Shown: piece by piece, positions 1-64,000 of the stretch
How positions within the stretch are numbered: the stretch's first letter is position 1
Layout: each line of letters starts with the position of its first letter
Assembly (NCBI GenBank): GCA_016125375.1
Contig: WGLU01000001.1
Span: forward strand, 372,001 to 436,000
DNA from: Pseudomonadota bacterium
GTDB lineage: Bacteria > Pseudomonadota > Alphaproteobacteria > UBA1280 > RI-95
DNA length: 64,000 bases
Direction: 5' to 3'
Position numbers and translations under genes: made by a program
The notes under the pieces: generated by a model
Seen by the model: the letters and a program-made list of their open reading frames with translations, nothing else
Database searches by the model: none
What the model was told of the DNA's origin: nothing

Positions 1-820
1 ATAGCGCCAAAAGGCGTTGCAGACCAAAAAACACCATACCGGCGACCATCCCCACATGCAGGCCAGAAATGGCCATCAGGTGGGCCAGACCACTGGCACG
101 GAAGTCTCCCGCCACGTCATCTTTAACATACCCGCGCACACCGGTTGTCAGGGCTGCCGCGACGCCGTTAAACGCCCCCAGTCTGGCAGCAATACGGCTA
201 CGCACCATGGCCAGCCTGTCCAACAGCAACCGTTGCTCGGGCGGTGTGCTGTAAAAGTCCCCAAGGACCATGCCGGAGGCCCCTATTCCGTCCCAAAAGG
301 CGCTGCGGCGGTTATTATAATCGCCGTCAAAGGCGGGCAAGGCAGGCGCGAAGAGCTGCGCCTCCGCACTGACGATATCGCCTATCGCCAGTTTGGCCGC
401 ACGGCTGGCATGCACACTGAGGCGGATACGCGGGGGTACAATATCGCCTTGCGCACCGTACCCTTCTGTCCCCTCCAGCGTCAGACGCAGATAGGGTGGA
501 TTGGCTTCCATGGCGCTGACGTGACCGGTTACCCAGAGCCGCGTGCCATTGTATCGGGCGTCCAGCAAGGGTGTGGACAGTAGACGGGCATGCAGCGCGC
601 AGACTGTCACGGTTGCCAGTACCATCGCCCCTGCGGCAACCCCGACATAGACCAGCGGCCAGCGGCGCGCAAACACGGCAAAGCCCACTGCTACCATTGA
701 CAACGTAGCCGCGACTGCTACATTTGGCTCGGACGGCAGGACAAAATACAGCCACACCCCTGCAAAAGCCGCAAACGCAAGCACGAGTGTGTGCCCTGCG
801 TGGCCGAACAGACGGGTCAT
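1..820 (-). CDS. comEC: ComEC/Rec2-family DNA uptake channel, N-terminal part (runs off the window)
   Basis: This minus-strand frame opens with an ATG at 820 and stays open to base 1, so only about 273 N-terminal residues are visible. The product begins MTRLFGHAGHTLVLAFAAF and has several hydrophobic segments, an OB-like soluble region, and near the window edge the stretch SGLAHLMAISGLHVGMVAGM, a hallmark of the ComEC competence domain. The family forms the inner-membrane channel that takes single-stranded DNA into the cytoplasm during transformation. It is divergent from gltX with about 60 bp between the starts, an order common in alphaproteobacteria. The C-terminal part and any metallo-beta-lactamase-like domain lie outside the window. 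Confidence 0.88.
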   Translation of the reverse strand, partial: MTRLFGHAGHTLVLAFAAFAGVWLYFVLPSEPNVAVAATLSMVAVGFAVFARRWPLVYVGVAAGAMVLATVTVCALHARLLSTPLLDARYNGTRLWVTGHVSAMEANPPYLRLTLEGTEGYGAQGDIVPPRIRLSVHASRAAKLAIGDIVSAEAQLFAPALPAFDGDYNNRRSAFWDGIGASGMVLGDFYSTPPEQRLLLDRLAMVRSRIAARLGAFNGVAAALTTGVRGYVKDDVAGDFRASGLAHLMAISGLHVGMVAGMVFFGLQRLLAL

Positions 821-882
821 GGCATCCAGATGTTTTGTCAAAGCCGTTTAACCGATTAATACAAGTGAGAGCACTCTACCCC

Positions 883-2265
883 ATGACAACGGTAAAAACC
901 AGATTCGCCCCCTCGCCCACAGGCATGCTGCATATTGGCGGTGCCCGCACGGCGTTGTTCAATTACCTGTATGCGCGTCATACAGGCGGTGAATATCTGG
1001 TCCGTATCGAGGATACCGACGCCGAGCGGAACACGCCCGAGGCGGTGGATGCCATCCGTCAGGGTCTGACATGGCTGGGCCTGATGCCCGACAGTGACTG
1101 GGTTTTCCAGTCCAAACGGCTGGATGCCCACAAGGCGGCAGTCGAAAAACTGCTTGCCGCTGGCCATGCCTACAAGTGCTTCTGCACCACAGAAGAGCTG
1201 GATGCCCTGCGTGCCGAGGCCGAATCTAAAGGGCAAGCCTTTAAGTACCCGCACATCTGGCGCGACCGTACCGACCACCCGGCCGGTAAACCATTTGTCG
1301 TACGTATCAAGCTGCCGCTGGACGGCACCACGAGCTGGGACGACGCCGTGCAAGGACGTATCGACTACCCCAACACCGAGCTGGACGACTTCATTATCGC
1401 CCGTTCCGACGGCACGCCCGTTTATAACCTTGCCGTTGTGGTGGACGATATCGACATGGGCGTGACCCACGTGCTGCGCGGGGATGACCACATCAACAAT
1501 ACGCCCAAACAAATTGCTATCTACAAGGCGCTGGGCGCTGCCATCCCCACTTTTGGTCACGTGCCGCTGATTCACGGGCCGGACGGTAAAAAGCTCTCCA
1601 AACGTCACGGGTCTGTTTCCACTCTCGCTTACAGGGATATGGGTTACCTGCCGGAGGCGCTGCTCAACTACCTGATGCGTCTGGGCTGGAGCCACGGCGA
1701 TCAGGAAATCATGTCCATCGACGAGGCCGTGGCCGCTTTTGATATGACCCACATCAACAAGGGTCCGGCCAATTTTGACTTTGCCAAGCTGGACTGGCTG
1801 AATGCCCATTACATGAAGGCCGCCGCACCGGAGCGACTGGTGGAACTGATGACGCCGTTCCTGAAGGCACCGCTGACACCGGCTAAACGCGACTTGGTGA
1901 TTAAAGGCATGCCGGGGCTGGTCCAACGCGCCAAGCGCCTGACCGAACTGGCCGAGGCCGCCCATATCTATCTGGACGAGCCGCCCTTCGCCTTTACCGA
2001 ACAGGCTGCCACTGCATTGGCAGATGGCGGCAAAGAACGCATCAAGGAGCATGTCATTCCGGCGCTCAACCGCCTGAACGACTGGAGCCACGACGCACTG
2101 GACGGTGCCATCAAGCAGGTTGTGACCGACGGCGGGTTCAAGTTCCCGCAGATTGGCATGCCCCTGCGCGCTGCACTGACAGGCACTACACAGGCCCCGG
2201 CCGTAACTGAACTGCTGGAAGTTTTGGGCAAAGACGAGAGTTTGCGCCGCCTAAGCAGTCTGTAG
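883..2265 (+). CDS. gltX: Glutamyl-tRNA synthetase
   Basis: Class I aminoacyl-tRNA synthetase that charges tRNA(Glu) in the cytoplasm. The protein begins MTTVKTRFAPSPTGMLHIGG, carrying the HIGH-type signature as HIGG at about residues 17-20, and has the KMSKS-type loop as KLSKRHG further on. The 460-residue length fits the family. The reading frame is open upstream to 724, but ATG 883 is chosen because homologues begin right before the xTRFAPSPTG motif; upstream codons would overlap the divergent comEC start. Alphaproteobacteria often carry two GluRS paralogues, and one may serve tRNA(Gln) indirectly through amidation; which paralogue this is cannot be told from this window. Confidence 0.95.
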   Translation: MTTVKTRFAPSPTGMLHIGGARTALFNYLYARHTGGEYLVRIEDTDAERNTPEAVDAIRQGLTWLGLMPDSDWVFQSKRLDAHKAAVEKLLAAGHAYKCFCTTEELDALRAEAESKGQAFKYPHIWRDRTDHPAGKPFVVRIKLPLDGTTSWDDAVQGRIDYPNTELDDFIIARSDGTPVYNLAVVVDDIDMGVTHVLRGDDHINNTPKQIAIYKALGAAIPTFGHVPLIHGPDGKKLSKRHGSVSTLAYRDMGYLPEALLNYLMRLGWSHGDQEIMSIDEAVAAFDMTHINKGPANFDFAKLDWLNAHYMKAAAPERLVELMTPFLKAPLTPAKRDLVIKGMPGLVQRAKRLTELAEAAHIYLDEPPFAFTEQAATALADGGKERIKEHVIPALNRLNDWSHDALDGAIKQVVTDGGFKFPQIGMPLRAALTGTTQAPAVTELLEVLGKDESLRRLSSL

Positions 2266-2352
2266 ACATTTTGTCAGTTAATTCGTCAGCCGCCGTTTTC
2301 TCTGCGGGTCATAAACCTTTAGAGAGATACAAAAGCAGCTGAGGGAAGCAAA

Positions 2353-2847
2353 ATGGCAGAAAATCCGACTTTTACCATGGAACTGCGGGGTCATCAGGTT
2401 CAATTTGAGCCGAAGGCACGTGTGGAAGAAAATGGAACATTCCGTGAGCCGCGCGATGGTGAAGGTGCAGAGTTTTATATGGTTTCCCAACCGATGCGCT
2501 TTAAAGGCGTAGAGCAGGAAATGGTGCTGATTGCAGCACCGGACGGCTCCCAGCTTTTTGTTGCCGACCCGGCAAACGGGCGCGTCCCCGAGGGGACGCC
2601 TGACCTGAGCAGCCAACTGAGCGAGGTGGAGAAAGAAGGTCTGCGACGTGGTTCGCAGGAAGTACTGCTGCAAATGGCCTATAATCCCGATCTGGACTTT
2701 ACCAAACCCGGCGCCAAAGACGAGGTACGCGAGCAACTGCATGCCGCGGCTGTGGCCGGTGCAGAGCCTAACTTTTACGACTTTGCCGACGACCGCGAGG
2801 CCAACAGGCTGGCCGCCCGGGAAGCCCAATCCGGCGGACGCGGTTAA
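2353..2847 (+). CDS. Hypothetical protein, 164 aa
   Basis: I do not recognise this protein. It starts MAENPTFTMELRGHQVQFEP at ATG 2353, preceded by a GAGGGAAG ribosome-binding site. It is soluble and acidic with no signal peptide or membrane segment. The N-terminal half looks like short beta strands (FYMVSQPMRFKGVEQEMVLI, then a SQLFVADPANGR segment), and the C-terminal half is helical and Ala/Glu rich. It lies between gltX and gltA on the same strand and ends before a hairpin terminator, so it is either monocistronic or cotranscribed with gltX. Codon use matches the neighbours. Confidence 0.7.
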   Translation: MAENPTFTMELRGHQVQFEPKARVEENGTFREPRDGEGAEFYMVSQPMRFKGVEQEMVLIAAPDGSQLFVADPANGRVPEGTPDLSSQLSEVEKEGLRRGSQEVLLQMAYNPDLDFTKPGAKDEVREQLHAAAVAGAEPNFYDFADDREANRLAAREAQSGGRG

Positions 2848-2867
2848 CCGCTAACGCCCTCCATTGC

Positions 2868-2890
2868 AACGCCCCGTGAATCGGGGCGTT
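2868..2890 (+). terminator. Hairpin terminator after the 164-aa gene
   Basis: A perfect 9-bp stem AACGCCCCG / CGGGGCGTT (2868-2876 and 2882-2890) with a 5-nt loop follows the stop codon by about 20 bp. It lacks a clean T-run, and its last two bases are shared with the -35 box of the gltA promoter. Confidence 0.55.
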
Positions 2891-2918
2891 GACGTATTTG
2901 TGCGCTGCGGCGTATAAT
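2889..2918 (+). promoter_or_regulatory. Sigma-70-type promoter of gltA
   Basis: TTGACG at 2889-2894 and a perfect TATAAT at 2913-2918 are separated by 18 bp. The predicted start near 2925 leaves a leader of about 30 nt before the gltA ATG. The boxes were read by eye. Confidence 0.72.
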
Positions 2919-2956
2919 CCTGACGCAATTAATAAATACAAGGAGCATGTACTTCC

Positions 2957-4240
2957 ATGACTGCTTTGCCTAAAGACAATGCCCAAACCACAGTGTCCCT
3001 CTCGCGCATGCAGGGGACAACAGGCCCTGATGTTCTGGACGTACGCGCCCTTTACAAAGACCACGGTGTGTTCACTTTCGACCCGGGTTTCATGTCCACC
3101 GCTGCTTGCGAGTCCAAAATCACCTACATCGACGGTGACGCTGGCGTGCTGATGTACCGCGGCTACCCTATCGAGCAACTGGCAGAACATTCCTCCTACC
3201 TCGAAACCTGCTACCTGCTGATGTACGGCGAACTGCCGAACAAAGCACAAATGGCAGAGTTTGAAGCCACTGTCCGCAACCACACCATGGTGCATGAGCA
3301 GTTGCAATTCTTCTTCCGCGGGTTCCGCCGCGACGCACACCCGATGGCCGTTATGGTCGGCGTTGTGGGCGCCCTGTCTGCCTTCTATCACGACAGCCTG
3401 GATATTGAAGACGAGCGCCAGCGCGAAATCGCCGCTTTCCGCCTCATCTCCAAGATGCCGACACTGGCTGCCATGGCTTACAAATACAGCATCGGCCAGC
3501 CGTTTGTTTATCCGAAAAACAGCCTGAGCTATGCAGAAAACTTCCTGCATATGATGTTTGCTGTGCCGGCCGAAGAATATAAGCCGAATCCGGTTGTGGC
3601 CCGCGCTATGGACCTGATTTTCATCCTGCACGCCGACCACGAGCAGAACGCCTCTACCTCTACCGTGCGTCTGGCTGGCTCTTCCGGTGCAAATCCGTTT
3701 GCCTGCATCGCCTCCGGCATCGCATGCCTGTGGGGTCCTGCTCACGGCGGTGCCAACCAAGCCGTGCTGGAAATGCTCGAAGAAATCGGCAATGTGAAGA
3801 ACATCCCGTCCTTCATCGAGCGCGTGAAAGACAAAACCAGCGGCACCAAGCTCATGGGCTTTGGTCACCGCGTGTACAAAAACTACGACCCACGCGCTAA
3901 AATCATGCGCGAAACCTGCCACAAAGTGCTCAAAGAGCTCAACGTCAAGGATCCATACCTGGACGTCGCTATGGAGCTGGAGCGCATCGCGCTGCAGGAT
4001 CCGTACTTTGTCGAACGTAAGCTGTACCCTAACGTAGACTTCTACTCCGGTATCATCATGCGCGCCATTGGCATTCCCACTAATATGTTCACGGTTATCT
4101 TTGCGCTGGCGCGTACCGTGGGCTGGATCAGCCACTGGATGGAAATGATCAGCGACCCGCAACAAAAAATCGGCCGTCCGCGCCAGTTGTACACGGGTGC
4201 AACCAAACGCGACTATACGCCGATGGCAAAACGCAAATAA
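2957..4240 (+). CDS. gltA: Citrate synthase (type II, hexameric class)
   Basis: Condenses acetyl-CoA and oxaloacetate to citrate as the entry step of the TCA cycle in the cytoplasm. The 427-residue length is typical. Family signatures are plain: [25 protein letters not shown] with a catalytic-region His, GPAHGGANQ, and [14 protein letters not shown], which carries the second catalytic His and an oxaloacetate-binding Arg. The N-terminal region (about 1-60) has the beta-strand domain of the NADH-sensitive type II enzymes. AGGAG lies upstream of ATG 2957 at a slightly long distance. The gene has its own promoter and a strong terminator, so it is probably transcribed alone. Confidence 0.97.
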
Positions 4241-4256
4241 GCGTTACTTGCTTAGG

Positions 4257-4291
4257 GATGAACGGGGTAGCTTACCCCGTTCATCTTTTTT
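4257..4291 (+). terminator. Rho-independent terminator of gltA
   Basis: A perfect 13-bp stem GATGAACGGGGTA / TACCCCGTTCATC with a 3-nt loop (4270-4272), followed by six T residues from 4286. It is one of the strongest terminators in the window. Confidence 0.93.
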
Positions 4292-4362
4292 GTATGCAAC
4301 CACCTAAAAAATAATGAATACTTAAACGGTTAGTTAACAAATAAAACAAACCGCCTGAACCG

Positions 4363-5196
4363 ATGAACTACCGCCACGCCTTCCATGCAGGGAACTTCTC
4401 CGATGTTTTTAAACATGCGGTCATGGCGGTATTGATTGAACACCTCAAGCAAAAAAACAGCCCTTTTTGCTACATGGATACCCACGCCGGCATCGGCCAG
4501 TACGACCTGATGGCCATTCAGGCGCAAAAAACGGGCGAATATAAAGACGGCATCGCCCAACTGCTCGATGCGGCAGAAGAAGTACCTGCCCTTAAACCCT
4601 ATTTGGATGCTGTCCGCAGCCTGAACACGCCGGACACACTACGTTATTACCCCGGTTCACCCAAGCTGGCGCGGATGTTGATGCGCCCGACCGACCGTAT
4701 GGTCGCCTGCGAGCTGCACCCCGAGGATGCCCAAACCCTCAAGTCCCTCTTTAGAGGCGATCGTCAGGTTGCGATTCACCATGCGGACGGCTACAAGTCC
4801 CTCAAGGCCTTCCTGCCTCCGCCAGAGCGGCGCGGCCTTGTGCATATTGATCCCCCCTATGAAGACAGGGAGGAATTTGTCAACCTTACCAGATGGTTAG
4901 CCCTTACACATAAACGCTGGCCGACAGGTATGTATCTGGTCTGGTACCCCATCAAGGACCGTCGTCCTATCAAGCGCTTTTACGAAGAGCTGGTCGGCAG
5001 CGGCATGAACCGCCAGTTGGTGTGCGAGTTGAACCTGAACCCGGATAATACGCCGGATGCCCTCAACGGCAGCGGGCTGCTGATTATTAACCCGCCGTTT
5101 GAAGCCGACAAGAAAATCCGCAGTATTTTGAGCACATTAGAGAAGGTTTTTGATGCCAAAGGCAAAAGCCGCTGCGAGTGGCTGGTCGGCGAGTAA
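4363..5196 (+). CDS. rlmJ: 23S rRNA (adenine2030-N6)-methyltransferase
   Basis: RlmJ-family SAM-dependent methyltransferase that modifies A2030 of 23S rRNA. The 277-residue protein starts MNYRHAFHAGNFSDVFKHAV, the typical RlmJ N-terminus. It shows the SAM-binding strand DTHAGIGQYDL near residue 40 and the catalytic (D/N)PPY-type motif HIDPPYED near residue 165. It is monocistronic: the gltA terminator precedes it, and it converges with dnaE, leaving 137 bp between the stop codons with no obvious terminator. Confidence 0.93.
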   Translation: MNYRHAFHAGNFSDVFKHAVMAVLIEHLKQKNSPFCYMDTHAGIGQYDLMAIQAQKTGEYKDGIAQLLDAAEEVPALKPYLDAVRSLNTPDTLRYYPGSPKLARMLMRPTDRMVACELHPEDAQTLKSLFRGDRQVAIHHADGYKSLKAFLPPPERRGLVHIDPPYEDREEFVNLTRWLALTHKRWPTGMYLVWYPIKDRRPIKRFYEELVGSGMNRQLVCELNLNPDNTPDALNGSGLLIINPPFEADKKIRSILSTLEKVFDAKGKSRCEWLVGE

Positions 5197-5333
5197 CTGT
5201 TGTGGATGGGGGCGCATCATAGCTGCGCCAATGCCGCGGATAATCGGCCTTTTTTAGCCAACTGGGTGCCCACCTGCGCGGGCATAACACTTCTCTGGGA
5301 GCCCCCGAACCAACACGGGGACGACTCATTACG

Positions 5334-8300
5334 CTACTGCACCCGCACCTGAATGGCGGGATTGCTCTCCAGCCGCATGACGATTTGGCGGCGGGGGGTG
5401 ATTTTGCGGCCCAAATCCATGACCACACGGCCGATGGACGGTATGGGCAGCTCCAGCTTGCAGGCGGTGCGTCCGGCCTCCGCCCCTTCGAGCGCGGTTT
5501 TGATATGGTCGATGGCGGCAAGGTCGCTGACGGTGATATGCAGGGTTTGCAGCAGGCTGAGCCCCTGCTCCAACGCGCTCACGCTTTCGGCGTTAATCCG
5601 CACGTTCTCGCCCTGTAGTTCCATACGTACTTCCATTAACAGCGGCACTTTTTGCTCAATCAGGTCGTAGGCGGCCTGATAGCTTTCCGGGAACAGGGCC
5701 ACCTCGTACTGGCCGGTGGTGTCGGACAGGGTCAAAAAGCCCATGCGCTTGCCGGATTTGGTCTTGAGCTCGCGCTTGGCCAGCACAATGCCCACCACAC
5801 GGGCGGAGGTACGGCCATTCTGTGCCATACTTTCCAGCGCGGCGATGCTGTCCAACTGGCCGAGCTTGGCAATATCCTCGGCAAAGGCCTGCAGCGGGTG
5901 GGCGGACAGGTAAAAGCCGATGGCCTGCTGTTCCTGCTCCAGCTGTTCAAGCTGGTCCCACGGGGCGCGGTCGGCCAGTGGCGGCAATTCCAGCGCGGGG
6001 GCGTCGTCCCCGGCACCGCCGAACAGGCCAATCTGGTCGCTGTTCTTCTCCTCATTCACGCTTTGCATGTAGCCGAGCAGCGTATCAACGCTCGCCATCA
6101 GGCGCGCGCGGTTAGGCTCCATACTGTCGAACGCACCGGATTTAATGAGCACCTCTAACTGGCGGCGGTTCATGTGCTTGGGCGTTTGGCGGGCGACAAA
6201 ATCAAAAATATCGGTGTACGGGCCGTTTGCGGTGCGCTCGGCTTCCAGTGCCTTCATCGCCTCTTCCCCTGCCCCTTTAAGGGCGCACAGGGCGTGGCGG
6301 ATGGCATCACCTTCCACGCTGAACATGGCTTTGGAGGCATTCACGTCCGGCGGCAGGAGGGTGATGCCGTTGATATCCAAGTCCTGTTTGAACTTGAGCA
6401 CCTTCTCGGTATTACCGCGGTCGAGGGTCATGGACGCGGCCATGAACTCCAGCGGGAAGTGGGTCTTAAGATACGCCGTCTGGTAGCAGATGTACCCGTA
6501 CGCCAGCGAGTGGGACTTGTTAAAGCCGTAGCCGGAGAACTTATCAATCAGGTCGAAGATGAAGTTGGCCTGCTCGGCAGGAACCTGATTGTGCTCGGCG
6601 GAACCTTGCACAAAAATCTCCCGCTGTTTAGCCATTTCTTCGGGTTTTTTCTTACCCATGGCGCGGCGCATCAGGTCGGCACCACCCAGCGTGTACCCGG
6701 CCAGCACCTGGGCAGCCTGCATGACCTGCTCCTGATACAGGATAACGCCGTAGGTCTCTTTCAGGGTTTCTTCCAGTTTTGCGTGCGGATATTCCACCTT
6801 CTGGCGGCCGTGACGGCATTCCACAAAGGTATCCACCATGCCGGAGCCGAGAGGACCCGGACGGTAGAGCGCCACCAGCGCGGTGACATCCTCGAATACG
6901 TCGGGTTGGAGTTTTTTCAGCAGCTCGCGCATGCCTTGCGATTCTACCTGGAACACCCCGACCGTGTTACCAGCACCGAGGAGCTTGAAGGTAGGTGCGT
7001 CATCCAGCGGGATGGTGTCGATATCCAATTCTGTGCCCCGCTCGCGCATGAGGTCGAGGCAGGTTTTGATAACCGTCAGGGTTTTAAGACCCAGAAAGTC
7101 GAACTTCACCAGCCCCGCAGCTTCCGCATCGAACATGGAGAACTGTGTGGCCGGAATCTCCGAACGCGGGTCCTTGTACATGGGGCACAGCTCCTGCAGG
7201 TCGCGCGGGGCGATAATCACCCCTGCGGCGTGGGTGGAGCAGTGGCGGTATGCGCCTTCGAGCTGCATGGCGGTATCCAGCAGGAAGCGGATATCCTCCT
7301 CGGTCTTGTAAACGTCCTGCAGGCGCTCGTCATCTTCCAACGCCTTGTGGATAGGCACATCCGGCGGGCCCTGCGGAATGAAGGCGGCAATTTTACCCAC
7401 CTGCCCGAACGGCATTTCCAGCACGCGGCCCACGTCACGGATACAGCCCTTGGCCTTGAGCGAACCGAAGGTGATAATCTGCGCCACAGCTGCGTCGCCA
7501 AACTTGCGGCGGACATAGTCGATCACCTCGCCGCGGCGATCCTGACAGAAGTCGATATCAAAGTCGGGCAAGCTGACGCGCTCGGGGTTGAGGAAGCGCT
7601 CGAAGAACAGGCCGTATTTGAGCGGGTCGAGGCCGGTAATTTCCATTGACCATGCCACTACGGAACCCGCACCGGAGCCCCGCCCGGGCCCGACGGGAAT
7701 GCCGTTGCCCTGCGCCCATTTACAAAAGTCGGACACGATGAGGAAGTACCCGGGGAAGCCCATCTGGATGATGATGCCCAGCTCGAACTCAAGCCGCTCG
7801 TCGTAGGGTTTGCGTGTGGCGGCTTTTTCCTCCGCCGTCATATCTGCTGTAAAAACAAACTTCTCGAGGCGCTTGTCCAGGCCCGCCTTTGCCTGCGCGC
7901 GCAGGTCGTCTTCCACCGTCATGCCTTCGGGTGACCAGCGCCACTCCGGCATGTGGTTGATGCCTGTGGGTACCTTGAAGGCGCAGCGTTTGGCAATGGT
8001 GACCGTGTTGGCCGTAGCCTCGGGCAAATCGGCGAACAGCGTGCACATCTCGTCCTCGGACTTGAAGTAGTGCTCGGCCGAATAGCGCGGGCGCTTGGGG
8101 TCGCTGATGGTGGTACCGGCGCCAATGCACATCAGCACCTCAAAGGCATCGGCGTCCTTCTTTTTCAAAAAGCGGGGTTCGTTGGTGGCGACCAGCGGCA
8201 GGTTCAGCGCGTAGGCCATGTCCACCATGTCGGCCTCCACCTCCTGCTCTTCGGGGAGGTTGTGGCGTTGCAGCTCCACGTAAACACGGGTGGGGAATGC

Positions 8301-8798
8301 GGCCTCCAGCTCTTGCAGGTACGCGCGGGCACCGTCCAGATTACCGCTGCGGCACAGGCGTGCAAGGCGCCCCTCGCGGGCGTTGCCGGTGAGCACAATC
8401 AGCCCGTCGGCGTGGGCCTTGAGGACGGACATAGAGATTTGAGGGTCTTCATTCTCCGGGCTTTCCAGAAAGCCGATGGACGACAGTTTGACGATGTTCT
8501 TCCAACCCGTTTCATTCTGCACCAGCAGGGTGATGTGGTCGGGTCGGTAGGGGTTACCGCGGTCGTCCTTTTCTTCGCGTGTCAGGCCGATGGTAATGCC
8601 GATGATGGGCTGAACCCCCTCGCCCAGCAGGTATTTACCCATTTCCATGGCGCCGAAGAGGTTGTTGGCATCCGCCACCGCAACAGCAGGCATGCCCATT
8701 TTGGCTGCCGTCTGGCCGATTTTTTTAATCGAGCCCAAACCTTCGCACAGGCTGAAAATGCTGCGGCAATTGAGGTGGATGAAGCGCGGTGCCGCCAT
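5334..8798 (-). CDS. dnaE: DNA polymerase III alpha subunit
   Basis: Replicative DNA polymerase of family C, 1154 residues. In order: an N-terminal PHP domain beginning FIHLNCRSIFSLCEGLGSIK; the palm with the catalytic aspartates in PDFDIDFCQDRR near residue 400; fingers and the beta-clamp region; a tandem helix-hairpin-helix region around YGFNKSHSLAYGYI and later; and a C-terminal OB fold near ARVVGIVLAKRELKTKSGKR. The start codon overlaps the lolD stop by one base, so it is the last gene of a lolC-lolD-dnaE operon. This linkage of lipoprotein sorting with replication is a recurrent alphaproteobacterial arrangement. Confidence 0.97.
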   Translation of the reverse strand: MAAPRFIHLNCRSIFSLCEGLGSIKKIGQTAAKMGMPAVAVADANNLFGAMEMGKYLLGEGVQPIIGITIGLTREEKDDRGNPYRPDHITLLVQNETGWKNIVKLSSIGFLESPENEDPQISMSVLKAHADGLIVLTGNAREGRLARLCRSGNLDGARAYLQELEAAFPTRVYVELQRHNLPEEQEVEADMVDMAYALNLPLVATNEPRFLKKKDADAFEVLMCIGAGTTISDPKRPRYSAEHYFKSEDEMCTLFADLPEATANTVTIAKRCAFKVPTGINHMPEWRWSPEGMTVEDDLRAQAKAGLDKRLEKFVFTADMTAEEKAATRKPYDERLEFELGIIIQMGFPGYFLIVSDFCKWAQGNGIPVGPGRGSGAGSVVAWSMEITGLDPLKYGLFFERFLNPERVSLPDFDIDFCQDRRGEVIDYVRRKFGDAAVAQIITFGSLKAKGCIRDVGRVLEMPFGQVGKIAAFIPQGPPDVPIHKALEDDERLQDVYKTEEDIRFLLDTAMQLEGAYRHCSTHAAGVIIAPRDLQELCPMYKDPRSEIPATQFSMFDAEAAGLVKFDFLGLKTLTVIKTCLDLMRERGTELDIDTIPLDDAPTFKLLGAGNTVGVFQVESQGMRELLKKLQPDVFEDVTALVALYRPGPLGSGMVDTFVECRHGRQKVEYPHAKLEETLKETYGVILYQEQVMQAAQVLAGYTLGGADLMRRAMGKKKPEEMAKQREIFVQGSAEHNQVPAEQANFIFDLIDKFSGYGFNKSHSLAYGYICYQTAYLKTHFPLEFMAASMTLDRGNTEKVLKFKQDLDINGITLLPPDVNASKAMFSVEGDAIRHALCALKGAGEEAMKALEAERTANGPYTDIFDFVARQTPKHMNRRQLEVLIKSGAFDSMEPNRARLMASVDTLLGYMQSVNEEKNSDQIGLFGGAGDDAPALELPPLADRAPWDQLEQLEQEQQAIGFYLSAHPLQAFAEDIAKLGQLDSIAALESMAQNGRTSARVVGIVLAKRELKTKSGKRMGFLTLSDTTGQYEVALFPESYQAAYDLIEQKVPLLMEVRMELQGENVRINAESVSALEQGLSLLQTLHITVSDLAAIDHIKTALEGAEAGRTACKLELPIPSIGRVVMDLGRKITPRRQIVMRLESNPAIQVRVQ

Positions 8799-9490
8799 CA
8801 GTCTTCCACTCCGCCTTCCCGCATGGTGTAAACAACGTCACACTTTTTGGCCAGCTCGGTATTGTGGGTAACCATCAGAACGCTCAGACCGTCTTTATCG
8901 GCCAGTTGGGTGAACAGGTTAAAGACCGCATCGGCGCTGTGGGGGTCAAGGTTGCCTGTCGGCTCATCCGCTAGCAATACGCGCGGTTTGTTCATTAATG
9001 CACGGGCAAGCGCCACACGCTGCTGCTCCCCGCCGGAGAGGTGCGCCGGGTGGTGCGCCATACGCTCGGTCAGGCCAACAGCCTCCAGCAGGCCCTCCGC
9101 CATGCGCTGGGCATCGCGGGCATTCTTGTTACCGATGAGCGCGGGCATCATCACGTTTTCCAGCGCGGTGAACTCGGCCAGCAGGTGGTGATACTGGTAC
9201 ACAAAGCCAAAGGTCTTGTTGCGCAGGTGCGCCTTTTGCGTATCGCCCAAGGGAGTAACCGACGCGCCGTCCAGCCGGACTTCACCAGCCGTGGGCTTGT
9301 CCAGCAGGCCGGCGATTTGCAGCAGCGTGCTCTTGCCGCTACCGCTCTGGCCGACAATGGCCACTTTTTTGCCCGGATGAAGGTCAAGGTTGACGTTCTT
9401 CAAGATTTCCAGCGTGCCCGACGGCTGGCGGAATGCCTTGCTGATGCCGACGAGCTGCAAAACGGGTGCTGACGGGGTCTGACTACTCAC
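8798..9490 (-). CDS. lolD: Lipoprotein-releasing ABC transporter, ATP-binding subunit
   Basis: ATPase of the LolCDE machine that extracts outer-membrane lipoproteins from the inner membrane and passes them to LolA. Visible motifs: Walker A GQSGSGKSTLLQ, ABC signature LSGGEQQRVALARAL, Walker B RVLLADEPTGNLD, and H-loop MVTHNTELA. A GTG start at 9490 is chosen because it gives a 230-residue protein beginning VSSQTPSAPVLQLVGISKAF and overlaps the lolC stop in a compact GTGAGTAG junction. The frame is open further upstream inside lolC, but that extension has no family support. Confidence 0.93.
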   Translation of the reverse strand: MSSQTPSAPVLQLVGISKAFRQPSGTLEILKNVNLDLHPGKKVAIVGQSGSGKSTLLQIAGLLDKPTAGEVRLDGASVTPLGDTQKAHLRNKTFGFVYQYHHLLAEFTALENVMMPALIGNKNARDAQRMAEGLLEAVGLTERMAHHPAHLSGGEQQRVALARALMNKPRVLLADEPTGNLDPHSADAVFNLFTQLADKDGLSVLMVTHNTELAKKCDVVYTMREGGVED

Positions 9491-10718
9491 GACGCAAAGC
9501 CTCCACAGGGTCAAGGCGGGCGGCACGCCACGCCGGGAACAGGCTGGCCAGTATACTCAGCCCCAAGCTCATGGCCACAATCAGGCAAGTGTCCGGCCAC
9601 TCGATTTTAGCAGGCAGACGGCTGAGGAAGTACACCTGATTGGAAAAGACCTCCGCTCCGGTCAGGTGCTGGATAAAGTCCACCAGCGGCTGGATATTCC
9701 AGACAATCAACAGGCCGATGACCAAGCCCAGCATGGTGCCAGCAAAGCCGACCGAAAAACCGCTGAGGAAGAACACGCGCACAATATCGCGCCGCGTGGC
9801 GCCCATGGTGCGCAAAATGGCAATGTCGCGGGATTTTTCGTTCACCGTCATCATTTGCCCGGTGATGATGTTGAAGGCCGCGACCAGTACAATCAGCGCC
9901 AGAATGATGAACATGGTCGTCTTCTCGAGCTGCAAGGCCGAGAAGAACTGCGTATTGGTCTGCCGCCAGTCCTGCATCACGCCGTCTTCGCCGAGGATGT
10001 TTTTGACCGGCGTGGACAGCTCGCCGATTTTATCCGGCTCCTTGACCATCACCTCGATGGACGATACGTACGGCGCCACGCGGAAGAACTTCTGCGCCAC
10101 CTCGATGGGCATATACATCAGGGCGCTGTCGTACTGGTACATGCCGACGTCAAAAATCGCCACTACGGTCAGGCGCATCATGCGGGGGATGAATCCGGCC
10201 ACGGTCTGGTTGCCCTCGGGCGAGAGCACCGTCAGGCGCGAACCCACCCCGACGCCGAGTTGGTTGGCCATTTCCGCACCAATCACAATCGCGCGGTCGC
10301 CCTTGAAGTCGTCCAGCGAACCAGCCTTGATATTGCCAGCGATAATTTTGGTATTGCGCAGGTCCTTAGGTGCATAGCCGCGCACGATGCCGCCCAGCGC
10401 CTTGTGCTGGCTGACGACCATCGCCTGCCCGACCACGTACGGCGTGGCGGAAACCACATAGGGCACCTTGAGCAGCTCTTCCTGAGTGAAGACGGCTTTT
10501 TCCAGCGTCATTTGCGGGCCGTTGACATTGGCATGCCCTGTTGTGCCTAAAATCCGGTCAATCAGCTCGGCGCGGAAGCCCGCCATCACAGCCATAACAA
10601 CAATAAGCGCCGCCACGCCCAGCAGAATCCCCGCCAGCGAGAACCCCGTCACCACCGATACAAACCCGCGCCGCGAGCGCAGGTACCTGAGGGCAACTTT
10701 GGTGGCAAATGTGGTCAT
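9483..10718 (-). CDS. lolC: Lipoprotein-releasing system permease (LolC/LolE family)
   Basis: Inner-membrane permease of 411 residues. It has an N-terminal membrane segment (FVSVVTGFSLAGILLGVAAL), a large periplasmic domain of about 200 residues, and three C-terminal helices around residues 270-400. The TM-flanking segment NEKSRDIAILRTMGATRRDI is typical of FtsX/MacB-like LolC/E proteins. Only one permease gene is present, so the transporter may be a LolF-type homodimer as in other alphaproteobacteria; assignment to C rather than E is therefore nominal. It is the first gene of the lolC-lolD-dnaE operon. Confidence 0.92.
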   Translation of the reverse strand: MTTFATKVALRYLRSRRGFVSVVTGFSLAGILLGVAALIVVMAVMAGFRAELIDRILGTTGHANVNGPQMTLEKAVFTQEELLKVPYVVSATPYVVGQAMVVSQHKALGGIVRGYAPKDLRNTKIIAGNIKAGSLDDFKGDRAIVIGAEMANQLGVGVGSRLTVLSPEGNQTVAGFIPRMMRLTVVAIFDVGMYQYDSALMYMPIEVAQKFFRVAPYVSSIEVMVKEPDKIGELSTPVKNILGEDGVMQDWRQTNTQFFSALQLEKTTMFIILALIVLVAAFNIITGQMMTVNEKSRDIAILRTMGATRRDIVRVFFLSGFSVGFAGTMLGLVIGLLIVWNIQPLVDFIQHLTGAEVFSNQVYFLSRLPAKIEWPDTCLIVAMSLGLSILASLFPAWRAARLDPVEALRRE

Positions 10719-10805
10719 AAGAGGCCTGTAGCTATTAAAAAATCAGAACCGGGAAACGATAGCACAAAAGGCCGCCAAACACAGCAGACAATACACCGGA
10801 AAAGC

Positions 10806-10837
10806 AAAAACACCCGGTGCATGAAGCGCCGGGTGTT
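10806..10837 (-). terminator. Rho-independent terminator of the EAL gene
   Basis: Reading the minus strand, AAACACCCGGCGC, a short loop, then GCACCGGGTGTTTTT form a GC-rich hairpin ending in a T-run, just after the stop codon of the minus-strand EAL-domain gene. Confidence 0.85.
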
Positions 10838-10845
10838 TCGTCTGT

Positions 10846-11664
10846 TTACGGGGTGTTGGTCCCCGTAAAATCCGTATGGCTGAGGTTGCGGGACTGCACA
10901 TGGTAGATGCCCAGCTTGTGCAGCGACAAGGCCTCGGCCGGGGTGTCCGTATGCTCGCCGATGACGGTGATGTTCCGGCGCGCACAAATGGCCAGTGCCT
11001 CGTCCAGCCAGTCAGGCGCCTTGCCGTCCAGCACCTGCCGGATGATGTGGCCGTCGAGCTTGATGAAGTCCAACGGCAGCGCCCGCAGGTGGTGCATGGT
11101 GTGGTAGCCTGCGCCAAAGTCGTCCAGCCCGATGGCGATGCCCTTGGCCCGAAGTTTGTCCAGCCAGCGCTTGCGGGCGGGCGTGATTTCGAACGGGGCG
11201 GACTCGACGATTTCCAGCACGATGTTGCGCGGCGACAGGCCGGCACCTATCCACTGGTCCAGGAGCGACTCCAGCAGGTAACGGCTGTTGGCGCTCTGGA
11301 TGGTTTGCGGGCCGATGTTGACACCGATGCGCTTGCCGGAAGCAAGTCCTTCGGCACAGGCCTTATCGACCAGAATCAGCCCCACTTCCTGATGCAGCCC
11401 CCAGCTCTGGAGGCGCATCAACGTCTGGAACGTCTTCAGGTCCCTGCCTTGCGCGTCTTGCAGTTTGCACAGGGTTTCGTGGTAGTAGATGGCACCGCTG
11501 CGGGTGTCGATCACCTCTTCGGTGCGGATGAAGACGCGGCCATTGGCCAGCGCGTCCACCGCCTCGTGTACGGTGCGATGTTCAGGGGTGAGCAAGTCGG
11601 CCTGGTTTTTACGCCCAAAGCCAATGCGCGCGATACGCTTTTTGAGGTCGCGAATATAGTCCAT
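10846..11664 (-). CDS. EAL-domain protein with a partly degenerate active site
   Basis: A cytoplasmic protein of 272 residues, almost entirely one EAL domain. The signature Glu is present in YHETL, followed by VNIGPQTI, a VLEIVESAP segment, LDDFGAGYHTM and FIKLDG, all recognisable EAL blocks. The usual AEGVE motif is replaced by GEHTDT and the late QG motif by QS, so cyclic-di-GMP hydrolysis is doubtful and a binding or adaptor role is possible. ATG 11664 is chosen; the longer frame to 11748 would start inside the proS terminator hairpin. It lies downstream of proS, separated by that terminator, with its own terminator behind. Confidence 0.8.
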   Translation of the reverse strand: MDYIRDLKKRIARIGFGRKNQADLLTPEHRTVHEAVDALANGRVFIRTEEVIDTRSGAIYYHETLCKLQDAQGRDLKTFQTLMRLQSWGLHQEVGLILVDKACAEGLASGKRIGVNIGPQTIQSANSRYLLESLLDQWIGAGLSPRNIVLEIVESAPFEITPARKRWLDKLRAKGIAIGLDDFGAGYHTMHHLRALPLDFIKLDGHIIRQVLDGKAPDWLDEALAICARRNITVIGEHTDTPAEALSLHKLGIYHVQSRNLSHTDFTGTNTP

Positions 11665-11728
11665 CGAAGGAAAACCTTCTGCTGAAACGCAAAGGAAAGA
11701 TAAGAGGAATACTGGGTGGGATATAAGT

Positions 11729-11765
11729 GAAAAGCCCTGCGCGTGCAAGAGGCACGCGCAGGGCT
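11729..11765 (-). terminator. Rho-independent terminator of proS
   Basis: A perfect 14-bp inverted repeat (AGCCCTGCGCGTGC at 11733-11746 and its complement at 11752-11765) with a 5-nt loop, followed on the minus strand by TTTT. It sits 10 bp after the proS stop codon. Confidence 0.92.
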
Positions 11766-11775
11766 GGGTATTTAT

Positions 11776-13023
11776 TTAAGCAGCAGCCTTAACCGCGCCT
11801 TGTGGCAACTCGCCCAGCGGGAGCATGATCTTTTCGCCGGTGCGGCGGTTCTTCCATTCGGCTTTGCCTTCTTTCAGGCCGCGGGGGCCGAAGACGCACT
11901 GCCACGGGCAGCCGATCAGGTCGGCGTCGGCAAACTTTTGGCCGCCGGGGGCGTCGCGGTCGTCGTACAGTACGTCCACTCCTTGGGCGGTCAGTTTGGC
12001 GTACAGCTCTTCCGATGCCTTCACACATTCCGCGTCGTCGGCGCGCATGTTGACGATGTGCACGGCGTACGGCGCCATTGCAGGCGTCCAGATGATGCCG
12101 GTATCGTCGTAATTCTGCTCAATCGCGGCAGCGACGATGCGGGACACACCAATACCGTAGCAGCCCATGACAACGGGTTTTTGCTTGCCTTCGGTGTCGG
12201 CCACCATGGCTTTCATGGGGGCGGAATACACGTCTTTGAGCAGGAAGATGTGGCCAACCTCGATGCCTTTGGCCTCTTTCAGGCGGCTGGCGGGTACGCC
12301 GCAGGCTGCTGCGTCGTGTTTTTCCACGTTCACGGCGTAGGCACCTTCGGTGTCAAAAATCAGGGTATCTTCGCCGGAACCTGCCAACACATGGAACTCG
12401 TGGCTGTAGTTACCGCCAATGGAGCCGGAATCCGCCGTCACCATGCGCCAGTCGAGACCAAGACGATCGAAAATCTTGACGTAGGCGGCGCGCATCTTCT
12501 CGTAGCTTTCCATGGCGGCTTTTTCGTCCACGTCGAAGGAATAGCAGTCCTTCATCAGGAACTCGCGACCGCGCATCAGGCCAAAACGGGGGCGCACCTC
12601 GTCCCGGAACTTGGTTTGAATCTGATAGACCATCAGCGGCAGTTGCTTATAGCTCTGCACGTTCATGCGGTAGAGGTCTGTCACTACTTCTTCATGCGTG
12701 GGGCCGAGGCAGAAGGCACGGTCATGGCGGTCTTTAATCCGCAGCAGTTCGGGGCCGTATTTTTTGGCACGGCCGGTTTCGTCCCACAGTTCCAGAGGTT
12801 GCACCATCGGCATCAGGATTTCCTGCGCGCCGGCGGCGTTCATTTCCTCGCGGACGATCGCCTCCACCTTGCGCATCACCTTGAGCCCCAGCGGCAGGTA
12901 GTTGTAAATACCGGACGTTACCTGGCGGATCATCCCCGCGCGGAGCATCAAACGGTGCGAAACAACCTGCGCTTCTGCGGGGTTATCGCGAAGGGTGGGA
13001 GCAAACAGGTGCGACATGCGCAT
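11776..13023 (-). CDS. proS: Prolyl-tRNA synthetase (short alphaproteobacterial form)
   Basis: Class II synthetase that charges tRNA(Pro). The 415-residue protein begins [20 protein letters not shown]. It carries motif 2 around [19 protein letters not shown] and motif 3 around [13 protein letters not shown], then a C-terminal anticodon-binding domain ([20 protein letters not shown]). It lacks the roughly 180-residue editing insertion of the E. coli-type enzyme: KDCYSFD passes to the motif 3 region without it. That is the usual form in alphaproteobacteria. ATG 13017 is an alternative start two residues downstream. The gene is divergent from the tRNA gene. Confidence 0.95.
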
Positions 13024-13126
13024 GGGGGCAGCCTCTTTATCTATCTATTAAAACAGCGGGGTATTCTGGCGCATTCCGCGCGTTTTCTCAACCTCTAAAG
13101 CGGGACAAAAAAGGTTGAAAAAACAA

Positions 13127-13155
13127 TTGACAGTCCCACACGCTAACGGCATATT
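13127..13155 (+). promoter_or_regulatory. Promoter of the tRNA gene
   Basis: A consensus TTGACA at 13127-13132 and CATATT at 13150-13155 are separated by 17 bp. The expected start is about 10 bases before the tRNA 5' end. Confidence 0.72.
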
Positions 13156-13171
13156 TGCCGCTGTTCTTGAT

Positions 13172-13248
<77 letters not shown>

Positions 13249-13255
13249 TAAAACA

Positions 13256-13285
13256 AACACGCCCCGCAAGGGGCGTTTTGTTTTT
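13256..13285 (+). terminator. Terminator of the tRNA transcript
   Basis: The hairpin CGCCCC gcaa GGGGCG, flanked by A-rich and T-rich arms and ending in TTTTGTTTTT, begins about 10 bp after the tRNA CCA end. Confidence 0.85.
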
Positions 13286-13305
13286 GGAGCTACGGCGATG
13301 GACGA

Positions 13306-13505
13306 GAACCCCGCAGGGGTTCGACCAAAATGCCAGCACGGCATTTTGGCGCTGCCGACCGTCAGGGAGGCACCCGAAGGGACGGCGTGCAGCAGAGCAC
13401 GCCGGGCAGTCCCCGACAACCAAAAACACCTTTGGTGACGTGTTGGACGGCGTGCAGCAGGCACGCCGGGCAGTCCCTGATTCACCAAAGCGCCCCGCTG
13501 GGGCG
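13306..13505. repeat. Hairpin array with a 36-bp imperfect direct repeat
   Basis: This non-coding stretch after the tRNA is a string of inverted repeats: GAACCCC/GGGGTTC (13306-13322), a perfect 10-bp CCAAAATGCC/GGCATTTTGG (13325-13349), GGCGTGC/GCACGCC (13384-13403), the same 7-bp stem again (13449-13467), and CGCCCC/GGGGCG (13491-13505). The two GGCGTGC hairpins lie inside near-identical direct repeats at about 13380-13415 and 13445-13479 that differ by a 1-2 base indel and a few changes. It resembles a REP-like or small structured mobile element rather than a gene; frames through it give low-complexity shadow proteins. Confidence 0.75.
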
Positions 13506-13516
13506 TTTTTGTTTTT
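13491..13516 (+). terminator. Terminator-like hairpin closing the hairpin array
   Basis: CGCCCC gct GGGGCG followed by TTTTTGTTTTT. It is nearly identical to the tRNA terminator at 13256-13285, as if the end had been copied when the array formed. Confidence 0.75.
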
Positions 13517-13602
13517 CATGCCTGTTTTCCGCCCCTTTACTGGACTTATCGGTCTTGCGTGCCTAAACTTATTCATAGAAGAAGGAACAACCGGAGTTTG
13601 TG

Positions 13603-14901
13603 ATGAAACGGCGTGACATTCTGGCAGGTATGGGCGGTTTAGCCGCAGCTACGGCCTTGAGCGGCACGTCCACCACAAACGCTTGGGCCAAACCACAAAC
13701 ACCTGAGGTTGCTGTTCCGTACACCCTCCATCTGGTGGGCCCCTTGGGCAACGCCCACGTTAGCACAGGATTGCTGGGTTTTGGGACCCAGTCTATTGCC
13801 CAGCGCATCAACCTGCAAACCGGCGAGATTACCCAACACCCCTTCCCGACCGATGCCTGTCACTACCCCCTTATTTTGCCGGATGGCCGTTTGTTCGTAA
13901 CATCGCGCGGCTTTAACCGCGGGGCGTTCGTATCTGCCGATGGGCAGTCCACCAAAACCTTTGATCTGAATAAGTACGAGAACCTTAATTTTGGCGGCCA
14001 CGCCCTTTATGACAGCGAAAAGAACGTCATTTATGCATCTATGGCGCTTGCGACGGATAATCCGGACAGCTCCGGCTTTATTGGGGTATTTGATGCCGAC
14101 AAGCAGGAACTGGCACACCTGCAGCCCATGCCCAACAACAATACCCACGAGATTCTGTTCCTGCCCGGTAACGAAGAAATTGCCCTGACCGGTTACGCCG
14201 GCCTGTATTCAGAACACGGCAGCAGCCGCAAGCGCGGGTGGCTGGCTTTTCCGGCGGCGCACTCTCAGGTAACGATTGTGGACCGCAGCACCTTGCAGCC
14301 CAAACGCCATTATAAAATGGAAGAATACAAGGCAAGTCTTGGCCACATGACTGTGGACAAGGACGGCTATCTGTATCTGGATGCCTTCCAGTCCATTACC
14401 GGGCACCCCAAAAATGATGCTGACGTGCAGGAAATCCGTAAAGTTGCAGAGGAGTTCATCGGTGAGCGGACCTGGACACTGCACCCGGACGAAGGCGTGG
14501 AACTTGGCCGCGGTATGATGGTGCCGATGCCTGTGCTGCGCATCAACCCGCAGACGGGCGAGGTCAAACCCATCTGGGCAGAGGACAAGGGTTACCACCG
14601 CTATCCGCTCTCGTTCACCTATAGCGACAAGCTGGACCGGGTTTTTGTAACGCACATGCTGTCCAACAAACTGTTCATCATCACACCACCCGGCGATACG
14701 GTCGAAGTCATGGATGGCTGGGAGGATCTCGGCTTCCACAAAATCTCTGGCGCCCGTGCCGTACCGGGCACGCCATACATCGCCCTGTGCGACTTTAACT
14801 ATGGTGTTGTGCTGCTGGACGGTGCAACCCGCAAGATCGTCGCCCGATATGGCGTGCCGACCTTCGGGACAGAGCATATGACCATCCGCCCCCTTGTATA
14901 A
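13603..14901 (+). CDS. Tat-exported beta-propeller protein (DUF1513-like)
   Basis: The 432-residue protein begins MKRRDILAGMGGLAAATAL, a twin-arginine signal with cleavage expected after NAWA near residue 30, so it should be exported folded to the periplasm. The mature part has repeated strand-rich units such as LILPDGRLFVTSRG, GFIGVFDADKQEL, HEILFLPGNEEIALTGYAG and VTIVDRSTLQPKRHY. Their order recalls DUF1513 proteins, which often sit near imelysin-type iron proteins, but none is present here. Function is unknown. A GTG directly precedes the ATG, and CCGGAG is the likely ribosome-binding site. The gene ends about 107 bp before the HTH-RuBisCO gene; a link between them is only positional. Confidence 0.75.
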   Translation: MKRRDILAGMGGLAAATALSGTSTTNAWAKPQTPEVAVPYTLHLVGPLGNAHVSTGLLGFGTQSIAQRINLQTGEITQHPFPTDACHYPLILPDGRLFVTSRGFNRGAFVSADGQSTKTFDLNKYENLNFGGHALYDSEKNVIYASMALATDNPDSSGFIGVFDADKQELAHLQPMPNNNTHEILFLPGNEEIALTGYAGLYSEHGSSRKRGWLAFPAAHSQVTIVDRSTLQPKRHYKMEEYKASLGHMTVDKDGYLYLDAFQSITGHPKNDADVQEIRKVAEEFIGERTWTLHPDEGVELGRGMMVPMPVLRINPQTGEVKPIWAEDKGYHRYPLSFTYSDKLDRVFVTHMLSNKLFIITPPGDTVEVMDGWEDLGFHKISGARAVPGTPYIALCDFNYGVVLLDGATRKIVARYGVPTFGTEHMTIRPLV

Positions 14902-14958
14902 ACCGATGCGTTAATTATTTCCGATTTCAAGTCTGGTAAAACGGTTTTGTTTCACTCA

Positions 14959-14970
14959 TATTTGCAAATA
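14959..14970. promoter_or_regulatory. Perfect 12-bp palindrome, candidate operator of the HTH-RuBisCO operon
   Basis: TATTTGCAAATA is fully self-complementary and lies 38 bp upstream of the ATG at 15009, within the 107-bp gap after the preceding gene. The overlapping CATATT (14957-14962) could be a -10 box, although no good -35 is seen. XRE-family regulators usually bind short palindromes and often their own promoters, so this is a candidate autoregulatory site. The role is inferred from position and symmetry. Confidence 0.4.
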
Positions 14971-15008
14971 CGCCTTTGCGTGTTGTTGCTGATATGAAAG
15001 GAAACCGG

Positions 15009-16736
15009 ATGGATACCCACGACCCCATGCTGGAAACACTGGCCCTGAACCTGCGCCGTGCCATGGCGGAGGCGGATATGAGCGCGGCCGACCTTGCACG
15101 GGACTCGGGCGTGAGCATCGCCAGTTTGAGCCGCATCCTGTCCGGTCAGGTCAATCCAAGTGTGGGCAGCATGGCCAAGATCGCCCGCGTATTGGGCATC
15201 AGCCTCGACCAGTTGACGGGACAGCCGACCGTCCAGACCTTCAACGATAAAACCAGCAGCCGTGTGGCTGCCGATATGCGCACCGAAACCGACATCATTG
15301 CCTCCTTTGTACTGGAGGACACCCATTACAGCCCCAAAGAAGCTGCACGCCTGCTTGCCAATGCCGCCACAGGGAGCTGGGTCCACAGCTGGACCGAAAC
15401 ACTGGTCGACCACGAGCAGATTCCCCTGCCCCGCCCGGTGCTGGCCATGCAGACAGGGCCGCGCACCATTACAGTGGATGTGGCCTTCCCCCATGAGTTG
15501 GTCGAAACAGGCAGCATTGTCAGCCTGATATCCGTTATTTCAGCCGCGGTTACCAGCACAGGTGCCCGCATTGACGACATCCGCATCCCGCCGGTGCTGC
15601 TGCGTACCTTTGCCGGACCGTCCGAGGGGTTACAGGGCGTGCGTGATGCCTCCAACAAATATGGCAGGCCTTTGCTTTCCGCTACCATGCGGCCCGTTGT
15701 TGGCCTGTCGCCCAAGGTTTACGGCCGGGCGGTTTTTGAGGCACTGGGCGGTGGTATTGATATCACCTGTGACCCCACGTTGCTCCACAGCATCCCCAGT
15801 AACGACTGGCGCAGCCGGTTCCGCTATGTGTCTGACGCGCTGGAAATGGCCCGCAGCCAAAGTGGTGAAGGGAAAGTCCATGCCGTTAACATCAGTGCCC
15901 ACGATGTGGAGGAAATGTTGCGGCGGGCTGAAGAAGCCGCAATCCACAAAATAGGCGCCGTACTCGTTGACAGTGGTGCCATCGGCTGGTCTGCATTGCA
16001 GAGTGTCGCCACCTACTGCCACAGCCATGACCTGGTATTGTGCGCCATGGGCGGGCGCGTGCTGAACAATGGCCCGCTGAGTCAACAACTGGTGGCCAAA
16101 CTGCTGCGTTTTGCCGGGTGCGACGTTGTCAGCGTCGGCAGTCCTCTGCGGGGTAATGCGACAGCTCGCCGGAACATCAAAGGCATTGTGACCGCCCTGC
16201 GCGGTGAAAACTATGCCGCCCTGCCCGAAGGGCACGTCATGTACGATCAGCCGACCTGCGGCATCAAGAACGCACTGCCTGCCTGTGGCGGCGGTCACAA
16301 TGCCTGGCACCTGCCCCAATTGATTGACGCACTGGGTGATGACGTCATCCTCCAGTGCGGAGGCAGCACCATGGGTCACCCGTGGGGCAGCCAATCCGGC
16401 GCAACCGCCAACCGCACAGCTGTTGAAGCTCTGATTAAAGCACGTAACGAGGGCAGCAACCTCGCCGTTGACGGTCGCAGCATCCTGCTGGAAGCTGCCG
16501 GACACTGCGCCGAGCTGAAAGAAGCCCTGAACTACTGGCGCGAAGGGTCGTTCCTGTTTGGTGTTATTTCCGGTACGGAAGTGGATAACCTCGGCGCGGT
16601 TATCATCCGTGACCAGTTGGGGGGCAACAAAGCCAAGCGCCCTGCCAAAGGGGAGGCCGTGCTCAAAGACCTGACCACCGGACGGACCATTAAACGTCAC
16701 AAGGAACCCCCTGCAACGCCGGAGGAGGATAAATAA
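15009..16736 (+). CDS. XRE helix-turn-helix domain fused to a catalytically dead form I-like RuBisCO large subunit
   Basis: 575 residues. Residues 8-71 form an HTH_3/XRE domain (SAADLARDSGVSIASLSRIL). From about residue 92 the sequence follows the RuBisCO large subunit to its end: ATGSWVHSWTETL, DDIRIPPVLLRTFAGPSEG, NKYGRPLL, YGRAVFEALGGGIDIT, and GDDVILQCGGSTMGHPWG then ANRTAVEALIKARNEG. By hand alignment to the spinach enzyme: K175 is R228, K177 is V230, the carbamylated K201 is C254, D203 is P256, E204 is T257, H294 is M347, H327 is S375, loop-6 K334 is missing, E60 is N118. W66 (W124) and the Gly pair of the P1 phosphate site (G451-G452) remain. Carboxylation is therefore excluded; a DNA-binding sensor is my inference. 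ATG 15009 is favoured by AAAGGA six bases upstream; ATG 14994 adds five residues. A small-subunit gene follows after 2 bp. Confidence 0.92.
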   Translation: MDTHDPMLETLALNLRRAMAEADMSAADLARDSGVSIASLSRILSGQVNPSVGSMAKIARVLGISLDQLTGQPTVQTFNDKTSSRVAADMRTETDIIASFVLEDTHYSPKEAARLLANAATGSWVHSWTETLVDHEQIPLPRPVLAMQTGPRTITVDVAFPHELVETGSIVSLISVISAAVTSTGARIDDIRIPPVLLRTFAGPSEGLQGVRDASNKYGRPLLSATMRPVVGLSPKVYGRAVFEALGGGIDITCDPTLLHSIPSNDWRSRFRYVSDALEMARSQSGEGKVHAVNISAHDVEEMLRRAEEAAIHKIGAVLVDSGAIGWSALQSVATYCHSHDLVLCAMGGRVLNNGPLSQQLVAKLLRFAGCDVVSVGSPLRGNATARRNIKGIVTALRGENYAALPEGHVMYDQPTCGIKNALPACGGGHNAWHLPQLIDALGDDVILQCGGSTMGHPWGSQSGATANRTAVEALIKARNEGSNLAVDGRSILLEAAGHCAELKEALNYWREGSFLFGVISGTEVDNLGAVIIRDQLGGNKAKRPAKGEAVLKDLTTGRTIKRHKEPPATPEEDK

Positions 16737-16738
16737 CC

Positions 16739-17056
16739 ATGAACCCGCGCTTTGAGACGTTCTCGTTCCTGCCACCGCTGAGCATGACTGATGTCCGCAA
16801 ACAGGCAGACTACATGCTGGACAACGGTTTTGTGCCGGTGATTGAGTTTCTGGAGAATCCAATCGAGAGCGATCAGTACTGGAACCTGTGGCGCATCCCG
16901 ACCGACGAGGCGATGACATCCGGCTGGATTATCAAGCAGATCGAGCTGTGCGGGCGTTCGCATCCTTATGCGCACATCCGATTGAGCGGTTACGACTGCA
17001 AGCGCCGGATGAACGCGCACAGCTTTATCGTTGCGGTACCTCTTGAAGGTGCTTGA
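16739..17056 (+). CDS. RuBisCO small subunit homologue
   Basis: 105 residues. The start FETFSFLPPLSMTDVRKQAD matches the classic N-terminus of form I small subunits, followed by the core blocks YMLDNGFVPVIEFLENP, YWNLWRIPTD, IELCGRSHPYAHIRLSGYD and the final SFIVAVP. It most resembles the green-type (form IA/IB) family by eye. In active enzymes the small subunit caps the L8 core and has no catalytic residues of its own. A strong GGAGGAGG site at 16721-16728 precedes the ATG, and only 2 bp separate it from the upstream stop, so the two are cotranslated and probably form one complex. The last 32 bp overlap the 3' end of the convergent gene. Confidence 0.9.
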   Translation: MNPRFETFSFLPPLSMTDVRKQADYMLDNGFVPVIEFLENPIESDQYWNLWRIPTDEAMTSGWIIKQIELCGRSHPYAHIRLSGYDCKRRMNAHSFIVAVPLEGA

Positions 17057-17795
17057 GAACTTCCACCTTCTCGTCCGGCGTTAAATCGCCGGGTCGGGTG
17101 TTTTCGTAGGTCTTCTGCACATCTGTAGGCAGCCGGCTTTTCAGGAATAAAGCCCGTACGTCGTCCCCCAGTGCGCGCTGGAGATTCTTAGGCGGCATAT
17201 CGTAAATGACCTTGTCACCGTTACGGATAGCCAGCACCTTGGTTGTGCCATCCACCCCTTCATAAGCCAGCGGAAAGCCCAGCATGTTACCCAGTGCGCG
17301 CGGCACGTCGTAATAGGTACAGGGCTGGGTGCTGATGTCCGATGTCGCCAGCAGGCCGGTCGCCAGATTCAATCGGCTGATGTCCGTCATGTTAAAGTTC
17401 AATGCCTTGGCCAATTCGGCGCTGGTAAACAGCTGGCCACAGGGTTTGCGGTTGACCAGCAGACGCCAGTTGACCGTTTTGTAGCCGTTCAGAATGGGGC
17501 CCTCGCCTATTTTCTCCACCCGAACTTCCGGCGCATGGGCATCCAGCAATGGCGATACACGGACAAATCCTGTCACATCCGGTATGGCCGCAAACAGGAC
17601 ACCTTTTTTGCTATAGGTCAGTTCAGCCCCCGTGGGCGCATCGATGGTGCGGGCATTGCCATAGATATCCAGCGCCAACGTCATCGACGCGTCATTTTGG
17701 GCAAAATCGACCATCACCTGTGCGTGAGCGGGCAGCGAGAAGGCTAAAAAACAGGCGCCTAAACGGCATATGGTAAAAAAAGACTGCATACGCAC
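17025..17795 (-). CDS. Secreted hypothetical protein, 256 aa
   Basis: I do not recognise the family. A Sec signal peptide is clear (MRMQSFFTICRLGACFLAFSL, ending PAHA near residue 25), so the mature protein is periplasmic or exported. The mature part has beta-rich segments and two cysteines (RKPCGQL and TQPCTYY) that could form a disulfide. Near the C-terminus PGDLTPDEKVEVLKHLQEVP looks helical. It converges on the RuBisCO small-subunit homologue with a 32-bp overlap of the 3' ends, and it is divergent from efp. ATG 17789 is an equally possible start. Confidence 0.75.
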   Translation of the reverse strand: MRMQSFFTICRLGACFLAFSLPAHAQVMVDFAQNDASMTLALDIYGNARTIDAPTGAELTYSKKGVLFAAIPDVTGFVRVSPLLDAHAPEVRVEKIGEGPILNGYKTVNWRLLVNRKPCGQLFTSAELAKALNFNMTDISRLNLATGLLATSDISTQPCTYYDVPRALGNMLGFPLAYEGVDGTTKVLAIRNGDKVIYDMPPKNLQRALGDDVRALFLKSRLPTDVQKTYENTRPGDLTPDEKVEVLKHLQEVPQR

Positions 17796-17806
17796 ATGGT
17801 AACGGA

Positions 17807-17835
17807 TTGAAATTTTTGTGTCGAGTTGCTACTTT
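17807..17835 (+). promoter_or_regulatory. Putative promoter of efp-suhB
   Basis: TTGAAA at 17807-17812 and TACTTT at 17830-17835 are 17 bp apart, giving a leader of about 65 nt. The leader contains an imperfect CCCCAATCC / GGGATGGGG hairpin of unknown relevance. Confidence 0.5.
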
Positions 17836-17906
17836 CACCCCAATCCGGTTTCCAAAGGGATGGGGACCGTAGTTCAAGAGTGGCATTTTATTGAAAGTCG
17901 CAACCT

Positions 17907-18470
17907 ATGAAAATGAACGTCAACGACATTCGTGTCGGTAACGTGCTGGAGCACGAAGGCCGCCTTTGGCGTGTGGCCAAAACCATGCATACGCAGCCCG
18001 GTAAGGGCGGCGCCTTTATGCAGGTAGAGATGAAAGACATTGTCAGCGGGACCAAAACAAACATCCGATACCGCACCGCCGAGACTGTCGAACGCGCAAT
18101 TCTGGAGCCCAAGAACATGCAGTTCCTGTACGCGGATGGCGAACAGCTGAACTTTATGGATATGGACAGCTACGAACAGGTGACGATTGGTGCCGACGTT
18201 GTGGGCGAACAGCACGTCTGGCTGACCGAGAACATGGACGTTGTTATCGAGTTCTACGATGGCAAGCCGCTGGGCGTTGCCCTGCCTGAAACCGTGATTA
18301 TGGAAGTTGTGGAAGCTGACGCCGTTGTTAAAGGCCAGACCCAGTCCTCTTCTTTCAAGCCGAGTAAAGTAAGCAACGGCGAGACCGTACTGGTACCGCA
18401 ATTTGTTTCCGCCGGCGAGTCCATCGTCATCAATACATATGACGGCACCTATGTAGAAAGGGCCAAGTAG
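17907..18470 (+). CDS. efp: Translation elongation factor P
   Basis: Ribosome-binding factor that rescues stalling at polyproline stretches. The 187-residue length and the three-domain layout (KOW-like domain I, then two OB domains) are standard. The tip loop of domain I reads HTQPGKGGAF with Lys33 at the position that is modified (lysylated in the EpmA-type pathway). The C-terminal signature region GETVLVPQFVSAGESIVINT is intact. It is notable that this genome encodes strongly proline-rich proteins such as the secretin tail nearby. It is followed by the suhB-like gene after 4 bp, the usual alphaproteobacterial pair. Confidence 0.96.
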   Translation: MKMNVNDIRVGNVLEHEGRLWRVAKTMHTQPGKGGAFMQVEMKDIVSGTKTNIRYRTAETVERAILEPKNMQFLYADGEQLNFMDMDSYEQVTIGADVVGEQHVWLTENMDVVIEFYDGKPLGVALPETVIMEVVEADAVVKGQTQSSSFKPSKVSNGETVLVPQFVSAGESIVINTYDGTYVERAK

Positions 18471-18474
18471 TCTG

Positions 18475-19278
18475 ATGTCCCGCAATATCAGCCCGCGTAT
18501 GAACAAGGTGGATGCCGTGTGCCGTAAAATGGCCGCGGCCATCCGCCGTGAGTTCGGCGAGATTGAACGCCAGCAGGTAAAACCTGAAAAGTTTACCGCC
18601 GTCGTTGAAAAGACCGCCCTGAAAACAGCCCAGATGATTCTGGACGAGTTGAACACCGCCTATCCCGAGGACACCATCAGTATTGACGGCCTGCCCGAGG
18701 TTAAAGGAAATGGCGCCGGTTACAGCTGGGTCATCCAGCCGCTGGGCGCACGCGGTAACTTCAGCCACGGGCTGGGGGACATTTACAGTATTTTTGTGTG
18801 CCAGAAGGACGGCGAGACACAGGAAGCCGCCCTCTATCACCCGCTGACGGACGAGCTGGTTATCGCCCAGCGCGGCGGCGGTGCATACAGCAGCGCCATC
18901 CGCCTGCGCGTTACCGGGCGTATTGACCTGCCGACATCACTCCTGTGCATGGCACCGGATGTTGGCGCCGAGGAAACCCAGAAGATTCTGGCCCCGACGG
19001 TCGCCGAAGCGCTGGAAAGCGGCATCAACTGCCGTATCTCCAACGCCCCGGCGCTGGACCTGATTCACGTTGCTGCCGGCCGTTGTGACGGTTTTGGCGG
19101 TACCGGAATGCATGCCGCCGAAGTGTTGTTCGGTGACCTCCTCATCCGCGAAGCGGGTGGCGTGGCAACCGACCTCAAAGGCCGCGAACTGAACGCCGCA
19201 TCAACCACCCTCGCCGCTGCAAACAGCAAGCTGCACGGCCAGATGTTGAAGATGATGGCAAAGGCACGCCACAAATGA
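18475..19278 (+). CDS. suhB: SuhB/inositol monophosphatase-family protein, catalytically degenerate
   Basis: 267 residues with the IMPase fold: WVIQPLGARGNFSHG aligns with motif A (normally WxIDPLDGTTNF), then YHPLTDELVIAQRGGGAY, APALDLIHVAAGRCDGF, and DLLIREAGG at motif B. The metal ligands are lost: the DPLD aspartates are Q88 and G91, the WD aspartate is E216, and the EE motif is absent (SIDGLPE). Phosphatase activity is therefore unlikely. E. coli SuhB also acts in the Nus-factor rRNA antitermination complex without needing catalysis, so a retained non-enzymatic role is plausible (inference). It lies 4 bp after efp. Gene symbol by family and position only. Confidence 0.85.
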   Translation: MSRNISPRMNKVDAVCRKMAAAIRREFGEIERQQVKPEKFTAVVEKTALKTAQMILDELNTAYPEDTISIDGLPEVKGNGAGYSWVIQPLGARGNFSHGLGDIYSIFVCQKDGETQEAALYHPLTDELVIAQRGGGAYSSAIRLRVTGRIDLPTSLLCMAPDVGAEETQKILAPTVAEALESGINCRISNAPALDLIHVAAGRCDGFGGTGMHAAEVLFGDLLIREAGGVATDLKGRELNAASTTLAAANSKLHGQMLKMMAKARHK

Positions 19279-19350
19279 TTTGCCAGCGCAATTGAGTTTG
19301 CGTAAGGTGTTGTGGTTTCTAACAGACGATGGCAATTAAAGGGGACTCTG

Positions 19351-19524
19351 ATGAGCGAAATTATCCGCGCATCCCGTCACGTAGCCGTGCAAACATGGCT
19401 GGTGCGTTCCGCACTGATGGTACTGGCTGTGGCCGCCGCAACCATGATGGCGCCTGCAATCCAATCCTTTGCCGGTGTGGCCGATAGTTCGGTCCCTGTT
19501 CTGACGTTGAGCTCCCTCAAGTAA
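19351..19524 (+). CDS. Small single-pass membrane peptide, 57 aa, in the gspC position
   Basis: A strong AAAGGGGA site precedes ATG 19351. The product has a short basic N-terminus (MSEIIRASRHVAVQTWLVR), one hydrophobic helix of about 22 residues (SALMVLAVAAATMMAPAIQSF), and a short polar tail. It could be an uncleaved membrane anchor or an exported signal-like peptide. It lies 34 bp before gspD on the same strand, where gspC normally stands in type II secretion operons. It could be a minimal GspC-like anchor or an unrelated leader peptide; sequence similarity to GspC cannot be judged at this length. Confidence 0.6.
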   Translation: MSEIIRASRHVAVQTWLVRSALMVLAVAAATMMAPAIQSFAGVADSSVPVLTLSSLK

Positions 19525-19558
19525 GCGTTTCAAGCGCCATACTTAAGTCTTTACGTCT

Positions 19559-22500
19559 ATGCAGCAGGGCCAACAAGAACCGCTAAAGCGGCACACAATC
19601 CTCCGGGGCTTTATAAGCGCCGCGCTTTTTTGTGTGGTCATGCTGTGCGCAGCCCTGTTTCCTGTTACTGATGCCCCTGCCCAGGACGGTCCCTCCGACT
19701 CTATTACACTGGACTTTGAGGATGTGGATATCCGCAGCCTCATTCGCTACATGGCCGAGGCAACGGGTCGTAATTTCATTGTCGACAATCAACTGAGCGG
19801 CAAGGTGACCATCGTCAACCCGACGCCCCTTTCCACCGCTGAAGCCTTTGAGATTTTCGAGAGCCTGCTGAACGGTGCCGGGTACGCAATTGTCCCCTCC
19901 GGCAGCGTTGACCGGATTGTGCCTCTGTCCGAGGTCTCTAAGGAGCCGGTAGAGGTACTTTCTTCCGGCGAGCGGACAAACCGCCCCGCCGCCTTTGTTA
20001 CTAAAAACATCAAGCTGAAATTCGTACACGTAAACTCCGTCGTGCCGATTATCCGCCCGCTGCTTTCCAAAACAGCAACACTGGGCGCGTTTGTACCGGG
20101 CAACATGCTGATTGTGACCGAAACATTCGGTAATATTGAGCGGATAGAAAATGTACTCCGTCAGCTGGATACCGCCAGCGGTGCAGGCGCCATCAAGCTG
20201 ATTCCGCTCCAGTATGCAGATGCCACGCAGGTTGCAGCCATCCTTGAGCGTATTTACGACGAAGAAGCACGCACAAATACGACCGACAGTAACAGCGCCG
20301 CCTCGCGCAAGGTACAAATCATCCCCGAAGCCGCTACAAACACCCTGATTGTGGTCGCTGATGCAGCTGAAATGCGCCAGATTGAAAAGCTGGTCGATAA
20401 TCTGGATGTGGACGGCAATGACAAGGTCAAATCCCTCGAAATCGTCTATCTGAAAAATGCGGACGCCCCTGATTTGGCCGACGTTATTAACAAGATGCTC
20501 GAGAAGACCGAAGACGAGAAAGACAAAACCAATACAGATGCCAACGGCGAGAGCAAAACACAGACCGCTCTTAAAATCCTGAGCACCTTCAAGGGCCCTG
20601 TATCCGTTGTCGCGGACAAGAGCACCAACGCACTGCTGTTGTCGGCCGAGCCAGAAGACATGATTGTGCTGAAAGATGTGATCAACAAGCTGGATATCCG
20701 CCGTCTGCAGGTTTATGTGGAAGCGCTGGTGATGGAGGTTTCCTCCCAGATTGCCGACCAGTTCGGGGTTGAATGGCGTACCGCTTCCAACTTTGGCAGC
20801 AACTCCGGCATCGTGCCGTTTGGCGGTTCGACCTTTGGTAACGGCATTAACGCCTTGTCCACCAACCCGCTTAACCTGCCGACAGGTTTTTCGTTCGGTC
20901 TGGCAGGCTCCAACATTACCTTCCGCGGTCAGGAATTCGCCAACATCGGTATGCTGGTCCGTGCGCTTAAATCCGACACCAACATCAACATCCTGTCCAC
21001 ACCGCAACTGCTGACGCTGGATAATCAGGAAGCTGAAATCATCGTTGGTGACAACGTACCATTTGTAACAGGCACCTTCTCCAACGATGCCGGTGGTGAG
21101 AACCCATTCCAGACCATCGAACGTAAAGACATTGGTCTGACTCTGCGGATGACGCCGCAGATTTCCGAAAACGGTTTCATCCGTATGGATATTTATCAGG
21201 AATTCTCGTCCGTGGCGGAAAACCGCGGCGAAGCTGCCGACCTTGTCACCCGTAAGCGTTCCATCAAAACCGCTGTGGTTGTGCCCGACCAGCAGATGAT
21301 TGTTCTGGGCGGCCTTATCCGTGACGATGTGAACGAAACCAACCAGCAGATCCCCTGTCTGGCGGGTATCTTTGGTGCCGGCGAGCTGTTCAAAAACACC
21401 AGTGTCACCAATCAGAAGACCAACCTGATGGTGTTCATCAAACCCCATATCATCAACACTTATGGGGATATCGAAGCGATTACGCACAGCAAGTACACCC
21501 AGATCCGCGAATACCAGAAAGCCAAACGCCGCCCCGGCAGCGTGATGGTGGAGCGCATTACGCCCCAAGAGGCCGAAATCGTGCCCGACTATCTGCGCGA
21601 CGGCAAGCGCGACTCCTACGTCAGCGGCCGTGCCCGCAACGGTATTGCGCCTGTGCAAACGACAATCCAGCAGCCGGAAGCGACTCCGGTACAAACCGCG
21701 CCGACAGCTGATCCTATCGAGCTGAAAAAGCCAGCGGCTATTGCCACACCGGAAGAGGAGGAAGCACCGCGCGCTGCCCCTTTAGCCGTTCCACAACCGG
21801 GCCAGAAGGCCTCGGTGACGCCCTCTGAGCCGATAGCTCTCAAACGCCCGGCGGCTACTGTTCGTCAGCCTGCTGTTGACATTGAGCCGGAAGAAGAACC
21901 CGTTGCCCCTGCTCCGGCACCGCAGACAGAACTGACACCGGTTACCGACAGCCCGATGGCGCTTGCACGCCCTGCCGCCAAGCCAGCACCTGTAGAAGAA
22001 AAAGAGCCTGTCGCTCCGGTTCCAACACCGCAACCTGTTGAAGAACCTGCAAGCCCGCTTACTCTGACGCGCCCTGCGGCTAAACTGGAGCCTGTTGCGC
22101 CCGTACCGCAGCCCAAGGCACCGTCGGACCCGATTGCGCTCAAACCTGTAGCTGCACCCAAACCCGCGCCCGTTGTCGTGCCGGAAGTTGTGGAAGATGT
22201 GCCCGCACCTGTTGTAGCAGCATCTCAAGACACCTCGCCAGCGCCGAGCAATCCGCTTGATTCGGTTGCGCTCAAGCGCCCGCCAGAGGATACCTCGATT
22301 CACCTGCAGGACCCGTCTGCCCCGACGGAGCCCCTGCCTGCGCTTGACCTGGAAAAACCGGCCAAGCCTATGCCGAACAGCCTGAAAGAACCCATCGTCC
22401 CCATGACGCTGGCACCTAAGACAGCTGAAACGGCTCCCCCTGCCAAACCATTGAGCCTGTCCAAACCGGTTGCGCCAAAACCGCTGGCATTGAAATCGCC

Positions 22501-22966
22501 TAAAAAGCCTGAGCCGGTGATTACGGAAGAAGCCAATGAAGAGGCCCCGACCCGTCTGGCTGCTGTTGCAACCCCCGATACCCATACGGATGAGGGTGAA
22601 CTGGCGCCAACAGGTACCCTGCCCCAGCCCGAATGGTCACCGGATGACCTGAGCTTCCCGCTGCCTGTCGCCTATGTTGGCTTTGACGGGGACAGCATCC
22701 TGATGAACAGCTACTACCGCGGTACGCTGGACAGCGTTGCCAGCCAGTTGCAAGGTAAACCGCGCCTGATGCTGGAAGTACGCGGCTACGCCCCCTACGA
22801 TAAAGGTGCCGAAGGCCGCAAGCGCGCCCTCGCCCGTGCAGTTGCTGTGCGTAACTACCTGATTGCCGCAGGCCTGCCCGGCGGCCAGATCGAAACCTAT
22901 GCCTCGCTCAGTGACGATGCCGATATGCTGAAGGCTAACCGGGTTGATGTGCTGAGGGCCCGCTGA
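19559..22966 (+). CDS. gspD: Type II secretion secretin GspD with Pro-rich tail and C-terminal OmpA-like domain
   Basis: Outer-membrane channel of the T2SS, 1135 residues against about 650-750 for usual GspD. Signal peptide ends near APAQ (42). N0-N3 domains follow (ITLDFEDVDIRSLIRYMAEA onward), then the secretin core with NILSTPQLLTLDNQEAEI, GDNVPFVTGTF and VVVPDQQMIVLGGLIRDD, ending near residue 670. Residues 690-1010 are Pro/Ala rich with a recurring PIALKRPAA-like motif. From about residue 1030 the sequence LMLEVRGYAPYDKG, RALARAVAVRNYL and KANRVDVL resembles OmpA/MotB domains. A secretin tethered to peptidoglycan by its own tail is inferred. No clear Shine-Dalgarno sequence is seen. gspE follows with a 1-bp overlap. 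Confidence 0.92.
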   Translation: MQQGQQEPLKRHTILRGFISAALFCVVMLCAALFPVTDAPAQDGPSDSITLDFEDVDIRSLIRYMAEATGRNFIVDNQLSGKVTIVNPTPLSTAEAFEIFESLLNGAGYAIVPSGSVDRIVPLSEVSKEPVEVLSSGERTNRPAAFVTKNIKLKFVHVNSVVPIIRPLLSKTATLGAFVPGNMLIVTETFGNIERIENVLRQLDTASGAGAIKLIPLQYADATQVAAILERIYDEEARTNTTDSNSAASRKVQIIPEAATNTLIVVADAAEMRQIEKLVDNLDVDGNDKVKSLEIVYLKNADAPDLADVINKMLEKTEDEKDKTNTDANGESKTQTALKILSTFKGPVSVVADKSTNALLLSAEPEDMIVLKDVINKLDIRRLQVYVEALVMEVSSQIADQFGVEWRTASNFGSNSGIVPFGGSTFGNGINALSTNPLNLPTGFSFGLAGSNITFRGQEFANIGMLVRALKSDTNINILSTPQLLTLDNQEAEIIVGDNVPFVTGTFSNDAGGENPFQTIERKDIGLTLRMTPQISENGFIRMDIYQEFSSVAENRGEAADLVTRKRSIKTAVVVPDQQMIVLGGLIRDDVNETNQQIPCLAGIFGAGELFKNTSVTNQKTNLMVFIKPHIINTYGDIEAITHSKYTQIREYQKAKRRPGSVMVERITPQEAEIVPDYLRDGKRDSYVSGRARNGIAPVQTTIQQPEATPVQTAPTADPIELKKPAAIATPEEEEAPRAAPLAVPQPGQKASVTPSEPIALKRPAATVRQPAVDIEPEEEPVAPAPAPQTELTPVTDSPMALARPAAKPAPVEEKEPVAPVPTPQPVEEPASPLTLTRPAAKLEPVAPVPQPKAPSDPIALKPVAAPKPAPVVVPEVVEDVPAPVVAASQDTSPAPSNPLDSVALKRPPEDTSIHLQDPSAPTEPLPALDLEKPAKPMPNSLKEPIVPMTLAPKTAETAPPAKPLSLSKPVAPKPLALKSPKKPEPVITEEANEEAPTRLAAVATPDTHTDEGELAPTGTLPQPEWSPDDLSFPLPVAYVGFDGDSILMNSYYRGTLDSVASQLQGKPRLMLEVRGYAPYDKGAEGRKRALARAVAVRNYLIAAGLPGGQIETYASLSDDADMLKANRVDVLRAR
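21710..22288 (+). repeat. Repeated P-x-x-L-x-(K/R)-P-A-A motif inside gspD
   Basis: Six degenerate copies of a ten-residue motif: DPIELKKPAA (residue 718), EPIALKRPAA (757), SPMALARPAA (798), SPLTLTRPAA (832), DPIALKPVAA (857), DSVALKRPPE (901). Spacing is 25-44 residues, filled with Pro/Glu/Ala-rich linker. Further shorter echoes follow to about residue 990. Confidence 0.8.
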
Positions 22967-24663
22967 TGGCTGCACATTCCTACGCACATTACCTTTCCAA
23001 AGAGCTTCAAAAGCCCGAAATCGAGCGTTTTGCCGGACTGGACTTTGCCGGCGTCAACCTGCGCCTGCGCGAGCGTAAGATGTTTGATGACAGTGTGCGC
23101 CGTCTTGCAGCCGACTGGCTGGGCCTGCCCCTTGGTAAGGCACCGGATGGTGCCGTGGAAGATGCCCTCATCGAGCCCCTGAATATGGGCCTGGCCAAAA
23201 CAGCACTATTTATGCCCCTGTCCAGCTCCGGCGATGTGATTACGGCGGCGATTGCCTCCCCCGAGCGGGGGCTGCCCGTTGCCGATGACTATGCCCGTAT
23301 GGTTGGTAAACGCCTGCGGTTGGTCTATCTGGATGAGGAGACCCTCATCGGGGTCATCCATAAGACTTGGGAAGCCCGTAACACCCGCGCCGAAGATGTG
23401 GTTGGCGATATGGAAAGTGATGGCGGCGAAGATGCCCTGTCCCGCATGGCAGCAACGGAAGATCTGCTGGATGCCAACGACGACGCGCCCATCATCCGCC
23501 TGATTAACTCCATCATGGCGCAGGCTGTGAAGGAACGCGCGTCCGATATTCACATCGAACCGTTCGAGAAGCAGCTCAACGTCCGTTTTCGCGTGGATGG
23601 TGTCATGCACACCGTCATTACTCCCAGTATGAAGCTGCACCCGGCTGTCACAGCACGCCTGAAGGTCATGGCGGGCATGGATATTGCCGAGAAGCGTATG
23701 CCGCAGGACGGCCGTTTTAAAATACGCATGGGCGGGCATGAAGTAGACGTGCGTGCCAGCGTGTTGCCCACAGCCCATGGCGAGCGCGTGGTGCTACGTT
23801 TGCTCCAGCAGCAAAGCGGTATCCTGACGTTGAATGAAATCGGTATGCGCCCGGAGCAGGTCACCCAGATGAAGAACTGGCTCCAGCACAAGGACGGCAT
23901 TCTGCTGGTCAGCGGCCCAACCGGTGCCGGTAAAACCAGTACGTTGTATGCGGCGATTACAGCCATCAACACCCCGCAAATCAACATCATGACAATTGAA
24001 GACCCGATTGAATATCAGGTCGAGGGCATCAACCAGATGCAGGTGAATGCCAAAATAAACCTCACCTTTGCCGAAGGGCTGCGCAACATCCTGCGCCAAA
24101 ACCCGAACGTGATTATTGTGGGGGAAACACGTGACCTTGAGACGGCGCAGATATCCGTCCAGTCGTCGCTGACAGGCCACCTGGTGCTGAGCACCATCCA
24201 CACCAACGACTCTCCCAGCACGGTCACCCGTCTGGTGGATATGGGCATTGAGCCGTTTCTGGTGGGCTCCACCCTGCGCGGGGTTATTGCCCAGCGCCTG
24301 CTGCGTACCCTGTATGCGCCGAGCAGAAAACCGCGGGAACTGGACGCCGAAACCAAGGCCATGTTCCAGAAACACCTGCCCAAGAAATATCTGCCAAAAG
24401 AAATTACCCTCTTTGATGCAGGCCCTTGTGATGCCTCCCCCACAGGGTATACAGGCCGTAAGGGTATCTACGAAATGCTGTCCGTCACGCCTGCCCTGCG
24501 CCGGCAGATACATGACAAAGCCAACGACAGTGTTCTGCGCGCGACCGCCCAGAAAGACGGCATGCTCACCCTGTTCCAGGAAGGCCTGCTGATGGCGGCC
24601 CGAGGAGAAACCACGCTGGAAGAAGTCTTCCGTGTGACGATGATGGACCAGATTGACGCATGA
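22966..24663 (+). CDS. gspE: Type II secretion ATPase GspE
   Basis: Cytoplasmic hexameric ATPase that powers pseudopilus assembly, 565 residues. The N-terminal domain (about 1-170) is the GspL-binding region; the core starts at ASDIHIEPFEKQLNVRFRVDG. Walker A is GPTGAGKTS with Lys323; the Asp box is IEDPIEYQVEGINQMQVN; Walker B is NVIIVGETRD; the His box is STIHTND. The usual tetracysteine zinc motif of the C-terminal domain is mostly gone: the region reads LYAPSRKPREL, then AGPCDASPTGYTGRKGIYEM, with a single Cys. Its start overlaps the gspD stop by one base. Confidence 0.95.
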   Translation: MAAHSYAHYLSKELQKPEIERFAGLDFAGVNLRLRERKMFDDSVRRLAADWLGLPLGKAPDGAVEDALIEPLNMGLAKTALFMPLSSSGDVITAAIASPERGLPVADDYARMVGKRLRLVYLDEETLIGVIHKTWEARNTRAEDVVGDMESDGGEDALSRMAATEDLLDANDDAPIIRLINSIMAQAVKERASDIHIEPFEKQLNVRFRVDGVMHTVITPSMKLHPAVTARLKVMAGMDIAEKRMPQDGRFKIRMGGHEVDVRASVLPTAHGERVVLRLLQQQSGILTLNEIGMRPEQVTQMKNWLQHKDGILLVSGPTGAGKTSTLYAAITAINTPQINIMTIEDPIEYQVEGINQMQVNAKINLTFAEGLRNILRQNPNVIIVGETRDLETAQISVQSSLTGHLVLSTIHTNDSPSTVTRLVDMGIEPFLVGSTLRGVIAQRLLRTLYAPSRKPRELDAETKAMFQKHLPKKYLPKEITLFDAGPCDASPTGYTGRKGIYEMLSVTPALRRQIHDKANDSVLRATAQKDGMLTLFQEGLLMAARGETTLEEVFRVTMMDQIDA

Positions 24664-25910
24664 GCGTGTTCAGCTATGCAGGCCTGACTGCAGACGGCCA
24701 GAAGACAGCGGGCGAGATTGACGCCGAGAGTTTGCGCTCTGCCAAAAACCAGCTTAAAAACCAAGGCGTCTTCATCACCACCATTCACGCCAAAGGGGTC
24801 GGATTCAACCTTGGAGCCTTGCGTGGCCGCTCCCTGAGCGACCTGATGCAGCTGGAAGTTGGTCCTGCCCGTGTGGCCACCAAGGACCTTGTCAGCTTCA
24901 CCCGCCAGTTTGCAACGCTGATTGTTGCCGGCATCACCGTTGTCAGTGCGCTGGACGCTGTGGCTGAGCAGACTGAAAGCCCTGCCCTCAAGCGCATTCT
25001 GCAAAACATCCGCAAGAGTGTGAACGAAGGCAGCAGCATGGCCGAGGCGCTGAAAAACCATCCCCGCGTTTTCGAACCGCTTTACATCAACATGGTTGTT
25101 GCCGCAGAGGCAACGGGGCGACTGGGCCCTGTCATGTCGGAGCTCGCAGGCCTGCTGGAAGAACGTCAGCGCATGGGGCGCCAGCTGCGTGCATCCATGA
25201 CCTATCCGGTCTTCATGCTGGTGGTTGGTCTTGGGCTGGTGGCTTACCTGCTCCGGTCGGTTGTACCGCAAATCACCGGCCTGTATCTGGACATGGGCCA
25301 AAAACTGCCCCGACCGACCGAAATCCTGCTTATGCTGAGCGATTTCATAAAAGTATACGGGGTCATTGTCCTGCTCCTGCTGGCCGCACTGGTCGTCGGT
25401 CTTAAGGTGCTCATCGAACGTAATAGCCACGCCCGCATGATTAAAGACCGGGTGCTCATGCACCTGCCAGTCATCGGTCTGTTTGTTCGCAAGGCGGCTG
25501 TTGCGCGTTTTGCAGGTACACTTTCCGCTCTCGTCAGTGCGCGTGTACCCATTTTGCAGGCCATCCGCATCAGCCGTGAAGTGGTGGGCCTGATGCCCTA
25601 CCATGAAGCACTGGCTGTTGTGGGGACCGAAGTCGCCGAGGGCCAACCCCTTGGCCCATCCCTCAAAAAGTGTGGCCTGTTCCCGGCGCTGCTGGTCAAC
25701 ATGGTCACCATCGGTGAAAAATCCGGCCATCTGGAAGACATGCTGGCCCGCGTGAGCGAGGCCCTGTCGGACGAGCTCAAGGCTGCGCTCGCAGGCCTGA
25801 GCGGTCTTGTTCAACCCGTACTTTTGTTGTTTATGGGCGGGCTGATTGCCTTTATCATGTTCGCCGTTCTGCTACCCATTTTTGAACTGAATACGTTTGC
25901 CGGAGGTTAA
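24660..25910 (+). CDS. gspF: Type II secretion inner-membrane platform protein GspF
   Basis: 416 residues, polytopic. Two T2SSF domains are visible: the first around residues 70-195 (LVSFTRQFATLIVAGITVVS, then the GRLGPVMSELAGLLEERQRM segment) and the second around 275-400 (VARFAGTLSALVSARVPILQ, EKSGHLEDMLARVSEALSDE). Membrane helices are near 180-200, 225-250 and 380-410. It couples GspE to the pseudopilus. It overlaps gspE by 4 bp (ATGA). Confidence 0.95.
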   Translation: MSVFSYAGLTADGQKTAGEIDAESLRSAKNQLKNQGVFITTIHAKGVGFNLGALRGRSLSDLMQLEVGPARVATKDLVSFTRQFATLIVAGITVVSALDAVAEQTESPALKRILQNIRKSVNEGSSMAEALKNHPRVFEPLYINMVVAAEATGRLGPVMSELAGLLEERQRMGRQLRASMTYPVFMLVVGLGLVAYLLRSVVPQITGLYLDMGQKLPRPTEILLMLSDFIKVYGVIVLLLLAALVVGLKVLIERNSHARMIKDRVLMHLPVIGLFVRKAAVARFAGTLSALVSARVPILQAIRISREVVGLMPYHEALAVVGTEVAEGQPLGPSLKKCGLFPALLVNMVTIGEKSGHLEDMLARVSEALSDELKAALAGLSGLVQPVLLLFMGGLIAFIMFAVLLPIFELNTFAGG

Positions 25911-25913
25911 GAT

Positions 25914-26351
25914 ATGCACACTCAACAATCACCCAAAAACGCGGGTTTTACCCTGATGGAACTGCTGGTCGTGGTGGTTATTCTGGGTGTTCTGGCCACA
26001 TTCGTCGCACCGAAGTTTTTCAGCCAGCCGGAAAAAGCACGCCGTACAACAGCCGAATTGCAGGTGAAGAAGATTGCCGAAGCGCTGGAAATGTACAAAC
26101 TCGACAACCGCAAATACCCCACCACCGACCAGGGTTTGAAAGCACTGGTGGAAAAACCCACATCCGGCCCTGAGGCGGAAAACTGGCAGAAAGGCGGCTA
26201 TATGCCCAACATGCCAAAAGACCCATGGGGGAACGACTACGTGTACCTGCAACCGGGTGTGCACGGCGACTTTGACATTATCTCCTACGGCGCAGACGGC
26301 AAAAAAGGCGGCACGGACGAAAATGCCGACGTTACCAGCTGGAAAAAATAA
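25914..26351 (+). CDS. gspG: Major pseudopilin GspG
   Basis: 145 residues. A type IV pilin-like leader is cut at [21 protein letters not shown], with the conserved Glu5 present. The globular part has the GspG pattern [20 protein letters not shown], then [19 protein letters not shown] and the calcium-site loop near [19 protein letters not shown]. It builds the main shaft of the pseudopilus. The prepilin peptidase GspO is not in this window. It starts 3 bp after gspF. Confidence 0.96.
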
Positions 26352-26829
26352 AAGCAGCAGAGGCTTTACCCTGCTGGAGTTGCTGGTTGTCATCAGCATT
26401 ATCGGTATTGTCGGGACGTTGGCCTATCCGCTCGTCCGGCCCAGCAAATATGACGGACGTATCGCTGTGCAGGAACTGCTCAAGAATATAGAGGACCTGC
26501 GCGACCTCTCTGCAAGCCGTGGTGAGCCCCTGCTGCTCCAGCAAGAGGTTCGTGCCAAGAACTGGCAGGTCTGGCCGCTCCCCCGCACAAGTGTGAGCAA
26601 GGCGCTTTCCGATACGGTGGTCCCCCTGCCCGAAAGAATGGAAATTAAAGAATTCATCAGCCCGCTTGGCCGACAGGACGAGATCAATTTCACCGTTTAC
26701 CCGGACCTGACAACGGACGCGTATGTTTTTGTGTTGCGCGAACCGGATGATAAAAAGATCTGGCGGATTACCTTCAACGGAACCGTACAGCGAGGCACGG
26801 TCACAGAGCAGGACGAGGATGCGCAATAA
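26323..26829 (+). CDS. gspH: Minor pseudopilin GspH
   Basis: The start is taken as ATG 26323, inside the last 29 bases of gspG, because it gives a normal leader ([14 protein letters not shown]) ahead of [20 protein letters not shown]; the frame is open further upstream only as an overlap with gspG. The product is 168 residues. The C-terminal part has beta strands such as [19 protein letters not shown] and [14 protein letters not shown], as in GspH. It overlaps the next gene by 11 bp. GspH is a minor component of the pseudopilus. Confidence 0.85.
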
Positions 26830-27367
26830 CAACGCCTTTACACTGTTGGAAATGCTGGTTGCACTGGCTGTGGCCAGTGTGCTGATGTTGGGTATTTTCG
26901 GCATGGCCGGCCGCATGGGGCAATCCGTTGAGAAAAATAACGCCATCCTGCAACAGGACATGTCCATCTTCACTGCCATTGCCCAGTTTGAGAAAGACCT
27001 TATGGGTTACAACGGCAATATGCTTTCCGCCAACCCGTTCACCCTTCAGTTCAAGACCCTCAAAGGCCTGTATGCGGGGCAGGCAGGTAGCGGGCAGGCC
27101 CAAATCATCTACCAGATTGAACCAACGACGGATGGCAAAGCGCGTCTCCTGCGGCGGGAAATGGATCCGGTCTTTACCAGCCAGACCCTCAGCAGCACCG
27201 TGCTTGAGGCCGATGCAATGTCTTTTACCCTACGCAACGAAAATGGGCGGGAAAAGAGCCCCTGGGATAATCCTTCCGCCGCTCCCGCAGCTGTTTCCCT
27301 GATGATTGATACAGGAGGAGGCCGCATATGGACGCGCACCGTGCCCATTCTCGTCCGCACCCCTTGA
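26819..27367 (+). CDS. gspJ: Minor pseudopilin, GspJ-like
   Basis: 182 residues starting [20 protein letters not shown]. The prepilin site is A|FTLLE, with Ala instead of the usual Gly at -1. The hydrophobic helix is followed by FTAIAQFEKDLMGYNG and a C-terminal segment AVSLMIDTGGGRIWTRTVPI, closer to GspJ than GspI. Normally H, I, J and K are all present; here one gene fills the I/J slot, so a separate gspI is missing. ATG 26819 lies inside the end of gspH. Confidence 0.78.
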   Translation: MRNNNAFTLLEMLVALAVASVLMLGIFGMAGRMGQSVEKNNAILQQDMSIFTAIAQFEKDLMGYNGNMLSANPFTLQFKTLKGLYAGQAGSGQAQIIYQIEPTTDGKARLLRREMDPVFTSQTLSSTVLEADAMSFTLRNENGREKSPWDNPSAAPAAVSLMIDTGGGRIWTRTVPILVRTP

Positions 27368-28266
27368 CAGGCGGCAACAGCGGTGCCGTCCTGATTGCCG
27401 TTGTCGGCATCACGGCGGTAATTGCCGCTCTGCTGGTACTGCTGCTGGATAGTCAGCGACTCGCCGTCCGGCGCATCAACAGCTTGTTCACGACAACAGA
27501 TATGCGCTATATGGCGCTCTCCGGCATGGTCAGCAGCATCAATATCCTCAGCCGGGACAAGAACAACGCCGACGGCATTGGCGATATCTGGTACGCCTAC
27601 CGCGAAAAGCAGACTTACCCCCTGATGAATGGCAGTATAGAGATGGCGTTGGATGACGCCACCGCGCGGCCAAACATCAACATGGTTGTCGGCCTGAGCA
27701 CCAATCCCACCGAGTACCAGCACGCATTGCGACGTTACCTGAATAGCAAGCGCATGCCGGAAAACCTGGTCGACAGTGCCGTTGACTGGCTGGATACGGA
27801 TGACATTTCCAACGGTGCCGGTGCGGAGAACAGTTATTACCAGTCTCTTATGCCCCCTTACCGGACACCCGGAGCGCTGATGCAAAGCCCGTCTGAAATG
27901 CTGCTCCTTCGCGGTGCGCCGGTCGAACCGGACGCGCAACAGGCTCTGCTGGATGCCCTGACAGTCATCCCCACACATAGCAGCGTGAACATCAATACCG
28001 TGGACGAGAATTTTCTCCGCGCACTGGCGCCGGAAGGGCAAATTGCACAGGTCATCCGGCAACGGCGAAAAAGCCCCTATACCAGTGCAGGTGCGGCCTC
28101 TGTAGAGTTAGGTATGCCCTTGCCAAAAACAGTGGAATTTAGTGCATTTTCACCGTTCTTTGAACATACCTCACGTGTTATGCTGGAAGGCCGTCAAATG
28201 GGGCTTTCCGTCCTGATTGACAGGCAGGATGGCAGCCCGCAACCAAGGAGGATGGTATGGCACTAA
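27328..28266 (+). CDS. gspK: Minor pseudopilin GspK
   Basis: 312 residues with an AGGAGG site before ATG 27328 and a 40-bp overlap with gspJ. A long positive N-terminus precedes the helix SGAVLIAVVGITAVIAALLV; as in other GspK proteins the leader lacks the Glu5 pattern. The mature part shows NINMVVGLSTN, the SAVDWLDTDD motif linked to calcium binding, and the helix-hairpin-like SVNINTVDENFLRALAPEG. GspK caps the pseudopilus tip with GspI and GspJ. Confidence 0.9.
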   Translation: MDAHRAHSRPHPLTGGNSGAVLIAVVGITAVIAALLVLLLDSQRLAVRRINSLFTTTDMRYMALSGMVSSINILSRDKNNADGIGDIWYAYREKQTYPLMNGSIEMALDDATARPNINMVVGLSTNPTEYQHALRRYLNSKRMPENLVDSAVDWLDTDDISNGAGAENSYYQSLMPPYRTPGALMQSPSEMLLLRGAPVEPDAQQALLDALTVIPTHSSVNINTVDENFLRALAPEGQIAQVIRQRRKSPYTSAGAASVELGMPLPKTVEFSAFSPFFEHTSRVMLEGRQMGLSVLIDRQDGSPQPRRMVWH

Positions 28267-29525
28267 CCGTAGCTGGTCTCGAGCATAATTTGCTTTGCCG
28301 CCTCACCCTTGGTGAAGACGGTAGCCTGCGCCATGCCCAGCAGACACTCCCCCAGCCGCAAAAGCGGACGACCACAACAGGTATCGTGATGGCACTGCCT
28401 GTGGATGACCTCATTCGCCGTCAGCTGCCCAAACCCTTTCAACGCCGCCGCCAGTTGTGGCGCATCGCCCCTGCCATGACCGAAGACACACTGCTGGAAG
28501 GCGAAGCCAGCAAGGCGCGGGTCATCCACGTCAATACCGAGGGATTGTCTCCCTCCCTCTTCACCGCATTCGCTGTGGATACGGCCACTGCGCAGAAGCG
28601 CGCAGAAGAACTGGGCAACTACATGAGCCGCGTCCGACAAACCGTGCCCGTGCCGTTTGGTTTGAGCTATTACGCTCCGGCCGGCAAGGCTGTGATTATC
28701 ATCTGCGCCCGCAGCCATGATGTGCTGGCTGTGCTGATTGGTGCGGATGGCGGTTTGATTGATTTTCGCACCACGCCGACCGACAAATGGCGGCATGAGT
28801 GCGCATTGTGCCTGCGCACATGGGCACCGCACTGCACCGACGAGAATGCGGTTTATACGATCGGGGATGTATCTTTCCCTTCCAAACTGGATGTTAAGGC
28901 CCAGCCCGTTACACTGCCAGACACCATTACGCCGGATCTGGCGCCCCTGTACGGCATTGCCAAACGCTACCACGCACAGGACCGCCAGATGCCCAACCTG
29001 TATGTGGCCGACCGCGCCCTGATCCAGCAACGACACGCCGTAGCAGACCGGCTGTTCCGTGTGGCTGTTGTTCTGCTGCTGGCAAGTGCGGCAATCGGCG
29101 GGATTTTGATGTACCGCAAACACATGGCGGCTGAACAAACAGCTGCCTATGCAAGTGCCATCAGCAATGTTTTTGCAGACGTGATGCCCAACGTGCCGGA
29201 GGTCGACCCGCTGGTACAGGTGAGCAAGCGCCTGAGCCAGCTGCGCCTGTTCATGGGGCAGGACAACGGCGCCGCACACGGGCAGAGCATTCTGGATACA
29301 TTGGCCACCATCGACAAGGAGGCCCGCGCAGCCGATATGAACCTGCGTGTGGAGCGGATGGAAATTACCATGGGTAAAATCATCCTGCAGGGGACGCTTT
29401 CCTCCTTCGCGGATGTGGATGATTTGCAAAACCGCCTGAGCAAAGCCCTCAATCGAACTTTTGAGCTCAAGAATGCCCAAAACAAAGACGGGGTTGTGCA
29501 GTTCCAGCTGGAGGCCGGTGCATGA
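28257..29525 (+). CDS. gspL: T2SS inner-membrane assembly protein GspL
   Basis: 422 residues. The cytoplasmic part (about 1-260) would have the actin-like fold that binds GspE; a single membrane helix is near VAVVLLLASAAIGGILMY (about 263-282); the periplasmic part ends in a ferredoxin-like domain (MNLRVERMEITMGKIILQGT, then DDLQNRLSKAL). It is divergent from textbook GspL, so the call relies on architecture and on its place between gspK and gspM. AGGAGG precedes ATG 28257. Confidence 0.82.
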   Translation: MALTVAGLEHNLLCRLTLGEDGSLRHAQQTLPQPQKRTTTTGIVMALPVDDLIRRQLPKPFQRRRQLWRIAPAMTEDTLLEGEASKARVIHVNTEGLSPSLFTAFAVDTATAQKRAEELGNYMSRVRQTVPVPFGLSYYAPAGKAVIIICARSHDVLAVLIGADGGLIDFRTTPTDKWRHECALCLRTWAPHCTDENAVYTIGDVSFPSKLDVKAQPVTLPDTITPDLAPLYGIAKRYHAQDRQMPNLYVADRALIQQRHAVADRLFRVAVVLLLASAAIGGILMYRKHMAAEQTAAYASAISNVFADVMPNVPEVDPLVQVSKRLSQLRLFMGQDNGAAHGQSILDTLATIDKEARAADMNLRVERMEITMGKIILQGTLSSFADVDDLQNRLSKALNRTFELKNAQNKDGVVQFQLEAGA

Positions 29526-30046
29526 GAATCTACACCGCTGGAATGGAAAGAATGCTGACTGTTATCCAGAGCAAGCCCGTCCGCATGACACTGGTGCTGG
29601 CACTGCTGGCTTTTGTCTGGCTGGGCGGCATTCTGCCCCTGAATCACCGTATCAGCACCTTGCAAGATGAGGCAGGCCAGCAGTCTGCCGACCTGTACGA
29701 CATCCGCCGCATGGGTGGCGAGATTAAACAGCTGGAACAGTCCTTAAGTGACGAGCAGCGCAAAGGCAGTTTTGGCGCACCGCTGCAACAGCTTGAACGG
29801 TTGGCACAAACGCACCGCCTGTCGAGCCGGATGAGCCGTGTCACCCCCGTGCGTGTCAGTGATGGTGAAAGCTCCCGCAATGGTCTGGATGTCGTTTTTG
29901 ACGACGTATCACTGGCGGCCTTTACCCCGTTCCTGCACGCATTGACCTACCAGAGCCTCTTGCGGGTGGAAAACCTGACCATGCGCAGCGGCACACAACA
30001 AGGTACAATGGTCATCCAGCTCAGACTTAGCGGAGACGGCGCATGA
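29522..30046 (+). CDS. gspM: T2SS assembly protein GspM
   Basis: 174 residues with a short cytoplasmic N-terminus, one helix (MTLVLALLAFVWLGGILPL), a periplasmic coiled-coil segment, and a compact C-terminal ferredoxin-like part (NGLDVVFDDVSLAAFTPFLH, LLRVENLTMRSG). It overlaps gspL by 4 bp (ATGA) and gspN by 4 bp. GspM partners GspL in the inner-membrane platform. Confidence 0.85.
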   Translation: MRIYTAGMERMLTVIQSKPVRMTLVLALLAFVWLGGILPLNHRISTLQDEAGQQSADLYDIRRMGGEIKQLEQSLSDEQRKGSFGAPLQQLERLAQTHRLSSRMSRVTPVRVSDGESSRNGLDVVFDDVSLAAFTPFLHALTYQSLLRVENLTMRSGTQQGTMVIQLRLSGDGA

Positions 30047-30852
30047 AAATCGGCAGCATCACTTTCAAACGTCCTTCCTTGCGCCAGATGGTACCGTGGT
30101 TCTTTCTGTTCCTTGCCGGATTCTGCGTTTTTGCCCTCCTGAGCATCCCGACCGAGCGGATTATCGCCCGTCTGCTGGCCCGCCCCGGCGTACCGGTAGA
30201 AGTGGCAACCGTGGTCCGCGACGAGGATGGGTATGTACTGTTGAAAGGCGTACGCCTGAAAAAGCTGCCATTTGTGGAGATACCGACAGTTGGTTTTAAC
30301 TTCCACCCCTCCGCTCTATTGACGGGCAAACTGGCAGGCGATGTAAAAATTGAAGTGGCGGGCGGTAAGGTTTACGGTCCGGTCAGCTATAGCTTTATGA
30401 CGGGTGCGGCAGCGCAAAGCCTGCAAATCGAGGGGTTGAGTCTTGCAAGCCTGCCTCTGCCGGATAACCTCATGTTATGGCATTATGCCGACCGCATTGG
30501 CGGTACGGTGGATGGTTGGATAAAAAGCACCAGCATTGGCAACAAACTTACGGATCTGAGCGTGGAGGGTCTGCTCGCCGCGTCGCCACTCACCGCAACC
30601 TTGCCCGGCTTTAAAGACGGTCTGAAACTGGACGATGTACGCACGGCAGTGCACCTGACCGCAGGCGTGCTGCAAGTCGATGTAAACGCAGGCGATGCCT
30701 TGCGTCTGGGCACCAAGGTTTATCTGGACATAGCCAACATCAATAATAGCCGTATCGAGGGCGCAGGATCACTGGGCCTTGCCATGCTGCCCGAAGCATG
30801 GCGCCAACCATTCAGTTTTAGTGGTACACTGAAACAACCCCAACTGGACTGA
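30043..30852 (+). CDS. gspN: GspN-family protein
   Basis: 269 residues. An N-terminal helix (MVPWFFLFLAGFCVFALLSI) anchors a periplasmic domain of repetitive beta strands (VEVATVVRDEDGYVLLKGVR, VKIEVAGGKVYGPVSYSFM). GspN is a non-universal T2SS component with an AsmA-like beta-sheet; its role is unclear in most systems. It follows gspM directly, in the order M-N of complete operons. Confidence 0.78.
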   Translation: MKIGSITFKRPSLRQMVPWFFLFLAGFCVFALLSIPTERIIARLLARPGVPVEVATVVRDEDGYVLLKGVRLKKLPFVEIPTVGFNFHPSALLTGKLAGDVKIEVAGGKVYGPVSYSFMTGAAAQSLQIEGLSLASLPLPDNLMLWHYADRIGGTVDGWIKSTSIGNKLTDLSVEGLLAASPLTATLPGFKDGLKLDDVRTAVHLTAGVLQVDVNAGDALRLGTKVYLDIANINNSRIEGAGSLGLAMLPEAWRQPFSFSGTLKQPQLD

Positions 30853-30879
30853 CCTAAGAACCAATAGAAGAATAAGATC

Positions 30880-32613
30880 ATGAACAGCCTCTCAACCCGT
30901 ATTTTTGTGACGGCGATTATCGGCCTTGGTTTAACCTGGCTTGTCTGGGATGCCCTCGGTACCCCTTTACGTCCGGGCGACGGCATTGTTATGGTCACGT
31001 TCGTCGTCTGCCTGTGCTGGAACCTGTTCCTTGCCGGCACCATGGAGCGCCAACTGTACTGGCTGAGTAAAGGCCATGCACGTCAGCGCGCCACAGAAGT
31101 GCTGGTACCGCCAAAAGGGCTCCGTCAGCTCAGCAATATTCTGAACGCCAAGACAATGACTGAGGAAGAGGCCCGCGGTGCGCTCATCCGGCTGGATACC
31201 TACATCAAGCACTATCTGCTCACCGCCGCACGCCTGACACCGTCGCTGGTGATTCTGGCGGGTCTGTCCTGCTCGCTCACGGCGCTGGTCGGAACCCATG
31301 TGAGCCTGACCAAGGGCGAAGCACTGCCGCAAATTTCCACCGAATGGCTGATGGCCGGACTTTTATCCTATGGCGTTATGGGGCTGATTCTGGGTGCAAG
31401 CCTGTGGGCCGGTACCACCCAGCTGCGCAGCATTGCCGAAAACACACTCAAAAAGGCCGGCCAGCTCATCCAGCAAACGGGCGCTCTGCCACAGGCACCT
31501 GCCGTCCGCCGCTATCCCACCCCTGCCCTTGTCTGGATTGGAGCATTGTTCCCGTTGGCTCTTATTCCGGTGGCAGGTATTCAGAGCTACAACCTGTACA
31601 CGCTGATTGTGGAGAAGGGCAAAGTCGTCTCTCTGTCCGAGACCAAGACCAACCTCCAGCAGAACGTTGAGGAGCTCAAAACCAAACTGGATGAAAATAC
31701 CAAAGACAGCGACCAACTGGCTGCGGACCTGCGCGCGGAAAAAGCAACCATTCAAAAGCTTGAAGCGGAACTGGCCAAGCAAAAGAAAGCCTTTACCTCA
31801 CTGAGTGCCGACAAAAAGAAAACCGATGCCGCACTCAAGACATCGGAAGATAAAGTCGCCGATATGGGCAAAAAGATTGACGCGACCGAGAAGGAATTGA
31901 AAAAGGCCCAGAGCGATGCCGCTGATACAGCTAAAAAACTGGCTGCTGTTCAAAAAGAAAAGGACAAGCTTGCAGCAGACTTGAAGGAAACAGAGAGCAC
32001 GCTGGCAAAAACCAAATCCGCCGCTGCCACCCACGAAGCTGAGCTGGAGCAGAAAATCACCAATCTTGAAGACGATACCGACCGTCTGAAAGAGCAGTTG
32101 AAAGAAGCCCGTGACGACGTAACCAAGGCACGCAAACAGCGCGACGACATCATCAAAAAAGTCCAGATTGCAAAACCGGACACCAAGAACATGCACCCTG
32201 CCATTAAGGCGTTGCCGGATGGCAAGCTGGTCGTTAGCGCGGATGTGCTGTTCAACGGAAAATCTACGGATATGAGCGACATTTCGGAATCCATCCTAAA
32301 TGATATTGCCAACCGGATGAGCAGTATTATGGGCAAATCGAACCCCGATGCCGTACTGGTGATTGGCGTGCATACCGATATTGTTCCGCCCTCCGGTGGT
32401 GATAACATGTCTCTCACCGCATCGCAGGCAAGCAGAATTGCCGACGTGTTTGCAGCTCAGGGGCTCACCCGCCGCCGCCTCGTCCCGATTGGCTTTGGCC
32501 AGCATCAGGAAGTGGATGCCCGTCTGACGGAAGACGCCTTTGCGGCCAACCGCCGTGTAGAGTTTTACGTATTGCCCCAACTGGTGACCGATATAACGGT
32601 TGTCGACAAATAG
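30880..32613 (+). CDS. Polytopic membrane protein with long coiled coil and C-terminal OmpA domain
   Basis: 577 residues in three parts. Residues 1-245 carry about five hydrophobic helices (for example VTAIIGLGLTWLVWDAL, PSLVILAGLSCSLTALVG, LVWIGALFPLALIPVAGI). Residues 250-440 form a Lys/Glu/Ala-rich coiled coil. Residues 445-565 are an OmpA/MotB domain with VLVIGVHTD, LTASQASRIADVFAAQGL and FAANRRVEFYVLP, keeping the Asp and Arg used to bind meso-diaminopimelate. It starts 27 bp after gspN and is followed by a terminator, so it is probably the last gene of the secretion operon. A link between the inner membrane and peptidoglycan is likely; the exact role is unknown. Confidence 0.82.
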   Translation: MNSLSTRIFVTAIIGLGLTWLVWDALGTPLRPGDGIVMVTFVVCLCWNLFLAGTMERQLYWLSKGHARQRATEVLVPPKGLRQLSNILNAKTMTEEEARGALIRLDTYIKHYLLTAARLTPSLVILAGLSCSLTALVGTHVSLTKGEALPQISTEWLMAGLLSYGVMGLILGASLWAGTTQLRSIAENTLKKAGQLIQQTGALPQAPAVRRYPTPALVWIGALFPLALIPVAGIQSYNLYTLIVEKGKVVSLSETKTNLQQNVEELKTKLDENTKDSDQLAADLRAEKATIQKLEAELAKQKKAFTSLSADKKKTDAALKTSEDKVADMGKKIDATEKELKKAQSDAADTAKKLAAVQKEKDKLAADLKETESTLAKTKSAAATHEAELEQKITNLEDDTDRLKEQLKEARDDVTKARKQRDDIIKKVQIAKPDTKNMHPAIKALPDGKLVVSADVLFNGKSTDMSDISESILNDIANRMSSIMGKSNPDAVLVIGVHTDIVPPSGGDNMSLTASQASRIADVFAAQGLTRRRLVPIGFGQHQEVDARLTEDAFAANRRVEFYVLPQLVTDITVVDK

Positions 32614-32614
32614 C

Positions 32615-32641
32615 AAAAGCCCGCCTGATGGCGGGCTTTTT
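32615..32641 (+). terminator. Terminator of the T2SS operon
   Basis: AAAAGCCCGCC tgat GGCGGGCTTTTTA directly after the stop codon: a GC stem with A and T arms, so it could also serve the convergent minus-strand gene. Confidence 0.92.
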
Positions 32642-32658
32642 ATTGTGGCAGCTCAAGG

Positions 32659-33132
32659 CTACTTGGCAGCCTCTGCATCCGGCCCTTTGGAGCGGAAGGG
32701 ATAGACTTTCAGTTCGATTGTTTCGTCGCCCGCATGTTCAAAAGTAACGGTGACGGGCAGAATCTCGCCCTCCTTCAGCGGCTCCGGCATGTCAATGAGC
32801 ATCAGGTGGATACCGCCGGGGTGCATTTCCATCTTCTCACCCGGATCAAAGGTCAGGTCTTTCACCTTGCGCATGAAGGGCATGCCCTTCTCGTCCGCGC
32901 CCATTTCGTGCACTTCGGTCACGCGTGCTTTTGGCGAGGACAGTTTGACGATGGTATCAACCTCGGTACCTGTATTCTCGATCGTGATGTAGGCCACACC
33001 GTTCTTGTTTACTTTGAATGCCGCAGGGTGGCTAGCTTTTGCCCAGCCGGATAGCAGGTGCACGCCTTCATCGGCCTGTGCGGTGGCGGCGGTTGCTACG
33101 GTTAATGCAGCGGCAAAAAGGATAGAGCGCAT
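32659..33132 (-). CDS. Periplasmic copper chaperone, PCu(A)C family
   Basis: 157 residues from ATG 33132, with GGGGAG upstream. Signal peptide MRSILFAAALTVATAATAQA. The Cu(I) ligand pattern H(M)x10MxxMx..HxM appears as EVHEMGADEKGMPFMRKV and then HPGGIHLMLID, matching the HxnMx..HxM motif. The family delivers copper to cytochrome oxidase assembly or buffers periplasmic copper. It lies 35 bp downstream of a small gene on the same strand. Confidence 0.92.
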   Translation of the reverse strand: MRSILFAAALTVATAATAQADEGVHLLSGWAKASHPAAFKVNKNGVAYITIENTGTEVDTIVKLSSPKARVTEVHEMGADEKGMPFMRKVKDLTFDPGEKMEMHPGGIHLMLIDMPEPLKEGEILPVTVTFEHAGDETIELKVYPFRSKGPDAEAAK

Positions 33133-33167
33133 GGTTGTTCTCCCCGCGTTAAAAAGTGGTGACATGG

Positions 33168-33380
33168 TTAGGCGGACACCTGCTCGGCTACAGCTTCTGC
33201 CACCGGCACGTGCACACTGCACCCCCAGGTAGTCAGCATTTCGGGTGCCTGATAGCTGCCAAAGAAGACAGCTTCGGCAGGGATGCCTTCCGTCTGTGTA
33301 ACGACCAGTTTCGCACCCGTAGCCATAGCCGCATCAATCGGGCTCATAGCTTGCAGTGCCTGTGAACGTTTGGTCAACAT
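33168..33380 (-). CDS. Small hypothetical protein, 70 aa
   Basis: Accepted because of a textbook AAGGAG site 8 bp before the ATG (minus strand) and its place in a run of minus-strand genes. The product MLTKRSQALQAMSPIDAAMA has no signal peptide. Later segments GAKLVVTQTEGIPAEAVFFG and MLTTWGCSVHVPV carry a single Cys. I do not recognise it. It could be cotranscribed with the copper chaperone gene 35 bp downstream. Confidence 0.68.
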   Translation of the reverse strand: MLTKRSQALQAMSPIDAAMATGAKLVVTQTEGIPAEAVFFGSYQAPEMLTTWGCSVHVPVAEAVAEQVSA

Positions 33381-33458
33381 TGGATATACTCCTTCATCTA
33401 AAGGCCTTCCGGCACGATACCAGATAGGCGTTCGGGCAGCTATGTCAAGCAGTGTAGA

Positions 33459-34283
33459 CTAATTTTGCGCCGCTTCAAAGACCCCTAGAACCTTTACATC
33501 CGTGGTGTAAAAGGCCAGTTCTTCCATCGCCTGCCGAACGGCTGCTGTTTCCGGGTGTCCCAGCAACTCGGCATAAAAGCGCGCACTGATAAACTCGCCG
33601 TCTACCAGATAGCTTTCGAGTTTCAACAGGTTAATGCCATTGGTTGCGAACCCGCCGAGGGCCTTATAAAGGGCAGCAGGAACGTTCCTCACCGTAAAGA
33701 TGAGCGCCATTTTGGTAGGTTTATTGACGGGCGGAACCAGCCCCTCACGCGACCACACCAAAAAACGCGTTGTATTGTGTCCGGCGTCCTGAAAGTCGCT
33801 TTTGAGGATATCCAGCCCGTAAATCTCGGCCGCCAGTGCCGAGGCAATGGCCGCAGACGTGGCATCGCCGTTCTGGGCAATTGCAGCGGCTGCACCGGCA
33901 GTATCTGCCGCAACAATGCGTTCCAATCCCAGTTTAGCGATGCCGTTCTGGCACTGGGTGAGCGCCTGAATATGCGAGGCGACCGTGCGCACCCCCTCCA
34001 GTCGCGCACCTTTGGGCGCAAGCAGGCAGTGACGGACAGGCAAAAAGTACTCGCCCACACTGTGCAGGGTGGTCTGGGGCAGCAAGCTGTGAATATCGGT
34101 CACGCGGCCAGCTGTGGAGTTCTCTATCGGAATCACCGCACGGTCAGCGCGGCCCTGTTCGACAGCGACAAAGGCTTCCTCGAACGTTTTGCAGGGCAGC
34201 GTTTGCGCATTGGGGAACAGGGCACGGGCCGCAAGGTCCGAATAGGCCCCTGCCATGCCTTGAAAAGCAACCGTCAGGCTCAT
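33459..34283 (-). CDS. pheA: Prephenate dehydratase
   Basis: 274 residues. It converts prephenate to phenylpyruvate in phenylalanine biosynthesis. The catalytic domain begins VAFQGMAGAYSDLAARALFP and includes IPIENSTAGRVTDIHSLLP and the TRF motif in NTTRFLVWSRE with its catalytic Thr. A C-terminal ACT regulatory domain (about 190-270) carries INLLKLESYLVDGEF, close to the ESRP region that binds phenylalanine. It lacks a chorismate mutase domain, as usual in alphaproteobacteria. Its start overlaps the upstream GGDEF-EAL gene by 4 bp, so the two may share a transcript. Confidence 0.95.
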   Translation of the reverse strand: MSLTVAFQGMAGAYSDLAARALFPNAQTLPCKTFEEAFVAVEQGRADRAVIPIENSTAGRVTDIHSLLPQTTLHSVGEYFLPVRHCLLAPKGARLEGVRTVASHIQALTQCQNGIAKLGLERIVAADTAGAAAAIAQNGDATSAAIASALAAEIYGLDILKSDFQDAGHNTTRFLVWSREGLVPPVNKPTKMALIFTVRNVPAALYKALGGFATNGINLLKLESYLVDGEFISARFYAELLGHPETAAVRQAMEELAFYTTDVKVLGVFEAAQN

Positions 34284-36742
34284 GGTTTCTTCTGTCCCTC
34301 ACCGGCCTTACGTTCAGGCATAAAGTCACTCATCTTACCCGGGCGTACGGGACGGCCGAACATGAAGCCCTGCACCTGTTCGCACCCGCTCTTGCGCAGG
34401 AAATCGGCCTGAGCAGCGGACTCTACACCTTCTGCCATCACGCCGAGGCCAAGGTTTTTACCCAGATCGATAATCGACTTGGCAATGGCGCGGTCCTGTT
34501 CGCTATCCGCCAGATTACGCACAAACTTATGGTGGATTTTAATCGCATCCAGCGGGAACTCTTTCAGACGCATGAAGGACGACAGGCCCGTACCGAAATC
34601 GTCGATAATCAGGCGTGCGCCTGTGGCCTTGAGGGCCTCAAGGTTACCGCCGACGTTACGGCGCTTGTCGGCAATCACCTCTTCGGAGAACTCCAGCCCC
34701 AGTGTGCCCGCAGGCAGGCCGGACTCACCCATCACACGGTCAACGACCTTGGGCAGTTCGGGATCCCCCATCTGCTGGGCAAAAATATTCACGGCCACGG
34801 CAACGTCGCCACCCTTACTGCGGCGCCATTCCAGCGCCTGCTTGGCAGCCTCACGCAGGACCCATTCTGTCAGGCTCATGGCAACTTGCTTGTCGCTAAT
34901 CTTGCCAAGGAACTTGCCCGGCTCCAGATTGCCGTGTTCAGGGTGGCGCCAGCGCAGCAGCGCTTCCATCCCCACAACCTTGTTATCGACCAGATTCACC
35001 TGCGGCTGGAATACCAGATCAAACTGTTTACCTGCCAGTGCGTCACGCACGGCCTGGTTAACGTCACCTGCAATCTCGCCCTCTACGCCAGACTGGTGGA
35101 ACTTGTATTGGTTCTTGCCACTTTCCTTGGCATTGAACATGGCGTTGTCGGCAAACTTGATCATGTCCACGCTGGTTGTGGCATGGTCCGGATACATGGC
35201 GATACCCAGCGATGTTGTGACCTTGCCAACCTGCCCGCCCAATTGATATTCCGGTGCAACGGCATCAATAATTTTAGTCGCGACAGCAGCCACATCCTCT
35301 TCACTACGGACGTTGGTGAGGATGACCGTAAACTCATCGCCGCCCAGACGGGCAACAACATCGCTACCACGAACGCATTTACCCAAACGCTGGGATACCT
35401 GCTTGAGCAGCATGTCGCCGGCATCGTGGCCAAGGTTGTCGTTTACCGCCTTGAAGCCGTCAAGGTCGAGGAACATCAATGCCACCTTGTTCAGGCCCTG
35501 ATAGGCCTGCCCCAGTGCCTCGTTGAGCTTTTCGTAGAAAGCCTGACGGTTTGGCAGGCCGGTCAGAATATCCTGATAAGCGAGGCGCTTTTCCTGAGCA
35601 CGCTGGCGCTCTGTCTGCTCGGCCTTGTCACGTACGTCGGTTGTAAAGGTTGCGTAGAGCAAGTAACCGCCGATGGCGTTGTTATCGTCCCACCAGGGGC
35701 GCAGCTCCCAGCTTATCCATTCGTTGCGGTCGCCAATCTTGACAGGGGCCTCGTCCAGCAGGACGGCCTCACCGTGCATCAGCTGAAGGGCAATTTCCTT
35801 CGGGTGCGTCAGCGTGGTCGGTAACAATTGCAGGTGGCTGCGGCCAATGCTTTGCGCTGGTTCCATCGCAAACTGACGGCGCCAGTTGCGGTTCAGCATC
35901 AGGTAACGCCAGTCCTGGTCGACAACGGCAAGGGCGCGCGGCTCCTGATCGACCACCTGACGGATCAGGCTGGCCGTACGCTGGATGCGCAGATGCGGCA
36001 CTTTATCGGCAGTAATGTCATTAAAGTACATATACACGCCATCATTGGCAGGATAGAGCTGGATTTTGTACCAGCGGCGCACGTCCGGCAGGTTCAACTC
36101 CATCTCGGTAGGTTTTCCTGCAGTCACCACCTTATCGAAAATAGCTCCGAAGTTGGTTTTGCTCAGGTTGCTCAGGTACATATCTACATGCTGCCCAAGG
36201 CCTATACGTTCCTCGTTGCGGTCCTTGTCCAGTCCCAGCAGGTAGTTACGGGCCTGCGGGTTAAGGTGCAGGACGGTCATTTTCCTGTCCAGCAGGGCAA
36301 AACAGTCGGTAATCCGCTCGTGCATCTGACGGGCCTGGACCTCTGCCGCTTTACGGGCCTGATCGGTCGCAGCGGCGGTATTTTCCATCTCGGCAAGTTT
36401 TTCGGCGACCATACGGGCTTCCTCCCGCACGGCGGCAAGGGTGATGGCCTTATAAAGACACAAGCACAACAGACCGGCCAGAACCAGACCAAGTGCAGGC
36501 ACAATCCAGAGTGCCGTCATGGCACCGGCAACCGCGAGATGGAACTCTGTCGCGCTGATGAAGGTCTGCGCCGCACCGGCATCGAGGAATTTGCCAGCCA
36601 TATCGGCCAGCGTGCTCACATCACCTTTGAGAATAAAGAAGGCCACATCCTCGGTCACCATGCCGAAAAGCGCAAAAACGGCTACGGCGCCGACAATAAA
36701 AACCGCTGAACTGATAAGGGCTACAACAGGGTTGATGCGCAT
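34280..36742 (-). CDS. Membrane GGDEF-EAL protein with PAS domain(s), both active sites apparently intact
   Basis: 820 residues. Two N-terminal helices (about 8-30 and 75-110) flank a short periplasmic loop; a coiled segment and PAS-like domains follow. The diguanylate cyclase domain has RLGGDEFTVIL, with an inhibitory RxxD site (RGSD) five residues before it. The phosphodiesterase domain has MEALLRWRHPEHG, DDFGTGLSSFMRL and MAEGVESAAQADFL; the KxD block is IKIHHKFV, with His in place of the common Asp. It probably makes or degrades cyclic di-GMP in response to a membrane or cytoplasmic cue. It overlaps pheA by 4 bp. Confidence 0.93.
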   Translation of the reverse strand: MRINPVVALISSAVFIVGAVAVFALFGMVTEDVAFFILKGDVSTLADMAGKFLDAGAAQTFISATEFHLAVAGAMTALWIVPALGLVLAGLLCLCLYKAITLAAVREEARMVAEKLAEMENTAAATDQARKAAEVQARQMHERITDCFALLDRKMTVLHLNPQARNYLLGLDKDRNEERIGLGQHVDMYLSNLSKTNFGAIFDKVVTAGKPTEMELNLPDVRRWYKIQLYPANDGVYMYFNDITADKVPHLRIQRTASLIRQVVDQEPRALAVVDQDWRYLMLNRNWRRQFAMEPAQSIGRSHLQLLPTTLTHPKEIALQLMHGEAVLLDEAPVKIGDRNEWISWELRPWWDDNNAIGGYLLYATFTTDVRDKAEQTERQRAQEKRLAYQDILTGLPNRQAFYEKLNEALGQAYQGLNKVALMFLDLDGFKAVNDNLGHDAGDMLLKQVSQRLGKCVRGSDVVARLGGDEFTVILTNVRSEEDVAAVATKIIDAVAPEYQLGGQVGKVTTSLGIAMYPDHATTSVDMIKFADNAMFNAKESGKNQYKFHQSGVEGEIAGDVNQAVRDALAGKQFDLVFQPQVNLVDNKVVGMEALLRWRHPEHGNLEPGKFLGKISDKQVAMSLTEWVLREAAKQALEWRRSKGGDVAVAVNIFAQQMGDPELPKVVDRVMGESGLPAGTLGLEFSEEVIADKRRNVGGNLEALKATGARLIIDDFGTGLSSFMRLKEFPLDAIKIHHKFVRNLADSEQDRAIAKSIIDLGKNLGLGVMAEGVESAAQADFLRKSGCEQVQGFMFGRPVRPGKMSDFMPERKAGEGQKKP

Positions 36743-36888
36743 AAATCTGCCAAAGCTATCTTTTTTTGTGTAACGTTCTGTTTATGACGCGCGAACAAGG
36801 TGATAGACCATGCCTCGTGCTGACAGCTATAAGTTTAAGGTATACCATGACCACAGACACGAACGCATGCACAAAAGGAAAAATACCC

Positions 36889-38949
36889 ATGCTGCGCCTC
36901 ATTTTATCGGTTTTCGCTTTATTTACGCTCCTGACAGGCAGCGCCCATGCCAACCCTGTACGTATTGAAAGCGTAGAGGCGGAGCTGATTAGTGGTAATA
37001 CTGTCATTAAAGCGGGCGAGCCGTTCTGGGCAGCACTGGTTCTGCGTCTGGACCCGCACTGGCATACCTACTGGGTGAATCCGGGTGACTCCGGATATGC
37101 CGCCCAGATTGAATGGCAACTGCCGGAAGGTTTCACCGCCGGTGATTTCCAGTGGCCGACTCCCAAGCGCATCCCCACCCCACCGTTGATGAGTTACGGC
37201 TACGAAACCGAAGTGGTTCTGCCGGTTAAAATCACACCGCCCGCTACCTTGACGGAAGGACAGGTTTACCGGGTTGGCGGCGATGCCCACTGGCTGATGT
37301 GCAAGGACATCTGCCTGCCCGGTGACACACCTCTGTATCTTGATATAACCGCCGGTGCGGAAGCGGATGCCCATCCGGTCTTTGGTCCGGTGATTCAAAC
37401 CACCCTCTCCCGCATGCCCGCAAACCCGCTGGGCCTGACGGCAGAAGTGGCCTATACCGACAAGGACGTCACCCTGACCGTCACATCCCCCGATGCAAGT
37501 GCATTGCCGGGTGACGGGTTTATGTTTATTCCCGCAACAGAGGGCGTTATTCAGGACAGCGAGCCGCAAAAAACCACGTTGGAAAATGGCGTTCTGACCC
37601 TGACCATGCCGCGGGATACCTTTAATCTGCTGGCCCCCAAACCGCTGGACGGCCTGCTGGTGAGCGATTCGGGCCTGACAGTTGCCAAAATCAGCGCACA
37701 GCCTGCCAGCACGGCACCCGCACCAGTACCGGATGCACATTTGCCCGCCAACATCTGGGTCGCACTGCTGATGGCCTTTATCGGCGGTCTTATCCTGAAC
37801 CTGATGCCCTGCGTGCTGCCCGTTCTTTCCATCAAAGTGCTGCACCTGATGCACCACAGTAAAAAACGTGACGGCTGGAAGCACGGCCTTGCCTTTACCC
37901 TTGGCGTGAGCCTGACCTTTATGGCGCTGGTAGCGGTGCTGGCCATCCTCAAAAGTGGCGGCAGCCATATTGGCTGGGGCTTCCAACTGCAATCCCCGGC
38001 GTTTGTGAGTGCGCTTGCGGTGGTGCTCACCGTTGTGGCACTGGACCTGTTCGGCGTGTTCGAGATTGGCCTGTCCCTCACCCGTGCCGGTAATGCCTTT
38101 GACGACCGCAAGGGTGTGCTCGGGTCGCTGCTGACCGGCGTGCTGGCAACCGTGGTTGCCACCCCCTGCACAGCGCCGTTTATGGGCTCGGCCGTTGCCT
38201 ACTCCCTGACCCAAAGCACCGCAACTACATTGCTGGTGTTCCTTGCGCTGGGATTTGGCCTGTCGGCACCGTATCTGATTTTGACCACGTTCCCTGCCCT
38301 GCTCAAGTTTGTGCCCAAGCCCGGTGCGTGGATGGACACATTCAAGCAGCTGCTCGGATTCCCCGTTATGGCGACAGTCGTCTGGCTGGGCTGGGTCCTG
38401 AGCCTGCAAACCAGCACCGACGCGGTTGCGCTGCTGATGTTCATGCTGCTGGCCACCGCCTTTGTGCTGTGGGTCTACGGCAAGGCGCAACGCAAGGGCA
38501 CCGGACTTGTATGGTCCGCGGTGGTGCTGGCAGCCTTGCTGGGTCTGACTTATTTTGGCGGTCAGGCCATCGGTCGGTTCGAGGGTGTCAACACCACGCC
38601 TGTTGCCCATGGTGACTGGCAACCCTACAGCCGCGAGAAGCTGACCAAACTGAACACCCTCAAGCGCCCTGTACTGGTGGTTTATACCGCCGCATGGTGC
38701 ATCACCTGCAAAGTGAACGAGCGTCTGGTGCTGCGCGCGCCGGAAACCCTGAAACTCTTTGCCGATAACGGTGTCGAGGTGCTGGTTGCCGACTGGACCA
38801 AACGCGACGCGGCTATTGCGGACGAATTGGCCAAGTTCGGTCGTAACGGGGTGCCTTTCTATGTGTACTACCCGCCGAATGGAAGTCCCAAACCCCTGCC
38901 GGAGCTCATTACATACGAGACACTGGCCGATATCATTACCCATGACTGA
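36889..38949 (+). CDS. dsbD: DsbD/ScsB-family thiol:disulfide transporter
   Basis: 686 residues from ATG 36889, with AAAGGAA upstream; the longer frame to 36766 has no family support. Signal peptide ends near GSAHA. The N-terminal periplasmic domain holds LMCKDICLPGD. The eight-helix core carries LMPCVLPVLS and TPCTAPFMG, whose cysteines pass electrons across the membrane. The C-terminal thioredoxin-like domain carries AAWCITCKVNE. The protein moves reducing power from cytoplasmic thioredoxin to periplasmic partners such as cytochrome c maturation or disulfide isomerase; the partner here is unknown. It is divergent from the GGDEF-EAL gene and ends in a strong terminator. Confidence 0.94.
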   Translation: MLRLILSVFALFTLLTGSAHANPVRIESVEAELISGNTVIKAGEPFWAALVLRLDPHWHTYWVNPGDSGYAAQIEWQLPEGFTAGDFQWPTPKRIPTPPLMSYGYETEVVLPVKITPPATLTEGQVYRVGGDAHWLMCKDICLPGDTPLYLDITAGAEADAHPVFGPVIQTTLSRMPANPLGLTAEVAYTDKDVTLTVTSPDASALPGDGFMFIPATEGVIQDSEPQKTTLENGVLTLTMPRDTFNLLAPKPLDGLLVSDSGLTVAKISAQPASTAPAPVPDAHLPANIWVALLMAFIGGLILNLMPCVLPVLSIKVLHLMHHSKKRDGWKHGLAFTLGVSLTFMALVAVLAILKSGGSHIGWGFQLQSPAFVSALAVVLTVVALDLFGVFEIGLSLTRAGNAFDDRKGVLGSLLTGVLATVVATPCTAPFMGSAVAYSLTQSTATTLLVFLALGFGLSAPYLILTTFPALLKFVPKPGAWMDTFKQLLGFPVMATVVWLGWVLSLQTSTDAVALLMFMLLATAFVLWVYGKAQRKGTGLVWSAVVLAALLGLTYFGGQAIGRFEGVNTTPVAHGDWQPYSREKLTKLNTLKRPVLVVYTAAWCITCKVNERLVLRAPETLKLFADNGVEVLVADWTKRDAAIADELAKFGRNGVPFYVYYPPNGSPKPLPELITYETLADIITHD

Positions 38950-38953
38950 CCGG

Positions 38954-38983
38954 AATCCCCCGCGACACCGCGGGGGATTTTTT
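38954..38983 (+). terminator. Rho-independent terminator of dsbD
   Basis: AATCCCCCGCG acac CGCGGGGGATT followed by T residues, 5 bp after the stop codon. Confidence 0.93.
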
Positions 38984-39050
38984 CATAACAATGTCACCGG
39001 AGTTGCGGTAAGCTAACCGCCACCAAAAATCATTGAAAGAAGGAAGCGAC

Positions 39051-40523
39051 ATGCCCACCCAAGCCGAATTGCTGAGCTTTTTTGAAAACGTTGAAGGCCT
39101 TGTGTGGGGGTGGCCAACCCTGATTCTGCTGGTTATCACGGGTGTATACCTGACTGGCCTGCTCAGGGGTTTGCAGTTCCGTCTGCTGGTGCCGTCACTC
39201 AAGCTTGCTTTCTTTAGCCGCAACGACCATCAGGGAGCTGGTGACATCAGCCACTTTCAGGCGCTGATGACAGCCCTTGCCGCGACCGTAGGTACCGGTA
39301 ACATTGCCGGTGTTGCAACGGCCATTTCCTTCGGCGGCCCCGGTGCAGTGGTCTGGATGTGGCTGACCGGTTTTATGGGTATGGCAACCAAATATACCGA
39401 AGGTGTGCTGGGTGTGTATTTCCGCCGCCGCAACTCTTTTGGTGAAATGAACGGTGGCCCGATGTACTACATCGAAGACGGTCTTGCCGCCTATCCACTG
39501 CTGGCTAAACTAAAAATCAACAAACTGCTTGCCGTTGCTTTTGCCGCTATCATGATGGTGTCGGCTCTGAGCCTGGGTAACATGGTGCAGTCCAACTCGG
39601 TCGCTGATGTGCTGAGCAGCAGTTTTGGCGTGAACACCCTGCTGACCGGCGTTGTGCTGGCTGTGCTGACCGGCGCGGTGATTCTGGGCGGCATCAAACG
39701 TATCGGTACAGTTGCCTCCGGCCTCGTGCCGCTGATGATTCTGCTGTATGTCGGCGGCGGCACCGCAGTGCTGATTGCCAACTTCCATGCCTTGCCGGAT
39801 GCCTTCCGTCTGATTTTTGACGGCGCCTTTAACGGTACTGATGCCGTGGCTGGCGGTTTCCTTGGCGCGGTGGTGAAGGAAGTGATGAAGTACGGTCTGA
39901 GCCGAGGTATTTTCTCGAACGAATCCGGCCTCGGTAGCTCCCCGATTGCCGCAGCCTGTGCAAAAACCCGCCACCCTGTCGAGCAGGCACTGGTTTCCAT
40001 GACGCAGACGTTTATCGACACGATTGTCGTCTGCACGTTCACCGCCCTGATTCTGGTTGTAACGGGCATGTGGGCGACGGCCAACCCGCACGAAATTACA
40101 GGCGCTGCGCTGACTGCTAAAGCCTTCGGCAGCGTGCTCAACATCAGTGGTGGCCTGCCGCTGGGCGAGATTCTGGTCACAATCAGTCTGGTCTTCTTCG
40201 CCTACTCAACCCTGCTGGGCTGGTGCTGTTATGGCGAGAAGGCCGTGGCATACCTCTTTGGCGACAAAGCCATCAATCCCTACCGAATGGTCTTTATTGT
40301 CGTGGTGGCACTGGGTGCTGTCACCCAGCTTAAACTGGCATGGACCATTGCCTCTGTCCTGACGGCGCTGATGATGCTGCCCAACCTGATTGGCCTGCTG
40401 CTGCTCAGCCCGCTGGTCGCGCGCCTGACCAAGGACTATTTCAACAACGAGGAAACGGGCGAAGGCTATGCCATCAAACCGTTCCATCACCTGTACGAAG
40501 AACAGCTTACGGTGAACAAATAA
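39051..40523 (+). CDS. Alanine/glycine:cation symporter, AGCS family
   Basis: 490 residues, about eleven membrane helices. It starts at ATG 39051 with AAGGAAG upstream. Family blocks: ALAATVGTGNIAGVATAISF, GGPGAVVWMWLTGFMGMATK, the MNGGPMYYIEDGL segment, and SRGIFSNESGLGSSPIAAA. It imports alanine or glycine with Na+ or H+. It stands alone between two terminators. Confidence 0.95.
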   Translation: MPTQAELLSFFENVEGLVWGWPTLILLVITGVYLTGLLRGLQFRLLVPSLKLAFFSRNDHQGAGDISHFQALMTALAATVGTGNIAGVATAISFGGPGAVVWMWLTGFMGMATKYTEGVLGVYFRRRNSFGEMNGGPMYYIEDGLAAYPLLAKLKINKLLAVAFAAIMMVSALSLGNMVQSNSVADVLSSSFGVNTLLTGVVLAVLTGAVILGGIKRIGTVASGLVPLMILLYVGGGTAVLIANFHALPDAFRLIFDGAFNGTDAVAGGFLGAVVKEVMKYGLSRGIFSNESGLGSSPIAAACAKTRHPVEQALVSMTQTFIDTIVVCTFTALILVVTGMWATANPHEITGAALTAKAFGSVLNISGGLPLGEILVTISLVFFAYSTLLGWCCYGEKAVAYLFGDKAINPYRMVFIVVVALGAVTQLKLAWTIASVLTALMMLPNLIGLLLLSPLVARLTKDYFNNEETGEGYAIKPFHHLYEEQLTVNK

Positions 40524-40527
40524 ACCG

Positions 40528-40553
40528 AACCCCCGCTTGAGCGGGGGTTTTTG
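40528..40553. terminator. Terminator between the AGCS gene and a convergent small gene
   Basis: AACCCCCGC ttga GCGGGGGTT followed by TTTG. On the minus strand it directly follows the stop of the small gene, so it may serve both directions. Confidence 0.9.
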
Positions 40554-40555
40554 TT

Positions 40556-40834
40556 CTAGCGGCCATATGTTGGCGTGAAACTATTGCGGGCGTTCTTCAT
40601 CTCAACGTCCATGCCATTGGCATTGCGCTGCTCTTCATAGCGGACAGGTTTGTAGACAGGCTTGCCTTCTTGCAGGGTCGCACGGTCGAGCATCCACAGG
40701 TTGCCTGTCTGTGTATCCAGCACGACCTGCCCGTTATCGGACATCGCGTAACGGCTTGCTGATGGCGCCTCGTCCGCGGCAAGGGCTGGTAACGCAGAGA
40801 GGGTACAGGCAAGAGCGATCAGAAAACGGGGCAT
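40556..40834 (-). CDS. Small periplasmic hypothetical protein, 92 aa
   Basis: A clear signal peptide (MPRFLIALACTLSALPALAA) and an AGGGAAA ribosome-binding site support a real gene. The mature part, about 72 residues, reads like one beta-hairpin unit (YAMSDNGQVVLDTQTGNLWM), similar in style to secreted small proteins whose GQVV..DT.TG.LW pattern recurs in proteobacteria. Function unknown. Divergent from the hydrolase gene. Confidence 0.72.
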   Translation of the reverse strand: MPRFLIALACTLSALPALAADEAPSASRYAMSDNGQVVLDTQTGNLWMLDRATLQEGKPVYKPVRYEEQRNANGMDVEMKNARNSFTPTYGR

Positions 40835-40890
40835 AGCTTTTCCCTAAATACTGTTATACTTGGTGGAAAATAAAACTAAGGGTAACAAAA

Positions 40891-41736
40891 ATGTTCCGCC
40901 CCGCCAAACAACACGATGTGCACCTGAGCAGTAATCTGAACATGCGCGTGCTTGAGTGGGAAGCTTCTGCACCCGGCGCGCCAACTGTTGTGTGCGTGCA
41001 CGGGCTGCTCCGCAGGGCCGAGGACTTTATCGACTTTGCCACCATGAACCCCCAGTGGCGCGTTCTGGCACCGGATGTGCGCGGCCGCGGCGGTAGCGAC
41101 TGGGGCCAGCCAAAAGACTACACGCTCAAGCAATACGTACTGGATATGCAGGATATGTTCCGCCACTTCAACCTGAGCCAGACCTATTGGGTCGGCACAT
41201 CCATGGGCGGGTTGATTGGGATGCTCCTAGCGGCACGTAACCCGGGTTTGATTACCAAAATGGTGCTGAATGACGTTGGTCCGCACGTGCCTGGCAAAGC
41301 CATGCGCCGGATTTACAGCTATGGCAAGGTTTACCCGACCTTCCGGGACTATACACAAGCCAAGAGCCTTTACCGCAAAGTCTATGCGCCGTTCAAATTG
41401 ACCGAGGAACAACTGGATAACCTGACGCAGGTCTCCATCCGCGAAACAGACGATGGCTACGCCCCTCACTACGACCCAAATATTGGTGCGGCGATGCGTT
41501 TTCCGCTCTTCCCGTTCACGATGTGGCGGGACTTCCGTAGGATTACGGCCCCTATGCTGGTTATCCGTGGTGCGGAGAGTGACGTGCTGCTGCCCCGGAC
41601 GGTAAAGGCCATGCAAAACCTGACCCGTAGTCACGTCAGTGCCTATGAAGAGCCGGATGTGGGCCATGCCCCTCTGCTAAACAAACCCCGCACGCTGGAT
41701 GCGATACGGGCGTTCTTCAGTCAACCTGCGGTTTAA
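40891..41736 (+). CDS. Alpha/beta hydrolase
   Basis: 281 residues. The fold is clear: oxyanion region VCVHGLLRRAEDF, nucleophile elbow GTSMGGLIG with the catalytic Ser, acid region VIRGAESDVLLP, and catalytic His in DVGHAPLL. No signal peptide, so cytoplasmic. Substrate cannot be inferred. The last 20 bp overlap the convergent DUF192 gene. Confidence 0.92.
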   Translation: MFRPAKQHDVHLSSNLNMRVLEWEASAPGAPTVVCVHGLLRRAEDFIDFATMNPQWRVLAPDVRGRGGSDWGQPKDYTLKQYVLDMQDMFRHFNLSQTYWVGTSMGGLIGMLLAARNPGLITKMVLNDVGPHVPGKAMRRIYSYGKVYPTFRDYTQAKSLYRKVYAPFKLTEEQLDNLTQVSIRETDDGYAPHYDPNIGAAMRFPLFPFTMWRDFRRITAPMLVIRGAESDVLLPRTVKAMQNLTRSHVSAYEEPDVGHAPLLNKPRTLDAIRAFFSQPAV

Positions 41737-42193
41737 TATCTGCCGGCAGACAATACATCACTACCCAGTCGGTGTTAATGCCGTAGCGGGCAGCCGTACC
41801 CGCGGGAACTTCCAGCACGGCATCGGCCGCACCGGGGACCATCCGCGGTGTTTCAGTCATCGGGGCTGCATTTTCCACCACACCCAGCACGTTATTACCG
41901 TGGATAAAAACCATGTCCAGCGGTATCAGGGTGTTTTTCATCCAAAACGCCCGTGGGGCGGCATCCGGCCAGATGAAAATCATCCCTGCATCCGCAGCCA
42001 GATTTTTGCGGAACATCAACCCTTTCTCCCGCTCATCCGGTGTTGCAGCAATTTCGACGTAGGTACGAATAGTGGCATCGTTGGGCGCAACAAGGTTGAT
42101 GTAGGTTTTACCGGCTTCGCAAGGTGCGGGGCGCGCGCACGCCGTCAAGGGGACGAGCAACAGGGCAGCAGACAGCACGGTACGAATGGTCAT
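41717..42193 (-). CDS. DUF192 family secreted protein (possible lipoprotein)
   Basis: 158 residues. N-terminus MTIRTVLSAALLLVPLTACA has a lipobox-like LTAC, so it may be a lipoprotein. The DUF192 core is plain: TPDEREKGLMFRKNLAADAG, MIFIWPDAAPRAFWMKNTLI and PLDMVFIHGNNVLGVVENA, then VLEVPAGTAARYGI. The biochemical function of the family is unknown. It overlaps the upstream AsmA-like gene by 4 bp and is probably cotranscribed with it. Confidence 0.92.
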   Translation of the reverse strand: MTIRTVLSAALLLVPLTACARPAPCEAGKTYINLVAPNDATIRTYVEIAATPDEREKGLMFRKNLAADAGMIFIWPDAAPRAFWMKNTLIPLDMVFIHGNNVLGVVENAAPMTETPRMVPGAADAVLEVPAGTAARYGINTDWVVMYCLPADIKPQVD

Positions 42194-45100
42194 TCCTTAT
42201 TCTCCACCTTGTCATCATTACCGGAGCTGAAAATAGCCCCGAAAATATCTTTCACCAGACCGGGCGTTACAACCGACAGCGGGTTCACAAAGACCTGTGG
42301 ATCTTCGGTTTTACCTTTCACGGTAAAGTCGGCGGCAACCAGCGCATCCTGCGAGCCGGTCAGCAGCTTGCCGACCAGCGGAATGGACCCGACCATTTTG
42401 TTCAATCCCTCAACCGGGATGATACTGCCTTTGGCGTCCAGCGTGTTGCTCTTCAGGTCGATTTTGCCATCGAAGCGTAGGCCCAGCGATGGCCCGTTCA
42501 TAACGGCATGTTTGAACTGAAGGCCGTGTTCAAGCAGCGTCAGGTGCATATCAATCTTGTCGAAGGCAATGCCTTTTTGCGGACTGAGCAACTGGCCGGG
42601 CCAGAGCAGAGCCAGAATACGCGCAATAATCGGCGCGTTCATCAGGTGCCCCTGATCGATGGTGAAAGGCCCTTCGCCCTCAAACCCCATCAGGCCATAC
42701 TGGCGGGTGATGGTAAAGTCGGCATTAAGGGTACCCCCGCGTACGTTGTCATACAGGTCGAGCGCACGCAGCATGTATCCGGCATCCAGAGCAGACATCT
42801 GCAAGCGACGCAGCCCATTATCCAGCGGGGTCAATGTAATGCGCGCGGGTTTACCCTCCGGCAACGTGGCAGCCAGCTGGCCGGAAAGCCAGCCCTTCTT
42901 GTCACGGGTCAGTTTGCCTTCCACTTTTTCCAGCGTCATGTTGGGCAGGTAAAGGTTGCGCAGGTTCACATCCAATTTGCCCGGCGGCAGGGTGATGGTT
43001 TTGCTGCTCGCCTCACCCGCCTGCTGCAGGGCGGATACATCCAGCCCTGTGCCCATCAGACTCAGGTTGCCTTCGTTGTAATCGACGAACATATCGGTCC
43101 GGCCGACCTTGAAGGGGTTCAGCTGAATAGTGGCGTTTGCCATGTCCCGCGGCAGGATGGCGCTGCCCAGAACCTCCGCCCCGTCGGCACGGAAGGACAA
43201 CATGTCGAACCAAAGTTCTTGCCCGTTGTCGCTGATGCGGCCTCGCGCCTCGAGCGCTGCCTTGTCGCCGGCCGGCTTATGCCAGTTCAGGGTGCTGGAT
43301 ACTTCCGCAGTGTCCAGCGGTGCTTTGAGGTCAAACTCAAAGAGCTTCTCCTCCTCCAGCCGCCGGAGCGTCATACTGAACGGCACATCGCCCCCCAGCG
43401 TAACCCCGATATCTTTCAGCCATATGTTAGGATCGGCAGCCGGGAGAACACCCTTTGTTTCTACAACCGTGCTATCGCCGAAATGCTGCATATTCTCATG
43501 CCAGTTGAGGCTGACATCGCGGCCAAATATCTGCCCCGGGCCACTAAAGTCGAGCTTTTTATCCGTCACATGAATAAAAGCCTGCGGCGTTTCGTAAGGG
43601 AGTTGGATATACGGTAGTGTACTTGCCGCGCCTACCAGATCGGCCGAATAGTCGAACTGCGCATCCGAGAATTGAATGTGGTCTTTCAGCGGCAGCTTAA
43701 GACTGCCGGTACCGCTCTGGCGGCCAGTCACCTTGGCAAAACCACCCCTGTCCACCTGCAGGAAAATCATTCTCAATACATCTTCAATTTCACCCTCGGC
43801 GGCCAGATTCACGTACAAATCCGGGTCTTTGGTAATGAAAAGCCTGTCGATGGTCGCCGAGATGGCCGATACATTCTGCATGGACAAAATGGCACTATCC
43901 GCCGTTGCCTTAATCTGGCTGCCGGAGAGTTCCACCTTCCCTGTCATCCGGCGGGCGGGCGGCATATCATCCATAAAGGCGAGGTCGAGGTTATCAAAAT
44001 CCATGGAGACCTTATACCCGCTGTCCGGGTTTGTAGGGTCGAAGGGGAAATCCTTCACACGGCCTTTGAAGTAAAACTTGATGTTGCTCAGGGTCGCGAT
44101 TTTACCGTTCATGGCATGTTTGAGCCAAGCACGCGTGACCGGTATCTCTGCATCCGGCAGGTAGTCCAGAAACTCCTCCACATACGTAAAGTCGCCCGAG
44201 CCCAACAGATCAAGCTGGGGATTATCCGTCTGCAACTGCTTGACGGTGCCCTTAACCGAGATACGACTGTCGTTCGGGTCGATAAACGTAAAATCATCCA
44301 GCTCGAGGCTGTCACTCTCTTCATCATACCGGCCACGCAGTTCAAGCTTTTTAAAGGTGAGCGGTTTGGTGTAGAGCTCATGGGCATCCAGGGTTCCGGG
44401 CCCGAATGTAAGCTCAAGCTTGGGGTTACCAATCTGGTTCCTGGTCCGGAGCGTGGCACTGAACAGAACGCGCGCTTGTCCGCTGATGCGGTCCTGCAAT
44501 ACAGGGGGCAGGTGGTTGCGGATGATTTCCGCATCGGAGCGGTCAAACCGCAGGCGGATATCCGCCGTATCAGCATCGGTTGGGTGTTCCGCCGTCAGCA
44601 TAGCGGGCAGTTGATAATCACCCATGTTGATGACGGTTGTGATATTCAGCTGCTCCCCGTAGCGGAAATACTTGGTCAGGCGGATGTCCGTATCCACAAA
44701 CCGCCACGACTCGCCCTTCTCCGGCAGCTCTACCCGCAGCAATGTATTTTTAAGCTCGACCGTTTTGAGCGTCCTGTACAGGGGGAACTGTCCCGCCTTG
44801 TCATTCAGCCATTCAATAACACCTGTCTGCACCGTGTCGTCCGGTTTGTCGGTATGAATCGGGATTGTAAAGCCGGCAATGGACAGGGTTTGCGACGTTG
44901 CCGTCGCAGCCAGTGCAGCACCATCAAGGAGCACATGCTTGGGGGCTACGCGTCCCACAGCAAGCTGGTGGTTAGAGAGCTCTACCTGCAGGCTGAACGC
45001 GGATAGAACAGGTGCACCTTCCGGCCCTTCGATGGAGATGCCTTTCCCTTTAAGGACCAGCGCCCCGTCAAACCCGAGGGTGAGTTCGTCCATCCGCAGG

Positions 45101-45342
45101 CGGTAGCCATCGACCAGCAGATACTTCTCCAGCCGGTCCAGATAGGGCGTAAGGGAAATGGGGCGGAAAGACAGATAGCCCAAAGTACCGCCCAGCAGCA
45201 TAAGGGCGAAAACAGACAAACGAACGGCCAAAACGGCAGAACGGCCACAAGCGCGGCCGCATGCCTTGAGTGACGGCGGGCGGAAAAGCAGTGCCCGCGC
45301 CAGCAGGTCTTTTATAATGGCGCGTGCATCAGGCCGTTTCAT
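42190..45342 (-). CDS. AsmA/YhdP-like DUF3971 protein (envelope lipid transport family)
   Basis: 1050 residues from ATG 45342, which overlaps the prfB stop by 14 bp; the frame extends to 45408 but only inside prfB. An N-terminal helix (LSVFALMLLGGTLGYLSF) is followed by a very long periplasmic region of repeated beta strands and a conserved C-terminal end (AKGSIIPVEGLNKMVGSIPL, VKGKTEDPQVFVNPLSVVTP). AsmA-like proteins such as YhdP, TamB and YdbH form bridge-like grooves that carry phospholipids between the membranes. Membership is inferred from size, anchor and C-terminal motif. Confidence 0.85.
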   Translation of the reverse strand: MKRPDARAIIKDLLARALLFRPPSLKACGRACGRSAVLAVRLSVFALMLLGGTLGYLSFRPISLTPYLDRLEKYLLVDGYRLRMDELTLGFDGALVLKGKGISIEGPEGAPVLSAFSLQVELSNHQLAVGRVAPKHVLLDGAALAATATSQTLSIAGFTIPIHTDKPDDTVQTGVIEWLNDKAGQFPLYRTLKTVELKNTLLRVELPEKGESWRFVDTDIRLTKYFRYGEQLNITTVINMGDYQLPAMLTAEHPTDADTADIRLRFDRSDAEIIRNHLPPVLQDRISGQARVLFSATLRTRNQIGNPKLELTFGPGTLDAHELYTKPLTFKKLELRGRYDEESDSLELDDFTFIDPNDSRISVKGTVKQLQTDNPQLDLLGSGDFTYVEEFLDYLPDAEIPVTRAWLKHAMNGKIATLSNIKFYFKGRVKDFPFDPTNPDSGYKVSMDFDNLDLAFMDDMPPARRMTGKVELSGSQIKATADSAILSMQNVSAISATIDRLFITKDPDLYVNLAAEGEIEDVLRMIFLQVDRGGFAKVTGRQSGTGSLKLPLKDHIQFSDAQFDYSADLVGAASTLPYIQLPYETPQAFIHVTDKKLDFSGPGQIFGRDVSLNWHENMQHFGDSTVVETKGVLPAADPNIWLKDIGVTLGGDVPFSMTLRRLEEEKLFEFDLKAPLDTAEVSSTLNWHKPAGDKAALEARGRISDNGQELWFDMLSFRADGAEVLGSAILPRDMANATIQLNPFKVGRTDMFVDYNEGNLSLMGTGLDVSALQQAGEASSKTITLPPGKLDVNLRNLYLPNMTLEKVEGKLTRDKKGWLSGQLAATLPEGKPARITLTPLDNGLRRLQMSALDAGYMLRALDLYDNVRGGTLNADFTITRQYGLMGFEGEGPFTIDQGHLMNAPIIARILALLWPGQLLSPQKGIAFDKIDMHLTLLEHGLQFKHAVMNGPSLGLRFDGKIDLKSNTLDAKGSIIPVEGLNKMVGSIPLVGKLLTGSQDALVAADFTVKGKTEDPQVFVNPLSVVTPGLVKDIFGAIFSSGNDDKVENKE

Positions 45343-46451
45343 CCAGCGAACCGCCCCCGATGATTTTTTGGGCCAGTGCATGATGGATAAAGTCGTCGAT
45401 GTCCCCATCCAGCACGCCGTCCGCGTCCGACGTTTCTACAGCAGTGCGCAGGTCTTTGACCATACGGTAAGGAGCCAGAACGTAAGAACGGATCTGGTGC
45501 CCCCAGGCATTATCCGTCTTGCTGGCTTCCACCTTGTCACGTTCAGCCTCACGCAGGGCGAGTTCGTGCTCGTACATGCGGGCTTTCAGCATTTTCATGG
45601 CCTGATCACGGTTCTTGTGCTGGGAGCGCTCCTGCTGGCAGGCCACCACAATGCCAGTCGGCAAGTGGGTAATCCGCACGGCGGAGTCTGTTGTGTTCAC
45701 GTGCTGGCCACCGGCACCGCTGGCGCGGTAGGTATCGATCTTCAGATCCTTGTCCAGAATCGTCACCTCGATGTTGTCATCCACCTCGGGGTAGACGAAC
45801 ACGGAAGAGAAGGATGTATGGCGGCGGGCCTGAGAGTCGAACGGCGAAATACGCACCAAGCGGTGCACGCCAACCTCGGTCTTGAGCAGGCCGTAGGCAT
45901 ACTCCCCGTTAATCTGGATCGTAGCGGATTTAATGCCCGCCTCCTCACCGTAGGTGATTTCCACCTCTTGCGTTTTAAAGCCGCTCCGTTCCGCCCAGCG
46001 CAAGTACATGCGCAGCAGCATGCTGGCCCAGTCGCACGACTCGGTACCGCCGGCACCGGCGTTGATGGTCAGGAAGGCGTTGTTCATATCAGCCTCGCCG
46101 CCGAGCAGACGCTCCGTCTCCATACGGCTGACGTCCTTCTCCAGCGCGTCAAGGTCGCGCAGCGCTTCCTTCATGGTCGCTTCATCGGCCTCGGCTTCGG
46201 CCAGTTCAATCAGTGTCAGGGTATCGTCAAAACGCTGTTGCACATCGGCAAAGGTATTCAGGGCACGTTCCAGCTGGTTCTTTTCGCGCATCACCTCGCG
46301 GGCACGGTTCTGGTCGTTCCAGAGGGCAGGATCTTCGACCTGCTGCATCACCTCTTCAAGTTTCTTGCGCGTTGCGACCGGGTCAAAGATGCCCCCTCAG
46401 CAGCGTCAGCGACTGCTTGATTTTTTCGATTGTGTGCACGTGTTCCGTCAC
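45329..46451 (-). CDS. prfB: Peptide chain release factor 2, with programmed +1 frameshift
   Basis: RF2 reads UGA and UAA stops. The product of 373 residues comes from two frames: 22 codons from a GTG start at 46451 (VTEHVHTIEKIKQSL...), then a shift at CTT TGA C, after which the frame continues DPVATRKKLEEVMQQV. Family marks are intact: the stop-codon-reading SPF motif in RISPFDSQARRH and the catalytic GGQ in ASGAGGQHVN. The GTG directly follows the TAA of the PBP1A gene. A caller that ignores the shift will start the gene about 100 bp too late. Confidence 0.95.
46382..46398 (-). promoter_or_regulatory. RF2 autoregulatory frameshift site
   Basis: On the minus strand the sequence is AGGGGGCATCTTTGAC: a Shine-Dalgarno-like AGGGGG three bases before the slippery CTT, an in-frame TGA (46385-46383), then C. 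This matches the known prfB frameshift signal. Low RF2 slows termination at the TGA and favours the +1 shift. Confidence 0.95.
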
Positions 46452-48896
46452 TTAGTAAATCCCCTGACTTAGAAGGTTGGCAGGCTCTTCGGTATTGCCA
46501 TCGCTGCCACGTTTGCCCAGCACGCGGCCAGTGGCCAGAGAGCCCGTGGTGGGTTCCGTACCCTTGATGAAGACTTCGAGCAATGTCTGCGTAGTATTGG
46601 CTGTAGGCGGCTTGCCTGTGACCGCATCGATACGGGCAAAGGTTACACCTTCGGGTATCGTGAAGTCTGCTTTTGGACGGTTCTTGAGGGCATTCTGCAT
46701 GAACTCCACCCAGATAGGCAGGGCAGCGCGGGAGCCTGTCTCGCTGTTACCCATCGGCTGGGGCTGGTCAAAGCCGACCCATACGCCGGTGGCCAGTGTG
46801 GGGGAATACCCCTCGAACCAGGCGTCGATATAGTCGTTGGTGGTACCGGTTTTACCGCCGACAGGACGGCCCACAGCGCGGGCGCGCATCCCTGTACCGC
46901 GCAGGACAACGCCACGCAGCATGTCGGTCATCTGGTAGGCAATCTCCGGTGTGACCAAACGTTCACCCTCTTCTTCCGCAGATGGCGGCGACTGGGTCGG
47001 CGTGGCATCAAGCCCTGTGCAACTGCTGCAAACGGGGTGGTGCTGCCAGATGACCTGACCTGTCGCGTCCTGAATCCGCTCGATCAGGTACGGTTTGCTG
47101 TACACGCCACCGTTGGCGAATACGCGGTAGCCCGCAGTGAGGTCCAGCAGCGAGAGCGACGAGGCCCCCAGCGCCGTTGCAAGGTTGGGGTGCATGTCGG
47201 CACGGTCAAAACCAAAACGGCTGGCAAAGTCGATAATCTTGCGGATGCCGATATCCTGCGCAAGGCGGATCGTCATCAGGTTACGGGATTTTTCCAACCC
47301 CAGACGCATAGTGGATGGACCGTAAACTTTGGCACTGTAGTTCTGGGGCTTCCACGCATCATCCAAATCACCACTACGCAGCACCACCGGCGCATCGAGG
47401 ATAATACTCGCCGGTGTATAGCCCTGCTCCAGTGCGGCGGCGTACACAAACGGCTTGAAGGCAGAGCCGACCTGACGTTTGGCCTGTACGGCGCGGTTGA
47501 AATCGCTGCTGCTGTCAAAACCGCCAACCATGGCCTTAACGGCACCTGTTGCCACGTCAATCGCAACAAGGGCGCCCTGTACAGCGGGCAGCTGTTCCAG
47601 ACTGTATTTCTTTTCCCGGTCGGGGACTTTTTCAAACCCCTCGTTCTTATCCATACGCTGAACAAACACGATGTCCCCCGCTTGGAGCACATCAGACGCC
47701 TTGCGCACACGGTCGCCCATTGTTGTGGCGTCGATGTACTTGCGGGCCCATGTCATGCCGGCCAGCGGAATCTGTGCGCGCGTGCCGTTTTCCAGTCCGA
47801 TGGTAGCGGCAGCATCACTTACCTCCAGCACGGCGGCGGGTACTGCAAAGTCCTGCAGATGGCGGTATTTCTCCGCCTCGTCCTTGATGCGGTTCTGCCA
47901 GTCCAGTGTGAGTGCTGTCAAACGTCCGACGGGTCCGCGCCAGCCGTGACGGCGATCATAGGAACGCAAGCCTGTCTGCACGGCTTTCTCGGCGTGGCGT
48001 TGCAGCTCCATATCCAGTGTGGTGAGTGTGGCCAGACCGCCTTCATAGAGGGCGTTCTCGCCATAACGGTCCAGCAGTTCGCGGCGCACATGCTCGGCAA
48101 AGAACGGCGCTTTTTCACCGTTAGCCATTGGCGTCAGACGCAGAACCAGGTCGCTGGCGACGGCTTCGTCCGCCTGTTCCTTGGTGATAAAGCCTTCCGT
48201 TTCCATCCGGCGGACGACAATATCGCGTCGCTGGCGGGCAACAGCCGGACGGTAAACCGGGTTGTAGGAGCTGGGTGCTTTCGGCAAACCTGCCAGCATG
48301 GCGCGCTCGCCCACTGTCAGTTCGTCTACCGACTTGCCAAAGTAGGCCAGCGCAGCAGCGCCGACGCCGTAGGCACCGTTACCCAGATAAATCTGGTTCA
48401 GGTACAGCTCCAGAATCTCGTTCTTGGAAAAGGCATCCTCGATCCGGCGGGCCAGAATCAGCTCTTTGATTTTACGTTTGTACGTCCGCTCGTTCGACAG
48501 CAGAAAGGTTTTGGCAACCTGCTGGGTGATGGTACTGGCCCCCTGTTTACGGTCGGTAAAAACGTTCACTAGGGCCGCGCGCAGAATGCCCTTCATGTCG
48601 TAGCCGTGGTGCTCGTAAAAGCTGGTGTCCTCGGCGGCGAGGAAGGCATTGATAAGGTCCTGCGGAATATCGGTGATAGGCAGGTAAACGCGCCGTTCGC
48701 GCGCATATTCGCCCAGGATTTCACCGTTGGAGGAATAGACTTTGGTAATCAGCGAGGGGCGGTAATCGGCCAGACTGCGGAAGTCGGGCACCTGGGTGGA
48801 GAAATAGGCAAAAACGCCGCCAAGCAGCAATACACCGCTGATACCCCCGATAAACCCGAGGACAAACAGCCATTTAAGGATTTCTTTACCACGCAT
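46452..48896 (-). CDS. mrcA: Penicillin-binding protein 1A (bifunctional transglycosylase/transpeptidase)
   Basis: Class A PBP that polymerises and crosslinks peptidoglycan. ATG 48896 (MRGKEILKWLFVLGFIGGIS) is preferred, giving 814 residues with an N-terminal membrane anchor; the frame is open to 48983 but the extra part is rich in Arg/Cys and has no family support. Transglycosylase motifs: AFLAAEDTSFYEHHGYD with the catalytic Glu, and GASTITQQVAKTFLLS. Transpeptidase motifs: GSAFKPFVYA (SxxK), SRN, and GKTGTTNDYID (KTG). It is upstream of prfB with no gap, as in other alphaproteobacteria. Confidence 0.94.
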   Translation of the reverse strand: MRGKEILKWLFVLGFIGGISGVLLLGGVFAYFSTQVPDFRSLADYRPSLITKVYSSNGEILGEYARERRVYLPITDIPQDLINAFLAAEDTSFYEHHGYDMKGILRAALVNVFTDRKQGASTITQQVAKTFLLSNERTYKRKIKELILARRIEDAFSKNEILELYLNQIYLGNGAYGVGAAALAYFGKSVDELTVGERAMLAGLPKAPSSYNPVYRPAVARQRRDIVVRRMETEGFITKEQADEAVASDLVLRLTPMANGEKAPFFAEHVRRELLDRYGENALYEGGLATLTTLDMELQRHAEKAVQTGLRSYDRRHGWRGPVGRLTALTLDWQNRIKDEAEKYRHLQDFAVPAAVLEVSDAAATIGLENGTRAQIPLAGMTWARKYIDATTMGDRVRKASDVLQAGDIVFVQRMDKNEGFEKVPDREKKYSLEQLPAVQGALVAIDVATGAVKAMVGGFDSSSDFNRAVQAKRQVGSAFKPFVYAAALEQGYTPASIILDAPVVLRSGDLDDAWKPQNYSAKVYGPSTMRLGLEKSRNLMTIRLAQDIGIRKIIDFASRFGFDRADMHPNLATALGASSLSLLDLTAGYRVFANGGVYSKPYLIERIQDATGQVIWQHHPVCSSCTGLDATPTQSPPSAEEEGERLVTPEIAYQMTDMLRGVVLRGTGMRARAVGRPVGGKTGTTNDYIDAWFEGYSPTLATGVWVGFDQPQPMGNSETGSRAALPIWVEFMQNALKNRPKADFTIPEGVTFARIDAVTGKPPTANTTQTLLEVFIKGTEPTTGSLATGRVLGKRGSDGNTEEPANLLSQGIY

Positions 48897-49057
48897 GGGA
48901 CGTTGGGTATTTCCTGCTTTTCTTTCTCTGTGCCCCTTATATGCCACGGCTCGCGCACAAACGCAACGTGCGGCCTTTGCCACAGGGCCAAGTCATGGTA
49001 ATGTACAGCCACATTCTGGCCAAGGGCCGATAACAGAAAATATTTTACAAAGAAGCC

Positions 49058-50815
49058 ATGCAGCTGCGCCTGAGTTCGTTTTTCCCCTTTGTTGGCTGGA
49101 TGCGGCACTACCGCAAAAGCTGGCTGTCGGCGGATATTTTTGCAGGCCTGAGCATTGCGTTTGTCGCCCTCCCCCAGTCCATCGCCTTTGCCCTTATCGC
49201 AGGATTGCCTGCCCAGTACGGGGTCTATGCCTCGGTCATGCCGTGCATCATCGGTGCGCTTTTCGGGTCCAGTGCGCACCTGATGAATGGTCCGACCAAT
49301 GCCACTGCCCTGCTTATCCTGACAACGCTCGCGCCCGTCATCAGCGACGGATATGGTATAGAGTCTGTTTTCCTGCTGGCCGTGCTGGTGGGCATCATCC
49401 AACTGGCGCTTGGTATCGCGAGGATGGGTCTGGTGGTGGATTTTATCTCCAACGCCGTGCTGGTGGGTTTTACCGCCGGTGTTGCCGTGCAGATTATCGT
49501 CCAGCAAATCGGTAATGCACTGGGTCTCAGCACATCGCCCCACGGGCTCTTCTACCACGTCATCTGGGAGAACATCATCAGCTGGCGGCAAATCAACTGG
49601 GTTGCTGTCGGGGTTATGTTCATCGGCCTTTTCGTGGTGCTGCTGCTGGAGCGTTACATGCGCAAATGGCCATCCGCACTGGTAGCCATGGTGGTGACGA
49701 CAGCACTGGTTTTCCTGCTCGGCCTGAAAGGCTGGAGCGTGCCTGTGGTCGGTGCCATTCAGGGCGGCATCCCGCCCCTCACCCTACCCAAGATCGACGG
49801 TGTACTGGTGCAAAAGCTGATGCCCGGCGCGACGGCAATTGCACTGTTGGGGCTGTTGAACTCGCTCTCCATCAGTAAATCCATCGCCCTGCAATCGCGC
49901 CAGATTATCAATAATAATCAAGAGTTCATCGGTCAGGGGCTGGCAAACCTGGTAGCGGGCTTTACTTCGGGGTTCCCGGTTTCCGGTTCGTTCAACCGCA
50001 GTATGGCTAACTTTCAGGTCGGTGCCAAAACGGCTCTGTCCGGTATTATTTGCGGCTTCGCCGTTGCCCTCGCCGCACTGCTGCTGGGTTCGTATGCCGC
50101 TTACCTGCCCATGTCCGTGATTGCAGGTATTCTGTTCCTGACCGCATGGCGGATGGTGAACATCAACCAGATTAAAATGAACCTGATGGCAACCAAGAGC
50201 GATGCGGCCGTCCTCATTGGCACCTTTGTCGGCACGTTGTTCTTGAGTCTTGAGTTTGCTGTTTTTATGGGGATTTTCCTGTCCATCATTCTGTTCCTGA
50301 TGCGGACATCCCACCCCGAGCTGGTGCCCTTGCTGCCACCAAAACCCGGTGCGCGTATGGAAGAAGATCCGGAGGACAAACCATGCCCGCAGATGGGTAT
50401 CGTTTCCGTTGACGGTTCTTTGTTCTTCGGTTCGGCGCAGGCGGTACAGGCCGACCTGAACCGCTATCTGGAAAACCACCCGGATATGCAAAATCTGCTG
50501 GTCCGCATGCACCACGTGGAAGTGCTGGATGCCAGTGGAGCAGCCGCATTGGATGCCACGCTGGACAAGCTTAAACGCCGCGGCGGCACCCTTGCACTAG
50601 CAGGCGTATCGCGCCCGAACGTGCAGGTGCTCAACAACACCGGGCTGACAAAAAAAATAGGGCCGGATTTTGTCCGCAAGCACACCAACGCGGCCATGAT
50701 GCACCTGATGCAGACTTTTTCGCGCAAGCGCTGCCACGCCTGCCCGTACTATCACTTCAACGAGTGTAAAGCCCTCAAACGCGAAGGGCAAAAACTGGAG
50801 AAAGGGAAACTCTGA
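49058..50815 (+). CDS. SulP-family anion transporter with STAS domain
   Basis: 585 residues. The membrane part (about 1-410) includes FAGLSIAFVALPQSIAFALI, the SLC26/SulP substrate region AGLPAQYGVYASVMPCIIGA, and GFPVSGSFNRSMANFQVGAK. A C-terminal STAS domain (about 440-555) has GIVSVDGSLFFGSAQAVQ and VEVLDASGAAALDATLDKL. After it comes a Cys-rich tail RKRCHACPYYHFNECKALKR with three cysteines. Substrates in the family are sulfate, bicarbonate or dicarboxylates; which one applies is not visible. Usp-like gene follows with a 1-bp overlap. Confidence 0.93.
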   Translation: MQLRLSSFFPFVGWMRHYRKSWLSADIFAGLSIAFVALPQSIAFALIAGLPAQYGVYASVMPCIIGALFGSSAHLMNGPTNATALLILTTLAPVISDGYGIESVFLLAVLVGIIQLALGIARMGLVVDFISNAVLVGFTAGVAVQIIVQQIGNALGLSTSPHGLFYHVIWENIISWRQINWVAVGVMFIGLFVVLLLERYMRKWPSALVAMVVTTALVFLLGLKGWSVPVVGAIQGGIPPLTLPKIDGVLVQKLMPGATAIALLGLLNSLSISKSIALQSRQIINNNQEFIGQGLANLVAGFTSGFPVSGSFNRSMANFQVGAKTALSGIICGFAVALAALLLGSYAAYLPMSVIAGILFLTAWRMVNINQIKMNLMATKSDAAVLIGTFVGTLFLSLEFAVFMGIFLSIILFLMRTSHPELVPLLPPKPGARMEEDPEDKPCPQMGIVSVDGSLFFGSAQAVQADLNRYLENHPDMQNLLVRMHHVEVLDASGAAALDATLDKLKRRGGTLALAGVSRPNVQVLNNTGLTKKIGPDFVRKHTNAAMMHLMQTFSRKRCHACPYYHFNECKALKREGQKLEKGKL

Positions 50816-51741
50816 TGACCGAGAACAAGAATCTGTCTTGTTTTTTCCTGAGTTATACGGACGGCTCGCCCGAAACGGCCGAAGCTGTACGCTCCGCTGC
50901 CCGGCTGGTCAAAGCCGGTAAAGGCAAATTGGATGTGCTGACGGTTACCGACCCGCTACCGTTCAAGGATGAACAGGCCCGCAGGAACGATATTCCCGTC
51001 ACGGAATGGCAGAGCCTGCCCGCAGGCCTGAACAAGCTGGCACAGAGCGTGCTGCCCCTGCTGGCCGAGGAAGGGCTGATTACCATACCCGAAACCCTGA
51101 GCTTTAAAGAAGAGACATCCAACCGCTACAGCATTCGCCTGACCGATGTGAACGGCCAGCCTCTGCGCCTGTGGGTGGACTACATCGGCAGCTACGACGC
51201 GATTACCCGCCTGAACGAAGAAGCCGACCACGACATGGTTGTTGTATCCGCCAGCAGCAGTGGTTTGCTGGGCCGCCTGCTGGGCAAGGACCTAACGAGC
51301 CAGCTGGCGCTGAACCTGCCCACATCCCTGCTGGTTGTTAAAGAACCCGTGCACCCGACGACACCGTTTGTTCTGTGCAGCGACGGGTCAGAGTCGTCCC
51401 GCCGCGCCTTTGGCGCCCTGCGCCGCCTTGTACCGCTGCTCAAGAGCAACATTCATATTCTGGTCAACGAGGGGCAGGACCCGTCCACCCTCCACGCATG
51501 GCTGGAAAAGCGCAAACTGGCTGGCAACATCATGACCATGCCGGCTGACCTTGAAGACCCGGCGGGTGAAATCATTTCCATGGTGCATCCGGGGCAGGTA
51601 CTGGTGCTGGGTGCGAGCATGCGCTCCACACTGGCCAAGAAGATGCACGGCAGCGTGCCGCAGGAGGTCATCAAGCGCGGAACGTTCAGCGTGCTGCTGT
51701 CCAAGGAGCTGCCGGAAATGAGCGAGGACGAAAAGGCCTAG
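50815..51741 (+). CDS. Tandem universal-stress-protein-like protein
   Basis: 308 residues in two halves of a Rossmann-like UspA fold. The first starts CFFLSYTDGSPETAEAVRSA and ends VVVSASSSGLLGRLLGKDLT then PTSLLVVK; the second starts PFVLCSDGSESSRRAFGALR and ends QVLVLGASMRSTLAKKMHGS. The ATP-binding G-2x-G-9x-G(S/T) loop is imperfect in both. It overlaps the SulP gene by one base. SulP-Usp pairing recurs in bacteria and suggests control of the transporter (inference). It converges on the amidase with only 11 bp between stops. Confidence 0.82.
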   Translation: MTENKNLSCFFLSYTDGSPETAEAVRSAARLVKAGKGKLDVLTVTDPLPFKDEQARRNDIPVTEWQSLPAGLNKLAQSVLPLLAEEGLITIPETLSFKEETSNRYSIRLTDVNGQPLRLWVDYIGSYDAITRLNEEADHDMVVVSASSSGLLGRLLGKDLTSQLALNLPTSLLVVKEPVHPTTPFVLCSDGSESSRRAFGALRRLVPLLKSNIHILVNEGQDPSTLHAWLEKRKLAGNIMTMPADLEDPAGEIISMVHPGQVLVLGASMRSTLAKKMHGSVPQEVIKRGTFSVLLSKELPEMSEDEKA

Positions 51742-51752
51742 ACACTGACGGC

Positions 51753-52952
51753 CTAGTTGTTGTTGGCGGTGTGAAGCTCGACAAAGCTTTGCACGCCCTT
51801 GGCAATGCTTTTAGCCAGCCGTTCCTGATAGTCTTTGTCCTTAAGGTTACGTTCATCTCGCGGGTTGGAGATGTAGGCCATCTCTATCAGGATTGACGGA
51901 ATCTCCGGCGCTTTTAACACGCGGAAGCCTGCAAACTTTGTCCGGCGGCTCTTGAGGTCGATATCTCCCTTCTCCATGTTCAGCACAATCTGGCGGGCAA
52001 GTCGTGCGGACTCGTTCAGGGTTTCGCGCTGGGTCAGGTCGATGAGGATGTTCTGCACTTCCTTGGGCTCGTTGCTGATGTCGATACCGGCAAACAGGTC
52101 GCCCTCGTTGGCAATGCGTGCCAGACGCTCGGCTTCTTTATCCGATGATTTTTCGGACAGCACATACACGGACCCACCACTGACCCGACGGTCGTTATGG
52201 GAGTCGGCGTGGAGGCTGATGAAAATATCGCCGCTATGGTTCTGGGCTTTCCTGACGCGGTCACCCAGACGGACGAACACATCACTGTTGCGGGTCAGGT
52301 GGGCCTCGTAACCGGGGGTCTTGTCCAACTGCGCTTTGAGGCGTTTGGCAACCTGCAGGACAACATCCTTCTCCCGCGTTTTATATTTACCAATTGCACC
52401 GGGGTCCACACCGCCATGACCGGGGTCGATGATGACAACGGTCTTTTTGGGTTCAGGGGCATCAAAAACCGATGACGGGACAGATTCCTCATCCTTTGGA
52501 CTCTGCTGCGCCTGTACGGCACTGATGGCTTTGCCGGATGCGGGGCTCAGGTCTAATACATAACGATATTCGCTGCCCTCTTTCGGCGGGATGGCAAAAC
52601 GGCTGACTTCCACCGGTCTTTTAAGATCCAGCACAATGCGGCTCTTGGTATCACTGTAACGGGAGGCGCGGATGCCTACCAGCAGCGGGTTATCATCGGG
52701 TATGGAGAGTTTGTTGAGGTTGGTTTTAAACTCAAGCACCGGAAAGTCCAGGACCAGGCGGTCAGGGTTATCCAGCGCGAAAACGGCCAGCGGATTCAGC
52801 GGCTCATCAGCTTCCAGCACCACGCGCAGGGTATTGCCGTTCTGGCCGATGCGGGCCTCCTTGACCAGAGGCGCTGCCCACAATGCAGGTACCGCGCCCA
52901 GCAGAGCGGTCAGTGCAAGCGCAACGGCGACGGTCAACTTACGCACGTACAT
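51753..52952 (-). CDS. amiC: N-acetylmuramoyl-L-alanine amidase (AmiC-type, AMIN + Amidase_3)
   Basis: 399 residues from ATG 52952, which overlaps the upstream permease stop by 14 bp. Signal peptide MYVRKLTVAVALALTALLGA, ending near LWAA. An AMIN domain (about 30-135) is followed by the zinc amidase domain: IIDPGHGGVDPGAIG (His), TREKDVVL (Glu), FISLHADS (His) and SILIEMAYISN (catalytic Glu). It splits peptidoglycan at division septa, normally under EnvC/NlpD-type activation. The gene normally sits directly before mrcA; here the SulP-Usp pair separates them. Confidence 0.93.
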   Translation of the reverse strand: MYVRKLTVAVALALTALLGAVPALWAAPLVKEARIGQNGNTLRVVLEADEPLNPLAVFALDNPDRLVLDFPVLEFKTNLNKLSIPDDNPLLVGIRASRYSDTKSRIVLDLKRPVEVSRFAIPPKEGSEYRYVLDLSPASGKAISAVQAQQSPKDEESVPSSVFDAPEPKKTVVIIDPGHGGVDPGAIGKYKTREKDVVLQVAKRLKAQLDKTPGYEAHLTRNSDVFVRLGDRVRKAQNHSGDIFISLHADSHNDRRVSGGSVYVLSEKSSDKEAERLARIANEGDLFAGIDISNEPKEVQNILIDLTQRETLNESARLARQIVLNMEKGDIDLKSRRTKFAGFRVLKAPEIPSILIEMAYISNPRDERNLKDKDYQERLAKSIAKGVQSFVELHTANNN

Positions 52953-53751
52953 CCATCCGGTCCCTGAGTTTATCTCCGAGTGCATTCATCATCAGTACCA
53001 ACCCCATCAGGGCGAAGCCCGGCGCCATGACCATGTGCGGAGCAACCAGCATGTAGCGTGCCCCTTCGCGCAGCATGGCACCAAGACTGGGTGACGGCGG
53101 CTGAACCCCGATACCAAGGAACGACAGGCCGGCTTCCGCAAGCATGGCGCCCGCCATACTGAAAGAACACTCTACAATTAAGGGTGCCGCAATGTTGGGC
53201 AGAATGTAAACCGCTAAAATGCGCCAGAAGCCAATGCCGCTCAGCTCGGCAGCGCGGACGAAGTCTGCTTCGCGCAGGCTCAGGCTCTGGGCACGGGCAA
53301 GCCGGGCAAAGCCGACCCAACCCATCAGGCACAGGGCCAACACCACGTTGCCAACACCCGGACCGGCCAATGCAGCAAAGGCAATGGCCATCAAAATACC
53401 CGGGAAAGAAAGGAACACATCCGTCAGGCGCATCAGCAGATTATCCACCCAGCCGCCCATATACCCGCTGACCATACCAATAGCCGTGCCCACTGTCGCG
53501 CAGACGCAGACCACCGCCAAGCCTACGAAAACAGACAGGCGCATCCCTAGCCCCAGACGGGTCAGCACGTCGCGGCCCAGCTCATCGGTTCCGAGCCAGT
53601 TGGCACCCTGCGGTGGTTGCATCAGACTGTACAGGTCAATCGCCGACGGATTGATGCCATTGACCAGCGGCCAAAACATCAGCACACCGAACATAGCGGC
53701 CAGCCCTGCAATCAGACGGTAGGGACGCAGACGACGCATGGCGGCACTCAT
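52939..53751 (-). CDS. Dipeptide/oligopeptide-type ABC transporter permease (DppC-like)
   Basis: 270 residues from ATG 53751, which overlaps the upstream permease stop (ATGA). The N-terminal helix is followed by the conserved GTDELGRDVLTRLGLGMR, five more helices, and the EAA loop READFVRAAELSGIGFWRI. It pairs with the gene just upstream. No substrate-binding protein or ATPase gene is nearby, so the transporter must use subunits encoded elsewhere. The substrate is unknown. Overlap with amiC puts transport and peptidoglycan cleavage on one transcript. Confidence 0.9.
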   Translation of the reverse strand: MSAAMRRLRPYRLIAGLAAMFGVLMFWPLVNGINPSAIDLYSLMQPPQGANWLGTDELGRDVLTRLGLGMRLSVFVGLAVVCVCATVGTAIGMVSGYMGGWVDNLLMRLTDVFLSFPGILMAIAFAALAGPGVGNVVLALCLMGWVGFARLARAQSLSLREADFVRAAELSGIGFWRILAVYILPNIAAPLIVECSFSMAGAMLAEAGLSFLGIGVQPPSPSLGAMLREGARYMLVAPHMVMAPGFALMGLVLMMNALGDKLRDRMDVRA

Positions 53752-54680
53752 CGGCCCCCTCCCCCAAAGCGAATGCGCGGGTCGGCCCATGCATACAGCA
53801 GATCGGAAAGCAGCGTCATTACCATATAGGTCAGCGCGATGAACATGACGCAGCCCTGTACAACGGGATAATCCCGCCGATTGAGGCCGTCAATCATCAG
53901 CGACCCAAGGCCCGGCCAGGAAAATACAGCCTCGGTCAGGATAGCGCCGGTCAAAAGGGCACCAGCCTGCAAAAAAACGACTGTAATGACAGGCAGCAAG
54001 GCGTTCCGCAGGGCATGTTTAAGAATAATCCCCTTCTGTGGCACACCCTTGGCTTTTGCCGTGCGGATAAAATCGGCGTGGAGCACTTCCAGCAAGGCCG
54101 AGCGCAGCAGGCGGGTTGTGATGGCCGCCATACCGGTGCCCAGCGTAACTGCAGGCAGCACAAGGCTGCTCCACCCCTCGCGGCCAGAGACAGGCAGCCA
54201 GCCCAGCCACAGCGCAAACAGGATAATCAGCATTGGCCCCATCCAGAAGTTTGGCATGGAGAACCCGACCAGCGAAACACCCATCGCCATATGGTCCGGC
54301 CAACGGTTACGGTTCACCGCCGCCCAAATGCCCAGAGGAAAGGCAATCAGCAGCGCAACGCACAAGGCGGCAGCTGCCAGCTCTGCCGTGGCAGGCAGCC
54401 TGCCCCACAGCATGTCGGCAACCGGACGCTGGCTGAAAAGCGATGTGCCGACATCCCCCTGAGCCAGATGCATCATAAAGCGGGCATATTGTTCCCAGAG
54501 CGGCAGGTCCAGACCCAGTTGCTGGCTAAGAGCAGCGCGGTCGGCAGGCAGGGCTTGCTCGCCCAAAATCACCTCGACGGGGTCGCCCGGCACCAGATGA
54601 ATCAGCAGAAAAGTCAACGTGACAACGCCCAAGGCTGTTGGGATAAAATGCAGCAATCGGTGCGTGACATAGCGCAGCAC
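53748..54680 (-). CDS. Dipeptide/oligopeptide-type ABC transporter permease (DppB-like)
   Basis: A GTG start at 54680 is chosen because it yields VLRYVTHRLLHFIPTALGVV, the usual DppB N-terminus, 310 residues; the frame is open to 54749 and an upstream start cannot be ruled out. Typical blocks: LIHLVPGDPVEVILGEQA, QYARFMMHLAQGDVGTSLFS, and the EAA loop VLHADFIRTAKAKGVPQKG. First gene of the permease-permease-amiC run and divergent from rne. Confidence 0.88.
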   Translation of the reverse strand: MLRYVTHRLLHFIPTALGVVTLTFLLIHLVPGDPVEVILGEQALPADRAALSQQLGLDLPLWEQYARFMMHLAQGDVGTSLFSQRPVADMLWGRLPATAELAAAALCVALLIAFPLGIWAAVNRNRWPDHMAMGVSLVGFSMPNFWMGPMLIILFALWLGWLPVSGREGWSSLVLPAVTLGTGMAAITTRLLRSALLEVLHADFIRTAKAKGVPQKGIILKHALRNALLPVITVVFLQAGALLTGAILTEAVFSWPGLGSLMIDGLNRRDYPVVQGCVMFIALTYMVMTLLSDLLYAWADPRIRFGGGGR

Positions 54681-54787
54681 GGGGAAGGTCAGCCTGTTTT
54701 TATTCTGTTCTTGTAGGATGATTAAAGCACAAAAAGCCAGTAACGTCACGGGATTGCATGAAAATTACACCCGCCCCAAATAAGGGA

Positions 54788-54816
54788 TTGACCTTTGCCC
54801 AAGCGTTAACTAGATT
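54788..54816 (+). promoter_or_regulatory. Putative promoter of rne
   Basis: TTGACC (54788-54793) and TAGATT (54811-54816) with a 17-bp spacer. Transcription would begin near 54823, giving a leader of about 550 nt. No better promoter was seen closer to the gene. Confidence 0.55.
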
Positions 54817-54822
54817 GTAGCG

Positions 54823-55373
54823 TGTTAAGGAATAGTGTCTGCCGAGGCGGCATGGGGTGCCAAATATACCACCCTGCCGAACCGGGTAGCCCGCCCCGCC
54901 TGAGTAACAACGCCTTAAACGTTGTGAAGCTACAAATAAAAACAGCGCTGGTGGCGGTTCCTGTAGAGTAAGGCAAAATTGTTTTTTGGTACCACCGCGG
55001 CGCGCCGGCAAAACTCCGAGCAGACGCCTGCGGCACAAAAGCCCCGCCGGAAATGGCAAGGCCCCAACGGTACCGAAGTGTTATTAACAACACAAAGAGC
55101 AGCGCCGCACATATGTGCCCTGCCAAGTGGGGATGAAACAGGCCCCCGCCAAGAACCGGATTTGTAAAAGCGTGCCCCGTAGAGTAACCGCCGCAACAGT
55201 AACAGCGAACCGACTGCCCGCATGGCGAGTCGGGGTTAAGTGCCCCGCCGCATGTGGGTGTTTTGCGTTGTGCGGACGGATATCATAAGGGCCGTCTTTC
55301 TTCATCAAATCCCCTCTGGCAATAACGGCATTGGCTCAGGCGCTCCTCGTCAGGTAAAGGCGTAGGACGGAAC
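54823..55373 (+). other. Long non-coding leader upstream of rne
   Basis: About 550 bp with no convincing gene on either strand; the frames through it are Pro/Arg/Cys-rich shadows. It is GC-rich with many short inverted repeats, for example GCCGAGGCGGC near 54841 and the cgactcgcc / ggcgagtcgg type pairing near 55210-55234. RNase E in enterobacteria limits its own mRNA through a long structured leader, so a similar feedback region is a reasonable inference. I looked for RNase P RNA and tmRNA signatures here and found none. Confidence 0.45.
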
Positions 55374-58300
55374 ATGACTAAACGTATGCTTATCGACGCA
55401 GCACATTCGGAAGAAGTGCGCGTTGTCATTATGGAAAACGACCGTATCGAAGAGTTCGAGGTCGAATCTTCCAGCAAAGAACAAATTCGCGGCAATATTT
55501 ACGTTGCCGAAATCCAGCGGGTCGAACCCTCGTTGCAGGCCTGCTTTGTCGATTACGGCGGCAACCGTAACGGCTTTCTGGCTTTCAGCGAGATTCACCC
55601 CCAGTATTTCGACCTCACCGAGGACGAGAAAAAGGAACTGATGAAGGAGCTGGAAGAAATCTCCCAGCGCCGCAGTGCCCCGCGTCCGAACGGCCCGCGC
55701 CGTCATGCCCGCGGTGGCGCCCGCCCGACCGAAGATACCGCAACGGACGGCGATGATATTACAGAAGGCAACCAGCCGATGAGCGCCGAATCGGCTGCCG
55801 AGCTGGAAGAGGAAAATCTGGAAGCTGCTCAGAGCGAAGCAACTGAAACGGTTGAAGCGACCACTAAAGCCGATAAAAAGGCTGATGGCCGCCGCCGCCC
55901 GCGCCGTGCAAGCCGTACGCAGTCCGCTGCTACTGCCGATGCCGAAGATGAAGCCTCTGCCACCACCGATGCAGTAACCGATGCCGAAGCTGCAGAAGAT
56001 GCAGCCGCTGCCGCTGCTGCTGCCAAAGTTGCCGACAGCGCCGCACGCCCGGCACATGGTGAACTGACCGATGAAGAGCTCGAGGAAGATGCCCGTGCTC
56101 TGGCGCTGGCAAACAGCATGGTTGTGAAACAACTGAGCGACGATGACATTCCCCCTGCCCTGCAAGGCGAATCCAAAGGCCGTAACAACGACCGTGGCCG
56201 CCGTGGACGCGACCGTGACCGCGGGCGCGGGCGTGGACGTGGCCGTGATGACCGCCGCAACAACCGCGATGCCGCCCCTGCCGACGAAACAGCCAAACCG
56301 ACAGAGGATGCAGCCCCTGCCGAACGCAGCAATGCAAGCGAAAGTACTGCACCTGCCCGCCGTCAGCAGCCCATCCACCGCCGTTACAATATTGCCGACG
56401 TGCTCAAACGCGGCCAGAAAGTACTGGTACAGGTCGTTAAAGAAGAGCGCGGCACCAAAGGCGCTGCCCTGACCACCTTTATCTCCCTGCCCGGACGTTT
56501 TACCGTACTGATGCCGAATACACCGTATGCAGGGGGTATCTCCCGCAAGATTACCGACCTGGACGAACGTCGCCAGCTCAAGAACATTACCGAAGCCCTG
56601 AACGTACCGGAGGGCATGGGCCTGATTGTACGTACCGCAGGTTTGGGCCAAAGCCAGGACAATATCACGCAGGATCTCAAGCACCTGCTCAGCCACTGGG
56701 AGCGCATCAGCGCCTTCTGGCAGACTGAAGCTGCGCGTACCTGCGTGCACGAGGATGGCTCGCTGATTATCCGTGCCCTGCGCGACATGTTCAGTGATGA
56801 CATTTCCGAAATTACAGTCAGCGGTGCCAAGGCATTCAAAGCCTGCCGCGACTACATGAAGGCCATTTTGCCTGACCACGCCAAGGTGCTCAAAGAACAT
56901 AAGGGTGATATCCCGCTGTTCTCCGAACACGGTGTGGAAATGGAACTGCATCATATGAACCGCACACGGGTTAACCTGCCTTCCGGCGGTTACCTGATTA
57001 TCAACCCGACCGAGGCTCTGGTCAGCATTGACGTGAACTCCGGCCGTGCTACCGGCGAGAAGAACATCGAGGAAACAGCGCTTAAAACCAACCTCGAAGC
57101 TGCCGAGGAGCTGGGCCGCCAACTGCGCCTGCGCGACTTGGCCGGTCTGATTGTTGTCGACTTTATCGACATGGATGACCGCCGCAACGAACGTGCCGTC
57201 GAACGTGCCATGCGTGACGCTGTCAAACGTGACCGCGCCCGCATCCAGATCGGTCACATTTCTGATTTCGGCCTGCTGGAAATGTCGCGTCAGCGCATGC
57301 GCCCCAGCCTGGGCGAGACCAGCTTTGTCACCTGCCCGCACTGCCATGGCAGCGGTCTGGTGCGCTCGCCTGCAAGCTCCGCGCTGATGATTCTGCGTGG
57401 TCTGGAGGAAGAGGATATTGCCGGCAAGGCCGATCGCGTCATCATTACTACCTCGCACGAGGTTGCGGTCTACATGCTCAACTACAAACGCGACATGATC
57501 GCCGAGATGGAGCGCCGTTACAAAACACGCATCATCGTCATTGGCGACGGTACCTTTGTGGCTCCCGACCACCGCCTTGAGCTGGTGCGCGTGGAAGCCG
57601 ACGGTACCGAGAAGAAAACAACACACGAGAATCGCTGGCGCGAGCTGAGTGCCGAAGAAGAGCAGGCACAGAGCAAACGCCGCCGCCGCCGCCGTGGCGG
57701 CCGTAAAGGCCGTGACGATGAGCGTCAGGAACGTAGCGAACGCCCGCAGCAGCAGGCTGATGGCGAAGGACGCGAAGGCCGTGATAGCCGCGAGGGCCGT
57801 GAAGGACGCGACGGTAAAAACCGCCGTGACCGCCGTGGCCGTGGTCGCGATCGTGACCGCAACCGTAACCGCGACCAGAACCAGGAGCATGAGCAACAGC
57901 AAGAAGCTGCTGTAGCTGCTCAGGCTGACGCGGCAGAAGCGCAAACAGCAGATGCTGACGCTCCCGGTGATGATACCGCCGGTGGCGACCGTCGCCGCCC
58001 GCGCCGCACCCAGTTGGGTCGTCGTCGTGGCCGTCGTGATGGTAGCGATACCCGCGCAGGCGAAAATGGGACATCGGACCAATCTGCACCGGTTGTTGCA
58101 CAGGAAAAAGCGGCGGAAGCTCAGGCGCCTGTTGCCAAACCCGCAGCCAAGGCTGTGCGTAAACCTACAGAAAACAAGCCTGTAGAGCGGGTCGTGGTTG
58201 AGGCCGCCCCCGACGAGAAGGCACCTGCCAAACGCGGTCGCGCTAAAAAAGCGACTGGCGAAAAGATGGTGGTTAAACCCCGCAGCACAACCAATAAGAC

Positions 58301-58409
58301 TACGGAGAACAAACCACTTATGGTAGAGCGGATTGGTGGTGACGGTGCATCCGTCGCGGCGGAGGAAACGGCTAAAAAGTCAGTATTCCAGCGCTGGTGG
58401 AGCAAATAA
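55374..58409 (+). CDS. rne: Ribonuclease E
   Basis: Central endoribonuclease of mRNA decay and rRNA/tRNA processing, 1011 residues. It starts MTKRMLIDAAHSEEVRVVIM. The S1 domain is split by a charged insertion of about 240 residues (roughly 95-335, rich in Ala/Glu, then Arg/Asp/Gly), as in other alphaproteobacteria. The DNase I-like catalytic part has the Mg-binding Asp in ALVSIDVNSGRATGEKNIEE and a second in LIVVDFIDMDD. The Zn-link is CPHCHGSGLV. The C-terminal 250 residues are disordered, with Arg-rich stretches that would bind RNA and degradosome partners. ATG 55374 follows a weak GGA. Confidence 0.95.
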   Translation: MTKRMLIDAAHSEEVRVVIMENDRIEEFEVESSSKEQIRGNIYVAEIQRVEPSLQACFVDYGGNRNGFLAFSEIHPQYFDLTEDEKKELMKELEEISQRRSAPRPNGPRRHARGGARPTEDTATDGDDITEGNQPMSAESAAELEEENLEAAQSEATETVEATTKADKKADGRRRPRRASRTQSAATADAEDEASATTDAVTDAEAAEDAAAAAAAAKVADSAARPAHGELTDEELEEDARALALANSMVVKQLSDDDIPPALQGESKGRNNDRGRRGRDRDRGRGRGRGRDDRRNNRDAAPADETAKPTEDAAPAERSNASESTAPARRQQPIHRRYNIADVLKRGQKVLVQVVKEERGTKGAALTTFISLPGRFTVLMPNTPYAGGISRKITDLDERRQLKNITEALNVPEGMGLIVRTAGLGQSQDNITQDLKHLLSHWERISAFWQTEAARTCVHEDGSLIIRALRDMFSDDISEITVSGAKAFKACRDYMKAILPDHAKVLKEHKGDIPLFSEHGVEMELHHMNRTRVNLPSGGYLIINPTEALVSIDVNSGRATGEKNIEETALKTNLEAAEELGRQLRLRDLAGLIVVDFIDMDDRRNERAVERAMRDAVKRDRARIQIGHISDFGLLEMSRQRMRPSLGETSFVTCPHCHGSGLVRSPASSALMILRGLEEEDIAGKADRVIITTSHEVAVYMLNYKRDMIAEMERRYKTRIIVIGDGTFVAPDHRLELVRVEADGTEKKTTHENRWRELSAEEEQAQSKRRRRRRGGRKGRDDERQERSERPQQQADGEGREGRDSREGREGRDGKNRRDRRGRGRDRDRNRNRDQNQEHEQQQEAAVAAQADAAEAQTADADAPGDDTAGGDRRRPRRTQLGRRRGRRDGSDTRAGENGTSDQSAPVVAQEKAAEAQAPVAKPAAKAVRKPTENKPVERVVVEAAPDEKAPAKRGRAKKATGEKMVVKPRSTTNKTTENKPLMVERIGGDGASVAAEETAKKSVFQRWWSK

Positions 58410-58445
58410 GGCCCTACTACCAAAAATCCCAAATTATGTAAACCG

Positions 58446-58479
58446 GAGGGCTTGACAATCAGGCCCTCTGCTTTATTAT
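58446..58479 (+). promoter_or_regulatory. Promoter of the phasin-like gene, lying in a hairpin after rne
   Basis: A consensus TTGACA (58452-58457) and TATTAT (58474-58479) are 16 bp apart. The -35 box sits in the loop of a GAGGGC / GCCCTC hairpin (58446-58451, 58463-58468) that may also terminate rne. Confidence 0.7.
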
Positions 58480-58534
58480 GGAGTCGCATTTGTGCATTGC
58501 AGCACCAAATGACACCAACCAGAGGGATAAAGCG

Positions 58535-59161
58535 ATGACCACCAAGACCACTTTCATGGAAACGCTGAGCAAATGGGCCGAAACCAATAGCGCCATCATG
58601 TCCAGCATGACCAAAACATCCCAGCAGTGCTGGGAAAAAGGCTTCTCCGCCGGCCAAATGTGGACCGACGGCATGACCGTAGCTGGCAAGCGCAGCCAAC
58701 AAGCCTGGGCTGAATGGATGGAAAAATCCACTGCTGCTATGGGCACCATGTCCTCCTGCAAGGACGCGACTAAAGCCCTGGAATGCGCGATGGATTTTGC
58801 TGTAGGCACCTGCTGCGATGCTATCGAAACCGGCTCCGAAATCAGCCAAACCCTGACCAAATCCGCTACCGAAGCCCAGCAAACAATGACCAAAACCATG
58901 CTGAGCGGCCTGGAAGCCATGAAAAAAGACGGCGCCAAGGTTGTTAAAAGCACCGAAACTGCTCCTTGGGGCACCGCTACCAGCATGACCGCATGGTGGA
59001 GCAACCCGGCTGAGCAAGCCTCCAGCTGGATGAAAGCCTCCTGGTGGACACCGACCACTGGCATGACCAAAACCAGCGCTGGCGAAACTGCTGCCTCCAC
59101 TGGCGCGGTGATTGCTGCCAAGTCGGCAACAGCCTCCAAAGGTACCAGCACCTCCAAGTAA
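58535..59161 (+). CDS. Phasin-like protein
   Basis: 208 residues, helical, no signal peptide. ATG 58535 is chosen for the AGAGGGATAAAG site upstream. The middle part, KDATKALECAMDFAVGTCCD then AIETGSEISQTLTKSATEAQ, has the amphipathic rhythm of phasins, which coat polyhydroxyalkanoate granules. It is rich in Met, Trp, Thr and Cys, and the tail is Ala/Ser/Thr/Lys. A strong promoter and terminator suggest a highly expressed single gene. No PHA synthase lies in the window, so the granule link is family inference. Confidence 0.65.
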   Translation: MTTKTTFMETLSKWAETNSAIMSSMTKTSQQCWEKGFSAGQMWTDGMTVAGKRSQQAWAEWMEKSTAAMGTMSSCKDATKALECAMDFAVGTCCDAIETGSEISQTLTKSATEAQQTMTKTMLSGLEAMKKDGAKVVKSTETAPWGTATSMTAWWSNPAEQASSWMKASWWTPTTGMTKTSAGETAASTGAVIAAKSATASKGTSTSK

Positions 59162-59179
59162 GGTGTCATCTGCCTGATA

Positions 59180-59206
59180 AAGCGGCTGCCATTGGCAGCC
59201 GCTTTT
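59180..59206 (+). terminator. Terminator of the phasin-like gene
   Basis: AAGCGGCTGCC att GGCAGCCGCTTTTGCTT, an 11-bp stem with a T-rich tail. Confidence 0.9.
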
Positions 59207-59243
59207 GCTTGTGGGGTTACATCAAAAGCGCGATAATGCGGCC

Positions 59244-60566
59244 ATGAAAAAACACGTTGCCCTTACTGCCCTGCTCTTGCTGCTTACCGTCAGCCCGCTG
59301 TCCGCGCAGGACGAGGAGCGGATGACACTGCTTGTGGATGCGGAAACGGAAAGCTACTTCCGACACATCGCAGAGCCCCTGCTCAAGCATATGGACCTCC
59401 ACAGCGAGGAAATCCGCTATCACATCGTACTCAGCGACCAGATTAACGCCTTTGTCGCCTCGGCACGGGACGTCTATTTCATGACCGGGCTTATCAACAA
59501 AGCCGATAATCCGGATGAGGTTCTGGGCGTGCTCGCGCACGAACTGGGCCACATGCAGGGTCGCCACCTTTTCCGTGCGGCGGTGATGCAAGACGAGTAT
59601 AAAATCCCGGCCATTCTGGCGGGTGTACTGGGCGCAGGCGCCGTAATTGCCGGTGCACCGCAGGCCGGAGGTGCCATTCTGGTTGGCGCACAGGCCGCGG
59701 GGGTGAGCAACCTGCTGCGCTTTACACGCTCCCAAGAACAGCAGGCCGACCAGATCGGTCTGGATACCTTGCTGGCTGCGGGCTATACGCCCATCGGCAT
59801 GGAAAGCTTTTTCAAGAAGCTGCGCACGGATGAAGTGCTTTACACAAAAACGCCGCCTTCCTATCTACTGACCCACCCCTCACCCGCGCAACGGCAAGAC
59901 TTTCTGGCCAATGCCGTCCAGCAGGCCGAAGGGAAGAATCTTACACATCTGCCTCAGGCGCCATTCGACCGCATTAAGGCCAAACTTTATGCGCTGAGCG
60001 AAACACCTGCCCGGGTTTTGCGCAAATACCAGCACGACAAGAGCTTTGCCGGCCGATACGCTGTTGCCATTGCCAATGCCCGGCTGGCCAAGTTCGACGA
60101 TGCCATGCAGGACGTAAATGCCCTGATGAAAGAACAGCCGGATGACCCGTACCTTTACGAGTTGAAAGGGCAGATTTTGCAGGACATCGGCTCACTGGAT
60201 GAAGCGTTGCCTCTGCTGGAAAAAGCCCTGAGCTATGAGCCGGATATGCCGCTGCTACGTTTTGAGGTTGGCGAGTTGCTGCTCCAGCAGGATAAGGTGG
60301 ACGAGGCTTTGCCCATCCTGCAAACCGTCCGCAACAGCATGCCGGACTGGGCGCGCCTGCATTATCTGCTGGGTGTGGCCTACGGCAAAAAGGGCTTGCT
60401 CAGCCTGAGCCATCTATCCCTTGCTGAAAGCTCCCTCCTTCAGGGACTGCGCGATGATGCCAAGTATCACGTTCAGCTTGCCGAACATTATCTGGATAAA
60501 AAAGATACGGCGGCGGCTGAAAAACTTGCGTTGATGAAAGAAGCGCTTGAAAGCGAAAAAAATTGA
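59244..60566 (+). CDS. M48-family metalloprotease with TPR repeats (BepA/YfgC-like)
   Basis: 440 residues from ATG 59244. Signal peptide MKKHVALTALLLLLTVSPLS, ending SA|QD. The zinc protease domain carries HELGHMQGRH (HExxH) and the downstream Glu region EQQADQIGLDTLLAAGY. The C-terminal half has TPR-like units (YAVAIANARLAKFDDAMQDV, YLYELKGQILQDIGSLDEAL, LHYLLGVAYGKKGL). BepA in E. coli degrades or helps assemble outer-membrane proteins such as LptD at the BAM complex; the same periplasmic quality-control role is likely. Confidence 0.92.
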   Translation: MKKHVALTALLLLLTVSPLSAQDEERMTLLVDAETESYFRHIAEPLLKHMDLHSEEIRYHIVLSDQINAFVASARDVYFMTGLINKADNPDEVLGVLAHELGHMQGRHLFRAAVMQDEYKIPAILAGVLGAGAVIAGAPQAGGAILVGAQAAGVSNLLRFTRSQEQQADQIGLDTLLAAGYTPIGMESFFKKLRTDEVLYTKTPPSYLLTHPSPAQRQDFLANAVQQAEGKNLTHLPQAPFDRIKAKLYALSETPARVLRKYQHDKSFAGRYAVAIANARLAKFDDAMQDVNALMKEQPDDPYLYELKGQILQDIGSLDEALPLLEKALSYEPDMPLLRFEVGELLLQQDKVDEALPILQTVRNSMPDWARLHYLLGVAYGKKGLLSLSHLSLAESSLLQGLRDDAKYHVQLAEHYLDKKDTAAAEKLALMKEALESEKN

Positions 60567-60631
60567 CCTATCTGTGTTCCGCTGCGATATTTGGGAACAC
60601 TCAGACAACCAGATATGAACGGGAAAAACCG

Positions 60632-60826
60632 ATGTACGCATATCCGGATTTATTGCCGATTATCCGCGAGCTGGAACGCCGCAAAGAAAGCAGCGACCCT
60701 GAGCGCCAGCAGTTGCTGGCAAAATGGGCAGAAGACCTGATGCGTATCCACGAGGATATGCGCCGTCTGGAGAAACTGGATAAGTTTACCCGCGCGGTTA
60801 ATGCCCGTAGTGCCGAAACGGCTTAA
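60632..60826 (+). CDS. Small hypothetical protein, 64 aa
   Basis: ATG 60632 with GGGAAAA upstream. A charged helical protein ([20 protein letters not shown], then [20 protein letters not shown]), probably a helical hairpin. I do not recognise it. It lies 20 bp before accB and 65 bp after the protease gene, so it may be cotranscribed with accBC. Confidence 0.68.
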
Positions 60827-60846
60827 GCAAGAAAACGAGATTGAGA

Positions 60847-61308
60847 ATGGATAAACTGAACGTCGATATTGCCCAGATCCGTGACATCATCAAACTGGTC
60901 AAGGACACGGGTATCAACGAGATTGAAATCACCCAGGGCGAGATGAGCGTACGCGTACGCCGCGACAGCGCGCCGGTTCTGGGAGTCCATGCCCCTGCTG
61001 AAATGGTTACCGCCATCGCCGCACCAGCGGCAGCTGCGGCCCCTGCCGCCGCAGCCAAGCCGGAGGTTGTTGAAGGCCATGTGATTACATCGCCGATGGT
61101 CGGTACGCTTTACATGTCGCCATCGCCGGAGTCGCAGCCTTTTGTGAAGAAGGGCGACAAGGTCAAAAAAGGCCAGACCGTTTGCATTATCGAAGCCATG
61201 AAAACCATGAACCAGATCGAGGCCGATAAAGACGGCACCGTGCAGGAAGTTCTGGTCGACAATGCCCAGCCGGTCGAGTTCGGCGAACCGCTGTTCCGCA
61301 TCGCTTAA
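60847..61308 (+). CDS. accB: Acetyl-CoA carboxylase biotin carboxyl carrier protein
   Basis: 153 residues from ATG 60847. N-terminal dimerisation segment, Ala/Pro-rich linker (about 60-75), and C-terminal biotinyl domain with the biotinylation site [15 protein letters not shown]. AccB carries the carboxyl group from AccC to the AccAD transferase in the first step of fatty acid synthesis. accC follows after 12 bp, the universal pairing. Confidence 0.96.
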
Positions 61309-61320
61309 GGGAACATCCGC

Positions 61321-62664
61321 ATGTTCAAAAAGGTCCTGATTGCCAACCGTGGCGAGATTGCTGTTCGTATTCACCGCACCTGCCGTGACATGGGCATCTC
61401 CACCGTTGCTGTTCACTCCACCGCCGATGCGGATGCGTTGCATGTGAAAATGGCCAACGAGAGTGTGTGCATCGGCCCTGCTCAGAGTGACAAATCCTAC
61501 CTGCATATCCCGGCGATTCTGGCCGCTGCCGAAGTGACGGACGCCGAAGCGATTCACCCGGGTTACGGGTTCCTGTCCGAGAATGAAAAGTTCGCCGAGA
61601 TCGTCACCGCTTCCGGTTTCACGTTCATAGGCCCCAAAGCCGAGCACATTCGCCTGATGGGCGATAAAGTTGCTGCGCTCGAATACGCGAAGAAAGTCGG
61701 CCTGCCAACCATTCCGGGCAGCGATGGTGCCGTGGGTGACGAGAAGCACGCCTTTGAAATTGCCAATCGTATCGGCTATCCGGTCATCATCAAAGCCGCT
61801 GCCGGTGGTGGCGGGCGCGGGATGAAAATCGCGCACAGCGATGCCGCCCTGCCGAACATGATTGCCATGGCACGGGCAGAAGCGAAAGCCGCTTTTGGTG
61901 ATGCGACCGTCTTTATCGAAAAGTTCCTCGAAAAGCCCCGCCACATCGAGATTCAGATTCTGGCAGACAGCCACGGCAACGTTATCCATCTGGGCGAGCG
62001 CGACTGCACCCTGCAACGCCGCCACCAGAAGGTTGTGGAAGAAAGTCCTTCGCCGGTCCTCTCCCAGAACCAGCGCGAGAGCCTTGGTGAGCTCTCCGCA
62101 GAAGCCTGCCGCAAAATGGGTTACGTTGGCGCCGGGACGATGGAGTTCCTGTACGAAGACGGCAAGTTCTACTTTATCGAGATGAATACCCGCTTGCAGG
62201 TAGAGCACCCCGTAACCGAACTGGTTACAGGCCTTGATCTGGTGGAAGAACAGATTCGCGTCGCCGCTGGGGAAGAACTGCGCCTGAAGGGCAAAGTTGC
62301 CCTGCGCGGCCATGCCATAGAATGTCGTATCAATGCCGAGTGCCCGGATACATTCCGTCCGTCACCCGGCAAGGTAGACGAATACTTTGCCCCCGGCGGC
62401 CCCGGTGTACGCGTGGATGCCAGCCTGTACCCGGGCTGCACAGTCCCGCCGTATTACGACGCCATGGTGGGCAAACTCATTGTTCACGGCAATACCCGTG
62501 ATCAGGCACTGGCGCGCATGCGCCGCGCGCTCGAAGAGTATGTGGTGGGTGGCATCAAGACCAATCTGCCGCTGCATCGGCGCATCATGAACAACGATTC
62601 TTTTATCAACGGTCATTATAATGTACATTCGTTGGAAAGATTTATTCAAGGAGGCCTGTTTTAA
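61321..62664 (+). CDS. accC: Acetyl-CoA carboxylase, biotin carboxylase subunit
   Basis: 447 residues. ATP-grasp enzyme that carboxylates the biotin of AccB using bicarbonate. Motifs: [20 protein letters not shown], the Gly-rich [16 protein letters not shown] loop, [20 protein letters not shown], and [20 protein letters not shown] with the catalytic metal-binding Glu, then [14 protein letters not shown]. Its stop overlaps the hpt start by one base. Confidence 0.97.
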
Positions 62665-63212
62665 TGCTCTCTCCCGTGTACAACGAATCGGTTATTGCCG
62701 AGCGCGTTAAGGAAATCGCATCCCGTATGAATGCCGATTTCGGCAACGAGAAAGACTACGTACACGTGATTGTGACGCTGAACGGCGCCTTCATGTTTGC
62801 AGCGGACCTTATCCGCCAGTGTAAGTTCCCGATGATGGTCCACTTTGTGGGTGCCTCGTCCTACATGGGGACCGAGCAGCAGAAAGACCTGCGCATCAAT
62901 GCAGACGCCCTGCCCCGCTCCTTCGGTAACAAGCCGGTCATCCTGATTGAGGACATTGTCGACTCCGGCCGCACCATCGGCAAACTGCGCCAGATGATGG
63001 TTGACCGCTTCGCAAGCTCCATTAAAGTTGCAGCCCTGCTGCGCCGTCAGGGTGGCGGCGGCAACGCTGACTATTACGGCTTTACTGTACCGCCCGGGCT
63101 GTTTGTTGTTGGTTACGGCCTGGACTTGGATGGCCGTTACCGCGAGTTGCGTGATATTCAGGCCCTGAACACTGCCACAATGGTGACCGGCGAAGGCAGC
63201 AAGCTCTGCTAA
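62664..63212 (+). CDS. hpt: Hypoxanthine phosphoribosyltransferase
   Basis: 182 residues. The PRPP-binding motif VILIEDIVDSGRTIGKLRQM is intact with its two acidic residues, and the flexible loop region FVGASSYMGTEQQKD is present. It salvages hypoxanthine/guanine to IMP/GMP. It starts on the last base of accC, so it is translationally coupled with accBC, a less common partner for it. Confidence 0.94.
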   Translation: MLSPVYNESVIAERVKEIASRMNADFGNEKDYVHVIVTLNGAFMFAADLIRQCKFPMMVHFVGASSYMGTEQQKDLRINADALPRSFGNKPVILIEDIVDSGRTIGKLRQMMVDRFASSIKVAALLRRQGGGGNADYYGFTVPPGLFVVGYGLDLDGRYRELRDIQALNTATMVTGEGSKLC

Positions 63213-63226
63213 AGCGCCAAAAACTT

Positions 63227-63256
63227 AAAAGCCCCCGCTTCAGGGGGCTTTTTTAT
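63227..63256. terminator. Terminator of accB-accC-hpt
   Basis: AAAAGCCCCC gcttca GGGGGCTTTTTT, symmetric enough to serve the convergent minus-strand gene as well. Confidence 0.92.
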
Positions 63257-63272
63257 TGGAGGTCTTTGTTTT

Positions 63273-63728
63273 TTAACCGTCGAACTTACAGCGCACCAGC
63301 AGTAAATCGTACCTGTTATCTTGCAGACTGGTCATACCAGGATAAGTGCTGAACAACCATCCGTTAAAAACTTCGCTCCCCATCGGGGTCTGAACGCTCA
63401 CGTAAGCGGCAAAGTTGCCATTCACACCACCGTGGTTAGGAATACAGGCGGATGTGGTAACCGTCAGCTTGCCGTCAATATCCAAGGTGCCGTCGCGGCT
63501 CAGTTGCACGTCTTCAACGCGGTTGAGGCGCTTACGGATAAGGCGCAGGGTTGCAGTATATGGTCCCAAATCTTCCACCTGCCGGGCCAAGGCCGGTTTA
63601 TAAGGCTCTTTGGTGGCAGAGGCATCGCTGCTTTCGCCGCTTTGGAAGGGTAACACATCAAAAAAACTCTGCCCAAAGGCAGGAACGGGAACCAACAGCA
63701 GGGAAATCAGCAGAATCTTATTCATCAT
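63273..63728 (-). CDS. DUF2155-like secreted protein
   Basis: 151 residues from ATG 63728 (63725 also possible). Signal peptide [20 protein letters not shown]. The C-terminal half carries a family-like pattern: [54 protein letters not shown] and a closing Cys, as in DUF2155 proteins of alphaproteobacteria. The two cysteines may be bonded. Function unknown. The start overlaps the end of the merR-like gene. Confidence 0.8.
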
Positions 63729-64000
63729 CACTCAACAAGGCGCGGATGGCGCGCAACTCGGCAACAGCCTCGGTCATATCGGAGGCGACTTCCGGCACAA
63801 CATCGGCAATGCTGGCACCACCACGTTTAAAAAATGCCTGCACGCCTTTGATGGTATAGCCTTCATCGTAAAGCAAGTGGCGGATTTTGCGCAGCAACTC
63901 TACATCTTCCGGGCGGTAATAACGACGGCCACCGCCACGTTTGAGCGGCTTAATACCCGGGAACTTGGATTCCCAGAAACGCAGAACGTGGGTGGCAACA
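63718..64000 (-). CDS. MerR-family transcriptional regulator, C-terminal part (runs off the window)
   Basis: A minus-strand frame open from base 64000 to a TAA at 63718-63720, 94 codons. It reads [20 protein letters not shown], then [38 protein letters not shown] and a helical end [16 protein letters not shown]. This is the winged HTH of the MerR family found after ihfA in many alphaproteobacteria. The recognition helix start lies outside the window; no metal-binding Cys is seen in the visible part. Confidence 0.9.

Follow-up and report, generated by a model that had tools for sequence, protein, structure and literature searches.

We describe a gene in which a DNA-binding helix-turn-helix (HTH) domain is joined to a complete RuBisCO large subunit that has lost its catalytic residues, and we consider its product to be probably a RuBisCO-derived, autoregulating one-component transcription factor. 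Its former active-site pocket would most likely serve to bind a small metabolite, anionic or phosphorylated. The gene lies in a 64-kb stretch of alphaproteobacterial DNA, referred to here as the window, and all coordinates follow the numbering within it. A first-pass annotation of this DNA had proposed that the RuBisCO fold was turned into a transcription factor, and the computational analysis supports that proposal with 18 fusions, the loss of the catalytic residues, a gene for a small-subunit partner, purifying selection and a conserved operator-like palindrome at the promoter.

The fusion protein of 575 amino acids is encoded by a single unbroken open reading frame at positions 15009-16736 of the forward strand, and its architecture is evident from Pfam, PDB sequence matches, AlphaFold and Foldseek, and 17 homologous fusions. 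At the N-terminus stands an XRE/HTH_3 domain (residues 15-69, 15051-15215, forward strand; PF01381, E = 3.5e-12, 46.6 bits against a curated cut-off of 23), which is further supported by its dN/dS and by the helices that the AlphaFold model places at residues 6-21, 26-33, 37-44, 52-62 and 66-70; the identity of this domain agrees with the first-pass annotation, but its boundaries, given there as residues 8-71, do not. A flexible linker follows (residues 74-91, 15228-15281, forward strand), predicted to be disordered with a pLDDT below 50. The remainder consists of the RuBisCO large-subunit N-terminal domain (residues 92-195, 15282-15593, forward strand; PF02788, RuBisCO_large_N, E = 2.1e-6), in which W124 corresponds to spinach W66, and of the large-subunit barrel with its catalytic residues replaced (residues 209-510, 15633-16538, forward strand; PF00016, RuBisCO_large, E = 2.5e-57). 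Against PDB sequences, residues 93-521 score best with form I large subunits and with reconstructions of their ancestors (E = 2.5e-87), and the AlphaFold model, with a mean pLDDT of 82, shows an HTH bundle, a linker and a RuBisCO fold for which, among the Foldseek matches listed, all are form I-type RbcL (best E = 9e-39, TM-score 0.88 on the target). The form I large-subunit fold is present over its full length by Pfam, phmmer, AlphaFold and Foldseek, which bears out the earlier description of an HTH fused to a full-length form I-like large subunit with RuBisCO blocks running from about residue 92 to the end. This fusion is the sole RuBisCO_large gene of the window's genome.

Searching for proteins that combine HTH_3 with RuBisCO_large returned homologues with the same fusion in 17 further uncultured genomes, giving 18 distinct fusions with that of the window. 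Seven fusion-bearing genomes came from a class-wide scan. When the diagnostic core was aligned and used to scan GTDB contigs, 17 loci emerged, six of them in genomes already found class-wide; an earlier contig scan based on a single protein gave no match, its patterns probably being too specific, and a sampled phylum-wide scan gave no additional strong match. The carriers belong to an uncultured, small-genome group of alphaproteobacteria, and the family members other than the window come from metagenome assemblies. As called, the fusions are mostly 532-602 amino acids long (one frame of 712 has an over-extended start), and the 17 relatives are 43-64% identical to the window protein; ordinary form I enzymes align only from about residue 92, mostly with 35-40% identity in the class-wide scan. 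Most relatives are labelled Alphaproteobacteria or Proteobacteria. Two members, L065 and L071, come from assemblies labelled Pseudomonadaceae and Magnetococcales; their genes group with alphaproteobacterial MAGs, and the labels are probably wrong.

In a phylogenetic tree of fusion, form I and form IV-like sequences, the 18 fusions make up one clade (100/100) that falls with form I rather than with form IV (98/99). Form I is its nearest neighbour; the stem is long, at 1.85 changes per site, the outgroups are few, and the deeper tree is weakly sampled. The fusions do not branch with form IV, and the form IV-like sequences L007-L009 from the same class differ from them in retaining the K-x-D-E motif and in falling outside the group of form I plus the fusion family.

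To compare the active sites, we aligned the family with the spinach enzyme and 16 form I enzymes whose catalytic residues are intact; pocket positions follow the established spinach numbering rather than a ligand complex. The eight catalytic residues reported lost in the first-pass annotation are indeed lost in all 18 members, and one of its assignments changes: the H294 position is held by G349 rather than M347, with the adjacent R295 kept as R350. The loop-6 residue K334, described as missing, is lost, with G382 at its position. In the window protein, K175 is replaced by R228 (15690-15692, forward strand), an arginine in 18/18, and K177 by V230, a position occupied by M, V, I or L across the family. 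The metal site K201-D202-D203-E204 reads C254-D255-P256-T257 (15768-15779, forward strand), K201 being A, C or V in the family, D203 proline and E204 threonine in 17 of the 18 each, so that the metal ligands for enolase-type chemistry are not retained. H294 has become G, S, A, T or N, while H327 and loop 6 with K334 are replaced by the stretch from S375 to G382 (SVGSPLRG, 16131-16154, forward strand), where S375, in place of H327, and S378-P379-L380 are invariant, R381 occurs in 15/18 and the K334 position holds G or E. Two further residues, E60 and N123, have also been lost. As far as sequence tells, the members of the fusion family are not carboxylases.

Much of the ligand site is nevertheless intact or newly fixed. 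T173, R295, G380, G381, Q401 and G403 are kept in 18/18 and W66 in 17/18, so that the first phosphate site still has W66, G381 and G403, and the second still has R295; the motif QCGG (residues 449-452, 16353-16364, forward strand) carries the first phosphate-site glycines G403 and G404 (the latter in 15/18), in keeping with the earlier observation that W124 and the glycine pair 451-452 remain. The newly fixed residues comprise R228, S375, S378-P379-L380, C450 and GGGHN at 427-431 (16287-16301, forward strand), invariant in 18/18 and replacing SGGIH 379-383. Mean entropy is 0.60 bits in the former pocket against 1.27 bits in the rest of the protein, a value as low as which was reached in 0 of 20,000 permutations, and most of the 20 positions conserved within the family and within the enzymes but different between them lie in or beside the active site. 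Judged from the alignment, this is the pattern of a binding site with new specificity, not of decay. The pocket, rebuilt yet strongly conserved, retains parts of both phosphate sites, and the ligand it most likely takes would be small and anionic or phosphorylated. Sensing of a ligand by the re-specified pocket appears likely, with the conservation of the pocket as indirect support.

The gene that follows, at 16739-17056 on the forward strand, encodes a RuBisCO small subunit (RbcS-like) of 105 amino acids and begins 2 bp past the fusion stop codon (PF00101, E = 1.1e-24; PDB, E = 8.7e-22); its AlphaFold model has a pLDDT of 85 and its Foldseek matches are RbcS. A terminator-like hairpin at 17073-17094 (forward strand) stands after this two-gene operon, identified by a consensus scan that found three against 2.1 expected. 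Downstream small-subunit genes occur in 16/18 family members (15 of the 17 outside the window), and in 13 of these 16 the start lies -8 to +29 nt from the fusion stop. In L064 a deaminase-like gene (9005-9489) and in L063 an unrelated small membrane-protein-like frame (2170-2726) lie between the two genes. The two members without a small subunit, L070 and L071, form a pair nested within the family tree with weak support, which makes loss of the small subunit likelier than primitive absence; their existence also means that the role of the fusion in these two, whatever it may be, does not depend on a small subunit. Where dN/dS could be computed, it ranged from 0.065 to 0.11 in the RuBisCO large-subunit part and from 0.13 to 0.26 in the HTH, and the small subunit gave 0.15, values by which the family is under purifying selection.

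The neighbourhood is partly syntenic in several members: proS precedes the fusion, and efp and an inositol-monophosphatase-like gene follow it. This shared gene order is a sign of vertical descent. A mobile-element or phage origin was rejected, as viral contigs and phage records contained no related sequence and the plasmid matches listed were of the ordinary RuBisCO type only. Between the rbcS-like gene and efp, an exported-looking protein with no Pfam or NCBIfam match is encoded at 17025-17795 (reverse strand) and recurs in the corresponding neighbourhood of L056, L057, L070 and L071. Just 5' of the fusion, 13600-14901 (forward strand) encodes a DUF1513-like protein of 433 amino acids that may carry a signal of the twin-arginine type (MMKRRDILAGMGG), and further along, 19559-22966 (forward strand) encodes a single GspD-like secretin of 1135 amino acids that has both an extended Pro/Ala-rich region and, at its C-terminus, an OmpA domain.

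The 200 bp upstream of the 18 fusion genes were read with a symmetric motif model, which returned the palindrome TTnCATATATGnAA, and this operator-like site occurs less than 150 bp upstream of every fusion gene (18/18, by sequence). In a leave-one-out analysis the upstream palindrome was the best site of the entire 5.6-64 kb locus in all 18 cases, with one tie. The motif likelihood was 140.0 with data-derived seeds, compared with 27.5 ± 3.3 (maximum 34.5) in 22 control sets made of upstream regions of other open frames in the same loci; the 18 sequences are related, so that these statistics do not amount to 18 fully independent observations, and the palindrome was first noticed by eye, which the leave-one-out and data-seeded controls offset only partly. 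In the window, the main candidate operator TTGCTGATATGAAA lies at 14986-14999, 23 bp before the ATG, scores 16.4 in the leave-one-out PWM and is the best site of the 64 kb, and a second, weaker copy, ACTCATATTTGCAA, lies at 14954-14967, 55 bp before the ATG (PWM 9.8 bits); both deviate from the consensus, the better one by two mismatches. Two copies are exactly 21 bp apart in L056, L061, L062 and L063, and many other family members also have two.

From these features we infer DNA binding, repression, an assembly state and a ligand for the fusion along the following lines. An XRE helix-turn-helix on a flexible linker would have been joined to a form I large subunit that abandoned carboxylation and probably continues to form a complex with the small subunit. 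Pairs of HTH domains would bind the palindrome before the gene, probably repressing the fusion-rbcS operon; the main site overlaps the likely ribosome binding site (AAAGGAAA, 14997-15004, forward strand, read from sequence), so that protein bound at 14986-14999 would block expression. A small anionic or phosphorylated metabolite in the rebuilt pocket would then alter DNA binding.

How far such regulation extends bears on the main rival reading, in which the protein is a non-catalytic RuBisCO-like complex with another main job, such as metabolite binding, buffering or delivery, or scaffolding, and the HTH only holds its own level constant. In G003 and G005 the fusion promoter holds the one exact copy of the motif in the genome, and allowing up to two mismatches gives no more sites than a reversed control pattern does. 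Across seven genomes no shared regulon target was found beyond the fusion's own promoter, the only place where the operator was located with confidence: other close matches lie mostly inside genes, and a few are near unrelated gene starts. One of the matches, TTGCATATATGGGA in L090 (3603-3616; G000 contig 5, 73102), stands 23 bp before a 131-amino-acid XRE gene, with another regulator-like frame on its other side, and is perhaps the operator of that XRE regulator itself. Because no regulon was seen beyond the own promoter, a pure self-regulator with its main job elsewhere is conceivable, and the retention of a small subunit, needless for a simple DNA-binding protein, also speaks for it. On the other hand, a small separate XRE repressor could hold the level constant without any fusion, and a pocket conserved above the rest of the protein would be expected in a sensor no less than in a carrier. 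We regard this rival as unlikely.

The retained small subunit raises the question of assembly. Form I RuBisCO is built from RbcL and RbcS as L8S8, and the large and small subunits encoded here would likewise form a multimer that brings several HTH domains together; the spacing of the tandem sites, about two helical turns, suits cooperative binding by such a multimer. Fusion and small subunit are probably hetero-oligomeric, judging by their genes. An assembly that presents as many as eight HTH domains agrees with the co-encoded small subunits and the 21-bp tandem operators, which go no further than that. A hexadecameric (L8S8-like) metabolite-sensing transcription factor, in which the whole RuBisCO architecture is put to new use and at most eight HTH domains bridge tandem operators, is a tentative proposal that we would hold to be doubtful. 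The same subunit assembly and operator spacing would also suit a RuBisCO part that is a mere oligomerisation scaffold, grouping the HTH domains and binding no ligand. A scaffold should conserve its interfaces, whereas here it is the pocket that has acquired new, fixed residues and that varies less than the rest, which makes this reading improbable.

Strong pocket conservation, with the new invariant polar residues R228, S375, H430 and N431, could also be expected of a trigger enzyme that carries out a new, metal-independent reaction and represses its own gene. Metal-binding residues serve enolisation in the known reactions of the RuBisCO superfamily, and in the fusions they have become A/C/V, P and T, whereas form IV-like proteins elsewhere in the class keep K-x-D-E. 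Nor does the genomic context offer a pathway: no pathway neighbours were found, the flanks being mostly housekeeping genes that suggest no ligand. A trigger enzyme is accordingly a very improbable reading. Phosphoribulokinase (PRK, PF00485) was absent from 10/10 genomes searched, including seven carriers, with the control positive in 11/14, and a hidden Calvin cycle in the carriers was rejected as far as PRK goes. Ribose-1,5-bisphosphate isomerase of the AMP pathway (TIGR00511) was absent from the seven carriers searched, which speaks against RuBP from that pathway, so that neither of these two known sources of RuBP was found in the carriers searched. An artefact, whether a decaying RuBisCO joined to an HTH by a frameshift or a chimeric assembly, found no support and was rejected, since the same architecture recurs in 17 other genomes with dN/dS well below 1 and a conserved operator. 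Of the outcomes named in the first-pass annotation as refuting its proposal, those open to computational checking did not occur.

The regulator reading, which we prefer, has precedents in kind. BzdR of Azoarcus consists of an N-terminal XRE HTH, a linker and a shikimate-kinase-like effector domain, and responds to benzoyl-CoA (PMC3602430). By analogy of architecture it is the closest precedent for the fusion, both having an XRE HTH at the N-terminus followed by a linker and an enzyme-derived effector domain; it differs in that the effector domain of the fusion is RuBisCO, with a separately encoded small-subunit partner. Residues 3-78 of the fusion resemble NCBIfam NF006015, an anaerobic benzoate catabolism regulator (E = 5.7e-8, below its cut-off), and the shikimate-kinase-like C-terminal domain of the BzdR family is absent, the C-terminal part being RuBisCO by Pfam. 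Other one-component regulators with enzyme-derived sensor domains, such as MocR/PdxR, NrtR and the ROK repressors, likewise combine an enzyme fold with an HTH, but we know of none that uses the RuBisCO fold.

With form I RuBisCO the fusion shares the full-length large-subunit fold, the downstream small-subunit gene and the nearest position in the tree, and it differs in its mostly 35-40% identity, the loss of the eight catalytic residues, the HTH and the lack of PRK in the carriers tested. Published accounts present form IV RuBisCO-like proteins as enzymes that metabolise sulfur compounds or break down sugars (PMC9833052, PMC5575542). These proteins (MtnW, IV-Photo and others) resemble the fusion in having a RuBisCO fold without carboxylase function. 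To our knowledge, none of them has a small subunit or an HTH, and the characterised members of the RuBisCO superfamily are enzymes. No HTH-RuBisCO protein was found described in the open literature, a search that left subscription papers and bioRxiv mostly outside its reach, which agrees with the statement of the first-pass annotation that none was known. The kind of protein is familiar; its novelty lies in the fold, in the small subunit it has kept and in the probable hetero-oligomer.

Few enzymes have been studied as much as RuBisCO, and if the L8S8-like reading is true, this would be the first regulator described in its family. In this family a RuBisCO fold that lacks its catalytic residues persists, together with a small subunit, under strong selection. 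The fusions would offer a direct case of evolution from enzyme to regulator, a chance to test the role of the small subunit in the absence of catalysis and perhaps a ready-made scaffold for biosensors. Surveys of RuBisCO that ignore the active site could miscount the carriers of this family as carbon fixers.

Follow-up and report, generated by a model that had tools for sequence, protein, structure and literature searches.

A RuBisCO small subunit kept beside a predicted DNA-binding, catalytically dead large subunit in Alphaproteobacteria

Why would a bacterium keep a RuBisCO small subunit (SSU) next to a large subunit that appears to have lost catalysis? Why form I RuBisCO retains its SSU is itself an open question, and one recent study separates solubility, stability and catalytic layers in this dependence (PMC11696622). 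The locus described here lies in a window of 64,000 nucleotides (the whole stretch of DNA that was analysed), where an SSU gene follows a gene that fuses a helix-turn-helix (HTH) domain to a RuBisCO large subunit. We propose that this two-gene operon probably makes an autoregulated, RuBisCO-derived DNA-binding protein that may sense a ligand, with the SSU kept for assembly; of this proposal, DNA binding, the ligand and an L8S8 assembly are the parts that we infer. No description of an HTH-RuBisCO fusion with an SSU was found in the open-access literature searched, including PMC7895386, PMC3190394, PMC11696622 and PMC9833052.

The small-subunit gene and its fused neighbour

The features of the locus on which the argument draws are as follows.

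14956..14967, no strand: perfect 12-bp palindrome TATTTGCAAATA, a possible (weak) second half-site, from a palindrome listing
14986..14999, no strand: predicted operator TTGCTGATATGAAA (consensus TTSCATATATGSAA), 10 to 23 bases upstream of the fusion ATG, from the motif search
15009..16736, plus strand: HTH-RuBisCO large-subunit-like fusion, 575 aa, predicted to be catalytically dead from Pfam, solved relatives and an active-site table of 20 members
15051..15215, plus strand: XRE/Cro-CI helix-turn-helix, residues 15-69 (HTH_3, E 3.5e-12; in 20/20 members)
15282..15593, plus strand: RuBisCO large N-terminal domain, residues 92-195 (PF02788, E 2.1e-6)
15633..16538, plus strand: RuBisCO large barrel, residues 209-510 (PF00016, E 2.5e-57; active-site table)
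16721..16728, plus strand: Shine-Dalgarno sequence GGAGGAGG for the SSU, ending 10 nt upstream of its ATG, from the sequence
16739..17056, plus strand: RuBisCO SSU, 105 aa, from sequence, Pfam, solved relatives, an AlphaFold2 model and fold comparison

The SSU gene runs from an ATG at 16739 to a TGA at 17054-17056, and its product contains the whole SSU signature (FETFSFLPPLS, YWNLW and SFIV). It matches Pfam RuBisCO_small (PF00101) over residues 5-99 of 105 (score 86.6 bits, cut-off 27; E 1.1e-24), its closest solved structures are the SSUs 7qsw_B and 7qsy_B (~1e-21), and its AlphaFold2 model (pLDDT 80.5) has SSUs as its top Foldseek and VIA-align matches, led by 7qsw_B (Z 13.9; rmsd 2.4 for 98 residues). 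The product of 16739-17056 is a genuine form I RuBisCO SSU, far beyond chance: motifs, Pfam score and structural matches all bear out what a sequence-only reading of this DNA had claimed. That reading had also pointed to a ribosome-binding site and a 2-bp gap, and both are present, the ATG following the large-subunit stop (TAA, 16734-16736) after 2 bp. Pairing of this SSU with the large subunit is suggested by gene adjacency and by the pattern at contact sites considered below. On the minus strand, an ORF at 17025-17795 (256 aa, no Pfam match) is convergent with the SSU gene, with a 32-bp tail-to-tail overlap (17025-17056); relatives of this ORF occur close to efp in 5 of 20 loci, one of them the window.

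The HTH_3 match of the window fusion reaches 46.6 bits (cut-off 23), and at E <= 0.001 the domain is found in all 20 members of the family, as is RuBisCO_large, while RuBisCO_small is found in 19/19 SSUs at the same threshold; PF02788, by contrast, is picked up in no more than 10 of the 20 fusions. Nine residues that are present in 22/22 canonical form I sequences (E60, N123, K175, K177, K201, D203, E204, H327 and S379) are absent from every fusion, the substitutions in the window barrel being K175R, K177V, K201C, D203P, E204T, H327S and S379G. Across the 20, the carbamylation and metal site that defines an active form I enzyme is replaced (K201 by C, A or V; D203 by P or A; E204 by T or A), K175 is replaced by R and K177 by M, V, I, L or S, and loop-6 K334 reads as G or E in a column that depends on the alignment. 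Both R295 and K334 adjoin gaps, and phmmer and MAFFT align the H294/R295 stretch differently, so an apparently kept R295 is given no weight here. With the lysine that is carbamylated and the two acidic metal ligands gone, neither carboxylase nor form IV-type enolase chemistry is expected. Judged by these residues, RuBisCO catalysis is lost in the fusion large subunit.

The old active site has nonetheless been re-fixed, as opposed to drifting. The changes K175R, H327S and S379G are fixed in all 20 fusions, which likewise all retain the glycines G380, G381 and G403. Thirteen RuBisCO-domain columns are invariant among the fusions and differ from all canonical sequences, and 11 of these are no more than 4 residues away from an active-site position, a closeness shared by 84 of 419 other columns (p 1.9e-6). 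Near the active site, the columns with substitutions are also more uniform than those elsewhere (mean entropy 1.03 vs 1.80, p 6e-8). Because a pocket without function should drift, whereas this one was rebuilt and held, we infer that it has a ligand. An AlphaFold2 run on the large subunit, made with three sequences, gave a pLDDT of 40.9 and its model was set aside.

Descent, distribution and selection

The family is known, among the genomes sampled, from 20 genomes of non-photosynthetic bacteria in two alphaproteobacterial orders. In the window's order, the fusion occurs in 3 of 6 genomes (the three without it are 72-89% complete), and in the second order in 17 of 18. An even draw of 385 genomes from the class gave 32 with a match at 1e-15; seven of these matches are full-length with an HTH (557-1148 bits), namely the three from the window's order together with G293, G201, G370 and G087 from the second, and the other 25 score at most 316 bits. 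A sample of 398 genomes from the phylum added no fusion (best other match, 342 bits), the viral contigs searched contained no relative, and genome contigs probed with two peptide patterns only yielded two relatives (records UBA6503 and OFTM141).

A RuBisCO-like protein that lacks the catalytic residues could be a form IV enzyme which recruited an SSU independently, and the sequence-only reading had seen a paradox in an SSU paired with such a protein, form IV not being known to use one. We consider a form IV origin very improbable, and the paradox dissolves with it. In the large-subunit tree, the 20 fusions form one group (100/100), whose branch is long (1.77) and which is placed next to canonical form I and the reconstructed form I ancestor, apart from the three outgroup rows, two of which are form II-like as judged from residues. 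Among NCBIfam models, the window fusion scores 319 bits with NF003252 (the large-subunit subfamily, a form I/III model), 193 with the type III model and 95 with PRK13475, which we take to be the form II model. Against this 319, the form IV models give 68-97 bits, far under their cut-offs (the two enolase models NF007095, 96.7 vs 409, and TIGR03332, 75.1 vs 513.6; OiaX, 67.6 vs 700). The SSUs that partner the fusions form a single group separate from canonical SSUs (99/96), as co-inheritance predicts. Because the tree grouping agrees with a far better form I/III than form IV score, the fusion is, by its sequence, a form I-derived RuBisCO minus catalysis and not form IV. Its membership of form I by descent follows tree placement and the SSU in 18/20 loci, in trees built without form I', form III and confirmed form IV references. 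The simplest history would be a single capture of a form I pair, an HTH fusion and the loss of catalysis.

Is the pair instead a decaying relic of a lost Calvin cycle? Searches of the 20 fusion genomes turned up no RuBisCO besides the fusion pair, and no phosphoribulokinase scored over its cut-off in any of them. Hence the hosts show no Calvin cycle, and the absence of both phosphoribulokinase and canonical RuBisCO speaks for such a relic. We give this explanation practically no credence. The reading frames are open in 20/20 loci, and the two least saturated pairs, in which both genes have a dS below ~1.4, give omega values of 0.054 and 0.056 for the large subunit and 0.057 and 0.108 for the SSU. 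In most pairs, including those with the window's genome, dS is saturated and only the rejection of neutrality can be read; omega = 1 is rejected in 15/15 large-subunit pairs (likelihood ratio at least 298.7) and 14/14 SSU pairs (at least 39.7). By these values, both the fusion and SSU genes are under strong purifying selection. The re-fixed pocket, the conserved operator (below) and retention of the fusion by 17/18 genomes of one order also run against decay. The comparison of dN/dS that had been suggested from the sequence alone thus falls far below neutral for both genes (0.05-0.06 large, 0.06-0.11 small), and the suggestion that this is no decaying pseudogene stands, with neutrality rejected in every pair tried and an SSU in 18/20 loci.

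Retention and loss of the small subunit

The SSU had been read as a kept partner of the dead large subunit, a view that homologues consistently without an SSU would have spoken against. Of the 20 loci, 18 have an SSU gene downstream of the fusion and in the same orientation, which upholds that view. The two genes are at most 30 bp apart in 15 loci (short overlaps included), 226 bp apart in one, and 480 and 555 bp apart in G370 and G398, respectively. In G370 (L026 5604-6098), fusion and SSU are separated by an ORF that looks deaminase-like by eye, and the gap in G398 is about as large. A 19th SSU is in G391 (L074), a genome that is 54% complete, and the 1.4 kb upstream of it contain no large subunit. 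Distances among SSUs and among large subunits are correlated (Mantel r 0.75, n 18; none of 5000 permutations reached this value), as shared descent alone also predicts.

The two exceptions, G087 (97% complete) and G390 (85%), belong to one genus and have no SSU over the cut-off anywhere in the genome. They are nested within the family, beside G387 and G388 (98/76 in the large-subunit tree), and because of this position the absence reads as a secondary loss. Since one genus dropped it, the SSU is not indispensable.

Did the large subunit change where the SSU would have touched it? The contact sites used are those that PMC3190394 prints in its Table 1, a subset that falls short of a full contact map. 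The SSU-less pair has residues unseen in the other 18 fusions at 9 of 19 of these sites, against 80 of 411 others (p 0.007), and its share of canonical-like residues falls from 0.61 to 0.34 at SSU-contact sites, as opposed to a change from 0.60 to 0.66 at dimer-dimer sites. In a post-hoc test restricted to contacts that SSU-bearing members conserve, the SSU-less pair changed 5 of 7, compared with 45 of 181 (p 0.015). Five control pairs with SSUs were run in each of the two tests, and one of them, G003/G005, also shows a contact excess (6/19 vs 26/411, p 0.0014), with p 0.0148 in one setting of the post-hoc test and 0.054 in the other. Because this SSU-bearing control exceeded chance, a tie between contact-site change and SSU loss is suggestive only; the SSU surface itself may simply be changeable. 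Among SSU-bearing members, contact sites are no more canonical-like than the remaining sites (MWU p 0.57).

One explanation of the retention is structural entrenchment and nothing more: surfaces inherited by the large subunit would make it aggregate or fall apart when the SSU is missing, and the SSU would contribute nothing to the new function. The escape of one genus, with its changed contact sites, fits such an account, as does dN being higher for the SSU than for the large subunit in 8 of 14 pairs. Set against it are the rarity of the escape (2 of 20, in one genus only) and 12 SSU columns that are invariant across all 19 SSUs. On balance we lean slightly towards entrenchment, which is compatible with our main reading of an autoregulated DNA-binding protein whose SSU serves assembly. 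Because catalysis is gone, the structural layers of SSU dependence are the likely reason for keeping the SSU, and assembly of fusion and SSU into an L8S8 complex is plausible.

The predicted operator and the proposed function

What might an HTH domain do at the head of such a complex? A motif search on the 160 bases upstream of the fusion gene in each of the 20 genomes (150 bases for G293) returned the 14-bp palindrome TTSCATATATGSAA, with a motif total of 329.1 compared with 168.3 in 20 dinucleotide shuffles (sd 4.0, maximum 175.4). The sites were pre-picked upstream, and ranking with a matrix from which the tested genome's clade was left out removes this circularity for that genome, remoter relatives excepted; so ranked, the upstream site comes first in 19 of 20 loci (5,601 to 63,987 positions each) and fourth in G395. 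In the window, TTGCTGATATGAAA is first of 63,987 positions with its own clade omitted, and TATTTGCAAATA is not among the positions that reach 10 bits with the family matrix. In 71,820 bases of RuBisCO loci from other genomes there is one match at the same threshold. A palindromic operator at its own promoter is what characterises an XRE regulator, and the predicted site, top-ranked in 19/20 loci, has that position. Control of its own promoter by the HTH through the 14-bp palindrome is strongly indicated by this pattern.

The exact pattern TTBCANATNTGVAA occurs at 73 places in the 20 genomes, compared with 47 for the reversed pattern, and eight of the 73 are fusion promoters. From the 65 non-promoter sites, 52 were examined, 48 of which fall within ORFs and four between them (the ORFs being called mechanically). 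A large shared regulon was rejected on this count, although a looser motif could hide one, and the picture suggested by sites that elsewhere lie mostly in ORFs is one of autoregulation. Two sites outside the fusion promoters deserve mention: an exact operator-like site, one of the few outside ORFs, 12 bp ahead of a 355-aa ORF in G389 (L129 2926), a possible second target, and a second perfect operator, TTTCATATATGAAA, ~110 bp past the fusion stop in G390, which has no SSU (L056 6702-6715).

Across the 20 loci, the SSU is the sole conserved neighbour of the fusion and no metabolic gene is conserved alongside. Considered as partners, proS, efp and a secreted protein were rejected, since they recur only as local synteny in subsets of loci. 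Between proS and the fusion, the window encodes a protein (13600-14901) that weakly matches a TAT signal and DUF1513; in L008, proS is directly upstream of the fusion, without that protein between them.

On our reading, the large subunits would continue to assemble into an oligomer capped by SSUs, L8S8 or similar, that presents several HTHs together, and the HTHs would bind the palindrome and repress their own operon. The former catalytic pocket, which keeps the phosphate-loop glycines and has a new set of fixed residues, may bind an anionic metabolite or sugar phosphate, and the bound ligand would alter operator binding; the SSU would be retained for stability and solubility of the oligomer. 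In its most specific form, which we put forward tentatively, this is a ligand-gated transcription factor that arose once, with eight HTHs on a dead, SSU-capped L8S8 core whose former active site senses a phosphorylated metabolite.

An alternative is that the HTH merely balances expression in a simply autoregulated operon, while the RuBisCO part catalyses a new reaction or acts as a scaffold. A motif seen at the operon's own promoter, with no regulon in view, would suit this arrangement, as would a re-fixed pocket. Yet with the carbamate lysine and the two acidic metal ligands gone from 20/20 fusions, RuBisCO or form IV enolase chemistry is unexpected, and no metabolic neighbour is conserved. 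We regard this alternative as unlikely, though worth keeping in mind beside the ligand-sensing regulator that we prefer.

If the ligand-sensing reading is true, a much-studied enzyme fold has met a new fate, passing from carbon fixation to gene control, and the SSU has its first known job without RuBisCO catalysis, with one genus as a natural escape from SSU dependence. Evolution having stripped catalysis here, the structural layers of that dependence can be studied alone, with the SSU-less genus as a natural contrast. Both parts, the fusion and the SSU, are small and amenable to tests in E. coli.

Among the closest known systems are form I RuBisCO (L8S8) and its reconstructed ancestor AncLS (7qsw), with which the pair shares the large- and small-subunit folds, gene order and SSU signature, and which give the best sequence matches for both subunits. 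Unlike them, the fusion has an N-terminal HTH and its own predicted operator and lacks the carbamylated lysine, the metal ligands and K175/K177, and its hosts, in contrast to those of form I RuBisCO, have no detected Calvin cycle. MtnW and other form IV RuBisCO-like proteins are alike in having the RuBisCO fold with no RuBisCO activity expected; the fusion departs from them in its form I ancestry, kept SSU, DNA-binding domain, low scores with form IV models and lost metal-site residues.

The SSU fold has roles beyond tuning catalysis in the SSU-like domains of Rubisco activase and in CcmM, which bind active RuBisCO, and the Rubisco activase SSU-like domains 6has and 6z1g are among the structural matches to the window SSU model. 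The window SSU differs from these in being paired with a dead large subunit, in a genome where no active RuBisCO was found.

For the regulatory half, BzdR and BoxR offer a lead: they are XRE regulators with an HTH and a shikimate-kinase-like domain, and resemble the fusion in joining an N-terminal XRE HTH to a former enzyme domain. The BzdR-like model NF006015 gives the window fusion 32.3 bits against a cut-off of 204, through the HTH part only, and unlike BzdR and BoxR the fusion would have a RuBisCO as its sensor, one needing a second subunit. In its manner of working, the fusion is most likely similar to the known one-component XRE regulators with an enzyme-derived sensor.
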